Positions 1-43,891 of a stretch of 43,891 bases of DNA are shown here, piece after piece. Numbering within the stretch: the first letter of the stretch is position 1; each line of letters starts with the position of its first letter. The position numbers and the translations under genes are program-made. The notes beneath the pieces are model-generated. The model did not search any database. It saw only the letters and a list, made by a program, of their open reading frames with translations, and was not told where the DNA came from. The stretch is from positions 6,731 to 50,621 of the forward strand of contig JAPDLJ010000007.1 of the NCBI GenBank assembly GCA_025920705.1. The letters are read 5' to 3'. This DNA is from Candidatus Jingweiarchaeum tengchongense. GTDB taxonomy: Archaea; Nanobdellota; Nanobdellia; Jingweiarchaeales; Jingweiarchaeaceae.

Positions 1-53
1 TTGATTAAAATAAGAATATTTTTAAATTTTGTCATAATAGAGTAGTATCAAAT

Positions 54-206
54 TTAATACTTCACTATGATTGGCTTATCCCTTTTCGGTTCTGTCCTAC
101 CACATTTTGGACATGTATAAACAGATATGCAACCTATGTTTGGGGTTGGTATTTTAACTTCTTGCATATCTATGTGACAATGAGAGCAATGAACAATTTG
201 ATCCAT
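54..206 (-). CDS. Small zinc-ribbon protein, 50 aa
   Basis: Reading the minus strand from the ATG at 206 gives a 50-residue protein ending in TAA at 54-56. It has two CxxC knuckles (C7/C10 and C32/C35) about 21 residues apart, the spacing of a small zinc ribbon, and a basic tail after the second knuckle. No signal peptide or membrane segment is visible. The fold class is inferred from the cysteine pairs alone. The function is unknown; nucleic-acid binding or a role as a small subunit of a larger complex are both possible. Confidence 0.6.
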   Translation of the reverse strand: MDQIVHCSHCHIDMQEVKIPTPNIGCISVYTCPKCGRTEPKRDKPIIVKY

Positions 207-248
207 TTAAATCACCATATATTTTATAATCATTGATCACATAAAAGA

Positions 249-521
249 TTATGCTTTCTTCTCTGTTGTTTTTTCAGCAGCTTTCTTTGCGTAATCAATG
301 GAAATCTTAGTTGCCCCTATAATGATGAACAAAGAACCAAGTGCGAGTGTGCCATATGAAAGGAGTAGGGTTAGATCGGCAAGAAGTGGACATATTCCAG
401 CGGCGATCATTTTATTTAACATTTTACACGCTTCTGAATCTGGATCCACCCTCATTAATAGTCCTAAGAAACCAGACCCAATAAAGATGATTCCAGTAAT
501 TATGTAACTAATTGCACCCAT
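249..521 (-). CDS. Small membrane protein, two TM segments, 90 aa
   Basis: This 90-residue protein has two hydrophobic stretches (about residues 3-24 and 44-68) joined by a polar loop with two cysteines (C32, C44), and a Lys/Glu-rich cytoplasmic-looking tail. The start follows an AT-rich stretch without a clear ribosome-binding site. I do not recognise a named family. The two-helix hairpin with a charged tail is seen directly; any function would be guesswork. Confidence 0.6.
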   Translation of the reverse strand: MGAISYIITGIIFIGSGFLGLLMRVDPDSEACKMLNKMIAAGICPLLADLTLLLSYGTLALGSLFIIIGATKISIDYAKKAAEKTTEKKA

Positions 522-568
522 ATTTTTGAAAATAAATTATAAAGTAAAAAACTTTTTGGGTTTTATTT

Positions 569-676
569 CTAAATTCCAAATTGTTTGAACCAGTATGAGG
601 CATAGAGGTAAAGTCCAATTAAAATCATAATTGTAACAATAATTATAATTATCAAAGCTTTAATCCATCGATTCAT
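569..676 (-). CDS. Single-pass membrane microprotein, 35 aa
   Basis: A short frame from the ATG at 676 to the TAG at 569-571 encodes 35 residues: a basic start (MNRW.K), then one long hydrophobic helix of about 22 residues rich in Ile, and a short aromatic tail. The composition is what a real single-span membrane protein looks like rather than random AT-rich sequence, and it fills an otherwise empty gap between two genes. The function is unknown. Confidence 0.4.
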   Translation of the reverse strand: MNRWIKALIIIIIVTIMILIGLYLYASYWFKQFGI

Positions 677-722
677 CTTATACTTAAGATAATTACTAAA
701 GAAAAATTTATTGTTAACAGAA

Positions 723-752
723 AATTTAAATAATACTACTACTTAGTAGTAT
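723..752 (+). promoter_or_regulatory. TATA-like element and perfect palindromic operator candidate
   Basis: An A/T-rich TATA-like element (723-733) lies about 28 nt before the ATG at 756, implying a leaderless or nearly leaderless transcript. Directly after it, 733-752 is a perfect inverted repeat: 9-bp arms ATACTACTA and TAGTAGTAT around a 2-bp centre. The repeat would sit between the TATA box and the transcription start, where a bound repressor blocks initiation in archaea. The symmetry is seen directly; the operator role is inferred. Confidence 0.5.
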
Positions 753-755
753 AAT

Positions 756-1772
756 ATGAATAAGAAAATAAATGAAAATATTGAAGACATGATCGTAAAC
801 AGGTTAAGGGAAGTTTATGGTGAAAATCTCAGATCTGTTTATAATTTGAGTTCTACTGCATCACCCAAGGAAGGGATAGTAAAAGGGTTAAGAGATATCG
901 ATGTCACTGTTTTTTTAGATAAAATAGAGCCAGAAGGTGGAACTCGCATTCTTGAAGATATAAAATTTCTTGGAGAAAAATTGGGAATAAGTTTTGATTA
1001 TTGGTCATATCCAGTCTGCTACTTGGAAAGAGGTGAAGAATGTATAAGGGAAAATTGGATGAGGCCGAAGAGAAGAGAAGGTATGGACTTAGTTGGTAAG
1101 GTCGTAACAAGAAGAACACAAAAATGTGGTTCTTTAATATATGGTGAGGATGTGTTAAAAAATGTGAAAATAAATTTAGATGAGCGAGATGCATGCGCAT
1201 GGTCAAGAAATTCATTCCGAATGCTGTTCGAAAAGCTTCAAAAATATATGGTAAATAACACGGAGACGAATAAGAATAGCTTAATATATCAGCTTGCAAA
1301 AACTGAGTTGCAGACAATGGGTCAAGCATGGGAAATGCTAGCACTTGGTGATTATTTGGATTATCCTGAAATTGAAGAAAGGACGATCTATGATAAAGTA
1401 GCAAAGAAAATAAAATTGAAAATTGATCCAGCAAATGAAGAAACACTCAAAAAATATGGAATTACACTTGAATCTTTTCTTAAGAAAACAATAGGTAGGA
1501 CAGGAGAGGAAGAAAAGTCTTCTTCTGGCGTGGTTTTGGCATGGCATAGCTACTTTTTACCCGATTTTCTAAGAAGAAGAGGTATAAAAATAAGTGAATT
1601 TGAGAAGTTGGGACCTGAAATAATAAGGACTGGGATAGCAGGATTTACGACCGGAAACTTTGATGATTTCAATGCAATAATGAATAAGTATTGGATTGAA
1701 TCAATAAAACACAATGTCAAACTTATGAAAGAATTGTGTAATATCAAATCTCTATCTGCTGCAAATCATTAG
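756..1772 (+). CDS. Orphan nucleotidyltransferase-like protein
   Basis: This 338-residue protein has, near residues 30-54, a Ser-rich turn followed by RDIDVTVFLD. This resembles the GS...DxD core of the DNA polymerase beta-type nucleotidyltransferase fold, although the usual Gly-Ser helix signal is replaced by LSSTAS. The remaining 250 residues look helical. The N-terminal fold suggests NMP transfer to RNA, protein or a small molecule, but the substrate cannot be read. It is expressed alone behind a palindromic operator candidate. Its 3' end overlaps the convergent MBL gene by 29 nt. It could also be a degenerate CCA-adding or minimal nucleotidyltransferase relative. Confidence 0.55.
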   Translation: MNKKINENIEDMIVNRLREVYGENLRSVYNLSSTASPKEGIVKGLRDIDVTVFLDKIEPEGGTRILEDIKFLGEKLGISFDYWSYPVCYLERGEECIRENWMRPKRREGMDLVGKVVTRRTQKCGSLIYGEDVLKNVKINLDERDACAWSRNSFRMLFEKLQKYMVNNTETNKNSLIYQLAKTELQTMGQAWEMLALGDYLDYPEIEERTIYDKVAKKIKLKIDPANEETLKKYGITLESFLKKTIGRTGEEEKSSSGVVLAWHSYFLPDFLRRRGIKISEFEKLGPEIIRTGIAGFTTGNFDDFNAIMNKYWIESIKHNVKLMKELCNIKSLSAANH

Positions 1773-2481
1773 GAATGATTAATTTTACATTATTTCTCTT
1801 CGCGTACTTTTTTATTATCGGTATTTTTTTCTCAACTTCTTTACTTAAATGAACTAATGCGAGAGTATTTGCATTCGCTTTTTTTGCCGTTTGAATTGCC
1901 ATGAAAGGTGTTGAATGTCCATATTTTTTTGAATACTTTTCGTCCATTATTGCTGATTCGTGAATTAAGAGATTGCAATTTTTTGCAAAATTGGAAAGAT
2001 CATCATATGTGTCTCCCGAATATACAATACTTTTTTTGTTGATGATTAATCTATAACTCAAGTTATTGACTGTAGATCTTGTTTCTTTTACAAAAAATTT
2101 TATCCCATTAATTGTGTATTCGCCAGTATTAACTTCTTTTGCAAATATTTTTGGTTTCTTGAGATTTGGTGCATCAAAAAAAATCTTATATGCTCGAGAA
2201 AGCTTTTCTCTTGATTTTCTCGGAAGCACTAGATTAAATATTTTTTTTGATTTATATTTTGAATAGAGAAATAGAAATAGTAAGCCGACCGCATGATCTC
2301 CATGTAAATGTGAAATAAAAACAGATTTTATTTTACTTACATCATAGTTTATTTTGTTGAGTTTATATAATATGTCTGGAGGTGTATCTAATAGTATTCC
2401 TTCGTCTGGTATTAATATACCAACGCTTCCTCTATTTGTCGTTGTATACGCATCTCCAGTTCCAAGAAATACAATCTTCAT
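1744..2481 (-). CDS. MBL-fold metallohydrolase, RNase Z-like
   Basis: This is a 245-residue metallo-beta-lactamase-fold protein. It starts MKIVFLGTGDA, and the HxHxDH metal motif is SHLHGDH (H58, H60, D62, H63). Later come a YSGDT strand (metal-bridging Asp) and a GHST segment, in the order found in RNase Z and related phosphodiesterases. I chose the ATG at 2481 because the typical N-terminal beta strand begins there; an upstream in-frame extension would run into the Nudix gene. A tRNA 3'-processing or cyclic-nucleotide phosphodiesterase activity is possible. The full RNase Z exosite arm is not evident, so the substrate is left open. Confidence 0.75.
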   Translation of the reverse strand: MKIVFLGTGDAYTTTNRGSVGILIPDEGILLDTPPDILYKLNKINYDVSKIKSVFISHLHGDHAVGLLFLFLYSKYKSKKIFNLVLPRKSREKLSRAYKIFFDAPNLKKPKIFAKEVNTGEYTINGIKFFVKETRSTVNNLSYRLIINKKSIVYSGDTYDDLSNFAKNCNLLIHESAIMDEKYSKKYGHSTPFMAIQTAKKANANTLALVHLSKEVEKKIPIIKKYAKRNNVKLIIPNDLQQIEI

Positions 2482-2531
2482 TTTATATCTAAATAATTGA
2501 AGTAGCTTCAAGTTTAAAATCTTGTTGGATT

Positions 2532-2975
2532 TTAATATTCTAAATAGAACTTTTTCGTTAAATAGCTTTTCAAAATCTTCTCGCTCGGTGGAAATATCGG
2601 TTTTGGTGGACTGTATATTGAAAACCACTTCCACTCAGTAATTTCATCAGGTTCCATTACTCTTGGCTCTCCTTCAAAATCCTCACAAAGTAGACCAATC
2701 GTAACAAAATGGGCATCCTCTACAATGTCATTTGATAAGCTTATTACTTTTGTGGACTTGATTTTAATTCCTGTCTCTTCAAGAACTTCTCTCCTGGCGC
2801 ATTCTTCAAATGTCTCACCAAAATTTAACTTACCTCCTGGCATTGTCCATGTACCCTCACCGTGTAATTCACTATCTGCCTTGCTTGGATCTGTGTTTCT
2901 TTTGCCCAGAAGAATTTTATCCTCTTTCAAAAGTATTACACCAAGACCAACACCAACGCTCTTCTTATTCGCCAT
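2532..2975 (-). CDS. Nudix hydrolase
   Basis: This 147-residue protein carries a complete Nudix box (residues 48-70: G48, E54, R62-E63, E66-E67, G69), which hydrolyses a nucleoside diphosphate linked to another moiety using Mg2+. The preceding GTWTMPGGKL segment is like the MutT/NUDT15-type enzymes that act on (d)NTPs, so a housekeeping nucleotide pyrophosphohydrolase is the likeliest role. It is divergent from the DUF429-like gene at 3035 and lies 50 nt upstream of the MBL gene on the same strand. The precise substrate cannot be told from the sequence. Confidence 0.85.
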   Translation of the reverse strand: MANKKSVGVGLGVILLKEDKILLGKRNTDPSKADSELHGEGTWTMPGGKLNFGETFEECARREVLEETGIKIKSTKVISLSNDIVEDAHFVTIGLLCEDFEGEPRVMEPDEITEWKWFSIYSPPKPIFPPSEKILKSYLTKKFYLEY

Positions 2976-3034
2976 AAAATTTTACTCCTTTACATACATA
3001 TAAATTTTAATATCTGAATATTTTAAAGAAGTTC

Positions 3035-3502
3035 ATGAAAGTAGTTGGAATAAATTTGAGTCCAAACGAAAGAATGATTTCTGGTGTTTGTTTAATTGAA
3101 GGCTTAAATGTCTCTACATTTTCACCAAGGACCAATGAGCAGATCATGGAAATAATTAGTAGAGCCAGACCAGAAGTTGTCGCTATAAATGTACCATCTA
3201 ATTTAAATGAAAACAAAGACGAGATGGAAGAGTTCGAGATAAGGTTTACCAGGATAAAAAATAATATTGAGAGATACAGTGAAATAATCAAGACAAATAA
3301 TGAGACTGTGAAATCATTGTTAAAAGTGGATGAAAGTACAGATATATTTAAAAAATTCAATTTTAGACGAATGAACATCATAAGGAATCAATCTGAAAAA
3401 GATGCAATTCTGTGCGCGCTTGTTGCGCTTTTTTATAAAGAAGGGAAATACCAAAAGCTCGGGGATGAAAAGGGAGGTTTCATTTTCATACCATTAATCT
3501 AA
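3035..3502 (+). CDS. DUF429-like predicted RNase H-fold protein
   Basis: This 155-residue protein begins with a beta-hairpin (MKVVGINLSP) in which the usual catalytic Asp of RNase H-like folds is Asn. It then has a conserved-looking EVVAINVPS strand and ends with a helix, EKDAILCALVALFYKEGKYQ, followed by GG.IFIP. This terminal DA..CALVA...GK pattern is characteristic of DUF429 (predicted nuclease, RNase H fold). The assignment is by pattern memory. Replacement of the first acidic residue makes catalytic activity doubtful. Its stop codon overlaps the convergent aconitase-X gene by 4 nt. Confidence 0.55.
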   Translation: MKVVGINLSPNERMISGVCLIEGLNVSTFSPRTNEQIMEIISRARPEVVAINVPSNLNENKDEMEEFEIRFTRIKNNIERYSEIIKTNNETVKSLLKVDESTDIFKKFNFRRMNIIRNQSEKDAILCALVALFYKEGKYQKLGDEKGGFIFIPLI

Positions 3503-4956
3503 ATTGAAAATTTATTTATTATGTTTTTAATATCAGAAAAGAAAACTTTTTGCTTGCAAAAACTTGGCAAATACTTTGCTGCTTTGCATGAATTCGTAGC
3601 AACATAACGATACCCCATTTCTTCTATTGGTGAAACAACCATACAAGTATCTGCAACTACCATACCACCACTTTTCTCAATTTTTTTAACAAAACCTTTT
3701 CTTTCACAGATCTTTTTTATTTCTCTTGAAGTACAAATCCATAGATCAACGTTTTTCAGTTTTCTATTTTTTAGTAACATGGCAACTTCTCTTACCTCGT
3801 TGATAGAAGCATGTGGACACCCGATTGCAATTAAATCAACTTTTTCTGTGCTATTTAACTCATCATAAACTTTTTTTAATTCATTCTTTCCGAAAGAGAA
3901 TTTCTCATTGATTTTCGGTTTAACTTTCTTTAATTTTATTTCTGGAGTAATGTTCTCAATATGAAGCAAAGAAACTGCGCCTGAGGCAGCTGATGCTGCA
4001 CAAAGCGATTTCATACCCTCAATCGATATTTTTTTTACTCCTTTTATAATTGGAATTTTATCTCCACAAACTTTACCAATAAAAAAACCAAGTGTACTAA
4101 AATCAGATACATTCCTTAGCTTTGTTTGGACGTCTATTTCTATGCTTGGATTTCTCTCTTCTTGCTTATGCAATCCGTAATAAGGGGTTAGTCCTGTAAG
4201 CGCCGAAACTAAGCTCTTCGCGCTTCCTTCCCTGTTTGTCTTACAGCCCAAACAAGAATTTGCAAAACAAACTGCTGAGCTTTCAGCCCAAGCAATATGG
4301 GAACCAAATCTTGGACAATTCCCAATTAAATAAGGGGTGCATGTACATGTGGGTTCAATACCAAGCATTTTAAAGTAGTTTATGAGTTCCAATTGTCTTT
4401 CAGCAAATCTTTCTGGAATTTTCATTTCCTCCCATTTTTCTAGATCCATACCTGCTGGATTTAATGTGGTCATTACTCTGACTTTCAATTTTCTTTCAAT
4501 CATCTTTTTTACAAATTCTAAGCCACCATCTCCACAAGTTTTATAAGAAACACCTGCAACTTGTGCTGAATCAATTTTTATTAATTTTTCAGCGTTAGCT
4601 AATTCTGCCTCTCTCTTCAAATATGCTAAAAGTTTATTATCTATTCCTTTAATTTCCTCAATGTAAATCTTCTTCCTAACTTTTTTCTTACCTTTTATTT
4701 TTACTTGAATACCAACAAGCATTGATGGAAGAATGATTGGGTCTGGTTTTTGTAGAATGAATGCTCTCGGTGCTTTCCCATATCGGACAGATTCAAATAT
4801 TTTATATGTACCAACCGTCGAGCCAACTGAGTAAGGTAGTTCAACTATTTCATTAGCAATACTTTTACCTTCTAATTCGTGTCCCTTTTGCGTAATCACT
4901 CCTCTTTTTGGATCAAATCCATCAAGAAAAGAGACTGGTTGTTTTGTTCTTATCAT
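3499..4956 (-). CDS. Phosphomevalonate dehydratase, aconitase-X small and large subunits fused
   Basis: This 485-residue protein joins the swivel domain of aconitase X (former DUF126, about residues 6-90, with the GSTVG serine loop at 45-49) to the catalytic domain (former DUF521, about 100-485). The catalytic part has Cys-rich motifs at C204/C206 and C230/C235/C238 and the AESSAV.FANS...TNREG signature, suited to an Fe-S cluster. In archaea such proteins dehydrate mevalonate 5-phosphate to trans-anhydromevalonate 5-phosphate. Characterised archaeal enzymes use two separate chains, so the fusion is notable. The start overlaps the stop of the UbiD-like gene (ATGA), which encodes the next enzyme of the pathway. 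Confidence 0.85.
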   Translation of the reverse strand: MIRTKQPVSFLDGFDPKRGVITQKGHELEGKSIANEIVELPYSVGSTVGTYKIFESVRYGKAPRAFILQKPDPIILPSMLVGIQVKIKGKKKVRKKIYIEEIKGIDNKLLAYLKREAELANAEKLIKIDSAQVAGVSYKTCGDGGLEFVKKMIERKLKVRVMTTLNPAGMDLEKWEEMKIPERFAERQLELINYFKMLGIEPTCTCTPYLIGNCPRFGSHIAWAESSAVCFANSCLGCKTNREGSAKSLVSALTGLTPYYGLHKQEERNPSIEIDVQTKLRNVSDFSTLGFFIGKVCGDKIPIIKGVKKISIEGMKSLCAASAASGAVSLLHIENITPEIKLKKVKPKINEKFSFGKNELKKVYDELNSTEKVDLIAIGCPHASINEVREVAMLLKNRKLKNVDLWICTSREIKKICERKGFVKKIEKSGGMVVADTCMVVSPIEEMGYRYVATNSCKAAKYLPSFCKQKVFFSDIKNIINKFSI

Positions 4957-6251
4957 TTCTTTTTTACCCGAACAAATGTCTGAAACTTTTCCTCATCATT
5001 TAAAATTTCGAGCGGTAAAGTTGCATCTATACCCCATTTATTTCCTTTACCTATCTTATCAAGTGTTGATCCTGCTGCTTCATATTTTATAATGCCTCTT
5101 AAAGGGTCAAGTCTAGTTGCCTCTGCCCATTCAACTTCCTCCATGTTAAAAACATCTATATCATCATCAACAACAGTAACTTTTTTTAGGCTCGGATGGC
5201 CAGTAAACGCAGCCATGATTGCATTCTTTCCCTCATTTTCCTTTTTCTTTTTAATTGAGATAATTGCATGAAACCAATTGCATCCACCCCTTGTCAAATT
5301 TATTCTTTGTACATTTATTTCTGCTGATTGAAGGGCCCTGTATATCTTAGGCTCTTGTGGTAGTCCCATTAAAAGTTGATGTTCAGAAAATCCCGGTAAG
5401 AGTGCTTGATAAATTGGTTCTTTTCTGTGTGTAATTGCATTTATTTTTACCACATGTTCTTCTCTAATGATATCGTAAGTTCCTGTAATATCAATAAAAG
5501 GTCCTTCTTTCTCTTTTTTGTCTAAGAGTATTTCACCTTCCAAAACATAGTTTGAATTGGCTGGAACTTCCAAATCAATTGTTTTGCATTTGGTCATCTC
5601 AAGTTCTCGATTTAGTAAGCTCGAAGCAATTTCCATTTCAAATATTTCTCTTGGAACTTGCATTGAAGCTGCGATCAAACAGGCAGGTTCTGCGCCAATA
5701 CATATTGCAACCTTTGGATTTTCATTCCTTTCCTTGTGATTTTGTAGTATCTCATAAAGGTGACGTGGGACAATCCTAATCAAAAGCTCATCTTTATTCT
5801 TGACGAGCAATCTGTGTACGCTAGCATTTCTCCTTACCTTACCATTCTCTTTATCCTTTGCAATCACAAATCCAGCAGTAATGTACTTCCCAGCGTCTTT
5901 TTTGAAGTGCTTTAAAATTGGGATAGAATTGAGATCAACATCCTTCTCAATTACTTCTTGGCATTTAGCATTTTTAACCAGTTTTGTTGGAATTGGATTT
6001 TCCATTGCTTTCATTAACTTAAACAAAATTTCCTCTTTTTTTACACCAATGATACTTGCAATGTTTTCTCTGCTTGCAAATATATTTCCCACGACCTTTG
6101 TTTTATAGCCAGAAACACGCTCAAAGATTACTGGTCTTGGTTCGTATTTAATTAAATTTTCAGCAATTTCATACTCTGTTGAAACCTTATCCTTAATTCG
6201 AATTAAATCTCCATTCTTATCAAAAAGTTTTATTGTATCCTCTAGTTCCAT
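4953..6251 (-). CDS. UbiD-family decarboxylase, likely anhydromevalonate phosphate decarboxylase
   Basis: This 432-residue UbiD-family protein has characteristic segments: IGAEPACLIAAS, a VPREIFE turn, VPANSNYVLEGE and EGPF..ITGTYD. These enzymes use prenylated FMN, made by a UbiX partner that is not in this window. Because it is translationally coupled (4-nt overlap) to the fused phosphomevalonate dehydratase, I infer that it decarboxylates trans-anhydromevalonate 5-phosphate to isopentenyl phosphate in the archaeal mevalonate pathway. The final D/ITG of the EGPF motif differs from the common GE.TG of aromatic decarboxylases. An aromatic acid substrate is the less likely alternative. Confidence 0.85.
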   Translation of the reverse strand: MELEDTIKLFDKNGDLIRIKDKVSTEYEIAENLIKYEPRPVIFERVSGYKTKVVGNIFASRENIASIIGVKKEEILFKLMKAMENPIPTKLVKNAKCQEVIEKDVDLNSIPILKHFKKDAGKYITAGFVIAKDKENGKVRRNASVHRLLVKNKDELLIRIVPRHLYEILQNHKERNENPKVAICIGAEPACLIAASMQVPREIFEMEIASSLLNRELEMTKCKTIDLEVPANSNYVLEGEILLDKKEKEGPFIDITGTYDIIREEHVVKINAITHRKEPIYQALLPGFSEHQLLMGLPQEPKIYRALQSAEINVQRINLTRGGCNWFHAIISIKKKKENEGKNAIMAAFTGHPSLKKVTVVDDDIDVFNMEEVEWAEATRLDPLRGIIKYEAAGSTLDKIGKGNKWGIDATLPLEILNDEEKFQTFVRVKKK

Positions 6252-6302
6252 TATTTAACATACAAAGTATTTTGGTTATAAAGCTTATCTTACAAAAAGA
6301 AT

Positions 6303-7388
6303 TTAAGTTATATAATTTAATCTAAGTTTTTCAGCGTAGTTTATTGCGCTTGCTATTTCTTTATCATTTGGTATCCTTGCGATGTCAATATACTTGTGCG
6401 CAAGATATTCTGGCCTATATTGATCCATTACATTGACGATTACTTTCTTTCCATAATTTTCGGCGATATATTCAAGAATTGGTTTTGTGCAACATTCAAT
6501 ATGATTTGGCATCACCAAATGTCTTATTGTCAATTCAGATTGTTTAAATGAGATATCATGATTTCTGCTAATTATTTCCCAATAATTATTCACTTTGGAT
6601 AATCTTCTAGCGCATTCATCATTCCCATATTTCCAATCAGAGAGATAAACATCAACAATGCCATTGAGTATTTCCATTGTTTCTAAGCTCATATACATAT
6701 TCGAGTTCCAGACGATTGGAATATTTGATTTCATTTCTTTCAATGCTTCAAGTATGAAAAGTAAACTTGGAGTTGGTTCCCCACCAACAAGATTCAGGTT
6801 CCTTACCTTGAGTGCTTGTTCGTCTACTATCTTAGCTAGAATATCTGGTTCAATCCTCTCACCATCTTCATGCCACTGTGATATACTCCAATTCTGACAA
6901 AACTGACAATGAAACGTACATCCCATGAAGAAGCAAGTTAAAGAGGGGCTAATAAAGCTCTCTTCTCCCATGTGTACAAAGATCGAACTGATTAAGCATT
7001 CATTTCCAACTCTGCACTCACCTTTTTCACCTTTAAAACGATTTACACCGCATCTACGCTCACAAAGATGGCATCTTTCCATTATTTTTTCCACTAATTT
7101 TATTTTCAAATCAAGTAAAGAATTATCTTTGAAACCTAAATCCTTATGTCTCAATCCTTTTTTATCTATCTCTTCCAATGCATTTGAAAACTTTTGCATA
7201 CTTTTCTTATGTAATCTCCACATCTCGTCTTCTTTTTTAGGTAACTTCCCAGTATCGATCGTCTTTAGAATTAGAAACTTTGCCGGTAATCCATCAACTA
7301 GAATCTTCCTATATCTTGGTAATGCAATTTTTACTCCTTCATTTTCAAGTGCATTGGGTATGTCTGGTCTAAAGAAAATAAAATTCAA
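6303..7388 (-). CDS. PflX-type radical SAM protein
   Basis: This 361-residue protein has the radical SAM CxxxCxxC motif (C157, C161, C164, followed by QNW) and, before it, an additional four-cysteine group (C106, C109, C113, C125: CHLCERRCGV....GECRVG). That combination is the hallmark of the uncharacterised PflX/COG1313 family related to pyruvate formate-lyase activases. A NLVGGEPTP segment matches the SAM-binding GGE motif. The start is a TTG preceded by GGTGAG. It begins 8 nt after the YchF-like gene and may be cotranscribed with the isoprenoid genes downstream. The substrate is unknown. Confidence 0.8.
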   Translation of the reverse strand: MNFIFFRPDIPNALENEGVKIALPRYRKILVDGLPAKFLILKTIDTGKLPKKEDEMWRLHKKSMQKFSNALEEIDKKGLRHKDLGFKDNSLLDLKIKLVEKIMERCHLCERRCGVNRFKGEKGECRVGNECLISSIFVHMGEESFISPSLTCFFMGCTFHCQFCQNWSISQWHEDGERIEPDILAKIVDEQALKVRNLNLVGGEPTPSLLFILEALKEMKSNIPIVWNSNMYMSLETMEILNGIVDVYLSDWKYGNDECARRLSKVNNYWEIISRNHDISFKQSELTIRHLVMPNHIECCTKPILEYIAENYGKKVIVNVMDQYRPEYLAHKYIDIARIPNDKEIASAINYAEKLRLNYIT

Positions 7389-7396
7389 CCTCTCAC

Positions 7397-8581
7397 CTAC
7401 TTTGTAAATATTTTTAGCACATCTCGGTTTTTAAGTAGATATTCCTTACCAATCTTTCGCTTCGTTCTGCAATCAATCGCTGCAACAAAATTTTTCCCTA
7501 TGTCTGTGTGTATCTTGAATGCTAAATCCAGTGCTGTTGAATTCTTTGACATTAAATACGCATCAGGAAGAACCCTACCTGTTCTATCTGAAAGTTTATT
7601 CTCATCTTCGACTGGGAAAACAACTAATGAATGTAATAATTCAAAAACCGCACTGTTTAAGCATTCCTGAATGCCAGTACTATTATAAACATTCAAAATT
7701 TTCTCCCTAATGAATTCAAGTGCGGCTGCTTGTTCTCTGCTCATTTCTTCTTTCAAAATTTCAAAATCACTCTCACCAGGTATATACTTAATTATCCCCT
7801 TCTTATCTGCTTCCCTCAATGCAAGTTCAGCCTCAGCGCAACATGGCACAATTTTATATATTGGAAATTCATTCTTTATCCGTTCGAAATTCTCTTTAGC
7901 ACCTGGTAAATCTATCTTGTTGGCTGCGATTATCATTGGTTTTGATATTTTCCTCAGCATTGATGAGAATTTGAATAGCTCTTCATCACCAATCTTCATT
8001 TTTCCTTCTATCTCAGCATTTCTCATCGCTAATAGCACATCATCACTTTTTATGCCTAAACCAGAAAGCTGTTGCGCAAGCTCCCTCTCAAACTCTTTAT
8101 GTGTTACTTGTGTAAGTCTAACTACCTTATCCCAATTTCTTTTTACTATGTCAAAAAACCAAAAATCTATCTCGTTCTCAAGAAATTTTATATCATTTAT
8201 TGGATCGTAACCTTTTGTTGCTTCTCCTGTCTCGTTTGTCGTTCCGGATATGTCAAGGACATGAATGAAGCAATCTGCCTGCCTAAGATCATCTAAGAAT
8301 TTATTACCTAAACCTTTGCCTTCATGTGCTCCAGGTACTAAGCCAGCAACATCCAAAAGCTCAACTGGTACAAATCTAATTCCTTCCCTACAGAATGAGT
8401 TCTTTGGGTTGCACTTCACGTTAAAATCTGTACAAACACATTTAATTTTTATGTATCCAATTCCATGATTTGGTTTTATCGTTGTAAATGGCCTATTTGC
8501 TATCTCAACATTCGCAAGTGTTAGCGCCTTAAAAAAGGTTGATTTACCCACATTTGTTTTTCCGATGATGCCAATAAGCAT
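7397..8581 (-). CDS. YchF/OLA1-like translation-associated GTPase
   Basis: This 394-residue P-loop NTPase begins directly with the G1 loop (GKTNVGKST, residues 7-15), then has the switch II DVAGLVPGAHEGKGLG motif of the Obg-HflX superfamily, an NKID base-specificity motif, and a C-terminal TGS-like region ending in KNRDVLKIFTK. The layout fits the archaeal YchF family. These proteins bind ribosomes and may hydrolyse ATP rather than GTP. I chose the ATG at 8581 because family members start at the beta strand before G1. It diverges from ABCE1 across 85 bp, placing two ribosome-linked NTPases back to back. Confidence 0.85.
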   Translation of the reverse strand: MLIGIIGKTNVGKSTFFKALTLANVEIANRPFTTIKPNHGIGYIKIKCVCTDFNVKCNPKNSFCREGIRFVPVELLDVAGLVPGAHEGKGLGNKFLDDLRQADCFIHVLDISGTTNETGEATKGYDPINDIKFLENEIDFWFFDIVKRNWDKVVRLTQVTHKEFERELAQQLSGLGIKSDDVLLAMRNAEIEGKMKIGDEELFKFSSMLRKISKPMIIAANKIDLPGAKENFERIKNEFPIYKIVPCCAEAELALREADKKGIIKYIPGESDFEILKEEMSREQAAALEFIREKILNVYNSTGIQECLNSAVFELLHSLVVFPVEDENKLSDRTGRVLPDAYLMSKNSTALDLAFKIHTDIGKNFVAAIDCRTKRKIGKEYLLKNRDVLKIFTK

Positions 8582-8666
8582 GATAGATTTAAAAAGAGTA
8601 TAGGATTTAATTTTATTGGTCAAATTAGGAAAACGCTTATTAAATAATTTCTTTTCTTTTTATTCC

Positions 8667-10430
8667 ATGCGGATCGCTGTGGTGAGGAAGGATCGATGTA
8701 AGGGTGGAATAGATTGTGATTACTTATGTAGAAAATTCTGCCCAAAAGTTAGAGCAAAGCAAGATGCAATAAAGATTGGTGAGGATAATAAACCAATTAT
8801 TGATGAAAATCTTTGCATTGGATGTGGTATATGTATAAAGAAATGCGCTTTCAATGCGATTTCAATTGTAAATATTCCGGAGAAAATAGAAAGTAAAGTA
8901 ATCCATCGATATGGTAAAAATGGATTTGTATTGTGTAGATTCGCAATACCTAGATTCGGGAAAATAATTGGTATTCTTGGAAGAAATGGAATTGGTAAGA
9001 CAACAACACTCAACATCCTTTCTGGAAAACTTAAGCCAAACTTTGGAAACATAGAAGCAAAAATAGAGGAAAGAGACATAATAAACTTTTTTAGAGGAAC
9101 GGAAACCCAGAAGTACTTTAAAGACTTATTTGAAGGTAAGATAAGGGTCTCTGTTAAACCACAGCACATCGATGTCTTATCAACATTCAAGGGGAGTGTA
9201 GTTAATTTCCTAGAAAATTTTGGTTCGCATGAAAGAATGATGGAACTTGCAAATTTGCTAGGAATTCAAGACATTTTGGATAGAAGAGTGCAAAATTTAT
9301 CTGGTGGAGAATTACAGAGGGTCGCAATCGCGGCTTGCTTACTAAGGGATGCAAACGTTTTTTTCATTGATGAACCATCTAGTTATCTTGACATAAAACA
9401 ACGTTTGAATGTATGTAAAATAATAAGAAAAAAGTCAAATGAGAATAATTGTATATTCGTAGTTGAGCATGACTTAATTGCGCTGGATTACATGTGTGAT
9501 TTCATTCACATTATGTTTGGTGAAGAAGGTGTTTATGGAATCATGTCTAATCTTCTTGGGAGTAGAGAAGGAATAAACAGTTTTATTAACGGTTATCTTA
9601 GAGATGAAAACATAAAATTCAGAGAGTATCAAATAAAATTTGAAACGAAGCTGCCAACAAGAGCAATAGATAGTGCCATATCATTGGAATGGCCCAGATT
9701 AGAAAAAAATTTAGGTACCTTCAAACTCGTTGTGAATCCTGGAAGAATATCTGTAAATGAAGTGATAGGGATCATTGGGGAAAATGCAATTGGTAAGACA
9801 ACATTTGCAAAAATTATAGCAGGTGAACTTAATCCTGATAATTGTAAATTGGATTTAAACATCAAAATTTCTTACAAACCACAGTACATCGAAATAGAAA
9901 GCAGAGAAAGTGTAAGGGAAGTTTTATCAAAAATAAATAAAAATTTTATGAGCGAAGAATATAGAAATTTTTACATATCACTTGGTGTTCATCACTTATT
10001 TGATAAAAGAATAAATGAACTGTCTGGTGGGGAACTGCAAAGTGTTGCAATTGTAAGTTGTCTGCTTAGGGAAGCAGATCTTTACCTCCTTGATGAACCA
10101 TCAGCACATCTAGATGTTGAACAAAGAATTACGATTGCAAAAATAATTAGGGACTTTGCAAAAATGAAGAAAAAAAATGTATTCGTGATTGACCATGATT
10201 TGCTATTCATTGATTACTTAAGTGATAAATTACTCGTGTTTACTGGCACACCTTCTAAACAAGGGATTTGTAGTGGCCCTTATGAGATGAGGGAAGGAAT
10301 GAACATGTTCTTAAAAGAGATTGGGATCACATTCAGGAGGGATGACGTTACGAATAGACCTAGACCAAACAAATTAGATTCTGTCAAAGATAGGGAACAG
10401 AAAGAAATTGGAGAGTATTATTATGACTAA
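8667..10430 (+). CDS. abce1: ABCE1 / RNase L inhibitor-type ribosome recycling ATPase
   Basis: This 587-residue protein has the full ABCE1 layout. An N-terminal twin [4Fe-4S] domain carries eight cysteines (C11, C17, C21, C25, C50, C53, C56, C60). Two ABC ATPase domains follow, with Walker A loops (GRNGIGKTT and GENAIGKTT), signature motifs (LSGGELQR and LSGGELQS) and D-loops (EPSSYLD and EPSAHLD). ABCE1 splits the ribosome after termination together with aRF1 or Pelota. The ATG at 8667 gives the conserved MRIAVV start; an upstream in-frame GTG would add a 17-residue extension without family support. Confidence 0.97.
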   Translation: MRIAVVRKDRCKGGIDCDYLCRKFCPKVRAKQDAIKIGEDNKPIIDENLCIGCGICIKKCAFNAISIVNIPEKIESKVIHRYGKNGFVLCRFAIPRFGKIIGILGRNGIGKTTTLNILSGKLKPNFGNIEAKIEERDIINFFRGTETQKYFKDLFEGKIRVSVKPQHIDVLSTFKGSVVNFLENFGSHERMMELANLLGIQDILDRRVQNLSGGELQRVAIAACLLRDANVFFIDEPSSYLDIKQRLNVCKIIRKKSNENNCIFVVEHDLIALDYMCDFIHIMFGEEGVYGIMSNLLGSREGINSFINGYLRDENIKFREYQIKFETKLPTRAIDSAISLEWPRLEKNLGTFKLVVNPGRISVNEVIGIIGENAIGKTTFAKIIAGELNPDNCKLDLNIKISYKPQYIEIESRESVREVLSKINKNFMSEEYRNFYISLGVHHLFDKRINELSGGELQSVAIVSCLLREADLYLLDEPSAHLDVEQRITIAKIIRDFAKMKKKNVFVIDHDLLFIDYLSDKLLVFTGTPSKQGICSGPYEMREGMNMFLKEIGITFRRDDVTNRPRPNKLDSVKDREQKEIGEYYYD

Positions 10431-10433
10431 ATA

Positions 10434-11270
10434 TCACACAAGCATTGCTATTCTTATTATATCTCTTACTGCAGGTGCCATACCAAGAATATAGATGCAA
10501 ACCCTTAGAAAATCGGAAAGTTGCTTATCTTCTGAATGCTTCTGTATCAAGTAGATTATTGGTAAAACAATAAAAATTTTTAATAAATACATTACCGAAG
10601 CGCTTCCAAAGAAAAGCGAAATAAAAAAGTTCGGTACTACATGCTGTTCTATGTATCCATATGTTGGAAAAAAATCTAAGCTCACAAATGTGGCTGTTGC
10701 ATCAGCAATGTGCGCTGCAAACGGTATGAAATTCATTTTATCTTGGAGAAATTTTAATAAATTTGTTGAATTGGCTAAAAATCTGAATGTAAGTAAAAAT
10801 GCAAATAGAAAGCTAAAGAAATAAAGGAATGCGATCGAATTTACGATCTTGATGTATGGTAATAATGGAAGTAGAAAAAAAATCCCAACAACAAGAATGA
10901 ATTTATGAAGTTTAATTTTCTCTTTCTTTTCAAGAAACAATCCAACTAATATTGTTATAATTACAGGTAAGAATGTTAGTATGTAAATTCCAGGTGTGAT
11001 GAACCAAAATGAAAATGGGAGTATTTTGGCATCCTCAAGTACTCTCAAAATTGAACCAAAAAAAATGAATGGTGTAATACCTAGCATAAAATTCGCATCA
11101 AATTCAATTTTAACCTTGTATTTCTTACTCATCCAATAAAAAAATGAATTTAATAGATATATTGCGATGATTAGGATAACACCATAAACAATTGTGTTCA
11201 CGGGATTATAACCCTCATTTTCTATTATTGGTTTTATAAAAAATTCATGTAAGAAATTGCTTAGATTCAT
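10434..11270 (-). CDS. DUF63 family membrane protein
   Basis: This is a polytopic membrane protein of 278 residues with about seven or eight hydrophobic helices. The GYNPVNTI.YG stretch near the N terminus and FGS.LRVLEDA after the third helix are the conserved signatures of archaeal DUF63 proteins. I favour the ATG at 11270 with GTGAG as ribosome-binding site over the GTG at 11282. It is placed right behind the small coiled-coil gene at 11272-11589, nearly touching its stop. The function of DUF63 is unknown; family recognition is by motif. Confidence 0.8.
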   Translation of the reverse strand: MNLSNFLHEFFIKPIIENEGYNPVNTIVYGVILIIAIYLLNSFFYWMSKKYKVKIEFDANFMLGITPFIFFGSILRVLEDAKILPFSFWFITPGIYILTFLPVIITILVGLFLEKKEKIKLHKFILVVGIFFLLPLLPYIKIVNSIAFLYFFSFLFAFLLTFRFLANSTNLLKFLQDKMNFIPFAAHIADATATFVSLDFFPTYGYIEQHVVPNFFISLFFGSASVMYLLKIFIVLPIIYLIQKHSEDKQLSDFLRVCIYILGMAPAVRDIIRIAMLV

Positions 11271-11271
11271 T

Positions 11272-11589
11272 TTATCTCTCACTAATCATGTGTTCCAAAA
11301 ATGTCAAGCGTTGATCTATCCTTTCAACAATCACTTTAATTGACTCAATTTTTGTTGAGAGTAATTCAAGTTGGCTTTTTATTAGTTCAGTATCACTCTT
11401 CGTTTGTGTTAATGGTGCTTGTGTACTCATACCTAACTGCAACTCTGGTGGCAATCCTGGTGATTGAATTGGTGGTGTTGGTACAGCAGGTTCGGCATAT
11501 TCTGGAAAGGCTCCAATATCTCCACTGTAATCTTCTTCCTTCTTCCTCAACAATGGAATCTTGTTTCTTATACTATCAACAACACCCAT
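11272..11589 (-). CDS. Small Pro-rich coiled-coil protein
   Basis: This 105-residue protein has a basic N-terminal segment (about 1-18), an acidic patch, a Pro/Ala-rich linker (about 28-60) and a C-terminal coiled coil of about 40 residues (LIKSQLELLSTKIESIKVIV and following) with regular hydrophobic spacing. No catalytic motif is visible. A GGTGATAAAATG ribosome-binding region precedes the ATG at 11589. The C-terminal helix suggests oligomerisation or docking. It lies divergent from the orphan gene at 11678 and just upstream of the DUF63 gene, so it may work with either. No named family recognised. Confidence 0.65.
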   Translation of the reverse strand: MGVVDSIRNKIPLLRKKEEDYSGDIGAFPEYAEPAVPTPPIQSPGLPPELQLGMSTQAPLTQTKSDTELIKSQLELLSTKIESIKVIVERIDQRLTFLEHMISER

Positions 11590-11677
11590 TTTATCACCTT
11601 CTATTTTTTAACTATTCAAAATTTTTTTAAACTTATAAAACCTTACATTCACTATAAAGGTGCACAAGAGGTACAAA

Positions 11678-13006
11678 ATGGTAAAAAGAGTATATTACCT
11701 ACAAATACCTGGTTTACCTACACATTGGAGAAAAAAGAAAGTAATATTTGAAGACGGAAAAGCACTTATTCAGAAATGGGAGTTAATATACGATTCTGGT
11801 GATGCACTTGAACCGTTCTATTATACCGCTACTGATTTACTTAGGGCTGCAGGTGTGAAGTTGGTCAAGCTCGTTGATTACTATGCATTCTCTGAAAGGA
11901 GTCAAGAGTGGGGACAAATGGAAATGAAAAAATACTATCAGACACAGAATGCAATGGCATTATTAAAATCAATCCAAGATATGTATCGCTCTTTAATTGG
12001 AATGGAAAAGGACTTACAAAGGGTGAATGAATGTTTGGATTACTATAAAGAAAAGAAGGGACAACCACCTGATCTTGTATTAAAAGGTATATGGGTTGAC
12101 TTCATTGATTCTAGACTTGGAGCCGGTAGTATACAAGTAATGTCACAACAAACACAATTTTTTCCATTGAGAGATTGGTTTTTTGTTGCGCAAGATGTAA
12201 AAGATGTGGATAAACTTGAAACAAACGAGAGAATAAAAAACATATTAAAAAGAAAACTTACGGAATATGAGGCTTGGAAAAAGTATTGGAAGGACAGTTT
12301 GGAAAAGATGAAGAAGGTACTCGAGGAGCGCATCAATGCACAGCAAAAATCAATTGAATTGTATAAAGATTGGGCAAAGCCACTCATAAGAAATGTAACA
12401 GAATTGGAGCAAGCACTTAAAGGAAACAATTTTCTTAGGTGGATAAGCCCTGACATAATTAAAATCGGAGAAACGGTGTACTCATATGTGAAACTAATTG
12501 GATATCGAGATGTTTTCGAAAATGAGGATAATAGGTATCTATTTAGAGACTATGTTCCTTGCGTTGAAATTGATTTTGTATTGCGTGGTAGCTCACCTCG
12601 AGGTGCAATGAAAACAACGATGACGGTAAAAGCAATGATATATGAAGCGGATGAACTAAAAAGAATAATTGAAGAAGCAAAGAAAGATAAGATGGAAGAA
12701 TGGTTCAAGAATTTGTATTTAAGTGCTGGTGGTGAGGAAAAAGAAAAGGTAAAAAAGAAAGAAGAGAAGAAAAAGGAAAAAAGTGAAATACAAACATTCT
12801 TTGAAACACTTAGTGGTAAGGAATGGATGGGAATGAGAAATGCTTGGGTTCAATGTCTGGAGGATGCGTGGTTAGCATATGATGTAACAAAGAAGGTATT
12901 AAAAATTGAATCTTGGCCTTATAAATATCCTGTACCTTTTGATTCCTTTGGTACAATATTACCGACAATAAGGAGAAAGAAGAAGGCACCCTGGACAACA
13001 CAATAA
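11678..13006 (+). CDS. Orphan helical protein, 442 aa
   Basis: This first plus-strand gene of an unusual cluster encodes 442 soluble-looking residues. Residues about 90-260 are largely helical with long Lys/Glu-rich coiled-coil stretches. An alpha/beta-looking section follows (PCVEIDFVLRGSSPRGAMKT), then a Lys/Glu linker (about 345-365) and a Trp-rich C-terminal section (EWMGMRNAWVQCLEDAWLAY). The ATG at 11678 has a good GAGGT site 5 nt upstream. I recognise no family, catalytic motif or membrane segment. Its neighbours are a coiled-coil protein, a TIM-barrel protein and nucleotidyltransferases, so a structural or scaffold role in one assembly is possible but unproven. Confidence 0.75.
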   Translation: MVKRVYYLQIPGLPTHWRKKKVIFEDGKALIQKWELIYDSGDALEPFYYTATDLLRAAGVKLVKLVDYYAFSERSQEWGQMEMKKYYQTQNAMALLKSIQDMYRSLIGMEKDLQRVNECLDYYKEKKGQPPDLVLKGIWVDFIDSRLGAGSIQVMSQQTQFFPLRDWFFVAQDVKDVDKLETNERIKNILKRKLTEYEAWKKYWKDSLEKMKKVLEERINAQQKSIELYKDWAKPLIRNVTELEQALKGNNFLRWISPDIIKIGETVYSYVKLIGYRDVFENEDNRYLFRDYVPCVEIDFVLRGSSPRGAMKTTMTVKAMIYEADELKRIIEEAKKDKMEEWFKNLYLSAGGEEKEKVKKKEEKKKEKSEIQTFFETLSGKEWMGMRNAWVQCLEDAWLAYDVTKKVLKIESWPYKYPVPFDSFGTILPTIRRKKKAPWTTQ

Positions 13007-13056
13007 TCTTCATCTAATTGTAAGGATTTTAAATTTGAGAAATTTACGGTGTCTTG

Positions 13057-13635
13057 ATGAAAAATGAAAATGACATTCTTAAAAATTTGATTGAAGATCT
13101 GAAAAAAATGAAGAGTCTAAAAGAGAAAATTTCCTTTCTTGAAGAGAAACTCAAGGAAGTTAAAAACAAATCAATAAAGGAAAGAATTTTCATGCTGATT
13201 CAATTATTAAAAAGTGGTAGAGGGATACCAACATCCCAGGAATTACCAACGGGTGGAATACTAACAGTAGAAGAATCAAGCGAAAGGTTGGAGGATTTGG
13301 TCATCGAAGAGGAGAGAGGGCCAGTGGTTGTAAGTGCTGAACCACTAAAAACAAATGAACCAAAAATCCAAGGATATTTAAATAGAGGGGAAATTAAGGC
13401 AGACTACATTCCTGGAATGAGGGAAACAGAAGAATTACAAGTCGGCGGATATCTGAGGATTGAAGAAGAGAGCAGAGGAGAAAGTAATGTTGGTGGTGAA
13501 ATACTGTCCAACAATTTTAGAGAACTTCAACCTAAAATTGACCTGAAAACAGGTGTGGATGAAATACAAAATCAAATAAAGAGAGAATTAATAAAGAAAT
13601 ATAAACCTAGATTAAAAATAGAAGAGGAAGATTAA
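13057..13635 (+). CDS. Orphan coiled-coil protein, 192 aa
   Basis: This 192-residue protein has an N-terminal coiled coil (about 1-52, LKKMKSLKEKISFLEEKLKE) and a long, probably disordered acidic middle. The middle contains two similar Gly-containing segments, EPKIQGYLNRGEIK and EELQVGGYLRIEEE, that look like short linear repeats. A C-terminal basic helix follows. The ATG at 13057 has GGTG five bases upstream, preferable to the TTG just before it. The stop is one base from the TIM-barrel gene start, implying tight cotranslation. No family recognised; the layout suits an adaptor that binds partners through the repeated segments. Confidence 0.7.
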   Translation: MKNENDILKNLIEDLKKMKSLKEKISFLEEKLKEVKNKSIKERIFMLIQLLKSGRGIPTSQELPTGGILTVEESSERLEDLVIEEERGPVVVSAEPLKTNEPKIQGYLNRGEIKADYIPGMRETEELQVGGYLRIEEESRGESNVGGEILSNNFRELQPKIDLKTGVDEIQNQIKRELIKKYKPRLKIEEED

Positions 13636-13636
13636 G

Positions 13637-15247
13637 ATGGCATATTCCCAAGATAACAAGGGAGTACATGGTTACTTTTCTAAGTATTGGTTTGGTGTAG
13701 CAGCACCTATCACAGTAGCGGAGCATAAGGCAGTAGATTACTCAATAAGATGGGGTGCAAAACAAATAGAGCTCGGAAATTTTCCAACAAAAGTGGGCGA
13801 CACTGGGAGACAAGTTCTAAAGGAGCTCGCAAAGGTAAACAAGCTCGAATACACGTATCATTTTCCATTTGCTCCTGAATATTACACGGACTTATCAATT
13901 CCTGAACCTGAGCAGCAAAGAAGAGTAAGAGAAACACTCGAAGAGTCTTATAAATACATGAAAGATGTTGGGGCAAAGGTAATGGTCGTACATCCAACTA
14001 CCTTACCAAGAGATGAAGTTGATAGATTTCTTGCATGGGATGAAGCAGAAAGAACATTTGTTCCGATTAAAATAAGAAAAGAAGTCTTTGATGAGGTAAT
14101 GGCAGATTTTAGAAATAAAGGAATGGACATTCCACAAGTTAAATCGGTTGTTGACTTACCTGTTGACATTAGAAATAAAGTGATAGAAGAGGCAAGAAAA
14201 AGAAGTTTTGAAGAGCAAGAGAAATTAATAAAAAGTGAGATTCTAACGAGCATTTCATTCCATCGACATTGGTATGAATACTACCAAGAACAAGCAAAGG
14301 CATATCAGGATTTGGCTGAAAAAGCTAGAATGTTGAGAACACAATCTGGAAAATTGAATGATGAAATAATAAAAGATATTGCCAGACAAGTAGGTATACC
14401 TATTTACGTAACAAAAGAAGACATTGAGAAAGATATCTCGCTCCAAGAAAAATTGAAAAGGGTAGAGGAGGAAGCGAGGAGAAAAGCAGAAGAAGTCAGA
14501 TTCAAATTTGTTGAGCCAGAGAAACTTAGAGTGGAGGCTTATGAGAAGAGATATAAAAGATTCCTGCCTCCAGAGGTTGGTGGAAAGGGAGAAAATGTCC
14601 TAAATGATGCAAAACAAAAGATGGTAGAGTCAGTTGTTCAAAATCTTTTACCCTATGCTGAAAGGGCATGTAGGGACGGAATAAAGATTGCAATTGAAAA
14701 CCTACCTTCACAAATGGCTTTTTCAACACCAGAAGAAATAGCAGCTGTGGTTAATAGATTACACAGTGAACTAAGAAAAAGAGGAATAAGTAATCCTGAA
14801 GAATACATAGGTGCGACATTTGATATGGGACATGCAAATACAATGAGAGGTATTCTTGGTTATGGTCCTGATAGGTTTTTGGAAGAATTGAGAAAAAGAG
14901 GTGTGCCTATAAAAGAAGTCCATGCTGCATATGAGCGATTACTCGGAGAACATTTGCCTGTGGGTGAAGAACCAGGTAAAGGCATAGAAATGTGGGAAAA
15001 AATAAAAGCTGCACTTGAGAAAGCTGGTTTCAAAGGACCTATTACAATGGAAAGTGGTGAGATGGGTGGGATTGGGTACTACATAAGCTTACAAAAAGCA
15101 TTCCCTAGCTACTTTTCACAATATGGAATTCCATTTGTTGGTGATATAACAGGTAGAGCTAATATTTATGCCACGGTATATGATCCAATTCATATTGATA
15201 AAAGAGAGCATTACTTTACAGAGAGTTTTATTGGTTCGCCGTTGTGA
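13637..15247 (+). CDS. Xylose isomerase/endonuclease IV-like TIM barrel with large helical insertion
   Basis: This 536-residue protein contains most of the metal ligands of the AP-endonuclease-2/sugar isomerase TIM barrel: H75 (YHFP), H119 (VVHPTT), E354 (IENLP), D396 and H399 (FDMGHA), H429 (EVHAA), H439 (GEHLPVG) and E472 (MESGE). The normal DxH motif is GEH here, so one expected aspartate is Gly437. Residues about 125-330, between strands 4 and 5, are a roughly 200-residue Lys/Glu-rich helical insertion absent from usual barrels of about 280 residues. It could be a sugar or sugar-phosphate epimerase or a DNA/RNA phosphodiesterase. It sits one base after the coiled-coil gene and 9 nt before a nucleotidyltransferase gene. 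Confidence 0.8.
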   Translation: MAYSQDNKGVHGYFSKYWFGVAAPITVAEHKAVDYSIRWGAKQIELGNFPTKVGDTGRQVLKELAKVNKLEYTYHFPFAPEYYTDLSIPEPEQQRRVRETLEESYKYMKDVGAKVMVVHPTTLPRDEVDRFLAWDEAERTFVPIKIRKEVFDEVMADFRNKGMDIPQVKSVVDLPVDIRNKVIEEARKRSFEEQEKLIKSEILTSISFHRHWYEYYQEQAKAYQDLAEKARMLRTQSGKLNDEIIKDIARQVGIPIYVTKEDIEKDISLQEKLKRVEEEARRKAEEVRFKFVEPEKLRVEAYEKRYKRFLPPEVGGKGENVLNDAKQKMVESVVQNLLPYAERACRDGIKIAIENLPSQMAFSTPEEIAAVVNRLHSELRKRGISNPEEYIGATFDMGHANTMRGILGYGPDRFLEELRKRGVPIKEVHAAYERLLGEHLPVGEEPGKGIEMWEKIKAALEKAGFKGPITMESGEMGGIGYYISLQKAFPSYFSQYGIPFVGDITGRANIYATVYDPIHIDKREHYFTESFIGSPL

Positions 15248-15256
15248 GGTGGTCTT

Positions 15257-16108
15257 ATGAAGGAAAAAATTGAGAGTCTGGCTGACATTAAGAGAAGGAT
15301 TGGTGGAAAAAAAGAATTGAGTGAAAAAGATCTCGAAGTTAAAAAGGAAGAACTTGAACTGATAAACAACTTTTGCTCCAAATTGGTAGAGAATTTTGGT
15401 GGTTACATTCATGCAGTCATTGTCTTTGGTTCATTTGCAACTGAAGAAATGAAAGAAAAGAGTGACATTGATGTACTTGTACTTGTTGATGATCTACTTG
15501 TCCCAGCAACGAGCGATGTAGTTGGTGCGTTTAGGGTTGGATTAGCAAAAATACTCGCAGAATTGAATGCAGTGGATAAACTTCACGTGAATACACTCGG
15601 AATAAAAGAATTTTGGGATGGTGTGAGAAATGCTGATCCAGTGATTGTAGATACATTGAGAAAAGGTTTTGCAGTTGTGGATACCGGATTCTTTGATCCG
15701 CTAAAAAGATTGTTAATTGAGGGTAGGATAAGGCCGACGCAGGAAAGTATTGAAGCGCACATAAAAAGAGCAAAGGCAATGATATTCGCTTCAAAGCAGC
15801 ATCTATTTTTAAGCATTGACGACTTATATTGGGCAACGATTGATAGTGCGCATGCAGCTTTAATGGCAAATGGTATTTTACCTCCTTCACCGGGTGATGT
15901 TCCTAATGTTTTAGAGAGGGAATTTTTAAAAAAGAAGAAGGTTACAAAAGAAGACGTGGATTTCGTAAAGGATATCTATAATACAATGAAAAAGATCACA
16001 AAGGGTGAAAAGAAAGAAATCAGTGCTGCAGAAATAGAGAGAATGATAAAAAGAACTAAAAAATTCGTTGATAAGATGGAGAAGCTCATCAAGCAAAAAC
16101 AAAATTAA
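15257..16108 (+). CDS. Nucleotidyltransferase with C-terminal helical domain (paralogue A)
   Basis: This 283-residue protein has a short coiled N terminus and a minimal nucleotidyltransferase domain: VIVFGSF (G58-S59) then SDIDVLVLVD (D70, D72). A helical C-terminal half follows, with FW..VR...P, LRKGFAVVDTGFF and later helices that loosely resemble HEPN-type partners. The usual third acidic residue is not obvious; the matching strand reads LHVNTLG. A GAGGTGGT site precedes the ATG. It is clearly paralogous to the gene at 16854. MNT-type enzymes AMPylate or otherwise modify proteins and RNAs; here the substrate is unknown. Confidence 0.75.
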   Translation: MKEKIESLADIKRRIGGKKELSEKDLEVKKEELELINNFCSKLVENFGGYIHAVIVFGSFATEEMKEKSDIDVLVLVDDLLVPATSDVVGAFRVGLAKILAELNAVDKLHVNTLGIKEFWDGVRNADPVIVDTLRKGFAVVDTGFFDPLKRLLIEGRIRPTQESIEAHIKRAKAMIFASKQHLFLSIDDLYWATIDSAHAALMANGILPPSPGDVPNVLEREFLKKKKVTKEDVDFVKDIYNTMKKITKGEKKEISAAEIERMIKRTKKFVDKMEKLIKQKQN

Positions 16109-16133
16109 ATCAATTAAAAAATAAAATCAAGCT

Positions 16134-16703
16134 TTAGCCCTTTATTCCGTATTTTGCCTTCACTGCATTGTACAAGTTCTGTATGTATGCACCGTAAGAT
16201 TGACCTATCGCGTTTTGATTTAATCCAGCATATGCGCCAATGAAACCCAATATGTTACCTGAAACTTGATCTACCATGTTTCCTGCTCCTGAAATCACAG
16301 CTGCTTTTTCTCCCTTGTCCTTTGCTTTTCCTAGTGCTTCGCCAATCTTTGCTTCAAGTTCTGATAATGTTCTGTTTATTCCACTTAATGTTCTTCCAGC
16401 AAATTCTGAACTTACGATTGCCCTTAAACTGCCGCTTACCTCAGCCATGTTCTCTGGAAGATTGGCAACCTGATACAATCTTGCTGTTCTTACAATTTCA
16501 TCGTCACTTTTGAATGCCCTGTTCAATACTTGATTTAGCATATCCTGTGCAATGTCTGGATCTGAATGTAATAGCACACCTGGCTTCGCTAGTACCTTCA
16601 ATATGTTAATCTGTGCTGCTCTTATGTTTGAACCGAATGCTGCGTCTTTGGCAAATTGGAATCTCCCTAATCTTTCCTCCAAACTTGGTTCTGGTGTTGC
16701 CAT
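16134..16703 (-). CDS. Orphan Ala-rich helical protein, 189 aa
   Basis: This 189-residue protein is rich in Ala, Gly and Asn and appears all-helical, with a final section of mild hydrophobicity (ILGFIGAYAGLNQNAIGQSYG) that is not long or greasy enough to call a firm membrane helix. It is the only minus-strand gene inside the run of orphan genes, flanked by the two nucleotidyltransferase paralogues. GGTGATAAAAT precedes the ATG at 16703, a strong ribosome-binding site. The compact, small-residue composition suggests a structural or self-assembling protein, but this is inference only. No family recognised. Confidence 0.7.
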   Translation of the reverse strand: MATPEPSLEERLGRFQFAKDAAFGSNIRAAQINILKVLAKPGVLLHSDPDIAQDMLNQVLNRAFKSDDEIVRTARLYQVANLPENMAEVSGSLRAIVSSEFAGRTLSGINRTLSELEAKIGEALGKAKDKGEKAAVISGAGNMVDQVSGNILGFIGAYAGLNQNAIGQSYGAYIQNLYNAVKAKYGIKG

Positions 16704-16774
16704 ATTTTATCACCAATCAGTAATAACACTTCCCTATTTATATACTTTTCGGTAGTGAAAATTTTATAAAACAA

Positions 16775-16798
16775 AGGTGAAAAATCATCTTTTTACCT
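16775..16798. promoter_or_regulatory. Imperfect inverted repeat in divergent intergenic region
   Basis: Between the divergent genes starting at 16703 and 16854, an imperfect hairpin is formed by AGGTGAAAAA and TTTTTACCT around a 5-base loop, with one bulged G. It lies where both promoters would be, so a shared control site is possible. Because it is very AT-rich, chance is a realistic alternative. Confidence 0.25.
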
Positions 16799-16853
16799 AA
16801 AAATTTCCAACAACTATATAAATTAAGCATATTTAAATCTTATTGTGATTGTT

Positions 16854-17879
16854 ATGACTAGGAAGAAAAAAGAAGAAGAAAAAAAGGAAGAAACGAGTGA
16901 AGAGGTGGGTGAAGAGGGAGAAGAGGCACCCAAACCAAGCTTGGTTTCTGATTTTCTCGCTCAGAAGGATGCAAGAGACGTGCAGACCTATACGCAAGCT
17001 GTTGTTCAAAAATTTGGCAAATACATAAAAAGTGTTGTTGTTTGGGGATCTCAAAAAACAGGAATTGGAAAGAAGAGGAGTAGTGATATAGATATCGCAA
17101 TAATTGTGGACGACACTGATGTAAGAAGGATGACAAGACCAGAGCTAAAAGAAAAACTTTTTCAAAGACTTTGTGAAATGGGATTTCCAATTTCAAAAAA
17201 AATTCATCCCCAACCATATCTCCTCACTGAGTTTTGGGAATACATACGCGAGGGAAATCCTGTCCTTTATAATGTTTTAAGAGATGGTATCGTTGTTTTT
17301 GATACTGGATTCTTCTTACCAATACAAATGTTAATGAAAGCTGGAAATATAACTCCAAGTAAGGAAGCGATTGACAAGCATATCACAGTAGCAAATGAAT
17401 TACTAAAATTGACAAAAGACACGATCACAACAAAACTCACATATGATCTGGAACAGGCTGTCGTTGCAAGTACTCAAGCTGTTTTAATGGAGCTTGGATA
17501 CAGGCCACCCGCGCCAAGAGAAATTCCAAGTTTTGTTAAAGAGATTTTGGTTGATAAAGAAAAATTAGTTGATGAAGGATTTTATGAAATTGCGAGAGAT
17601 GTGATAAAGTTATACAAAGATGTTGAACATAAGGAGAAAAAAGAGGTCAGCGGGGAGGAGATAGACAAGTATTACAAATTAACTGAAGAATATGTAAAAA
17701 AGATGAGTGATATACTTGCTAACATTAGGAAAGAAAAAGGAGAAAAATGGTTATTTGAAGTATACGAAAAAGCTGAAAGGAAGGAAATAAAGAGGGATGG
17801 TATTATCACGTTAGAAAGAAAGGAAGATATCGACAAAAAGGCTGAGAAATTGATCAAAGAGGACTTGGGACAAAGATGA
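16854..17879 (+). CDS. Nucleotidyltransferase with C-terminal helical domain (paralogue B)
   Basis: This 341-residue paralogue of the 15257 gene has an extra Lys/Glu-rich N-terminal tail (1-28). Its nucleotidyltransferase core reads VVVWGSQ (G65-S66) and SDIDIAIIVDD (D78, D80). The shared pattern FW..(I/V)R..(N/D)PV...LR.G..V.DTGFF.P and a final helix KE(V/I)S..EI shows descent from one ancestor. As in paralogue A, the third catalytic acid is not evident (the strand reads KIHPQPY). A TATA-like element near 16831 and GTGAT before the ATG support this start. A C-terminal extension of about 50 residues is not shared. Function unknown. Confidence 0.75.
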   Translation: MTRKKKEEEKKEETSEEVGEEGEEAPKPSLVSDFLAQKDARDVQTYTQAVVQKFGKYIKSVVVWGSQKTGIGKKRSSDIDIAIIVDDTDVRRMTRPELKEKLFQRLCEMGFPISKKIHPQPYLLTEFWEYIREGNPVLYNVLRDGIVVFDTGFFLPIQMLMKAGNITPSKEAIDKHITVANELLKLTKDTITTKLTYDLEQAVVASTQAVLMELGYRPPAPREIPSFVKEILVDKEKLVDEGFYEIARDVIKLYKDVEHKEKKEVSGEEIDKYYKLTEEYVKKMSDILANIRKEKGEKWLFEVYEKAERKEIKRDGIITLERKEDIDKKAEKLIKEDLGQR

Positions 17880-17889
17880 TGCTGGGATT

Positions 17890-18933
17890 ATGGTCAAGGT
17901 TCCAGATAATTTAGATGAGGTGGTAAGTGAACTTAAAAAACTTAATGTCAACACATCAATACTTTATACTAACACAACGTATGTGATCAAAAAGAAAAAG
18001 AGGAATAAAGGTTTTCTAAATCCTTACAACATAAGAAAAAAATGTTTAGAAGATCTTATAAACTTCTGTGAAAATGATGCTAAAAATTTGAAAGAACAAA
18101 AAAAGGTTGAATTCATAAAATCCGCATTGTTGAATAGAAAGCCAGTAAAGATCGATGATTACATTCAATATTTATGCAAAGAATCAAGGAATAAGATTAG
18201 AGCACTTGACCAACCATACAAAAGAAAGGAAATAAAAGAAATAGCTGAAAATGAATTAAGGATATTTTTGCTGGGAAATGAAAAACGCGCTACAGAAACT
18301 TATTCTCATCGAACTGTATTAGAAAGATTTAGACCTGGTATTTATGCGTTTAATTTTAAGGATTTTAATGAAGTAGTGTCAAAAAAGTCTGGAGTAAGTT
18401 ATGGTGATAAAGTGGCTGCAAGAGAAAATTTTCCCATACCTCACACCTACAGATTGACTTTGACCAGAGATAAGGATAAATTAAATGAAGCCGTTACTCG
18501 TTCGCAATCTTGTTTAGCCCCAAGCAATATTAAAGAGCACTGCAATGATGCTGGAACTTTGAATTTTTTGTTGAAGGTAGATAATAGAATCGTTGGATAT
18601 GAGAGGCTTTTTACTTGTGTAACAGATAGAAATGAACCTGTACTGGTGCTTGACAATTTAGAATGTCATAATAAGGATTTTATGACTCACATCGATGATG
18701 TCATAGCAATGGGATTGGCAGCGATAAATTTGATGTTCGATGCTAATTTCAAGTATTTAATTGGTGATGAAGAACGGGCTTCATTTGGATTAAGGCAAGC
18801 TTTCAGTAACTTAGATAGGAATTTTAGACTCAGAAAACTTGGAGACCCAGATGTCACAAATTATTGTTTTGATCTGACAAATGATTTCGAGAAAAAAGAA
18901 GCATATGTATTGATGGAAAATTGGATGAGATAA
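17890..18933 (+). CDS. Orphan Cys-containing protein, 347 aa
   Basis: This 347-residue protein follows paralogue B by 10 nt, so it is probably cotranscribed. Residues 1-150 are helical and basic. The second half has alternating strands (HTYRLTLTRD, NFLLKVDNRIVGYERLF, VLVLDNLEC) followed by helices, an order that vaguely recalls a GNAT-type acetyltransferase fold, but no acetyl-CoA P-loop is clear. About nine cysteines are spread along the chain, including SQSCLA and EHCNDAG, so metal binding or disulfides are possible. No secure family. It closes the orphan cluster and abuts a convergent gene with no gap. Confidence 0.7.
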   Translation: MVKVPDNLDEVVSELKKLNVNTSILYTNTTYVIKKKKRNKGFLNPYNIRKKCLEDLINFCENDAKNLKEQKKVEFIKSALLNRKPVKIDDYIQYLCKESRNKIRALDQPYKRKEIKEIAENELRIFLLGNEKRATETYSHRTVLERFRPGIYAFNFKDFNEVVSKKSGVSYGDKVAARENFPIPHTYRLTLTRDKDKLNEAVTRSQSCLAPSNIKEHCNDAGTLNFLLKVDNRIVGYERLFTCVTDRNEPVLVLDNLECHNKDFMTHIDDVIAMGLAAINLMFDANFKYLIGDEERASFGLRQAFSNLDRNFRLRKLGDPDVTNYCFDLTNDFEKKEAYVLMENWMR

Positions 18934-19302
18934 TTATGACTTAAGTTCTCTATACATCTCATCAACTATTCTTTTGTTTACATGATTGCGATGATGTCTA
19001 AAACCACCAGCAAATCTTTTTGGTATGTGAAGTAACTCATGAATAATCGTTTTTTCTTTCTCTTCCTCGCTCAATTTATCAAATCTTTCTGAGATCACTT
19101 CAATCACATAATGCGCTCTTATTCCAAGCGCTTTTTGCCATATCCTTGGCAGCGCATAGCATCTTGCAATCGTATATCTCGATTTTGATCCATAACTGCG
19201 CATAAAGATTACACGACTAGTATCTATGTGGCTCAAATCCAATTTCTGTATCATTTTGATGGCTTTTTCTTTAATATCATCTGCTGGCTGAAATTTTATC
19301 AT
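18934..19302 (-). CDS. Putative zincin-type metallopeptidase domain protein
   Basis: This 122-residue protein has an HExxH zinc motif (H88-E89-L-L-H92) followed by PKRFAGG and a His-rich FRHHRNH segment (H103, H104, H107) that can supply a third ligand. This matches small archaeal/phage-type predicted metallopeptidases. It has no signal peptide, so it acts in the cytoplasm. It is divergent from trm1. The catalytic motif is intact, but the substrate is unknown and peptidase activity is inferred from the motif only. Confidence 0.7.
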   Translation of the reverse strand: MIKFQPADDIKEKAIKMIQKLDLSHIDTSRVIFMRSYGSKSRYTIARCYALPRIWQKALGIRAHYVIEVISERFDKLSEEEKEKTIIHELLHIPKRFAGGFRHHRNHVNKRIVDEMYRELKS

Positions 19303-19381
19303 AAGGTATTTTATGCGCTAGAAGTTTAAATCTTTATTTAGAATAGAAAAGCATTTCTTTTTCTTTCTCTTTCAATTAGTT

Positions 19382-20437
19382 ATGTTGATCAGAGAAGGTG
19401 AAGCCAATATTGAAATACCAATGTATAAAAAATTATGTAAAAAAATGCCAGTTTTTTACAATCCAGCAAAGGAATTCGATCGAACGATTTCCGTAGTATT
19501 CCTCAAAGCATTCAGAAAAATTAAAAAGAAAAAGTTAAGCGTGCTTGACATACTCGCGGCAAGTGGTATAAGAGGTATTAGACTTGCTATTGAAGTAGAT
19601 GGTCTCAGAGAAGTGATTCTAAATGATATAAATCCAAATGCGTTTAAGATCATGTCAAAGAATGTTGTGAAAAATATAAGTAAATTAAAATGTCCTGTCT
19701 ATTTATATAACTTGGATGCAAATGCATTCCTCTTTTCCGAAAAAAAATTTTTTGATTATATAGATCTCGATCCATTTGGCTCACCAATTCCGTTCTTAAA
19801 TGCCTGTGTTAGATTCATCCGAAGAGGTGGAATACTTGCAGTAACAGCGACTGATACTGCTGCACTCTGTGGATCAAAAAAGGAAGCTTGTTTGAGAAAG
19901 TACGATGCAAATGTAAAGAAATGGGAATGCTATCCTGAAGTTGGAATAAGAGTTCTAGCAAAGGCCGTCATAAAAGAGGGCGCTAAATTTGAAATCGCAC
20001 TTAAACCTGTCTTCTGTCATGCAACCCAACATTATTATCGGATTTATTTCCAACAAGATATCGGAGCAAATCGAGTTGATGAATTAATCAAAAAAATTGG
20101 TTTTTATGATCAAATGGGGCCGTTATGGTTGGGTGAATTGTTTGATGAAAAGTTTGTAGAAAGAATGTATGAAGAAGCATTGAGTATCAATGAAGAAAGG
20201 TTGGTCAAATTTTTTAGTACGATAAAAGAAGAAGCAAAGATTAAATTTCCTTTCTATTTAAAAACATCAAGTTTTGGATTTGAAAAAGAACCAAGTATAA
20301 AGAAACTCATCACCAAATTGAAGGAGTATGGATTCACAGCATCGAGAACTCATTTTGATCCGAAAGGGATTAAGGTAAACACAAATCTAGCAGAAATAAA
20401 AAAATTAATGACAAGGTTAAATAATAAAAAAATTTAA
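19382..20437 (+). CDS. trm1: tRNA (guanine26-N2)-dimethyltransferase Trm1
   Basis: This 351-residue protein matches Trm1 along its length. It opens with IREGEANIEIP, has FYNPAKEFDR, a SAM-binding LDILAASGIRGIR motif, the acidic loop NDINPNAF, the catalytic-region motif DLDPFGSP, and TATDTAALCGS. These enzymes make N2,N2-dimethylguanosine at tRNA position 26. Length is near the archaeal norm. It is transcribed alone and its stop overlaps the convergent TFB gene by 4 nt (shared TTAA). Confidence 0.95.
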   Translation: MLIREGEANIEIPMYKKLCKKMPVFYNPAKEFDRTISVVFLKAFRKIKKKKLSVLDILAASGIRGIRLAIEVDGLREVILNDINPNAFKIMSKNVVKNISKLKCPVYLYNLDANAFLFSEKKFFDYIDLDPFGSPIPFLNACVRFIRRGGILAVTATDTAALCGSKKEACLRKYDANVKKWECYPEVGIRVLAKAVIKEGAKFEIALKPVFCHATQHYYRIYFQQDIGANRVDELIKKIGFYDQMGPLWLGELFDEKFVERMYEEALSINEERLVKFFSTIKEEAKIKFPFYLKTSSFGFEKEPSIKKLITKLKEYGFTASRTHFDPKGIKVNTNLAEIKKLMTRLNNKKI

Positions 20438-21387
20438 CTTGCTTCACTCACTTTTAATTTTTTTATGTCAGAATCAAGTGAGAGTTTGTCTAAAAGTTCT
20501 TTGTATCTGTTTCTTATCGTGACCTCAGTAACTCCAGCCACTTCCGCTACTTCCCTCTGTGTTCTTTTCTCTCCAGTGAGCAAGCTTGCAACATACAAAC
20601 TTGCAGCTGCTATGCCCATCGGTCCCTTACCAGATGTTATCTCTTTTTGACTTGCCTTGTTTAGTATCTCGATTGATTTCGATACTGTTTGTGGTGATAA
20701 TTTTAGCTCACTTGCGAATCTGTTGATGTAATCGGTTGGCGATGTTGGCAAGATTCGAATTCCGAGTTCCCTGCAAATGAATCGATATGTCTTGCCGATC
20801 TCTTTCTTATCAAGTGGGAATGCGTTTGATATTTCATCTAGCGTTCTTGGAAATCCTTGTCTTCTGCATGCTGCATATAGTGCACCTGCAACTACACTTT
20901 CCATACTTCTTCCCCTTACGAGGCCTTTTTCGGCTGCCATTCTATATATCCTTGCTGATTCTTCCTCGACGCTCTTTGGAATTGATAGATAACTGGAAAC
21001 TCTTCTTAGTTCTGCTAATGCAAACTTAAGATTCCTTTCAATCGCTGTACTAATTCTTGTCTGCCACTTCTTCAATCGATAGAATCTTCTTCTCTCACCT
21101 GAAGAAAGCTTGTATAAATCTCCTGCTTTTCCAATCTTTGTACTCAGGCCTTTGTCATGTCTCGTGTACGTTAGTGGTGAACCTACTCTCCTCCTTGCCT
21201 CAACCTGCTCGTAGTCAAATTCTCTCCATTCTTGTGTGAAGTCAATCAGTCCGGAGTCAATAACAAAACCACAGTTTTGACACATTATTTCTCCTCTATT
21301 TCGATCCCAGAAAAGGTTTGTAGAACCACATTCTGGACATTTCTTTTTACCCTTTGTTTTTGCCGTCTTATCACTCTTTTTTGCCAA
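20434..21387 (-). CDS. tfb: Transcription initiation factor IIB (TFB)
   Basis: This 317-residue TFB has an N-terminal zinc ribbon (C17, C20, C36, C39), a B-finger/linker region with the R-rich ARRRVGSPLTY segment, and two cyclin-like repeats, the second ending in a helix-turn-helix (EVAGVTEVTIRNRYKEL) that reads the BRE. I prefer the TTG at 21387, four As after GGTGAT, over the in-frame TTG/GTG codons just upstream, because the same GGTGATAAAA spacing is used elsewhere in the window. It recruits RNA polymerase after TBP binds the TATA box. Confidence 0.95.
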   Translation of the reverse strand: MAKKSDKTAKTKGKKKCPECGSTNLFWDRNRGEIMCQNCGFVIDSGLIDFTQEWREFDYEQVEARRRVGSPLTYTRHDKGLSTKIGKAGDLYKLSSGERRRFYRLKKWQTRISTAIERNLKFALAELRRVSSYLSIPKSVEEESARIYRMAAEKGLVRGRSMESVVAGALYAACRRQGFPRTLDEISNAFPLDKKEIGKTYRFICRELGIRILPTSPTDYINRFASELKLSPQTVSKSIEILNKASQKEITSGKGPMGIAAASLYVASLLTGEKRTQREVAEVAGVTEVTIRNRYKELLDKLSLDSDIKKLKVSEAS

Positions 21388-21625
21388 TTTTATCACCAAG
21401 CATAAGATTTTTAAAAGTAATCCTTTTCCAAAATCCCCCCAAACCTTAAAAGGTTAGAAAAGAACTAATATTTAAATGTTTCTATTTATGATTTTGTTAA
21501 CCCATGCAAAATGATTTTTACCATTTTACAAGAAGACGTTAAAGAAAGAGATCTTAGTTCTGAGAGATAAATGCAGAGTGTAAAACTTATATATTAACTA
21601 TTTTATCCTATAACTGGGTGGTTTT
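21388..21625. promoter_or_regulatory. tfb-mscL intergenic region with 14-bp palindrome
   Basis: This 238-bp gap holds the divergent control regions of tfb and mscL. A perfect palindrome, AACCTTAAAAGGTT (21442-21455), lies next to a run of six C (21435-21440), upstream of the tfb TATA-like TTTTAAAAAT. A TATA-like ACTTATATATTA (about 21585-21596) serves mscL. I see no convincing coding frame of useful length here. The palindrome is seen directly; a regulator binding it is inference. Confidence 0.35.
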
Positions 21626-21931
21626 ATGAGTATAATAAAAGAATTTATGGACTTTTTAAAGGAGTACAATGTTGTTGCCCTAGCCATCGCTTTTATAATG
21701 GGTGCTGCCTGTACATCGCTAGTAAAATCCCTTGTGGATAATATCATTATGCCAGTAATAACTCCTTTTATCCCTGGTGGTGCATGGAAAACAGCAACAC
21801 TAAATCTGGGTCCAATAGTGATCGGGTGGGGTGCATTCGTGGGAGAATTGATAAATTTCGTGATCATTGCACTAGTTGTGTTCATAATTGCAAAGAGAAT
21901 AATGAAGGAAGAAAAAGTCACAAAAAAATAA
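21626..21931 (+). CDS. mscL: Large-conductance mechanosensitive channel MscL
   Basis: This 101-residue protein has the MscL layout: an N-terminal amphipathic helix (IIKEFMDFLKEYN), a first pore helix (VVALAIAFIMGAACTSLVKSL), the VDNIIMPVI turn, a short periplasmic-side loop, a second helix (FVIIALVVFIIAK) and a basic tail. It would open under membrane tension to release solutes during hypo-osmotic shock. The chain is somewhat shorter than the bacterial norm, mostly in the C-terminal bundle. GGGTGG precedes the ATG. The family fit is good. Confidence 0.88.
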   Translation: MSIIKEFMDFLKEYNVVALAIAFIMGAACTSLVKSLVDNIIMPVITPFIPGGAWKTATLNLGPIVIGWGAFVGELINFVIIALVVFIIAKRIMKEEKVTKK

Positions 21932-21934
21932 ACA

Positions 21935-23191
21935 TCAAATTTCTATTGATTCTTTATTATTTGGTATATGTACCTCACGATCTTTTAATTTTGCATTAAG
22001 TGCCTCCGCTGCTTGTTTTTCCCCATGTACAAGTATCACCTTCTTTGGATTTATTGTGTTAATGATTTCCAAGAGTCCTTTCTGGTCTGCATGTGAACTT
22101 AGCTCAACTCTTTCTATCTTTGCCTTTACTTCCTTTTCTCCTTTTTCTGTAATCACACTTCTATTTTGTATTGCCATGCCAAGTGGAGTATCTGGGGCGA
22201 CATAACCCGCCGGAACAATAATTGCGCAGTCTTCTCTTGGTGCATATGTCTTAAGTAAGGATTCGCTTGGACCACCATTACAAAATCCAGAACTTGCAAT
22301 TACGATCGCCGGTTCCTTAATTTTTTGATTAAATTTTATATTATTCAAACTTAAATCTGTGTGCCATAAGGATTTCTTGTAAACTTGGAGAATTTCAAAA
22401 CCTGATCTTGATAAATAATAAGCATCGCATTTCATTGTTTTTGCTATTTCATCCACTATTTTCATCAACTGTTGTGATTTTTCAAGTGAGAAAACTGGAA
22501 TAAAGACAACTCCTTTACCATTCACACTCGTCCACCCAGCATATTTCATTATCCTTGATTTAAGCTCTGAAATTGTCTCAGTATAAGATTTCCTCACTTT
22601 ATCCCCATATGTACTTTCAATTATGAGCACATCTGGATTTTTCTCGATTTTCCAAAGTTCAGCACCAGGATAGAAGATTGTTTTTTCATTGTTAATATCG
22701 CTAGTGAAAATGATCTTTTTGCCATTAGCATCGATGTAATACATAGCTGAACCGAGTGTATGACCTGAATAATATGGGATAAGTTGTACATCTTTTTTCT
22801 CAAATGGTTTATTGTGCCAGGCCATATTCCAGTGCTTGTGCGTGTCAATAATATCTTCTAGTGTGAATGCTGGGTCCCAACCTTCCTCTTTATCTATTTT
22901 TAAACCAACATTTAACATGATGTATGTAAGGTCCCTTGTTGGAGGAGTACCAAAAACAACATCTTCCTCTTTTTTTCTGACATAAAATGGTAAATTTCCG
23001 ATGTGATCAATGTGTGGATGTGAAACAACAACAGCATCAAAATAAACAGGAAAATGGCAAGGTTCTTTTTTCCTGAGTGGCATACCATAATCAAGCGCTA
23101 TCTTGGTCTCGTTTACTTTTAGTTCCAAGCATAGATTTCCAACTTCTCGTCCACCACCATGGATTTTGATTGTCGTTACCAATTCTACCAT
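21935..23191 (-). CDS. Beta-CASP MBL ribonuclease (aCPSF2/aRNase J group)
   Basis: This 418-residue protein has the HxHxDH motif (SHPHIDH, H58-H63) and further metal residues in SGHTLGS and SDIN. A beta-CASP domain follows, including IIESTYGD, VFIPVFSLEKSQ and SGFCNGGPS, and near the C terminus ELSSHADQKGLL and LVHGEK. It lacks N-terminal KH domains, separating it from aCPSF1. Such enzymes cut or trim RNA in 3'-end processing and decay. Which of aCPSF2 or aRNase J it is cannot be fixed by eye. It lies 36 nt downstream of rps8e on the same strand. Confidence 0.88.
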   Translation of the reverse strand: MVELVTTIKIHGGGREVGNLCLELKVNETKIALDYGMPLRKKEPCHFPVYFDAVVVSHPHIDHIGNLPFYVRKKEEDVVFGTPPTRDLTYIMLNVGLKIDKEEGWDPAFTLEDIIDTHKHWNMAWHNKPFEKKDVQLIPYYSGHTLGSAMYYIDANGKKIIFTSDINNEKTIFYPGAELWKIEKNPDVLIIESTYGDKVRKSYTETISELKSRIMKYAGWTSVNGKGVVFIPVFSLEKSQQLMKIVDEIAKTMKCDAYYLSRSGFEILQVYKKSLWHTDLSLNNIKFNQKIKEPAIVIASSGFCNGGPSESLLKTYAPREDCAIIVPAGYVAPDTPLGMAIQNRSVITEKGEKEVKAKIERVELSSHADQKGLLEIINTINPKKVILVHGEKQAAEALNAKLKDREVHIPNNKESIEI

Positions 23192-23227
23192 CCAAAGATT
23201 TTAATTTAAAATAAATTAGAATTAAAA

Positions 23228-23623
23228 TTATTTCGTTTCTTCTTTTATTAATATTGCATTTACGATTCCTTCTCTGCTTGGTCTATTGGTTATTCTCGCC
23301 TTACCTGCTTCTGTCTCTATGATCGTACCTTTCGTGAGAATGTTCATTCTTGCAAAATGCCTATTCGCTGGATTCTGGACTACTTTTTTTATTTCAACGA
23401 CTTTCATCTGCTTAGAAAATGGATCAAACACATTTGCTTTGTTCAATGAAATTGCTTTTACTTTTATCTTTCCACCATACCCTTTCTCTCTTTTCATTTT
23501 TCTTTCCATTATCTTCGTCAATGTTGGTAAATTACCAAGTTCCCTCTTTCTTTTACATCTTAATTTTTTATATTTTCCACCAGTTAGTTTTTTTCCTTGC
23601 TCACTTATTCTCCATATAGCCAT
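23228..23623 (-). CDS. rps8e: Ribosomal protein S8e
   Basis: This 131-residue protein starts with the S8e pattern (TGGKYKKLRCKRKRELGNLPTLTKI) and continues with the G.KIKVKAI..NKANVFDP beta-barrel core and a C-terminal GTIIETEAGKARITNRPSREGIVNA tail, all typical of archaeal S8e. It is part of the small ribosomal subunit. The length is right for archaea. It diverges from the LSm gene. Confidence 0.95.
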   Translation of the reverse strand: MAIWRISEQGKKLTGGKYKKLRCKRKRELGNLPTLTKIMERKMKREKGYGGKIKVKAISLNKANVFDPFSKQMKVVEIKKVVQNPANRHFARMNILTKGTIIETEAGKARITNRPSREGIVNAILIKEETK

Positions 23624-23736
23624 GCCTACAGAACAAACATTTCAAAATAAAAAGTTTTTCCCCGACAAAAACGATAACTTTTTAATATAGAAAAAATTGA
23701 ATGTAAAGCATATATGTGGTATTTGGAGGTGTTTAA

Positions 23737-23967
23737 ATGCCAGAGATGCAAAGACCACTTGACACATTAAATTCCGCAAAAGGAAAGAGAGTAATTGTAG
23801 AAACAAAAAATGGTAAGCAATATGTTGGTAAATTAATTGCGTTTGACATACATATAAATATAGTACTTGATGATACGGAAGAAGTGGAAGACAATGAAGT
23901 CAAAAGAAAGTTGGGTAAGGTCTTTTTACGTGGAGACACAATCATATTAATATCTCCTTCTGAATAG
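23737..23967 (+). CDS. LSm/SmAP RNA-binding protein
   Basis: This 76-residue Sm-fold protein has the Sm1 motif (VIVETKNGKQYVGKLIAFDIHINIVLDD) and Sm2 motif (VFLRGDTIILISP). SmAPs form heptameric rings that bind U-rich RNA. A strong GGAGGTG site precedes the ATG, with a TATA-like TTTTAATATA about 60 nt upstream. It is followed 14 nt later by rpl37e, the classic archaeal LSm-L37e operon. Confidence 0.95.
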   Translation: MPEMQRPLDTLNSAKGKRVIVETKNGKQYVGKLIAFDIHINIVLDDTEEVEDNEVKRKLGKVFLRGDTIILISPSE

Positions 23968-23981
23968 ATGCGTGACTAAAA

Positions 23982-24149
23982 ATGGTGAAAAGGGGAGGAA
24001 CTGCATCAAAGGGAAAGAAATCAAAGAAGAAGATACATATCAGATGCAGAAGATGTGGAAGACACAGTTACAACATAAGAAAAAAATATTGTTCACATTG
24101 TGGTTATGGAAGATACACCAAACTCAGGAGCTACAAATGGATAAAGTAG
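23982..24149 (+). CDS. rpl37e: Ribosomal protein L37e
   Basis: This 55-residue protein begins MVKRGGTASKGKKSKK and holds a zinc ribbon with C22, C25, C37 and C40, then a basic tail ending SYKWIK. These are the standard features of L37e in archaea and eukaryotes. It is cotranscribed with LSm. Its stop codon is immediately followed by the stop of a convergent minus-strand gene, with no spacer. Confidence 0.93.
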   Translation: MVKRGGTASKGKKSKKKIHIRCRRCGRHSYNIRKKYCSHCGYGRYTKLRSYKWIK

Positions 24150-24341
24150 CTACTTCTTCTCTAATTTTCTCTTCATAAATTTTATGAAATCATTACTAAC
24201 ATCTTTGTCTCCAACAATTTTGCATGAAACTGTTTTCTCTGGTCTTCTTGCACTTACAAATCCATTTGGAGTCTTCTTGAACCAATTGCCATTAATTTCA
24301 TAGTATGTTTCTCCGTCCTCACCCACATATTCTTTTATCAT
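24150..24341 (-). CDS. Small hypothetical protein, 63 aa
   Basis: This 63-residue protein consists of a short beta-rich N terminus with aromatic residues (DGETYYEINGNWFKK) and a basic C-terminal helix (SNDFIKFMKRKLEKK). No known motif is seen. Codon usage and a plausible amphipathic terminal helix support a real gene, as does its exact abutment with rpl37e. An AT-rich promoter-like region lies upstream. No function proposed. Confidence 0.55.
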   Translation of the reverse strand: MIKEYVGEDGETYYEINGNWFKKTPNGFVSARRPEKTVSCKIVGDKDVSNDFIKFMKRKLEKK

Positions 24342-24473
24342 TTTTAAATTAACATATTAAAACATTTTAAACTTTACCATTCGGCCAAAATTTTTATGGT
24401 GAGATAATAATTTAAATGTGTGGAGTTTCAAATAACTTAATATTTATATTTTCATACTAAATATTAATTAAAT

Positions 24474-24548
24474 GGGCCCATAGCTCAGTCTGGCTAGAGC
24501 GACTGGCTCTTAACCAGTAGGTCGAGGGTTCGAATCCCCCTGGGCCCA
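24474..24548 (+). tRNA. tRNA-Lys (anticodon CUU)
   Basis: A full cloverleaf can be folded: the 7-bp acceptor GGGCCCA/TGGGCCC, a GCTC/GAGC D-arm, anticodon stem ACTGG/CCAGT with loop CTCTTAA giving anticodon CTT (Lys, AAG), and T-loop TTCGAAT. The T-stem GAGGG/CCCCC has an A-C mismatch at the second pair. The 3' CCA is not encoded. A TATA-like stretch (24437-24451) lies upstream and a T-rich run follows. Confidence 0.95.
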
Positions 24549-24560
24549 TTTTTATTTTCT
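24549..24560 (+). terminator. T-rich terminator candidate after tRNA-Lys
   Basis: The sequence directly after the tRNA is TTTTTATTTTCT. Archaeal RNA polymerase terminates on such U-rich runs. There is no hairpin; the role is inferred from position. Confidence 0.4.
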
Positions 24561-24619
24561 CAGTAATTAAATTTACTACTATATAATGGTAATATTTATA
24601 AATAGCGATTCTGTAATAG

Positions 24620-25117
24620 ATGATTATGAAGAAGCTAAAAAATGGCTTAAAAATCATTTATGATGAGATAAAGAATAATAAGGAAGTTATAGCTTCTTTT
24701 GCCACGATAGGCATTGCATATACGATATTGGAACAGAATAATTTGTTTCCAGCAACTGATCCTTACTTGGTGGATAAAATGCTGCATGCACTTTTCGGTA
24801 GTGCAACATCAAGAGTCACGGATAGAGCATACACACTCTATAAGAAATTTAGAAAACAACCAGTAGATCCAATAAAACAGATGCATTATTCGATGTTGGT
24901 AGGGAATCTAGCTGGCATAGCACAGGAACTATCTGAAGAATTTGGAGTATTTAATCCAAGACATCCGGCAGATTTTTGGGACTATGCAGCCACAGGTCTT
25001 GGTGCAGTAGCAAGACAAATAGTAGACAAAGCCCCAACTTTGGAAGAGAAGTTAATGGGATTTGGAAATAAGGTTAAGAGAAGCCTAACTGGGCTGGTAG
25101 ATAAAGTACAATCTTGA
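24620..25117 (+). CDS. VanZ-like small membrane protein (tentative)
   Basis: This 165-residue protein has a weakly hydrophobic first helix (VIASFATIGIAYTIL) and then a DKMLHALFG motif, a second helix region (VGNLAGIAQELSEEFGVF) and DFWDYAATGLGAV. The order D(K).LH...G / E / D..A..lG recalls VanZ-like membrane proteins, but the helices here are less hydrophobic. It could also be a soluble relative. A TATA-like AATATTTATAAATAG about 26 nt upstream suggests a leaderless transcript; ATG at 24626 is an alternative start. Confidence 0.55.
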   Translation: MIMKKLKNGLKIIYDEIKNNKEVIASFATIGIAYTILEQNNLFPATDPYLVDKMLHALFGSATSRVTDRAYTLYKKFRKQPVDPIKQMHYSMLVGNLAGIAQELSEEFGVFNPRHPADFWDYAATGLGAVARQIVDKAPTLEEKLMGFGNKVKRSLTGLVDKVQS

Positions 25118-25193
25118 TTCAATGATTCTCCAAAAGATTTTTATATCACAAAACTTTTATTCCTTTGTTTGTAATTATTTTAAGTGGGGAAAA

Positions 25194-25523
25194 ATGGTAA
25201 GAAAGGAAGAATTAATTGATGAACTTAAGAAAAATGAAGCTAGGATTTGGAAAAGACTAGCTAAAGAATTGGAAAAGCCAAGAAGAAGTAGGAGAGAGGT
25301 CAATATCTCAAAAATCGAAAGATATACAAAAGAAGGAGAAGTTATCGTCGTGCCTGGAAAGGTGCTTGGAAGCGGCACGCTCAGGCATAAAGTGACAATC
25401 GCTGCATTTTCATTTTCTAAAGAAGCATCTGAAAAAATAAAGAATGCTGGTGGAAAAATTATTGATTTAAAACAACTGATAAAGGAAAATCCAAAAGGTA
25501 CTGGGGTGAGAATAATTGGCTGA
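25194..25523 (+). CDS. rpl18e: Ribosomal protein L18e
   Basis: This 109-residue L18e protein shows [31 protein letters not shown] and a C-terminal [20 protein letters not shown] region, as in the L15-related L18e family. The ATG at 25194 follows GTGGGG; an in-frame upstream start would add unrelated sequence. It heads the conserved archaeal cluster L18e-L13-S9-RpoN, with a TATA-like TTTTTATATCA at about 25138-25148. Confidence 0.95.
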
Positions 25524-25941
25524 TGTTTTCATCGATGCTACAAACTTAATTTTGGGTAGGATGGCAAGCATCGTTGCGAAGAAAGTACTGAACGGGGATA
25601 CGGTTTTTATACTAAACGCAGAAAAGGCAGTTATTACTGGTAATAAAAGAAGTATTTTGGACACATACATAAGAAAAAGAAGCATTGGTGGTCCGCTATG
25701 GGGACCATTTTTTCCAAAAAGACCTGATGGGATCGTAAGAAGGACAATCAGAGGAATGTTGCCATATAAAAAAGATAAAGGTAGAAAAGCATTTAGGAGA
25801 GTGAAGGTATATATTGGTATACCGGAAGAGTTCAAGGGAAAAAAACTTGAGACTTTAAATGAAGCAAATGTATCAAAGTTAAAATATCAGAAATACATCA
25901 CAATTGAAGAGTTAAGTAAAGAAATTGGTGGGATCAAATGA
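25516..25941 (+). CDS. rpl13: Ribosomal protein L13
   Basis: This 141-residue L13 contains [30 protein letters not shown] and a [24 protein letters not shown] motif that is diagnostic. It begins with TTG, overlaps the end of rpl18e by 8 nt and is served by GGTGAG, so it is translationally coupled to it. It is a large-subunit protein. Confidence 0.96.
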
Positions 25942-26336
25942 AAAATATCGTCACGATCGGTAAAAGAAAGACGAGTATTGCGAAGGCCGTCATAAGGGAA
26001 GGTAAGGGTGTTGTAAGAATAAATTCAATAAGATTAGATGTTTATTCGCCAGAACTGGCAAAACAAAAAATAATGGAGCCATTGATTTTAGCTGGTGATA
26101 TTGCAAAAAATTATAACATCGATGTTTCTGTATCTGGTGGCGGTTTCATGAGCCAAGCAGAGGCCGCAAGAATGGCAATTGCAAGAGCTCTTGTGGAGAT
26201 AACAAAAGATGCTAAGTTGAAGAAAAAATTTTTAGATTATGATCGTCATCTATTAGTTGCAGATGTAAGAAGGACAGAACCTCAAAAGCCGTATAGGAGC
26301 GCTGCAAGAGCACAAAGACAAACTTCAAAGAGATAG
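25938..26336 (+). CDS. rps9: Ribosomal protein S9
   Basis: This 132-residue S9 has the [19 protein letters not shown] start, the [22 protein letters not shown] core, and a basic C-terminal tail ending QTSKR that reaches the P site in the ribosome. It overlaps rpl13 by four bases (ATGA) and ends exactly one base before the rpoN frame opens. Confidence 0.96.
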
Positions 26337-26543
26337 GTGATAAAAATTATCATTCCGATTAGATGCATGAGCTGTGGAAAGCCGGTAGCGCATCTTTGGG
26401 AGGAATTTCAAACAAGAGTAAAGAATGGAGAAGATATGAAAAAAGTTTTGGATGATCTTGGTTTAAAAAGATACTGCTGCCGAGCATTGTTCATGGGACA
26501 TATTGATTTAATTGATTTGGTTGCAAAATATAAAAAATTTTAA
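26337..26543 (+). CDS. rpoN: RNA polymerase subunit N (Rpb10)
   Basis: This is a Rpb10-type zinc-bundle subunit, with the CMSCGK knuckle near the start and the adjacent RYCCR cysteine pair that together bind zinc. Coordinates use the GTG at 26337, giving 68 residues (MIKIIIPIRC). However, that GTG is part of GGTGAT, the usual ribosome-binding site here. Family members start M-I-I-P-(V/I)-R-C, matching an ATT codon at 26346 four As after GGTGAT, so a non-canonical AUU start is a real alternative. The next gene usually found in this cluster, rpoK, is absent. Confidence 0.93.
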   Translation: MIKIIIPIRCMSCGKPVAHLWEEFQTRVKNGEDMKKVLDDLGLKRYCCRALFMGHIDLIDLVAKYKKF

Positions 26544-26552
26544 AAAGAAAAA

Positions 26553-26597
26553 TTACTTTTTCTTCTTTTTGGATGCGCATCCGCATGTTTTACACAT
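26553..26597 (-). CDS. 14-residue Cys-rich micropeptide, HypB-N-terminus-like
   Basis: The minus strand from the ATG at 26597 encodes 14 residues: MCKTCGCAS followed by five Lys, ending in TAA. The CxxCGC motif equals the high-affinity nickel-binding N terminus of bacterial HypB (MC.TCGC), but here it stands alone with a basic tail. A GTGAT ribosome-binding site lies 5 nt upstream. The gene fills the gap between rpoN and tRNA-Pro. Such a short frame could arise by chance; the motif plus ribosome-binding site argue for a real gene. Metal binding is inferred. Confidence 0.45.
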   Translation of the reverse strand: MCKTCGCASKKKKK

Positions 26598-26642
26598 TTT
26601 CAATCACATTTTTAAATATGAAATCACTAAAATAAAAAGTTT

Positions 26643-26716
26643 GGGGAGATCGGCTAGCTTGGCTAGGCTTCCAGGTTTGGGCCCTGGTGACCTGGGTTCA
26701 AATCCCAGTCTCCCCA
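26643..26716 (+). tRNA. tRNA-Pro (anticodon UGG)
   Basis: The cloverleaf folds with acceptor GGGGAGA/TCTCCCC, a D-arm with two wobble pairs, anticodon stem CCAGG/CCTGG with loop TTTGGGC (anticodon TGG, Pro), and T-arm CTGGG-TTCAAAT-CCCAG. The 3' CCA is not encoded. A TATA-like TTTTTAAATATG lies about 29 nt upstream. Confidence 0.95.
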
Positions 26717-26806
26717 TGATATAACAGCGAAGAGTTAGACTTCTTTTGAAGATACATACCACAACTTTTATAAACAATTAATATTTATTACTATGAAGTA
26801 ATTAAA

Positions 26807-27244
26807 ATGTTAAAAAGAATTTTTGGTGAAAAGATTTCAAAGGATTACAATATCTTGGATGTTAAAACAATCTGTGGAAGCGAGAATAGGATATGGCCAT
26901 CGACAACACAAGATCCATTAAGTACGCCAACAATTACAAACCCATTGATCAGCAACTATCAAATCATATTCTGTGCTGGTGAATTAACATTGGAGGACAC
27001 AGAAACGAAGGAAAAGTTGTCTGCGATATTCTCAAAGACAAATATCATACCTTATGTTGGCTTAAAACCATCTAAGGAAGACGAAGAACTAATAAAGAAA
27101 TTGGAGAGAAAGGTTGAAGAAATGCGAGAGGGATGTGCTCAATTGGTAGGTAAGTGTATACTGATATCTGGAAAAATTAAGAAAACTAAGGGGAAAAAAG
27201 TAATCGTCATCAATAACATAGATGAAATACTTGGACACCAGTAA
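26807..27244 (+). CDS. Hypothetical protein, 145 aa
   Basis: This 145-residue soluble protein has a Pro/Thr-rich middle, a long charged helix (about 88-106) and a C-terminal beta-rich segment (GKCILISGKIKKTKGKKVIVINNIDEI) that could be part of an OB-like barrel. Three cysteines (C23, C55, C109) are scattered and a fourth follows at about 116. No signature recognised. A TATA-like AATTAATATTTATTA precedes it by about 27 nt, suggesting a leaderless message. It lies just upstream of the SpoIIM-like gene. Confidence 0.6.
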   Translation: MLKRIFGEKISKDYNILDVKTICGSENRIWPSTTQDPLSTPTITNPLISNYQIIFCAGELTLEDTETKEKLSAIFSKTNIIPYVGLKPSKEDEELIKKLERKVEEMREGCAQLVGKCILISGKIKKTKGKKVIVINNIDEILGHQ

Positions 27245-27275
27245 CACTTTAATAATTGATTTCTTCTTTTTGAAT

Positions 27276-27947
27276 ATGGATGAAGAATTTTTAAAAGTAT
27301 TATTTATATTTTTCATTGGAGTGATCTTGGGATGTTTCGTTGGTTATTCTTTAACAAAAATTTACCTGTTGCAACCATATCTAAAAACTGAAATTTCAGA
27401 CATTGAAATGATATTAATTTTCTTTAGATCTTCTTTTATTGCTACATTTTTATGTTATGCTGGTGCTGTTTTTTCTCTTGGTGAAATCTGGTTTTATAGA
27501 CGCGTATCAAAGAAAATTTACGAGTTGTTAAATAAACCTTGGAATCTGCTGCGATCATTAATTTTCACTTTAAATGTAAGCGAAAGAAATGCTCCGTACG
27601 ATAGCCTCCATACTTTATTGTTCCTTACCCCAACTGGTGGTTGCGTGGTAATCGGCTTAGTATTTGGTGTTTATCTCTCAATATTTTCCTTAAAATTTGG
27701 AATGCTTGGGATGAGAATGTTCTTTTATGGAATTTTTCCACACACTTTTATCGAGGTACCTTGTTATTTAATCTCTGCTTCGCTTGGTCTTAAGATAGCA
27801 AAGAATTTGGAGAGAATGTTAGGAAAAAAATTGCAATCCTTCGAAGGTGCTGTTTATAATGAATTAAATAACAGTGAAACGCTAAATAAAATGGTGATCC
27901 TTTATATACTATTAATTTTATCTGCATTTATGGAAAAATTTTATTGA
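27276..27947 (+). CDS. SpoIIM/DUF95-like integral membrane protein
   Basis: This 223-residue protein has about five membrane helices. The segment FFYGIFPHTFIEVPCYLISASLGLKI is the conserved (L/F)PHG.(F/I)E(L/I)P.....A..G motif of the SpoIIM (stage II sporulation protein M, DUF95) family, which is common in archaea despite the name. The ATG at 27276 begins MDEEFLKV; an upstream in-frame start would overlap the previous gene. Its role in archaea is unknown, perhaps membrane remodelling or transport. Confidence 0.8.
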   Translation: MDEEFLKVLFIFFIGVILGCFVGYSLTKIYLLQPYLKTEISDIEMILIFFRSSFIATFLCYAGAVFSLGEIWFYRRVSKKIYELLNKPWNLLRSLIFTLNVSERNAPYDSLHTLLFLTPTGGCVVIGLVFGVYLSIFSLKFGMLGMRMFFYGIFPHTFIEVPCYLISASLGLKIAKNLERMLGKKLQSFEGAVYNELNNSETLNKMVILYILLILSAFMEKFY

Positions 27948-27994
27948 AAAACTTTATAAGTATCGGATTAAGATTAAAATTAGTTTGATGTGAT

Positions 27995-28213
27995 ATGGCA
28001 AAGACAAAATTCGTGAAGACAACTGGTAGATTTGGTACAAGATATGGGTTAGCAATAAGAAGAAGAGTGAAGGAAGTAGAAGAAAAACAAAAGAAAAGGT
28101 ACCTTTGTCCAAATTGCAAAAAATCCGTGTTAAAGCGCATTTCCGCTGGTATATGGTATTGTAAAAAGTGCAAGTCCAAGTTTGCTGGTGGGGCTTACTA
28201 CCCTGAAATATAG
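27995..28213 (+). CDS. rpl37ae: Ribosomal protein L37Ae (L43e)
   Basis: This 72-residue protein contains TGRFGTRYGLAIRRRV, the L37Ae N-terminal signature, and a zinc ribbon CPNC...WYCKKC with a FAGGAY C terminus. It is a large-subunit protein. GTGTGATAT before the ATG includes a GTGAT site. It is followed after 8 nt by rpoP, a conserved archaeal pairing. Confidence 0.96.
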   Translation: MAKTKFVKTTGRFGTRYGLAIRRRVKEVEEKQKKRYLCPNCKKSVLKRISAGIWYCKKCKSKFAGGAYYPEI

Positions 28214-28221
28214 GTGAAAAA

Positions 28222-28359
28222 ATGGAATATGTGTGTTTTAAGTGTAAGAAAACTGTTGAATACAAGAGCATTAAAAAGAGACCACGTTGTCCGTATTGTG
28301 GGGGTAAAATATTCTTCAAGAAAAGGCCAGATATAATAAAGCGGGTTGAAGCAGTATAA
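28222..28359 (+). CDS. rpoP: RNA polymerase subunit P (Rpb12)
   Basis: This 45-residue zinc-ribbon protein has C5/C8 and C23/C26 in CFKCKKTV and RCPYCGGKIFFKKRP, the standard Rpb12 pattern that binds one zinc and anchors the RpoD/L/N assembly platform. GGTGAAAAA precedes the ATG. It is cotranscribed with rpl37ae. Confidence 0.93.
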   Translation: MEYVCFKCKKTVEYKSIKKRPRCPYCGGKIFFKKRPDIIKRVEAV

Positions 28360-28517
28360 ATTCATCGTCCAAAAAATTCAAAGAACAAATTCCTCATTTT
28401 AAATTTAACCATATTCGATAAATATATAAGTTAGTTTATTTTTTCTCTTTCAATTTATAAAACAGGATAATAAAATTTATTTATAGTATGTAACTAATAT
28501 ATTATGAGAGGTAGAAC

Positions 28518-28868
28518 ATGGTAATCGAAATTCCAGAAAGTGCAAGGGAAGAAGTAATAAAAATGCAACAGCTTCAGCAACAGTTACAAGTACTCTTAAT
28601 GCAAAAACAAGAACTGCAAGTGCAAGGTAATGAAATAGAAAATGCTTCAAAGGAACTAGAAAAAGTGGAGACAAAAGAGGTTTACGAAATAATTGGAAAT
28701 ATAATGATAAAAAAAGATAAAGAAGAATTAAAAAAATCATTAGAAGAAAAAAAAGAGATCATTGAATTAAGGATAAAGTCTCTAAATAAACAGATAGATT
28801 CATTAACAAAAAAAACACAGGAAATTCAAGATAAAATTGTACAACTAGCAAAAGAAAGAAAGAAGTGA
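28518..28868 (+). CDS. pfdB: Prefoldin beta subunit
   Basis: This 116-residue protein is two long coiled-coil helices (about 10-52 and 74-114) joined by a beta-hairpin region (KEVYEIIGNIMIKKDKEEL). This is the prefoldin-beta arrangement, with YxxIGNxMIxxxKE typical of the archaeal subunit. Prefoldin captures unfolded proteins for the thermosome. It starts an operon with UPF0147 (4-nt gap) and SepF. The 158 bp before it are AT-rich and hold promoter-like sequence only. Confidence 0.92.
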   Translation: MVIEIPESAREEVIKMQQLQQQLQVLLMQKQELQVQGNEIENASKELEKVETKEVYEIIGNIMIKKDKEELKKSLEEKKEIIELRIKSLNKQIDSLTKKTQEIQDKIVQLAKERKK

Positions 28869-28872
28869 GAAT

Positions 28873-29118
28873 ATGAATCAAATTGAACAGGCAATCGCTC
28901 TACTGACAAGGATTACTGAAGATAAAACAGTTCCAAGAAACATTAGGGAAATAGCATCAAAAGCAAAACAAACATTAAATGATAAAACAAAAGAATTAAA
29001 TGTAAGAATTGATACAGTAATTCAATTATTTGATGAGGTTAATGACGATCCAAATATGCCTTTATACACAAGGACTCAAATTTGGAACGTAATAAGTTTA
29101 TTAGAGTCTATCAGATGA
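28873..29118 (+). CDS. UPF0147 family protein
   Basis: This 81-residue all-helical protein contains ITEDKTVPRNIREIASKAKQTL and NDDPNMPLYTRTQIWNVISLLE, both closely matching UPF0147, a small archaeal family of unknown function often found near prefoldin beta. A GTGAGA site precedes the ATG. Operon position between prefoldin and SepF is clear from 4-nt and 18-nt spacings. Confidence 0.88.
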   Translation: MNQIEQAIALLTRITEDKTVPRNIREIASKAKQTLNDKTKELNVRIDTVIQLFDEVNDDPNMPLYTRTQIWNVISLLESIR

Positions 29119-29136
29119 TTTAAAGGGGTGAAAAAT

Positions 29137-29550
29137 TTGATTAAAAAATTAAAGGAAATTAAAGAAAAGGTTACTGGGAAAATATCAAAACAAATAGCTG
29201 CCAAACCAGCAACCGAAGAGGAAGAGTTTATAGAACTTGAACCAACCGGGGTTGAAAGAAAAACAGCAAAGATACATGTGAAGTACTTCATCCTAACTGA
29301 CTTTGCTGATATAAAAGGAGTTTTAGATTCAATCAGAGAAGGATATACAATTGCGTTATTAAAAATCAAGCCACTAAAAGAGAAGGATATGAACGAACTT
29401 AAGAGAGCGGTAAGTAAGATAAAGAAGACAACAGAGGCACTCAACGGTGAAGTGGTTGGTATAGATGAAGACTGGATTATTGCCGTACCAAGTTTCGTTG
29501 AGATATATAAGGGTGAACCTGGTCAACCTGGTGAAGAAATCGAAGAGTAA
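29137..29550 (+). CDS. sepF: SepF-like cell division protein
   Basis: This 137-residue protein has a basic N-terminal amphipathic helix (IKKLKEIKEKVTGKISKQI) that would bind the membrane, an acidic linker, and the compact SepF core (KIHVKYFILTDFADIKGVLDSIREGYTIALLKIKPL) ending VVGIDEDWIIAVPSFVEIY. Archaeal SepF anchors FtsZ. TTG at 29137 is chosen because GGGGTGA sits 6 nt upstream; the GTG nine bases earlier lies inside that site. FtsZ is not in the window. Confidence 0.88.
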   Translation: MIKKLKEIKEKVTGKISKQIAAKPATEEEEFIELEPTGVERKTAKIHVKYFILTDFADIKGVLDSIREGYTIALLKIKPLKEKDMNELKRAVSKIKKTTEALNGEVVGIDEDWIIAVPSFVEIYKGEPGQPGEEIEE

Positions 29551-29578
29551 ATAAACAATCAAATCATAGGGAGTATGA

Positions 29579-29791
29579 ATGCTTGATAGTACTGAATTAT
29601 TTATTTTATATCTGTTTTTAGTCATACTAATTGGCATGGTGGCTGGATTAGCTTATTCTATTGGAATTATCCTGCACATGGATAAAAAGATTAAACAATT
29701 AATTGAGAAGACTGAGAAGATTGAAGAAAGGATTGAAAAAGAAGTGTTATTTATTTTAAAGGAGATAAGCAATAAAAAATCCAAGAAATGA
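29579..29791 (+). CDS. Single-pass membrane protein with coiled-coil tail
   Basis: This 70-residue protein has one hydrophobic span (about 7-32) followed by a charged helix (HMDKKIKQLIEKTEKIEERI) and a basic end. It follows sepF by 28 nt and is probably cotranscribed. The topology would place the coiled coil in the cytoplasm, where it could pair with a division or membrane partner. Its 3' end overlaps the convergent presenilin gene by 36 nt. Family unknown. Confidence 0.6.
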   Translation: MLDSTELFILYLFLVILIGMVAGLAYSIGIILHMDKKIKQLIEKTEKIEERIEKEVLFILKEISNKKSKK

Positions 29792-30538
29792 ACCTGAAGC
29801 TAGGAATGGCAGCGCTGGATAGTATTTCTTTTTTTCTCCTATGAGGACAAGAATAACTAGTGCTATCGTGGAGAGATATATAGAGAGTAGTGCATGCAAT
29901 GGACCAAAATCACGAAGTGCTACAGATGCAAATAGAAGTGGAAAGGCAACATCGCCACCACCAAGCAATGCATATTCATCCTTGAATTTTATTACTAGTC
30001 CAGAAAAAATATCCATTTCTCTCTGTGCCTCGGCCAACTTTATCATATGTTTTGTGACATAAACTGCAATAATATCATATATTGAAAGTAGGATAAGTAA
30101 TGTGATAATTGAATTGAAGTTCAACATTGGGACAAATAGTGCAGTGACCCCTCCATAACATAAAATTTCTGTAAAATTGTGAATAAAGTAATTTTGATAC
30201 TTGTATCTAATTAATATAAGAATGATTGAAATTACAAGCGCAATTGTGCTCTCTAGAAATACATTTAAACTAATTGCAGCGCATATGAATAAAACAGAAA
30301 AGAACCAAATTTTTATCACAAAATTCATCTTAAGTCTTTTTAATAAAAGTAATATCATCGTCAAAATTAGAATGATGAATAAAAAATAAGGCGGTATTGC
30401 ACTACTCGGAATCTGTGGTGGTCGAAGCTGGTATGGAAGATTCTTCTCATAATAGTTGCTTACAATAAATAATCCAAAAAGCTCACAACAAACAAATAGT
30501 ACTATTAACAATAATATAGTCTCGATTGAATATTTCAT
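29756..30538 (-). CDS. Presenilin/SPP-family intramembrane aspartyl protease (A22)
   Basis: This 260-residue polytopic membrane protein has the two catalytic motifs of presenilin-type proteases: SIYDIIAVY (D155) and the GGGD motif (D196) followed by FPLLF, plus the PAL motif (PALPFLASG, 241-249). Archaeal homologues cleave membrane helices inside the bilayer. About eight or nine helices are visible. It overlaps the AAA ATPase gene upstream by 4 nt (ATGA), so the two are coupled. All three active-site motifs are intact. Confidence 0.9.
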   Translation of the reverse strand: MKYSIETILLLIVLFVCCELFGLFIVSNYYEKNLPYQLRPPQIPSSAIPPYFLFIILILTMILLLLKRLKMNFVIKIWFFSVLFICAAISLNVFLESTIALVISIILILIRYKYQNYFIHNFTEILCYGGVTALFVPMLNFNSIITLLILLSIYDIIAVYVTKHMIKLAEAQREMDIFSGLVIKFKDEYALLGGGDVAFPLLFASVALRDFGPLHALLSIYLSTIALVILVLIGEKKKYYPALPFLASGSFLGFFIAYLL

Positions 30539-31194
30539 GTTTCACTCATTTTTAAATCAAAAATTGCTGAACTGAGGAGCAGCACCATTCTTGGATTTCC
30601 CTTCGATTTTTCCCATATTTTCTTTATGTCTTCCTCAGTAAATGGTTCTATTGAATCACTTTTTTCTTTTCTAATTTCATTTAATCTTGAAACGATGAGT
30701 TCTCTAATTTCTTTTTCATTAAGAAGTGGGACATCCAAAATTTTTGCCCTATTTTTGATTTTCTCATCAAGTGCAAAAATTCTCGTGAGTAGTTCAGGGA
30801 TGATGGCAATTATAAAAATAACATTATGCGATGATATTTCGTTAATTGAGTCAAGTAATTTTTTAAGTGTCTCATTGTTTAAGGTGTCAGCTAAGTCGAA
30901 CCTATCAATCATCACAATCATCTTTTTACCCAAAGGCAATGATTTAATTTTAAACATAGTATTAAGATTAAAATCCATTGAAATAACTTCAATATTTTCC
31001 TTTGAAAACTTTTTTTTCAAGTGGTTCAGAATAAGCGTTTTTCCTGAGCCGTATGGACCACTTATGAATATTATTCCGCCTGTCTGCATACATTTAATGG
31101 TACTATCTAAATTTTCAATGAACTGTCGGAAATTTATGATATCTTCTTCAGCTCTTGGTACAATATACAAAAAAGGATTTTGTACTGTTGGCAT
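30535..31194 (-). CDS. AAA-type P-loop ATPase, 219 aa
   Basis: This 219-residue ATPase has Walker A (GPYGSGKT, 46-53), Walker B (KMIVMIDRFD, near 91-100), a sensor-like segment (IFIIAIIPELL) and a C-terminal helical lid (FTEEDIKKIWEKSKGNPRMVLLLSS). The lid pattern SKGNPR recalls Cdc6/ORC- or MoxR-like AAA families and bacterial ExeA-type ATPases. It is coupled to the membrane protease gene. It could load or regulate the protease or a membrane complex; this is inference from linkage only. Confidence 0.75.
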   Translation of the reverse strand: MPTVQNPFLYIVPRAEEDIINFRQFIENLDSTIKCMQTGGIIFISGPYGSGKTLILNHLKKKFSKENIEVISMDFNLNTMFKIKSLPLGKKMIVMIDRFDLADTLNNETLKKLLDSINEISSHNVIFIIAIIPELLTRIFALDEKIKNRAKILDVPLLNEKEIRELIVSRLNEIRKEKSDSIEPFTEEDIKKIWEKSKGNPRMVLLLSSAIFDLKMSET

Positions 31195-31217
31195 ATTTTT
31201 TAAAAGGACATGCTGAT

Positions 31218-32489
31218 TTAAATCTTTTCCCCTATGAGAAAGTTTTTTGTTGAATCGATAACTTTAACATTAATAAATTTTCCAAAAATATTTTCATCGC
31301 TTTTTATCACGATTGGTTTATAAGCGAAGTTTCTGGCCACAAAGGTTTTATTTCTACCGATCTCGTCAACAATCACTCTACCGCTCCAACCAACCCATCC
31401 TTTGTTTTTCTCGATTGCGATTGAATTAAAGATTTCTGTTAGTTTCCTGCTCCTCTCTTTTATTTTCCATCCAGGTAATTTTTCCATTTTTTCAGCGATT
31501 GTTTTTGGTCTTGGGAAAAATCTTGATATGTTCAAAATATCTGGTTTTATTTCTTTTATTAAAGTGATGGAATCTTCAAAATCCTTGTCCGTCTCACCTG
31601 GAAATCCACATATGATGTCTGTACTGATTGTGATGTTGGGAAAATTATCCCTGAATGTATTCACAATCTCTTTAAAATCTTCTACTTCGTAAAAGCGATT
31701 CATTTTCTTCAGAATTCTATTTGATCCAGATTGCACGGGTAAGTGTAAGAATTTGAATATTTTTTCATCTTTATAAACACTGATCAAGTGATGCAATATT
31801 TTCTTAACATTTATTGGATTCATCATTCCAACTCGAACAAAAAATTCACCTTTTATTGCGCATATTGATTTAAGTAGATTAGCCAAATCACAACCAACAT
31901 CAAATCCGTAACAAGCATTATCCTGGGATGTGATCCAAATTTCTTTTACACCTTGTTCCAAACTTTTTTCAATTTCATTAACTATTTCTTCCATTGGATA
32001 TGAAAACAATTCTCCTCTTGCAATTTTTACACAACAATAACTACATGCGCCGATACAACCATTGGAAATGCCAACTATTTCAATAACGGGATTTGTCCTC
32101 AATTTTGGTAAATTTAATTTTGATTTTTTAATGTCTTCGATCTCTATCACTCGCTTGCCGGTAATAACGTCATTCACAATTTCTGCAATCTTGAATATTT
32201 GATTTGGTCCAATGATTGAAAATTTTGGAAATTTTTTCTCAAGTTGGATTACCTTTGGCATACACCCAGCAATTAATACGTTTTCTTTTCCACTTTTCTG
32301 AAGTTGCTCTAATCTCTTTATTATCTTATTTTCCGTGGGTTTTTTGACAACACAAGTATTTATTATAATGACATCAGCACTCATTTCATCCTTAGTAATT
32401 TCAAATCCATTCTCCTTCAAGATACCCATAATTATCTCGCTATCGCTTTGGTTCAAACTACACCCATATGTCTCGACATAAATTTTCAT
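31218..32489 (-). CDS. Methylthiotransferase of the MiaB/CDKAL1 (archaeal MtaB-like) family
   Basis: This 423-residue protein has the three-domain layout: an N-terminal UPF0004 domain with C10, C46 and C76, a radical SAM domain with CxxxCxxC (C145, C149, C152) and a C-terminal TRAM-like RNA-binding stretch (about 365-423). Archaeal members make ms2t6A at position 37 of ANN-decoding tRNAs. All six cysteine ligands for two clusters are in place. Between thrS/HTH (divergent) and the AAA ATPase gene. Confidence 0.93.
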   Translation of the reverse strand: MKIYVETYGCSLNQSDSEIIMGILKENGFEITKDEMSADVIIINTCVVKKPTENKIIKRLEQLQKSGKENVLIAGCMPKVIQLEKKFPKFSIIGPNQIFKIAEIVNDVITGKRVIEIEDIKKSKLNLPKLRTNPVIEIVGISNGCIGACSYCCVKIARGELFSYPMEEIVNEIEKSLEQGVKEIWITSQDNACYGFDVGCDLANLLKSICAIKGEFFVRVGMMNPINVKKILHHLISVYKDEKIFKFLHLPVQSGSNRILKKMNRFYEVEDFKEIVNTFRDNFPNITISTDIICGFPGETDKDFEDSITLIKEIKPDILNISRFFPRPKTIAEKMEKLPGWKIKERSRKLTEIFNSIAIEKNKGWVGWSGRVIVDEIGRNKTFVARNFAYKPIVIKSDENIFGKFINVKVIDSTKNFLIGEKI

Positions 32490-32546
32490 TTTTCAAAATA
32501 GCAAATTAAATGAATTTAAAGTATTCGGTACCTTAAATTCGTGACA

Positions 32547-32582
32547 TCAAATTTATAAATTAAACTTTACTTTGTTAAACAA
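32547..32582 (+). promoter_or_regulatory. Promoter and palindrome of the HTH-thrS operon
   Basis: A TATA-like ATTTATAAATTAA (about 32551-32563) precedes a perfect 11-bp palindrome, TTGTT-A-AACAA (32572-32582), which would end close to the transcription start. The HTH protein encoded next could bind it, giving autoregulation. Sequence symmetry is seen; the function is inferred. Confidence 0.35.
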
Positions 32583-32598
32583 GGTGTTGGGAGTGAAA

Positions 32599-32661
32599 GG
32601 TGAGTCTCGGACAGAAAATTGAAGTTCTAGATCTTCCTAGCGGTGATTTTCGGACATAAAA
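32599..32661 (+). repeat. Diverged direct repeat before the HTH gene
   Basis: Two 20-base copies, starting at 32599 (GGTGAGTCTCGGACAGAAAA) and 32642 (GGTGATTTTCGGACATAAAA), match at 17 of 20 positions and are offset by 43 nt, so they are in different frames. Each holds a GGTGA/GTG start-like element. The upstream copy opens a 19-codon frame (32600-32659) whose last sense codon is Thr. The duplication is seen; a leader-peptide role is inference. Confidence 0.45.
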
Positions 32662-32825
32662 ATAAAAAGCTAGGGAGACCTAGAAAACTAAATGAAGTGC
32701 AAATTTATTGTGTGAAATGCATGAACAAAAACGGTTTAAGTTTAAGGGCGCTGGCAAAAATCTATAAAGTATCAAGGATGTGTATTTTTAGAGCAGTTAA
32801 GTATGATGGTGGAAAAAATGAGTGA
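32643..32825 (+). CDS. Small HTH DNA-binding protein
   Basis: This 60-residue protein has an AT-hook-like GRPRK segment (12-16) and a helix-turn-helix (NGLSLRALAKIYKVSRMCIFRAVK) of the resolvase C-terminal/HTH_7 type, with no recombinase catalytic domain. The start is GTG at 32643. It overlaps thrS by 8 nt, so it is part of the same message and may be its regulator. It might alternatively be the remnant of a longer protein disrupted by the repeat and frame change upstream. Confidence 0.55.
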   Translation: MIFGHKNKKLGRPRKLNEVQIYCVKCMNKNGLSLRALAKIYKVSRMCIFRAVKYDGGKNE

Positions 32826-34305
32826 AAAAGAGATTATCTCTGAAGCACTAAAAGCAGAAGAAAGATTGAAGTCTTATTGGTACATCCTTACGGAAGAGGG
32901 GAAGTTATATCCAATAAAAATAGAAGGAAATGATGTTACTGGTTTTGATTTCAAGAATTACGAAAATCTAAAAAAGTTTGCAAGGTATGAAATGGCAAAG
33001 GTTAGAGCGAGTGAAAAGGAACCACCACATATTGCACTTATGAAGAAGCTAGAGCTTGTAAACTTTGAACATGGTAGCGACCCTGGAAACCTAAGGTATT
33101 ATCCAAATGGTAGATTAATAAAGAAGCTCCTGGAGCGATTTGTCAGTCAAAAAGTAATCGAGTATGGTGGGATGGAAGTAGAGACGCCTGTCATGTACGA
33201 TTTCAAACATCCTGTATTGAGTAAGTATCTGCACCGTTTTCCAGCAAGACAATATATTGTTGAATCAGCAAAAAAGAAATTTTTCTTAAGATTTGCTGCT
33301 TGTTTTGGACAATTTCTAATGGCACACGAGATGACTATATCATACAAACACTTGCCATTAAGACTTTATGAGCTTACTAGATATAGTTTCAGGCTTGAGA
33401 AGGCTGGTGAGCTTTGTGGTCTAAAACGCTTAAGGGCCTTTACGATGCCCGATTGTCATGCATTTTGTAAGGATTTTGAGCAAGCAAAGAAAGAGATGGA
33501 AATAAGATTCAAATTAGCAAAAGAAGTGATGAGTGGAATTGGATTCAAAATTCCCGATGATTTTGAACTTGGTATAAGGATTGTACGTGAATTTTATGAA
33601 AAAGAAAAAGAATTCGTTATTTCACTTGTAAAGATGTTTGGAAAACCAGCACTAATAGAAATGTGGGATGAGAGACCATTTTACTACGTAATGAAATATG
33701 AGTTTAATTTCGTTGACTGCGCAAATAAAGCCTCTGCATTTGTTACAGATCAATTCGATATCGAGAATGCTGAAAGGTATGGTATATCTTATGTGGATGA
33801 AGGAGGAAGGAAAAAATATCCTATAATACTACATCTATCACCAAGTGGTGCGATAGAAAGAGTGATCTTCGCGCTTCTTGAAAAAGAAGCAAAAAAACAA
33901 AAAGAAGACATGGCACCCATGCTTCCTCTGTGGCTTTGTCCTGAACAGATTAGACTTCTACCGGTCTCGGATGTATATTTGGACATCGCGAGGAATTTGG
34001 CACATCAGTTCACGAAAGAGAAGATAAGAGTCGGAATCGATGATAGAAATTTAAGTATACCGAAAAGAGTTTATGATGCTAAAATGAAATGGGTGCCATA
34101 TATCATCGTAATTGGTGAGAAGGAAAGGAATAGTAATGAATTGAATGTAGTTGTGCGAGAAGGGAGTAAGTTAAAGGAAGAAAAGATTGTTAAGATGAGT
34201 AAGGAAGAGTTAATTAGAGAGATAAAGGAGAAGTGTGGGGACAAGCCGTTTGAGCCTCTCTTTGTTCCAATGGAAATATCAAAAAGGCCGATATTTGTTT
34301 CTTAA
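32818..34305 (+). CDS. thrS: Threonyl-tRNA synthetase lacking the editing domain
   Basis: This 495-residue ThrRS is of archaeal type. It has the class II catalytic core with putative zinc ligands C162, H214 and H339, motif 3 in LSPSGAIERVIFALLE, and the anticodon-binding domain from about 365. Archaeal enzymes normally carry an N-terminal editing domain of about 140-150 residues, related to D-aminoacyl-tRNA deacylase. Here only the linker (AEERLKSYWYILTEEGKLYP) precedes the catalytic domain. The ATG at 32818 follows GGTGG. A separate editing protein elsewhere in the genome would be expected to clear Ser-tRNA-Thr. Confidence 0.92.
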   Translation: MSEKEIISEALKAEERLKSYWYILTEEGKLYPIKIEGNDVTGFDFKNYENLKKFARYEMAKVRASEKEPPHIALMKKLELVNFEHGSDPGNLRYYPNGRLIKKLLERFVSQKVIEYGGMEVETPVMYDFKHPVLSKYLHRFPARQYIVESAKKKFFLRFAACFGQFLMAHEMTISYKHLPLRLYELTRYSFRLEKAGELCGLKRLRAFTMPDCHAFCKDFEQAKKEMEIRFKLAKEVMSGIGFKIPDDFELGIRIVREFYEKEKEFVISLVKMFGKPALIEMWDERPFYYVMKYEFNFVDCANKASAFVTDQFDIENAERYGISYVDEGGRKKYPIILHLSPSGAIERVIFALLEKEAKKQKEDMAPMLPLWLCPEQIRLLPVSDVYLDIARNLAHQFTKEKIRVGIDDRNLSIPKRVYDAKMKWVPYIIVIGEKERNSNELNVVVREGSKLKEEKIVKMSKEELIREIKEKCGDKPFEPLFVPMEISKRPIFVS

Positions 34306-34343
34306 TAAGATTTATAAAAATTATTTTCCTTTTTAAATAATCA

Positions 34344-34919
34344 ATGAGACAGGAAAATATACTCCAAAATATAAGAATGGTTCTAATTGACCCAGTAAAA
34401 TTTTTCGAAAAACACAAAACAAAAAATTGGATGGAACTTGTGAAGTTGGTTGCTATTCTAGAAGTAGTCCCAACAATCATATTTACGATCTTTTTGAACG
34501 TACGTCCATTTATTTTTAGACATATGTTTGGACTTGGAATTTTTTGTCTACCGTTAATTTACTTAATTTTATTCGTAACCGGAATATTTGGACTGTTAAT
34601 TGGTTCGATCATACTTCATATGGGTGTATATATAATAGGTAAACATGGATTGATAAAAACAGCTACAGTAAATACATATTCTTATGTGCCTCTATTATTG
34701 TTTTTTTGGATCCCAGTCATAAATTTGATAATACCTGTCTGGACCATCGCACTACAGATCATTGGGATAGCAAAGCAACATAAGGTAGAATATGTATCAG
34801 CAATTCTTGCATTTATATACTCATCAATAATATTACTCATCATATTTGGGGTGGTGGTTCTATCTTTATCCTCAATACTATTTCCATTCTTGATGGCACT
34901 CTTACCAGCCAGAATTTAG
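34344..34919 (+). CDS. Yip1-domain membrane protein
   Basis: This 191-residue protein starts with a short polar region containing DPVKFFEKHKTKNW, the typical lead-in of archaeal Yip1-domain proteins (P..FF......W). It then has five hydrophobic helices with a NTYSYVPLLLFFWIPVI motif between helices three and four. Yip1 proteins are implicated in membrane traffic in eukaryotes; the archaeal role is unknown. A TATA-like TTTTTAAATAATC lies about 25 nt before the ATG. Confidence 0.8.
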   Translation: MRQENILQNIRMVLIDPVKFFEKHKTKNWMELVKLVAILEVVPTIIFTIFLNVRPFIFRHMFGLGIFCLPLIYLILFVTGIFGLLIGSIILHMGVYIIGKHGLIKTATVNTYSYVPLLLFFWIPVINLIIPVWTIALQIIGIAKQHKVEYVSAILAFIYSSIILLIIFGVVVLSLSSILFPFLMALLPARI

Positions 34920-34922
34920 CAA

Positions 34923-35279
34923 TTAGATTAGAACAGTAATTATAATCACGAGTACAAAAAAAAGCATTTGTAATTTAAATATCTCAAGTAGTACCAGTAT
35001 CTCTTTCTTTTTGTTGATCAATAGAATACTAGAAATTAAAGTGCCTTCTAGTATATTGAATATAGAAATTAAACTTGCTAGAAGAATCGTTGGATTAAGT
35101 ACATACAGTGATTTAACCATATTCAAAAGAATGAATATTGTTCTCTCATATTTTAATTTTTTAAGAAATTTTAATTCGGATAAGCTATACTTTGCTATTA
35201 GAAAACCAAAGAATTCAGCAAGTAAGATTAAAATGATTGAAATTGTGAATTTATCCATCATATTTTCTAAAAAATTCAT
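34923..35279 (-). CDS. Small membrane protein, 118 aa
   Basis: This 118-residue protein has three or four hydrophobic helices (about 10-28, 46-62, 64-87 and 98-118) separated by Lys-rich turns. I prefer this strand over an overlapping plus-strand frame because of its clear membrane-protein pattern and because the region fits exactly between its neighbours. It converges with the Yip1 gene with a 3-nt gap. Family not recognised. Confidence 0.55.
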   Translation of the reverse strand: MNFLENMMDKFTISIILILLAEFFGFLIAKYSLSELKFLKKLKYERTIFILLNMVKSLYVLNPTILLASLISIFNILEGTLISSILLINKKKEILVLLEIFKLQMLFFVLVIIITVLI

Positions 35280-35339
35280 ATTTTTATTCTTTATTTATCG
35301 TAATAAAAAAATTTAAATCTAAAAGAAATACACTAGGAT

Positions 35340-35747
35340 ATGGACCAAAGGATCCCGCTTGTCCTCTCGACCATTGCACTTATTTTTTCATTATTACTAC
35401 CAATCTCAATTTACATTGGTACAAAATTTTATGTCAGCAAATTTATACCTCAAATTGACTCAACAATTAGTTTTTTAGAAAAATTTTCTAAAGGTGGGAT
35501 AGAAATGAACATACCAGTATCAACTTCTTTCAATTTATCTAAAAAAACATCTTTTTATATTAACAAAACAATTGTGATTAATGGTACACCATACGAATTA
35601 AATGAAGAGATACCTGTCGATGTTGATATGGTAATACCAATAGAAACGAATGTAAATTTAAAAATAAATGCATCTCAGTTGGGTATGAAAGATCAAGTTG
35701 ATGCAATTTTATTTTTATTGAGAAAAATTAAAGATTTCGCGAGTTAG
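35340..35747 (+). CDS. Membrane-anchored extracytoplasmic protein
   Basis: This 135-residue protein has an N-terminal anchor helix (about 6-28) and an outside part of beta strands with alternating polarity (NIPVSTSFNLSKKTSFYINKT, EEIPVDVDMVIPIETNVNLKIN). It resembles the LEA14/DUF-type immunoglobulin-like domains found after signal anchors, though no motif is certain. It starts 12 nt before the UPF0173 hydrolase gene and is probably cotranscribed. Confidence 0.6.
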   Translation: MDQRIPLVLSTIALIFSLLLPISIYIGTKFYVSKFIPQIDSTISFLEKFSKGGIEMNIPVSTSFNLSKKTSFYINKTIVINGTPYELNEEIPVDVDMVIPIETNVNLKINASQLGMKDQVDAILFLLRKIKDFAS

Positions 35748-35759
35748 GGGGGTGCTAAA

Positions 35760-36401
35760 ATGGAAATAAGATTTTTAGGGCATGCAAGTTTTCTAATTTC
35801 ATCGAACAATAAAAACATATACATTGACCCATACATTATTCCAAAAAATCCATTGAAAGCAGATGTAATATTAATCACACATGAACATTACGACCATTGC
35901 GCAACCGAAAACATAAACAAGATAAAAAAAACAGATGCCACCATCATCGCTCCGCAGGCTTGCAAAGGTAAATTATCTGGAAATTTAAAAATAATTAATG
36001 TGGGAGAAACAGTCAAATTAGATTGGATTAGCATTAAAGCAGTGCATGCTTACAATCTAAACAAAAGTTTCCATCCAAAAAATAAAGGGGTTGGGTTTGT
36101 AGTTACAATTAATAATAAAAAAATATACCATGCTGGTGATACTGATTTCATACCTGAAATGAAAGAATTAGTGAGAGAAGCAATTACGGTTGCATTGCTT
36201 CCGATTGGAGGTACTTATACGATGGACTTAGATGAAGCAGTGAATGCGGCAATTGAAATCAAACCTTCTTATGTAATACCAATGCACTACAATTCGTTAC
36301 CAGAGTTGAAGGCGAATGCAATGGAATTTAAAGAAAAGGTTGAGAAGAACAGTGCAATAAAAGTAATTGTTCTGAAAGAAGGAGAAAGTACAAATATTTA
36401 A
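35760..36401 (+). CDS. MBL-fold hydrolase of the UPF0173 family
   Basis: This 213-residue protein has FLGHASFLI, the metal motif THEHYDHC (HxHxDH), YHAGDTDFIP and PMHYN in the order seen in UPF0173 (YtkL/UlaG-like) MBL proteins. These are small cytosolic metal hydrolases of uncertain substrate. GGGGGGTG upstream of the ATG is a strong ribosome-binding site. Its stop overlaps the convergent mevalonate kinase stop by four bases. Confidence 0.9.
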   Translation: MEIRFLGHASFLISSNNKNIYIDPYIIPKNPLKADVILITHEHYDHCATENINKIKKTDATIIAPQACKGKLSGNLKIINVGETVKLDWISIKAVHAYNLNKSFHPKNKGVGFVVTINNKKIYHAGDTDFIPEMKELVREAITVALLPIGGTYTMDLDEAVNAAIEIKPSYVIPMHYNSLPELKANAMEFKEKVEKNSAIKVIVLKEGESTNI

Positions 36402-37420
36402 TGTAGTCTAGTACCTTCAACTCCAATTTTGCTAATGAATGAATTATATCCTTTTCTTTTATACATTTTAATCAATTCAAATATTTGTTTAGCATCCCTT
36501 GCCAATACGATGCAGCATCCACCTCCCCAACCACCCGTTGGTTTTGCTCCAAGCGCTCCATTTTCAATTGCAACTTTTATGATGTGGTCTAGTTTTTTTG
36601 TTGAAATTTTAAGTTTTCTTAATTCGTAGTAATACTGGAACATCAATTTACCCAATGCTCCCAAATCTTTGCGATTCAATGCGTTCAAAAATTCCATTGA
36701 AATTTCATTAAGTTTGTCAAGAATGTCATCAACAAATTCTCTGTTTTTTTCTCTTTGTCTTCTTATATGAGAAACGGTTTTACTGGTTTTTGCTGTTTCT
36801 CCGCTATCCACAAAAATTAATGGTAGCTTAAAATTGATTTTTAACTTTTTCACACCTTCTGACTTTTTATATTTTATGAAACCACCATATGTTACAATTG
36901 AATTGTCTATACCAGAAGGTGTTCCAGCATGCGCGATTACATCTCCATCGTAAGCTAAATCCGATATCTCCTTCTTTTTAAGATCAACATTTAAAAACTT
37001 CGAAACCGCTAAAGCAGTTGAAGCGAAGACAGCAGAACTTGAACCTAAATTTTTAGGAATATGTGATCTTATCCTTATTCTCATTGGTTTATATTTGTGC
37101 TTGTACATTATTCTAAAAATTATAAAATAAATTGGTGAAAGTGGGTCAAGCTCACATATCTTTGCTATTTCATCAAAACATTGCTTTTTTTTAATCTTCT
37201 CAATTTTTCTAGAAACACTGTACAATACTTCCTTGCTTAATTTCTTTTTTATTCCTAAATTTATCGCATCTATAAGAATGTCTCTACCACCCGGAAGAGC
37301 GGTAACAAAACATCTTTTACCGATACTCGCTGCTATTCCAAGCTTTCCATAAACTACGGCATGTTCACCAACAAGGATCACTTTTCCAGGTGAACTGGCG
37401 ATTATTTTTCTAGTTGGCAT
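36398..37420 (-). CDS. mvk: Mevalonate kinase
   Basis: This 340-residue GHMP kinase has SPGKVILVGEHAVVYG (motif 1), KNLGSSSAVFAST (motif 2, about 123-135), HAGTPSGID with catalytic-type D172 and a GGWGGGCC motif 3 near the C terminus. It phosphorylates mevalonate to mevalonate 5-phosphate, the substrate of the fused dehydratase at 3499-4956, so the two sites in this window supply consecutive steps. It appears monocistronic. Confidence 0.93.
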   Translation of the reverse strand: MPTRKIIASSPGKVILVGEHAVVYGKLGIAASIGKRCFVTALPGGRDILIDAINLGIKKKLSKEVLYSVSRKIEKIKKKQCFDEIAKICELDPLSPIYFIIFRIMYKHKYKPMRIRIRSHIPKNLGSSSAVFASTALAVSKFLNVDLKKKEISDLAYDGDVIAHAGTPSGIDNSIVTYGGFIKYKKSEGVKKLKINFKLPLIFVDSGETAKTSKTVSHIRRQREKNREFVDDILDKLNEISMEFLNALNRKDLGALGKLMFQYYYELRKLKISTKKLDHIIKVAIENGALGAKPTGGWGGGCCIVLARDAKQIFELIKMYKRKGYNSFISKIGVEGTRLH

Positions 37421-37479
37421 TTTAATTGAATATTTAGTGTGATTTTAAAAACTTTCATTTATAGAATAAATTGCAGCGA

Positions 37480-38352
37480 CTACTTAATCATGCTAATCAG
37501 TTTATAAATTAATCTTGCTGCAAGAAACTCAGTTACATGGTTTCCGGGCAAAGGTAACACTTCAACGACATCAAAACCAACAATCTTAGAGTTTTTAGAT
37601 ATTTCTTTCAATATAAACAACATTTCATTCCATTTCAAACCATTTGGTTCTGGAGTTCCAACACCTGGAGCAATGCTAGGATCAAGTGAGTCAAAATCAA
37701 TACTTAAATAAACTTCTTTACCTTTTATTTTTCTCACAATTTCTTTCATCACTATTGCTAGTTTTCTTTTGTCTAAAATGTGTTTATAATAAATTGGAAT
37801 ATTATTTTTCTTAGCAAATTCAAACTCTTCTTTACTAATTGACCTAACACCAATTTCAATCAAGTTTTTATTATGTTCGAAAATTCTTTTCATCACGCAT
37901 GCATGTGAGACCTTGCTCCCTTCATATTCTTCTCTCAAATCGGCATGTGCATCGATATTTATGAAGTAAACCTCTTTTGGAAAAGCAAGAGCTGCGCCAA
38001 GTGTAATTGTGTGTTCGCCACCTAATAAAATTGGTAATTTTTTCTTATCAAGTATGTCCTTCACAACTTCATAAATTCTCCTAACCATCGCCTCACTATT
38101 CCCGCGGACTGGTTCTATTTCATCAATTGTGCAAATTCCTTTCTTATGGGCCTCACTCTCTGTTTCTACATCAAATAGTTCAACTTGTCTTGATGCTTTA
38201 ATTATCTCTAGTGGTGCATTCCTACATCCAGGAACATAAGAAGTTGTAGAGTCGTATGGTACTGGAACCACTACAAATTTGGATTTATCAAAATTTGAAA
38301 ATTCCTCTTCTAAGCCGAGGAAATTGAATGGCAAACCATAAATCGTTTTCAT
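37480..38352 (-). CDS. speB: Agmatinase-family ureohydrolase
   Basis: This 290-residue arginase-fold enzyme keeps the six binuclear-Mn ligands: H114 (GGEHTIT), D134, H136 and D138 (DAHAD), and D219 and D221 (SIDFDSLDP). It hydrolyses a guanidino group to urea. Free agmatine gives putrescine, but its 4-nt overlap with the deoxyhypusine synthase gene suggests it acts in aIF5A modification, removing urea from an agmatine-derived intermediate, as proposed for haloarchaea. Aminopropylagmatine is another possible substrate. Confidence 0.92.
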   Translation of the reverse strand: MKTIYGLPFNFLGLEEEFSNFDKSKFVVVPVPYDSTTSYVPGCRNAPLEIIKASRQVELFDVETESEAHKKGICTIDEIEPVRGNSEAMVRRIYEVVKDILDKKKLPILLGGEHTITLGAALAFPKEVYFINIDAHADLREEYEGSKVSHACVMKRIFEHNKNLIEIGVRSISKEEFEFAKKNNIPIYYKHILDKRKLAIVMKEIVRKIKGKEVYLSIDFDSLDPSIAPGVGTPEPNGLKWNEMLFILKEISKNSKIVGFDVVEVLPLPGNHVTEFLAARLIYKLISMIK

Positions 38353-39401
38353 AGTCTCATCTTTTCATATTTGATTTCAACGGTATTATTGACCCAGTTG
38401 AATATAGGCACTAATCTTCTCAGCTTTTTAAATTTTTCACTTAAAACATGTGAGATAAACGGTAAGGCAATTGTTGCATCGCAGTAACATATTGCCTTCT
38501 TAGCTTTTTTTCCTATTTTTCCCCAACTCTGTGCCTCTTCAAATGTGCAACCACTCAGCCCACCCCATTGCGGTGAATCAGTTGTTATTTGTACTGCATA
38601 ACTATGACTTTTATCATGTCTTGTCTGGTAGCCAGCAATCACTGCTGTTTGTTGTATGAAATTTTTTGGTGTTCCCCCACCAATATAAATGACACCAGTA
38701 GCCTTCGCTTTCTCAGTTATTCTCGCACTTTCATTCACATCTTTAATTGAATCAACAATTATCCGCTTTCCTCTTCTCCTATTTGCAAACATTATCGAGA
38801 AACCAATTGAGCTGTCACCAAATGCTGGACAAAAAATAGGAACATTTTGTTTGTAAGCGCTAATTAAAATTGAATTCTTATCCCTTGCTACCTTGCTCAA
38901 TGTTTTACCAAGCAAATACAACACTTCTCGGGATGAATATGGATAATTGTCTTTTAGTTGACTCGCAAATTCTTTCTCTATCCATAAGTCAACTTGATAA
39001 AATTTATCTTCATTTGCTAGCACATCGTATATTCTATCTACCCTGCACTTTCTTAACTTATTATCATCCATTAAATGTGAGCCGACAAAATGTTTTTTCC
39101 CAAGTGCCTCAAAGCAATCATGATACAGATTGGCGCCAGTAGATACAAGTACATCAATCATCCTTCTTTGTATGAAGTAACTAATGATTCTCCTCATCCC
39201 AGCTGGTACCATTGCACCTGAAAGTCCAAACCAGATTACCAAGTGCTTTTTCCTGATCATCCTTGTCCAAATATCAGTAATTTCTGCTAGCTTTCTACCT
39301 TGAAAACCAGTGTAGAGCATCTCTTCGCTTAATTTGTTAATTGGCTTATCAGGATAAACTTCAATTGGTAGTGTTGGTTGTTTCAAAAATTTATGCTTCA
39401 T
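38349..39401 (-). CDS. dys: Deoxyhypusine synthase
   Basis: This 350-residue protein has FGLSGAMVPAGMR, STGANLYHD (NAD-binding region), CPAFGDSSIG and the catalytic-lysine loop SWGKI (K295). It transfers an aminobutyl-type group to the conserved lysine of aIF5A. The active-site Lys and NAD-binding segments are intact. It overlaps the agmatinase gene by ATGA, forming a two-gene hypusine-type operon. Starts with MKH at 39401. Confidence 0.93.
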   Translation of the reverse strand: MKHKFLKQPTLPIEVYPDKPINKLSEEMLYTGFQGRKLAEITDIWTRMIRKKHLVIWFGLSGAMVPAGMRRIISYFIQRRMIDVLVSTGANLYHDCFEALGKKHFVGSHLMDDNKLRKCRVDRIYDVLANEDKFYQVDLWIEKEFASQLKDNYPYSSREVLYLLGKTLSKVARDKNSILISAYKQNVPIFCPAFGDSSIGFSIMFANRRRGKRIIVDSIKDVNESARITEKAKATGVIYIGGGTPKNFIQQTAVIAGYQTRHDKSHSYAVQITTDSPQWGGLSGCTFEEAQSWGKIGKKAKKAICYCDATIALPFISHVLSEKFKKLRRLVPIFNWVNNTVEIKYEKMRL

Positions 39402-39451
39402 GTGGTATAGAAAAAATAAACTAACTTATATTTTTTTAGTTTATCTGTGTG

Positions 39452-39589
39452 TCACGTAACATTCAATGGGACTTTTTTTAATTGCATTGCAAATGTGAAA
39501 AAAAGGATTACATAGATGAGTATAACAAACCCTATGACAAACGCAAGAAAGTAAGTAAATGCTTTTATTCCAAACATCTTCTGTACCAT
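39452..39589 (-). CDS. Single-pass membrane microprotein, 45 aa
   Basis: A 45-residue frame from the ATG at 39589 to the TGA at 39452-39454 encodes one long hydrophobic helix (about 13-35, FTYFLAFVIGFVILIYVILF) with short basic ends. It fills the 260-bp gap between dys and the PAC2 gene and has codon use like its neighbours. It is likely a real small membrane protein of unknown role. Confidence 0.45.
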   Translation of the reverse strand: MVQKMFGIKAFTYFLAFVIGFVILIYVILFFTFAMQLKKVPLNVT

Positions 39590-39665
39590 ATTCAAATTAT
39601 TGATTTTGAATAAGATAAAACTTACGTTCAAAACATATTTAAGTTTATATCATTTTTATTAGAAT

Positions 39666-40391
39666 ATGACAAGAGTCAGGATAATTGCAGATGATTTTAA
39701 GCCAAAAAATCCAATTGTCATTGAAGGATTCCAAGGTTTTGGTCTTGTTGGCGTGATAGCCGCTGAATATCTAGCTGATAAGTTTAACATGCGACAAGTT
39801 GGTCACATAGAATCAAATGCGCTACCGGCAATGGCACTTTTGATAAATGGTGAAGTTAAATTCCCAATAAGAATATTTGCAGATGATAAAAATGAGTTGG
39901 TTGTCTTTGACTCAGAACTTCCGATACCTCAACACCTTGCTTATGATATCGCAAAAGAAATTGCTGAATGGGCGGAAAAGAACAATGCAAGACAAATCAT
40001 ATGTCTTGAGGGCTTGGCTGTTCCCACCACACCTCAAGAAAGTAACGTTTATGGCATTGCAAATTCAAAAGAGCTTGAAGAAAAAATAAAGAAAAAGGTA
40101 AAGATAATTGATAATGGAATCATCATCGGTGTAAGTGCTGCTTTACTTCTAGAATGTCAATCAAGAAATATACCTGCAATTTGTTTGATGGCAGAATGTC
40201 ATTCAGAATTCCCAGACGGAAGAGCTGCTGTAAGCGTGTTAAGGGCTTTATCGGATTTATTAAATCTTAAATTGGATGTTTCACCCTTAGAAAAGGAAGC
40301 TCTCGAAGCGCAGAAAAAAATAAAATCAATCATTGAGAAAGCAAAAAAGATTGGCGAAGTCGGAGAAAAACCTGAAAGAATATATGGTTAA
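39666..40391 (+). CDS. PAC2-family proteasome assembly chaperone homologue
   Basis: This 241-residue protein contains NPIVIEGFQGFGLVGVIAAEYL, PQHLAYDIAKEIAEWAEKN, and a GIIIGVSAALLLECQSRNIPAICLMAE...FPDGRAAVSVLRAL segment, the conserved features of archaeal PAC2 proteins (PbaB type). These help assemble the 20S proteasome or related complexes. A TATA-like element near 39645 suggests a leaderless transcript. Its stop overlaps the convergent Nudix gene stop by four bases. Confidence 0.9.
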   Translation: MTRVRIIADDFKPKNPIVIEGFQGFGLVGVIAAEYLADKFNMRQVGHIESNALPAMALLINGEVKFPIRIFADDKNELVVFDSELPIPQHLAYDIAKEIAEWAEKNNARQIICLEGLAVPTTPQESNVYGIANSKELEEKIKKKVKIIDNGIIIGVSAALLLECQSRNIPAICLMAECHSEFPDGRAAVSVLRALSDLLNLKLDVSPLEKEALEAQKKIKSIIEKAKKIGEVGEKPERIYG

Positions 40392-40783
40392 CCCTTGTGC
40401 TCCAGCGCCTTCAAATAGTTCATTACTCGAACATCAATTGATGTTGTAAAGTATTTAACTACTTCTGTTGGCTTAACCCACTTCAATTCTTTTAAATCCC
40501 CACCTGCTCTTAGTGAACCAGCAACCATCTCAACTTCATAATAAAATAAAGTGATCTTTGAACATTCGCTTGGTACCCTACTAAAAAGAAATCTTTTAAT
40601 CCTTATGTCTAAGCCTGTTTCTCTCTTGAATTCCCTCTTTAAACCAATTCTTGGACTTTCTTCGTCACTTATTTTTCCTCCAGGAAAAACCCATGTAAGT
40701 CTTGGTATAAGGAAGTCTTTTTCCTTTCTTCTACCAATCAGAACCAGACCATTTAAAAATAAAATACCTAACGCTACCTTCAT
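40388..40783 (-). CDS. Nudix hydrolase with degenerate box
   Basis: This 131-residue protein has a Nudix box at residues 36-58 (G36, E42, R50-E51, E55, G57). The first Glu of the usual EE pair is Arg (R54), which may weaken metal binding. The surrounding sequence (WVFPGGKIS) resembles ADP-ribose or GDP-mannose-type Nudix members. The substrate is unknown and activity uncertain. It is divergent from the VTT-domain gene. Confidence 0.8.
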   Translation of the reverse strand: MKVALGILFLNGLVLIGRRKEKDFLIPRLTWVFPGGKISDEESPRIGLKREFKRETGLDIRIKRFLFSRVPSECSKITLFYYEVEMVAGSLRAGGDLKELKWVKPTEVVKYFTTSIDVRVMNYLKALEHKG

Positions 40784-40865
40784 ATACTAACCCATTTTCC
40801 ATTTATTTTGGCATCCATAAAGTAATTAAAGCAATACATATTTATTTCTTTTTTGAAGGCTTAAA

Positions 40866-41354
40866 ATGGTAGATTTTACACCAATATTCAATTTCCTTTG
40901 GAGACATCAGATTAGTGGTATCTTCTTTGTTTCTTTTTTTGGTTCACTCATTTTTCTTCCTTGCCCACTTGATTTTTTTATTATTGGAGCAATTGCGATG
41001 GGTATGGATGCATTTCAAGTACTTATTGCAAGTTCGGTGGGTGCAATATTGGCCTCAATAGTAAACTATTTTATTGGTCTATTACTCGAAAAGAAATTCA
41101 TTATAAAATACGTCTCAAAAAAAGACTTAAAGAAAACTGAAAATTTTATGGAGAAATATGGACCACCAATCATCATAGGTGTTTCAGTCACACCACTTTC
41201 AATTGACATATTCTCAGTTATTGCTGGAAGTACAAGGATGCATTTCGGATTGTTCTTGATCTCAATAGTGATTGGTAGGGTCCTGAAGAATATACTTTTA
41301 ATCTATGGTGGTAGTGAAATAAGAAATATATTTTTACATAGATTTATATCTTGA
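40866..41354 (+). CDS. VTT-domain (DedA/YqaA-like) membrane protein
   Basis: This 162-residue membrane protein has FFGSLIFLPCPLDFFIIGAIAMG, then a helix with small residues (LIASSVGAILASIVNYFIGLLL), a charged loop (ENFMEKYGPPIIIG), and SVIAGSTRMHFGLFLISIVIGRVLKN. This is the VTT/SNARE-associated pattern of the DedA/YqaA group, which are lipid scramblase or transport relatives. TATA-like AATACATATTTATT lies about 30 nt before the ATG. Confidence 0.85.
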   Translation: MVDFTPIFNFLWRHQISGIFFVSFFGSLIFLPCPLDFFIIGAIAMGMDAFQVLIASSVGAILASIVNYFIGLLLEKKFIIKYVSKKDLKKTENFMEKYGPPIIIGVSVTPLSIDIFSVIAGSTRMHFGLFLISIVIGRVLKNILLIYGGSEIRNIFLHRFIS

Positions 41355-41355
41355 A

Positions 41356-42882
41356 TTATCTATCAAAAACACGTACTTGAATGAATGGGATGAGTGCCAT
41401 CGGTGTGAACTGGGATGAAGGCACGTCATCGTTCCCGTACCATAAACCGGGATTATCTTTAATGCATTTACCCATCTCATAGACCATCATGTTCTCATTT
41501 GAAAGCTGTATTTTACCTAATAATTGATAAATACCTGAAGAGAAGAGATGTATGTTTTTAATTGGTAACAAGTTCCCATTTTTATAGAGATAAGTTTCTG
41601 GTGATAACTCCATTTCATAACCATTATGACCCGCACCAACAATAAAATGGGCCGAGAATGAATTAACCTCAGCCATATTTTTGAATGTTACAATAGTATC
41701 ATTTTCGCAGGCTTCACACATTTCTTCCAAGGTCTTAAATCCTTCTTTATCAGGCAGTACATGCGTCACGCTCATCCTTGGTATTGGAATTGCTCCGACT
41801 TCTTGAAATCTTGCATTACCTACTTCTTTTCCATCAGAGTACTTTGAACCTAAGGTTCTACCAGTCACAATTCCATTTTGGATTAAAACCTTCCTTTCTG
41901 ATTTGAACATCTCATCATCGTAGTCAAATCCACCGATCAATCTCTTTCCTTCAACTTTTATTTTTGGATCATCAGCTAATGAAAGATTCTCAGATATTTT
42001 ATCTCCTTTCTTGAAGAGTGGTGTTTCGTGGTATGGGGGTTGTTCTTTTGTTATTCTTTCAATTCTTACTTCTTCTTCAAATGGATGACCTATTATTTCG
42101 TGTGCCCATGTAGAGAATGGTGTTATCACATCATACAATCCGTTTTGTATTTTAATTTGATTTTTTTTAGATTTAATGGCAATTTCATACAATGAACTTG
42201 ATAACTCAGAAAATGATCGAGCATTTTTTATTCTAGATTCTAATGTGACATCTGGGGTGTATTTGATTAATTCCTCTATTCTACGTATATCACTGTTACT
42301 TCTTGGTATTATTCCAATAAATCTCTGGATGCTTTGTTCTGGTGCAATTTCCACTTTTATTGACGTAATGAATTGGGGTTGCCATCGTAAAACTTCGATG
42401 TCATTTGTGTTCATGGAAAAGGAAACCAAATCATTCAAACCATATCCTGTAATTACTTGATATTCAGCGTCTTTAATGTCAGATGCGTTTCTCAATTCCT
42501 CAGTCAATTCTCTAGGAACGGAGAGTTTTTTGATTTTCTTTTGAATAAAACTTTTTTCTGGAAAAATAGATTTTTCTGGAATGCGAATTGCAATCGGATG
42601 CAGGTCCTCGTTACACCCATCAATTAATCTATGAAGTTGCGATTCATTTAATTCACTCGTCCCAGTCGAAAATGAACCACTGTAAAGTAAATTGTTACGA
42701 AGCACTTCAAGTGTGCCAATTAATTGTAAATGTGGAATCTTAAGAGAGAATCTTTTTCCATTACTGAACTCTTCCTCTTTATTCCTTGAAATGGAAATTG
42801 TAAACGAGGAATATTTAGCATCTTTATAGTTACTAAGCAATGCCTTGATTGGTTTCTCAGCTATGTTGATTAACTCAGACAT
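41356..42882 (-). CDS. tldD: TldD/PmbA-family metalloprotease (TldD-like)
   Basis: This 508-residue protein has the HExxxH zinc motif (AHEIIGH, H261-E262-H266) that marks the catalytic TldD subunit, followed by C-terminal VRVGNARFQEV-like and SAHFIVGAGHNGYE regions. TldD/TldE pairs degrade unfolded peptides and mature peptide antibiotics in bacteria. No TldE partner is adjacent. In archaea homologous TldD proteins exist without assigned substrates. The chain is slightly longer than bacterial TldD. Confidence 0.8.
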   Translation of the reverse strand: MSELINIAEKPIKALLSNYKDAKYSSFTISISRNKEEEFSNGKRFSLKIPHLQLIGTLEVLRNNLLYSGSFSTGTSELNESQLHRLIDGCNEDLHPIAIRIPEKSIFPEKSFIQKKIKKLSVPRELTEELRNASDIKDAEYQVITGYGLNDLVSFSMNTNDIEVLRWQPQFITSIKVEIAPEQSIQRFIGIIPRSNSDIRRIEELIKYTPDVTLESRIKNARSFSELSSSLYEIAIKSKKNQIKIQNGLYDVITPFSTWAHEIIGHPFEEEVRIERITKEQPPYHETPLFKKGDKISENLSLADDPKIKVEGKRLIGGFDYDDEMFKSERKVLIQNGIVTGRTLGSKYSDGKEVGNARFQEVGAIPIPRMSVTHVLPDKEGFKTLEEMCEACENDTIVTFKNMAEVNSFSAHFIVGAGHNGYEMELSPETYLYKNGNLLPIKNIHLFSSGIYQLLGKIQLSNENMMVYEMGKCIKDNPGLWYGNDDVPSSQFTPMALIPFIQVRVFDR

Positions 42883-42970
42883 ACTTAAAAAAATGAAAGC
42901 ATCATTTATTAATTTTACTACTTAATAGGAGATAAATATAAAAAAATAGGACAATTGATTAAAAGTGTGT

Positions 42971-43648
42971 ATGAGAGTGGCCTCTTTATTTTCTGGTGGA
43001 AAGGATAGCACATTCGCCACTTATCTAGCAATGCAAAATGGCTTTGATGTTGTTTATTTAATCTCAATCTTGCCAAAGAACAAGGAAAGCTACATGTTCC
43101 ACTTTCCCAACATTGGATTAACAAAATTACAGGCAAAAGCAATGAACATTCCAATAATTCAGAAAAAAACGAGTGGAGGGAAAGAAAAAGAAATAGATGA
43201 TTTGAGGGATATACTTGCGATGAAAAAGGAGAAAATTGAAGGTGTTGTCAGTGGTGCAATAGAAAGTGATTATCAGAAAACGAGGATAGATGGTGTGTGT
43301 GAAGCATTGGGGTTGAGAAGCTTTGCTCCGCTTTGGAGAAAAAATCAAGAAGATTTACTTAGGGAGGAAATAAATGCTGGTTTTGATGTAATAATCACTG
43401 GTTGCTTTGCTGCTGGTCTCACGAAAAATTGGCTGGGGAAAAAAATCGATGAAGAGTGTATAAAAGAATTGGTAAAATTAAAGAATAAATTTGGAATAAA
43501 CATCTGTGGTGAAGGAGGAGAAATAGAGACATTTGTATTGGATTGCCCTTTATTTAAAAAAAGAATAGAAATAAAGAAAGGTGTAGTGGAATGGTGTGAA
43601 AACCATGGAATTTACCAAATAAAAAAGGCGATTTTAGTTGAAAAGTAA
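42971..43648 (+). CDS. dph6: Diphthine-ammonia ligase (Dph6-like)
   Basis: This 225-residue ATP-pyrophosphatase has the PP-loop (SGGKDST, residues 8-14), a SGAI.SDYQ..R motif, the LW (PLWRKNQEDLL) motif and NICGEGGEIETFVLD. These are characteristic of Dph6/COG2102, which amidates diphthine on elongation factor 2. ATG at 42971 gives the family start MRVA; the GTG six bases upstream is less likely. A TATA-like ATAAATATAAA precedes it. Confidence 0.9.
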   Translation: MRVASLFSGGKDSTFATYLAMQNGFDVVYLISILPKNKESYMFHFPNIGLTKLQAKAMNIPIIQKKTSGGKEKEIDDLRDILAMKKEKIEGVVSGAIESDYQKTRIDGVCEALGLRSFAPLWRKNQEDLLREEINAGFDVIITGCFAAGLTKNWLGKKIDEECIKELVKLKNKFGINICGEGGEIETFVLDCPLFKKRIEIKKGVVEWCENHGIYQIKKAILVEK

Positions 43649-43891
43649 TTAAAATTTCTTAGCGATTTCCTGAAATTCGGAAAATATTTTTTTCTCATCG
43701 CAACTCAAAATTTTACCATCTCTTAAAATGACTTTACCATCACAGATTACTGTGTTCACGTCCTTTCCCCTTGAAGAGTAAACTAAGTGATTGATGATTT
43801 GTTGCTCATTTACAATTGGTAAAAAATTCTCCTTTCTAATATCAATCAAAACTAAGTCCGCCTTCTTTCCTATTTCTATGCTACCTATTTT
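43649..43891 (-). CDS. Amidohydrolase C-terminal part (truncated by window edge)
   Basis: The minus-strand frame is open to the window edge and encodes at least 80 residues: GSIEIGKKADLVLID followed by NHLVYSSRGKDVNTVICDGKVIL and a C-terminal helix. This is the composite end domain of cytosine deaminase/atrazine-chlorohydrolase-type amidohydrolases. The NHLVYS..GKDVNTVI stretch is characteristic of 5'-methylthioadenosine/S-adenosylhomocysteine deaminase. The catalytic barrel lies outside the window. It abuts dph6 with no spacer. Confidence 0.85.
   Translation of the reverse strand, partial: KIGSIEIGKKADLVLIDIRKENFLPIVNEQQIINHLVYSSRGKDVNTVICDGKVILRDGKILSCDEKKIFSEFQEIAKKF

Follow-up and report, generated by a model that had tools for sequence, protein, structure and literature searches.

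A gene set kept across the phylum Nanobdellota encodes a candidate housekeeping complex with a metallo-barrel and two MNT-HEPN nucleotidyltransferases

Six of the eight genes at 11272-18933 of the window (the whole analyzed stretch of 43,891 nucleotides from Candidatus Jingweiarchaeum tengchongense), namely A105, B442, C192, D536, E283, and G341 (hereafter A, B, C, D, E, and G), belong to a set that is kept phylum-wide and mostly in the same order. These genes very probably constitute a conserved functional module, and it is likely that their products form a physical complex. More tentatively, we propose that B-C-D-E together with the nearby G and A specify a phylum-wide housekeeping complex with a write/erase role. 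An ORF check of the window located all eight ORFs, which are listed here with the adjoining DUF63 gene.

10434-11282, minus strand: DUF63 membrane protein (PF01889; Pfam E=2.1e-65), beside A at 10-12 loci
11272-11589, minus strand: A105, with relatives in the same divergent slot beside B at about nine loci
11678-13006, plus strand: B442, putative new family and candidate scaffold (350/371 genomes; AlphaFold model)
13057-13635, plus strand: C192, small linker protein (ORF in the B-D slot at 21 loci)
13637-15247, plus strand: D536, MJ1311/Endo IV-type TIM barrel (142/147 genomes; 3wqo match)
15257-16108, plus strand: E283, MNT NTase-HEPN/UPF0332-like fusion (GSX10DXD; PDB 2hsb match)
16134-16703, minus strand: F189, orphan helical protein outside the conserved set
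16854-17879, plus strand: G341, paralogue of E by sequence, next to B in some lineages
17890-18933, plus strand: H347, near-orphan outside the conserved set

Two of the eight ORFs, A (11272-11589) and F189 (16134-16703), lie on the minus strand, indicating that the block is not one operon. B-C-D-E is a single plus-strand unit (11678-16108) with gaps of 50, 1, and 9 bp. A overlaps the DUF63 gene and is divergent from B, F189 is convergent on E, and G and H347 are a separate plus-strand pair. The Pfam scan detected AP_endonuc_2 in D (E=3.7e-19) and NTP_transf_2 in E (6.9e-9) and G (8e-5), with both NTP_transf_2 matches exceeding the Pfam cut-offs, which confirms the two nucleotidyltransferase cores and the one TIM barrel that the earlier note had recognized. 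No significant domain match was obtained for A, B, C, F189, or H347 in the Pfam and curated-family profile scans.

Occurrence was counted in genomes of one phylum (Nanoarchaeota/Nanobdellota). B was found in 350 of 371 genomes, and in 234 of 243 when the good ones were considered. Among 147 genomes, B and D were present in 142 each and the E/G family in 146. B, D, and E/G are near-universal, their co-occurrence is far beyond chance, and the order B-(C)-D-E is conserved. Both B and D had coordinates in 129 genomes, 106 of which have the two genes on one contig; in 101 of these 106 genomes, D follows B on the same strand at a distance of no more than 8 kb, and in 97 the distance is no more than 3.5 kb. 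E follows D at related loci, and relatives of A and C recur in the same slots. G adjoins E or B in several lineages. In one lineage (f13) the neighbors of B are G and ribosomal L35Ae in place of D-E, which indicates that G is linked to B independently. Flanking families other than B/D/E each recur in 12 of the 41 loci at most. Whether the DUF63 gene is a member of the conserved set is uncertain. The set was probably inherited vertically. A scan of genome contigs with D gave one partial match, in Methanolobus, with no relative of B on the contig or in the genome, a result that carries little weight for the occurrence of the set outside this phylum.

The earlier note had treated the eight genes as one block. 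In the comparison across genomes that it had suggested, A, B, C, D, E, and G co-occurred, whereas F189 had no match in the 146 other genomes (1/147) and H347 was found in one other genome only (2/147). The eight-gene unit was rejected because F189 and H347 are not conserved. A chance grouping of unrelated genes, which does hold for these two, is refuted for B, D, and E by the B-D adjacency in 101 of 106 genomes of a phylum that loses most flanking order, and has a negligible probability as an explanation of the set.

D is an MJ1311/Endo IV-type metallo-barrel by its fold and metal-site pattern. In the model of D (pLDDT 78.2), a metal-binding TIM barrel carries a coiled-coil hairpin inserted at residues 176-306, with an arm of ~60 residues, and ends in a disordered tail (491-536); the C-terminal tail is conserved among relatives. 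D matched PF01261 (AP endonuclease 2 superfamily) with 69.8 bits against a cut-off of 31.1, and MJ1311 (PDB 3wqo) was its best match in sequence (E=1.5e-22) and fold (TMt 0.78). The two proteins share the barrel and the metal-ligand pattern including D-x-H-L...G-x-G, although D is twice as long as MJ1311, with the inserted coiled-coil arm and the conserved C-terminal tail. H75, H119, E354, D396, H399, H429, and E472 were invariant in 44 relatives and fall on what we take to be seven of the nine Endo IV-type ligand positions; the D-x-H pair is mostly kept, and H-x-E is found in some. In the D of the window, the Asp of D-x-H is replaced by Gly (LLGEH), resulting in G-x-H. Endonuclease IV (Nfo) and CbiR share metal-ligand positions with D, and phosphodiester chemistry occurs in the superfamily. 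D differs from both in its long insert and in scoring below both family cut-offs: no match to TIGR00587 (Endonuclease IV, Nfo) was listed at E<=1, and NF041277 (CbiR) gave 28 bits, below the curated cut-off of 105 bits. CbiR is an example of phosphodiester hydrolysis within the superfamily of D (PMC7733943). A separate Endo IV-like protein of ~260-330 aa was found in 82 of 119 genomes, and the possibility that D is the only Endo IV of the organism was therefore rejected.

The fold matches of D also included many D-tagatose/psicose 3-epimerases, as would be expected if the set served sugar-phosphate or nucleotide-sugar metabolism with D as an epimerase or isomerase and E/G as nucleotidyl- or sugar-binding partners. 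However, the best match, MJ1311, is not a proven epimerase, position 439 of D is His in 38 of 44 relatives where epimerases have Arg, and no further sugar genes are conserved at the locus. We consider this explanation quite improbable.

E and G have an MNT-HEPN architecture, in which a single fused protein contains both domains in place of separately encoded toxin and antitoxin. The two are ancient paralogues with 29% identity over 253 aa (E=1e-34). In most relatives, G is a 600-680 aa form with an additional degenerate N-terminal NTase domain (hhalign probability of 98.7 for the tandem domains). The GSX10DXD motif (G58, S59, D70, and D72) was invariant in 27 of 27 E/G proteins. The HEPN part of E matched PDB 2hsb (E=2.5e-4); the HEPN RNase motif RX4-6H was missing in 21 of the 27 proteins, and the six matches were sporadic. 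In MntA, GSX10DXD was shown to carry out AMP transfer, and D71 is the third Mg ligand (PMC7641770). When the strand of this ligand was matched by eye in E/G, 22 of the 27 proteins had His at the position and the other 5 had Asn or Ser. Since there is no Asp counterpart of MntA D71, E/G may bind a nucleotide without transferring it.

A DPANN MNT-HEPN family, cls.004259 (NEQ050), was described by Makarova et al. in 2019 as present in 36 of 67 genomes in a 'house-keeping context' and of unknown function; it was called most probably a TA module and its unusual conservation was noted (PMC6393860). Like E/G, it is an MNT fused to HEPN and conserved in DPANN, and by this description E/G probably correspond to cls.004259. 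That paper neither describes an operon nor connects the family with B or D, and it does not divide E/G into two paralogous lines; we found no description of a B-C-D-E operon in the literature. MNT and HEPN are the parts of type VII toxin-antitoxin systems, and E/G share the GSX10DXD motif and the HEPN fold with HepT/MntA; together with the weak matches that the NTase core gave in PADLOC, this would suit a type VII toxin-antitoxin or anti-phage defense module. E/G nevertheless differ from HepT/MntA in that they are fused and near-universal, mostly lack the RNase motif, and have the third Mg ligand replaced. A near-universal rather than patchy occurrence, the conserved order with D and B, the lack of PHROGs matches, and PADLOC matches confined to the generic NTase core also argue against such a module, which is very unlikely. 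The suggestion of the earlier note that the block could be a defense system was abandoned on account of this distribution, the synteny, the housekeeping neighbors, and the generic nature of the PADLOC matches. PHROGs gave no match for any protein of the block, B relatives were not found in a scan of viral contigs, and no viral fold matched at E<=0.001; a viral origin was thus rejected.

The note had also suggested RNA processing and sugar modification, both of which are possible functions of the gene set. In an RNA- or tRNA-processing or repair complex, D would cut or trim RNA or DNA, E/G would bind or extend the ends, and B would hold the parts. The Endo IV-like site of D, the presence of Pol-beta-superfamily NTases with HEPN, which are common in RNA biology, and the finding that in several lineages the G locus adjoins genes for ribosomal L35Ae, Trm1, and TFB are consistent with this. 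However, these genomes are so small that housekeeping genes adjoin almost anything, the third catalytic Asp is absent from E/G and the HEPN RNase motif from most of them, and the separate Endo IV-like protein in 82 of 119 genomes indicates that D is not a simple replacement. We regard RNA processing as unlikely.

The AlphaFold model of B (pLDDT 76.9) consists of a beta-rich head and a long antiparallel coiled coil of 60 residues formed by helices 76-125 and 184-243. No fold relative was found at E<=0.001 in PDB or BFVD (viral models), and a Pfam scan of 35 B proteins yielded one-off weak matches only. B represents a new family. Compared by description, B could be cls.004340 (NEQ484), a DPANN-only 'alpha helical protein, typically in house-keeping context' (PMC6393860), although that family is described as helical and B is predicted to have a beta-rich head as well. 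A has a short N-terminal MGxxDxxK helix, a Pro-rich linker, and a C-terminal coiled coil. ORFs in the C slot (21 loci) showed very low sequence conservation, and several C relatives have a C-terminus that reads like K-x-Y-K-x-R; C is probably largely disordered.

This anatomy could also suit a structural or membrane scaffold in which D, E, and G are nucleotide- or metal-dependent building blocks or sensors and not classical enzymes. The long coiled coils modeled for B and D, the small coiled-coil protein A with its amphipathic start beside the membrane protein DUF63, the disordered connectors with conserved ends, the altered NTase active site, and the tandem pseudo-NTase of long G are in line with such a scaffold. 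On the other hand, the invariance of the metal ligands of D and of GSX10DXD in E/G points to retained chemistry or tight ligand binding, and we consider a purely structural role to be about as improbable as RNA processing.

In the proposed write/erase complex, B would be the scaffold and would hold D via the matching long coiled coils, which form arms in both models. The flexible connectors would be C, A, and the D tail, and A, which combines a short N-terminal helix with a coiled coil, may anchor the complex at the membrane. GSX10DXD would serve E/G in binding NTP-Mg, and, by analogy with MntA acting on HepT, E/G would place a nucleotide on another member of the complex or sense one there. 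D, as an Endo IV/CbiR-like metallo-hydrolase, would remove the nucleotide or cut a phosphodiester. E/G and D may in this way work in opposition, as a write/erase pair linked to some core process. The earlier proposal of a scaffold with a barrel enzyme and two nucleotide-using subunits fits the anatomy of the set and is a candidate model of it. The conservation of the set is shown, but the write/erase chemistry is inferred and rather doubtful: E/G have no Asp that corresponds to MntA D71, the D-x-H motif in the D of the window has Gly for Asp, sugar epimerases are among the fold matches of D, and no NMP-acceptor site was identified in the module.

Few non-essential genes survive in reduced DPANN genomes. 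A set that is present in ~95% of the phylum in a mostly fixed order, with no assigned function, is a strong candidate for symbiont-specific core machinery, and B, which has no detectable fold relative, adds to this candidacy. It is possible, though less likely than not, that the set is an undescribed near-universal machine that defines this phylum of very small, symbiotic DPANN archaea, in which a membrane-tethered scaffold (A, B, and C), nucleotide writers (E and G), and a metallo-phosphoesterase eraser (D) would control a core process. The 2019 remark on a DPANN MNT-HEPN family in a 'house-keeping context' can now be extended to a system for which partners are proposed, the chemistry can be tested, and a defined list of proteins for joint purification is available.

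All eight open reading frames reported by the earlier note were found at their places in the window, whose genome comprises 1.1 Mb in 40 contigs. B442, C192, D536 and E283 (numbers are lengths in aa) form a single plus-strand unit with intergenic gaps of 50, 1 and 9 bp, and G341 and H347 form a second, separate plus-strand unit. The other two genes lie on the opposite strand:

11272-11589, minus strand: A105, overlapping a DUF63 gene and divergent from B
16134-16703, minus strand: F189

In the search of the eight block proteins, Pfam and NCBIfam recognised none of A, B, C, F and H, and gave NTP_transf_2 for E and G and AP_endonuc_2 for D, in agreement with the earlier reading of a nucleotidyltransferase (NTase) core in two genes and a barrel in one. 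E and G are paralogues with 29% identity across 253 residues.

The proposed neighbourhood comparison was run on genomes that all belong to one class of one phylum, inferred from this, from their sizes and from the literature to be GTDB Nanoarchaeota/Nanobdellota. With the D sequence alone as query, relatives turned up in 50 of the 280 genomes in the class. Relatives of B, D and E were adjacent in 20 stretches around these; in about 10 of them, DUF63 and a relative of A lay upstream in divergent orientation. By profile, B was detected in 350 of 371 genomes (234 of 243 good genomes) and, in a count over 147 genomes, in 142; over 147 genomes D was found in 142 and E/G in 146. B, D and E/G are thus near-universal among the genomes searched. 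The eight-gene grouping holds for these and for the recurring A and C, but not for F189, which had no relative in any other genome searched, or H347, which had a relative in just one.

Gene order was counted from the best B and D coordinates in the 129 genomes for which both were listed, excluding 23 with B and D on different contigs of draft assemblies. In 101 of the 106 one-contig genomes, D came downstream of B in the same orientation and no more than 8 kb away, and in 97 no more than 3.5 kb away. D was followed by E in most loci read. Most flanking genes vary; outside B/D/E, no family occurred in more than 12 of 41 loci, which had been selected for containing D or B. In one lineage (L124-L127), B is apart from D-E and stands divergently beside G, ribosomal L35Ae, Trm1 and TFB, so that G is tied to B through a different arrangement. 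L35Ae adjoins G in many loci. In the window, G and Trm1 are separated by H347 and a PhageMetallopep (PF18894) gene (17890-19302), a place taken by L35Ae in related loci; this stretch is possibly a lineage-specific insertion. An ABCE1-like ATPase at 8616-10430 (plus strand), with a ferredoxin-type N-terminus and two ABC domains as read from the translation, adjoins DUF63-A in about 10 related loci. At 3499-6251 (minus strand), AcnX (aconitase X, 485 aa) adjoins a UbiD-family gene (432 aa). They are a pair of the modified archaeal mevalonate pathway and suggest that this tiny archaeon may produce its own isoprenoid precursors.

The D model (pLDDT 78.2, pTM 0.72) showed a TIM barrel followed by a disordered tail. 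After the H119-bearing strand the barrel is interrupted by a hairpin of coiled coil, formed by residues 176-235 and 266-306. Its best solved relative, both by sequence and by fold (TMt 0.78), was MJ1311 (PDB 3wqo). H75, H119, E354, D396, H399, H429, G443 and E472 were invariant in 44 divergent D proteins. The His of a D-x-H motif at 437-439 was present in 38 of the 44, whereas D-tagatose 3-epimerases have Arg at this position; in the window's own D, Gly replaces the Asp. These positions are putatively assigned to the Endo IV ligand set. The C-terminal end of D (15200-15247 in the window) reads G-x-P-[ML]-E or a close variant across much of the phylum and is preceded by a variable, probably disordered stretch, as would be expected of a docking peptide. 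A distinct short Endo IV-like protein was present in 82 of 119 genomes, which argues that D has its own role. The window's own genome encodes such a protein of about 285 aa (contig C23, 850-1503), which fell under the Nfo cut-off.

E and G consist of an N-terminal MNT NTase domain and a HEPN/UPF0332-like domain (PDB 2hsb, E=2.5e-4). The nucleotide-binding motif, GSX10DXD, is intact and was invariant in 27 E/G proteins. The strand matching D71, the Mg ligand of the AMP-transferring NTase MntA (PMC7641770), carried His in 22, Asn in 4 and Ser in 1 of the 27, and RX4-6H was missing from 21. This changed third-ligand position is the chief evidence against real nucleotide transfer. In most lineages G has 600-680 aa, with an extra degenerate NTase domain at the front (hhalign probability 98.7). 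Such tandem NTases, in which the degenerate domain precedes the GSX10DXD domain, were seen at L043 (5575-7497), L045 (4179-6131), L137, L138, L139 and L140; a second HEPN-like repeat is weakly indicated behind the latter domain.

The AlphaFold model of B, a 442-aa family without a Pfam match, was built from 35 sequences (pLDDT 76.9, pTM 0.60) and showed a head rich in beta structure and two long helices, 76-125 and 184-243, that run antiparallel. The structure-based search suggested earlier for B, with Foldseek against PDB and BFVD, gave no match at E<=0.001; since the pTM is modest, a distant fold relative could have been missed. C is a hardly alignable ORF that separates B from D in 21 loci; it has 154-234 aa and in several genomes ends near K-x-Y-K-x-R. 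A begins with MGxxDxxK, is rich in Pro in its middle and carries a coiled coil at the C-terminal end; it may tether to the membrane. The ending -GQR occurs in G of several genomes and in A of two (LGQR in the window's G, ending at 17879, and in G of L033; YGQR in A of L033 and L038), and is possibly a docking tail common to A and G.

Makarova et al. 2019 (PMC6393860) described two DPANN-conserved families of unknown function that each have a housekeeping context, one being MNT-HEPN (NEQ050) and the other an 'alpha helical protein' (NEQ484). The former is very likely E/G, and the latter may be B, as a candidate match. Castelle et al. 2021 (PMC8204110) reported families specific to Woesearchaeota/Pacearchaeota, mostly lacking a function. 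No description of the operon was found in the open-access literature searched. Because D and E/G fall in known superfamilies, the novelty applies to the whole system, a conserved and ordered set that combines a barrel resembling metallo-hydrolases with NTase-HEPN proteins and a new type of coiled-coil protein. By analogy with AMP transfer by MntA (PMC7641770) and phosphodiester hydrolysis by CbiR, a member of D's superfamily (PMC7733943), the set may write and erase a modification: B would scaffold D by coiled-coil arms and recruit E/G, E/G would attach or sense a nucleotide, and D would hydrolyse a phosphodiester.
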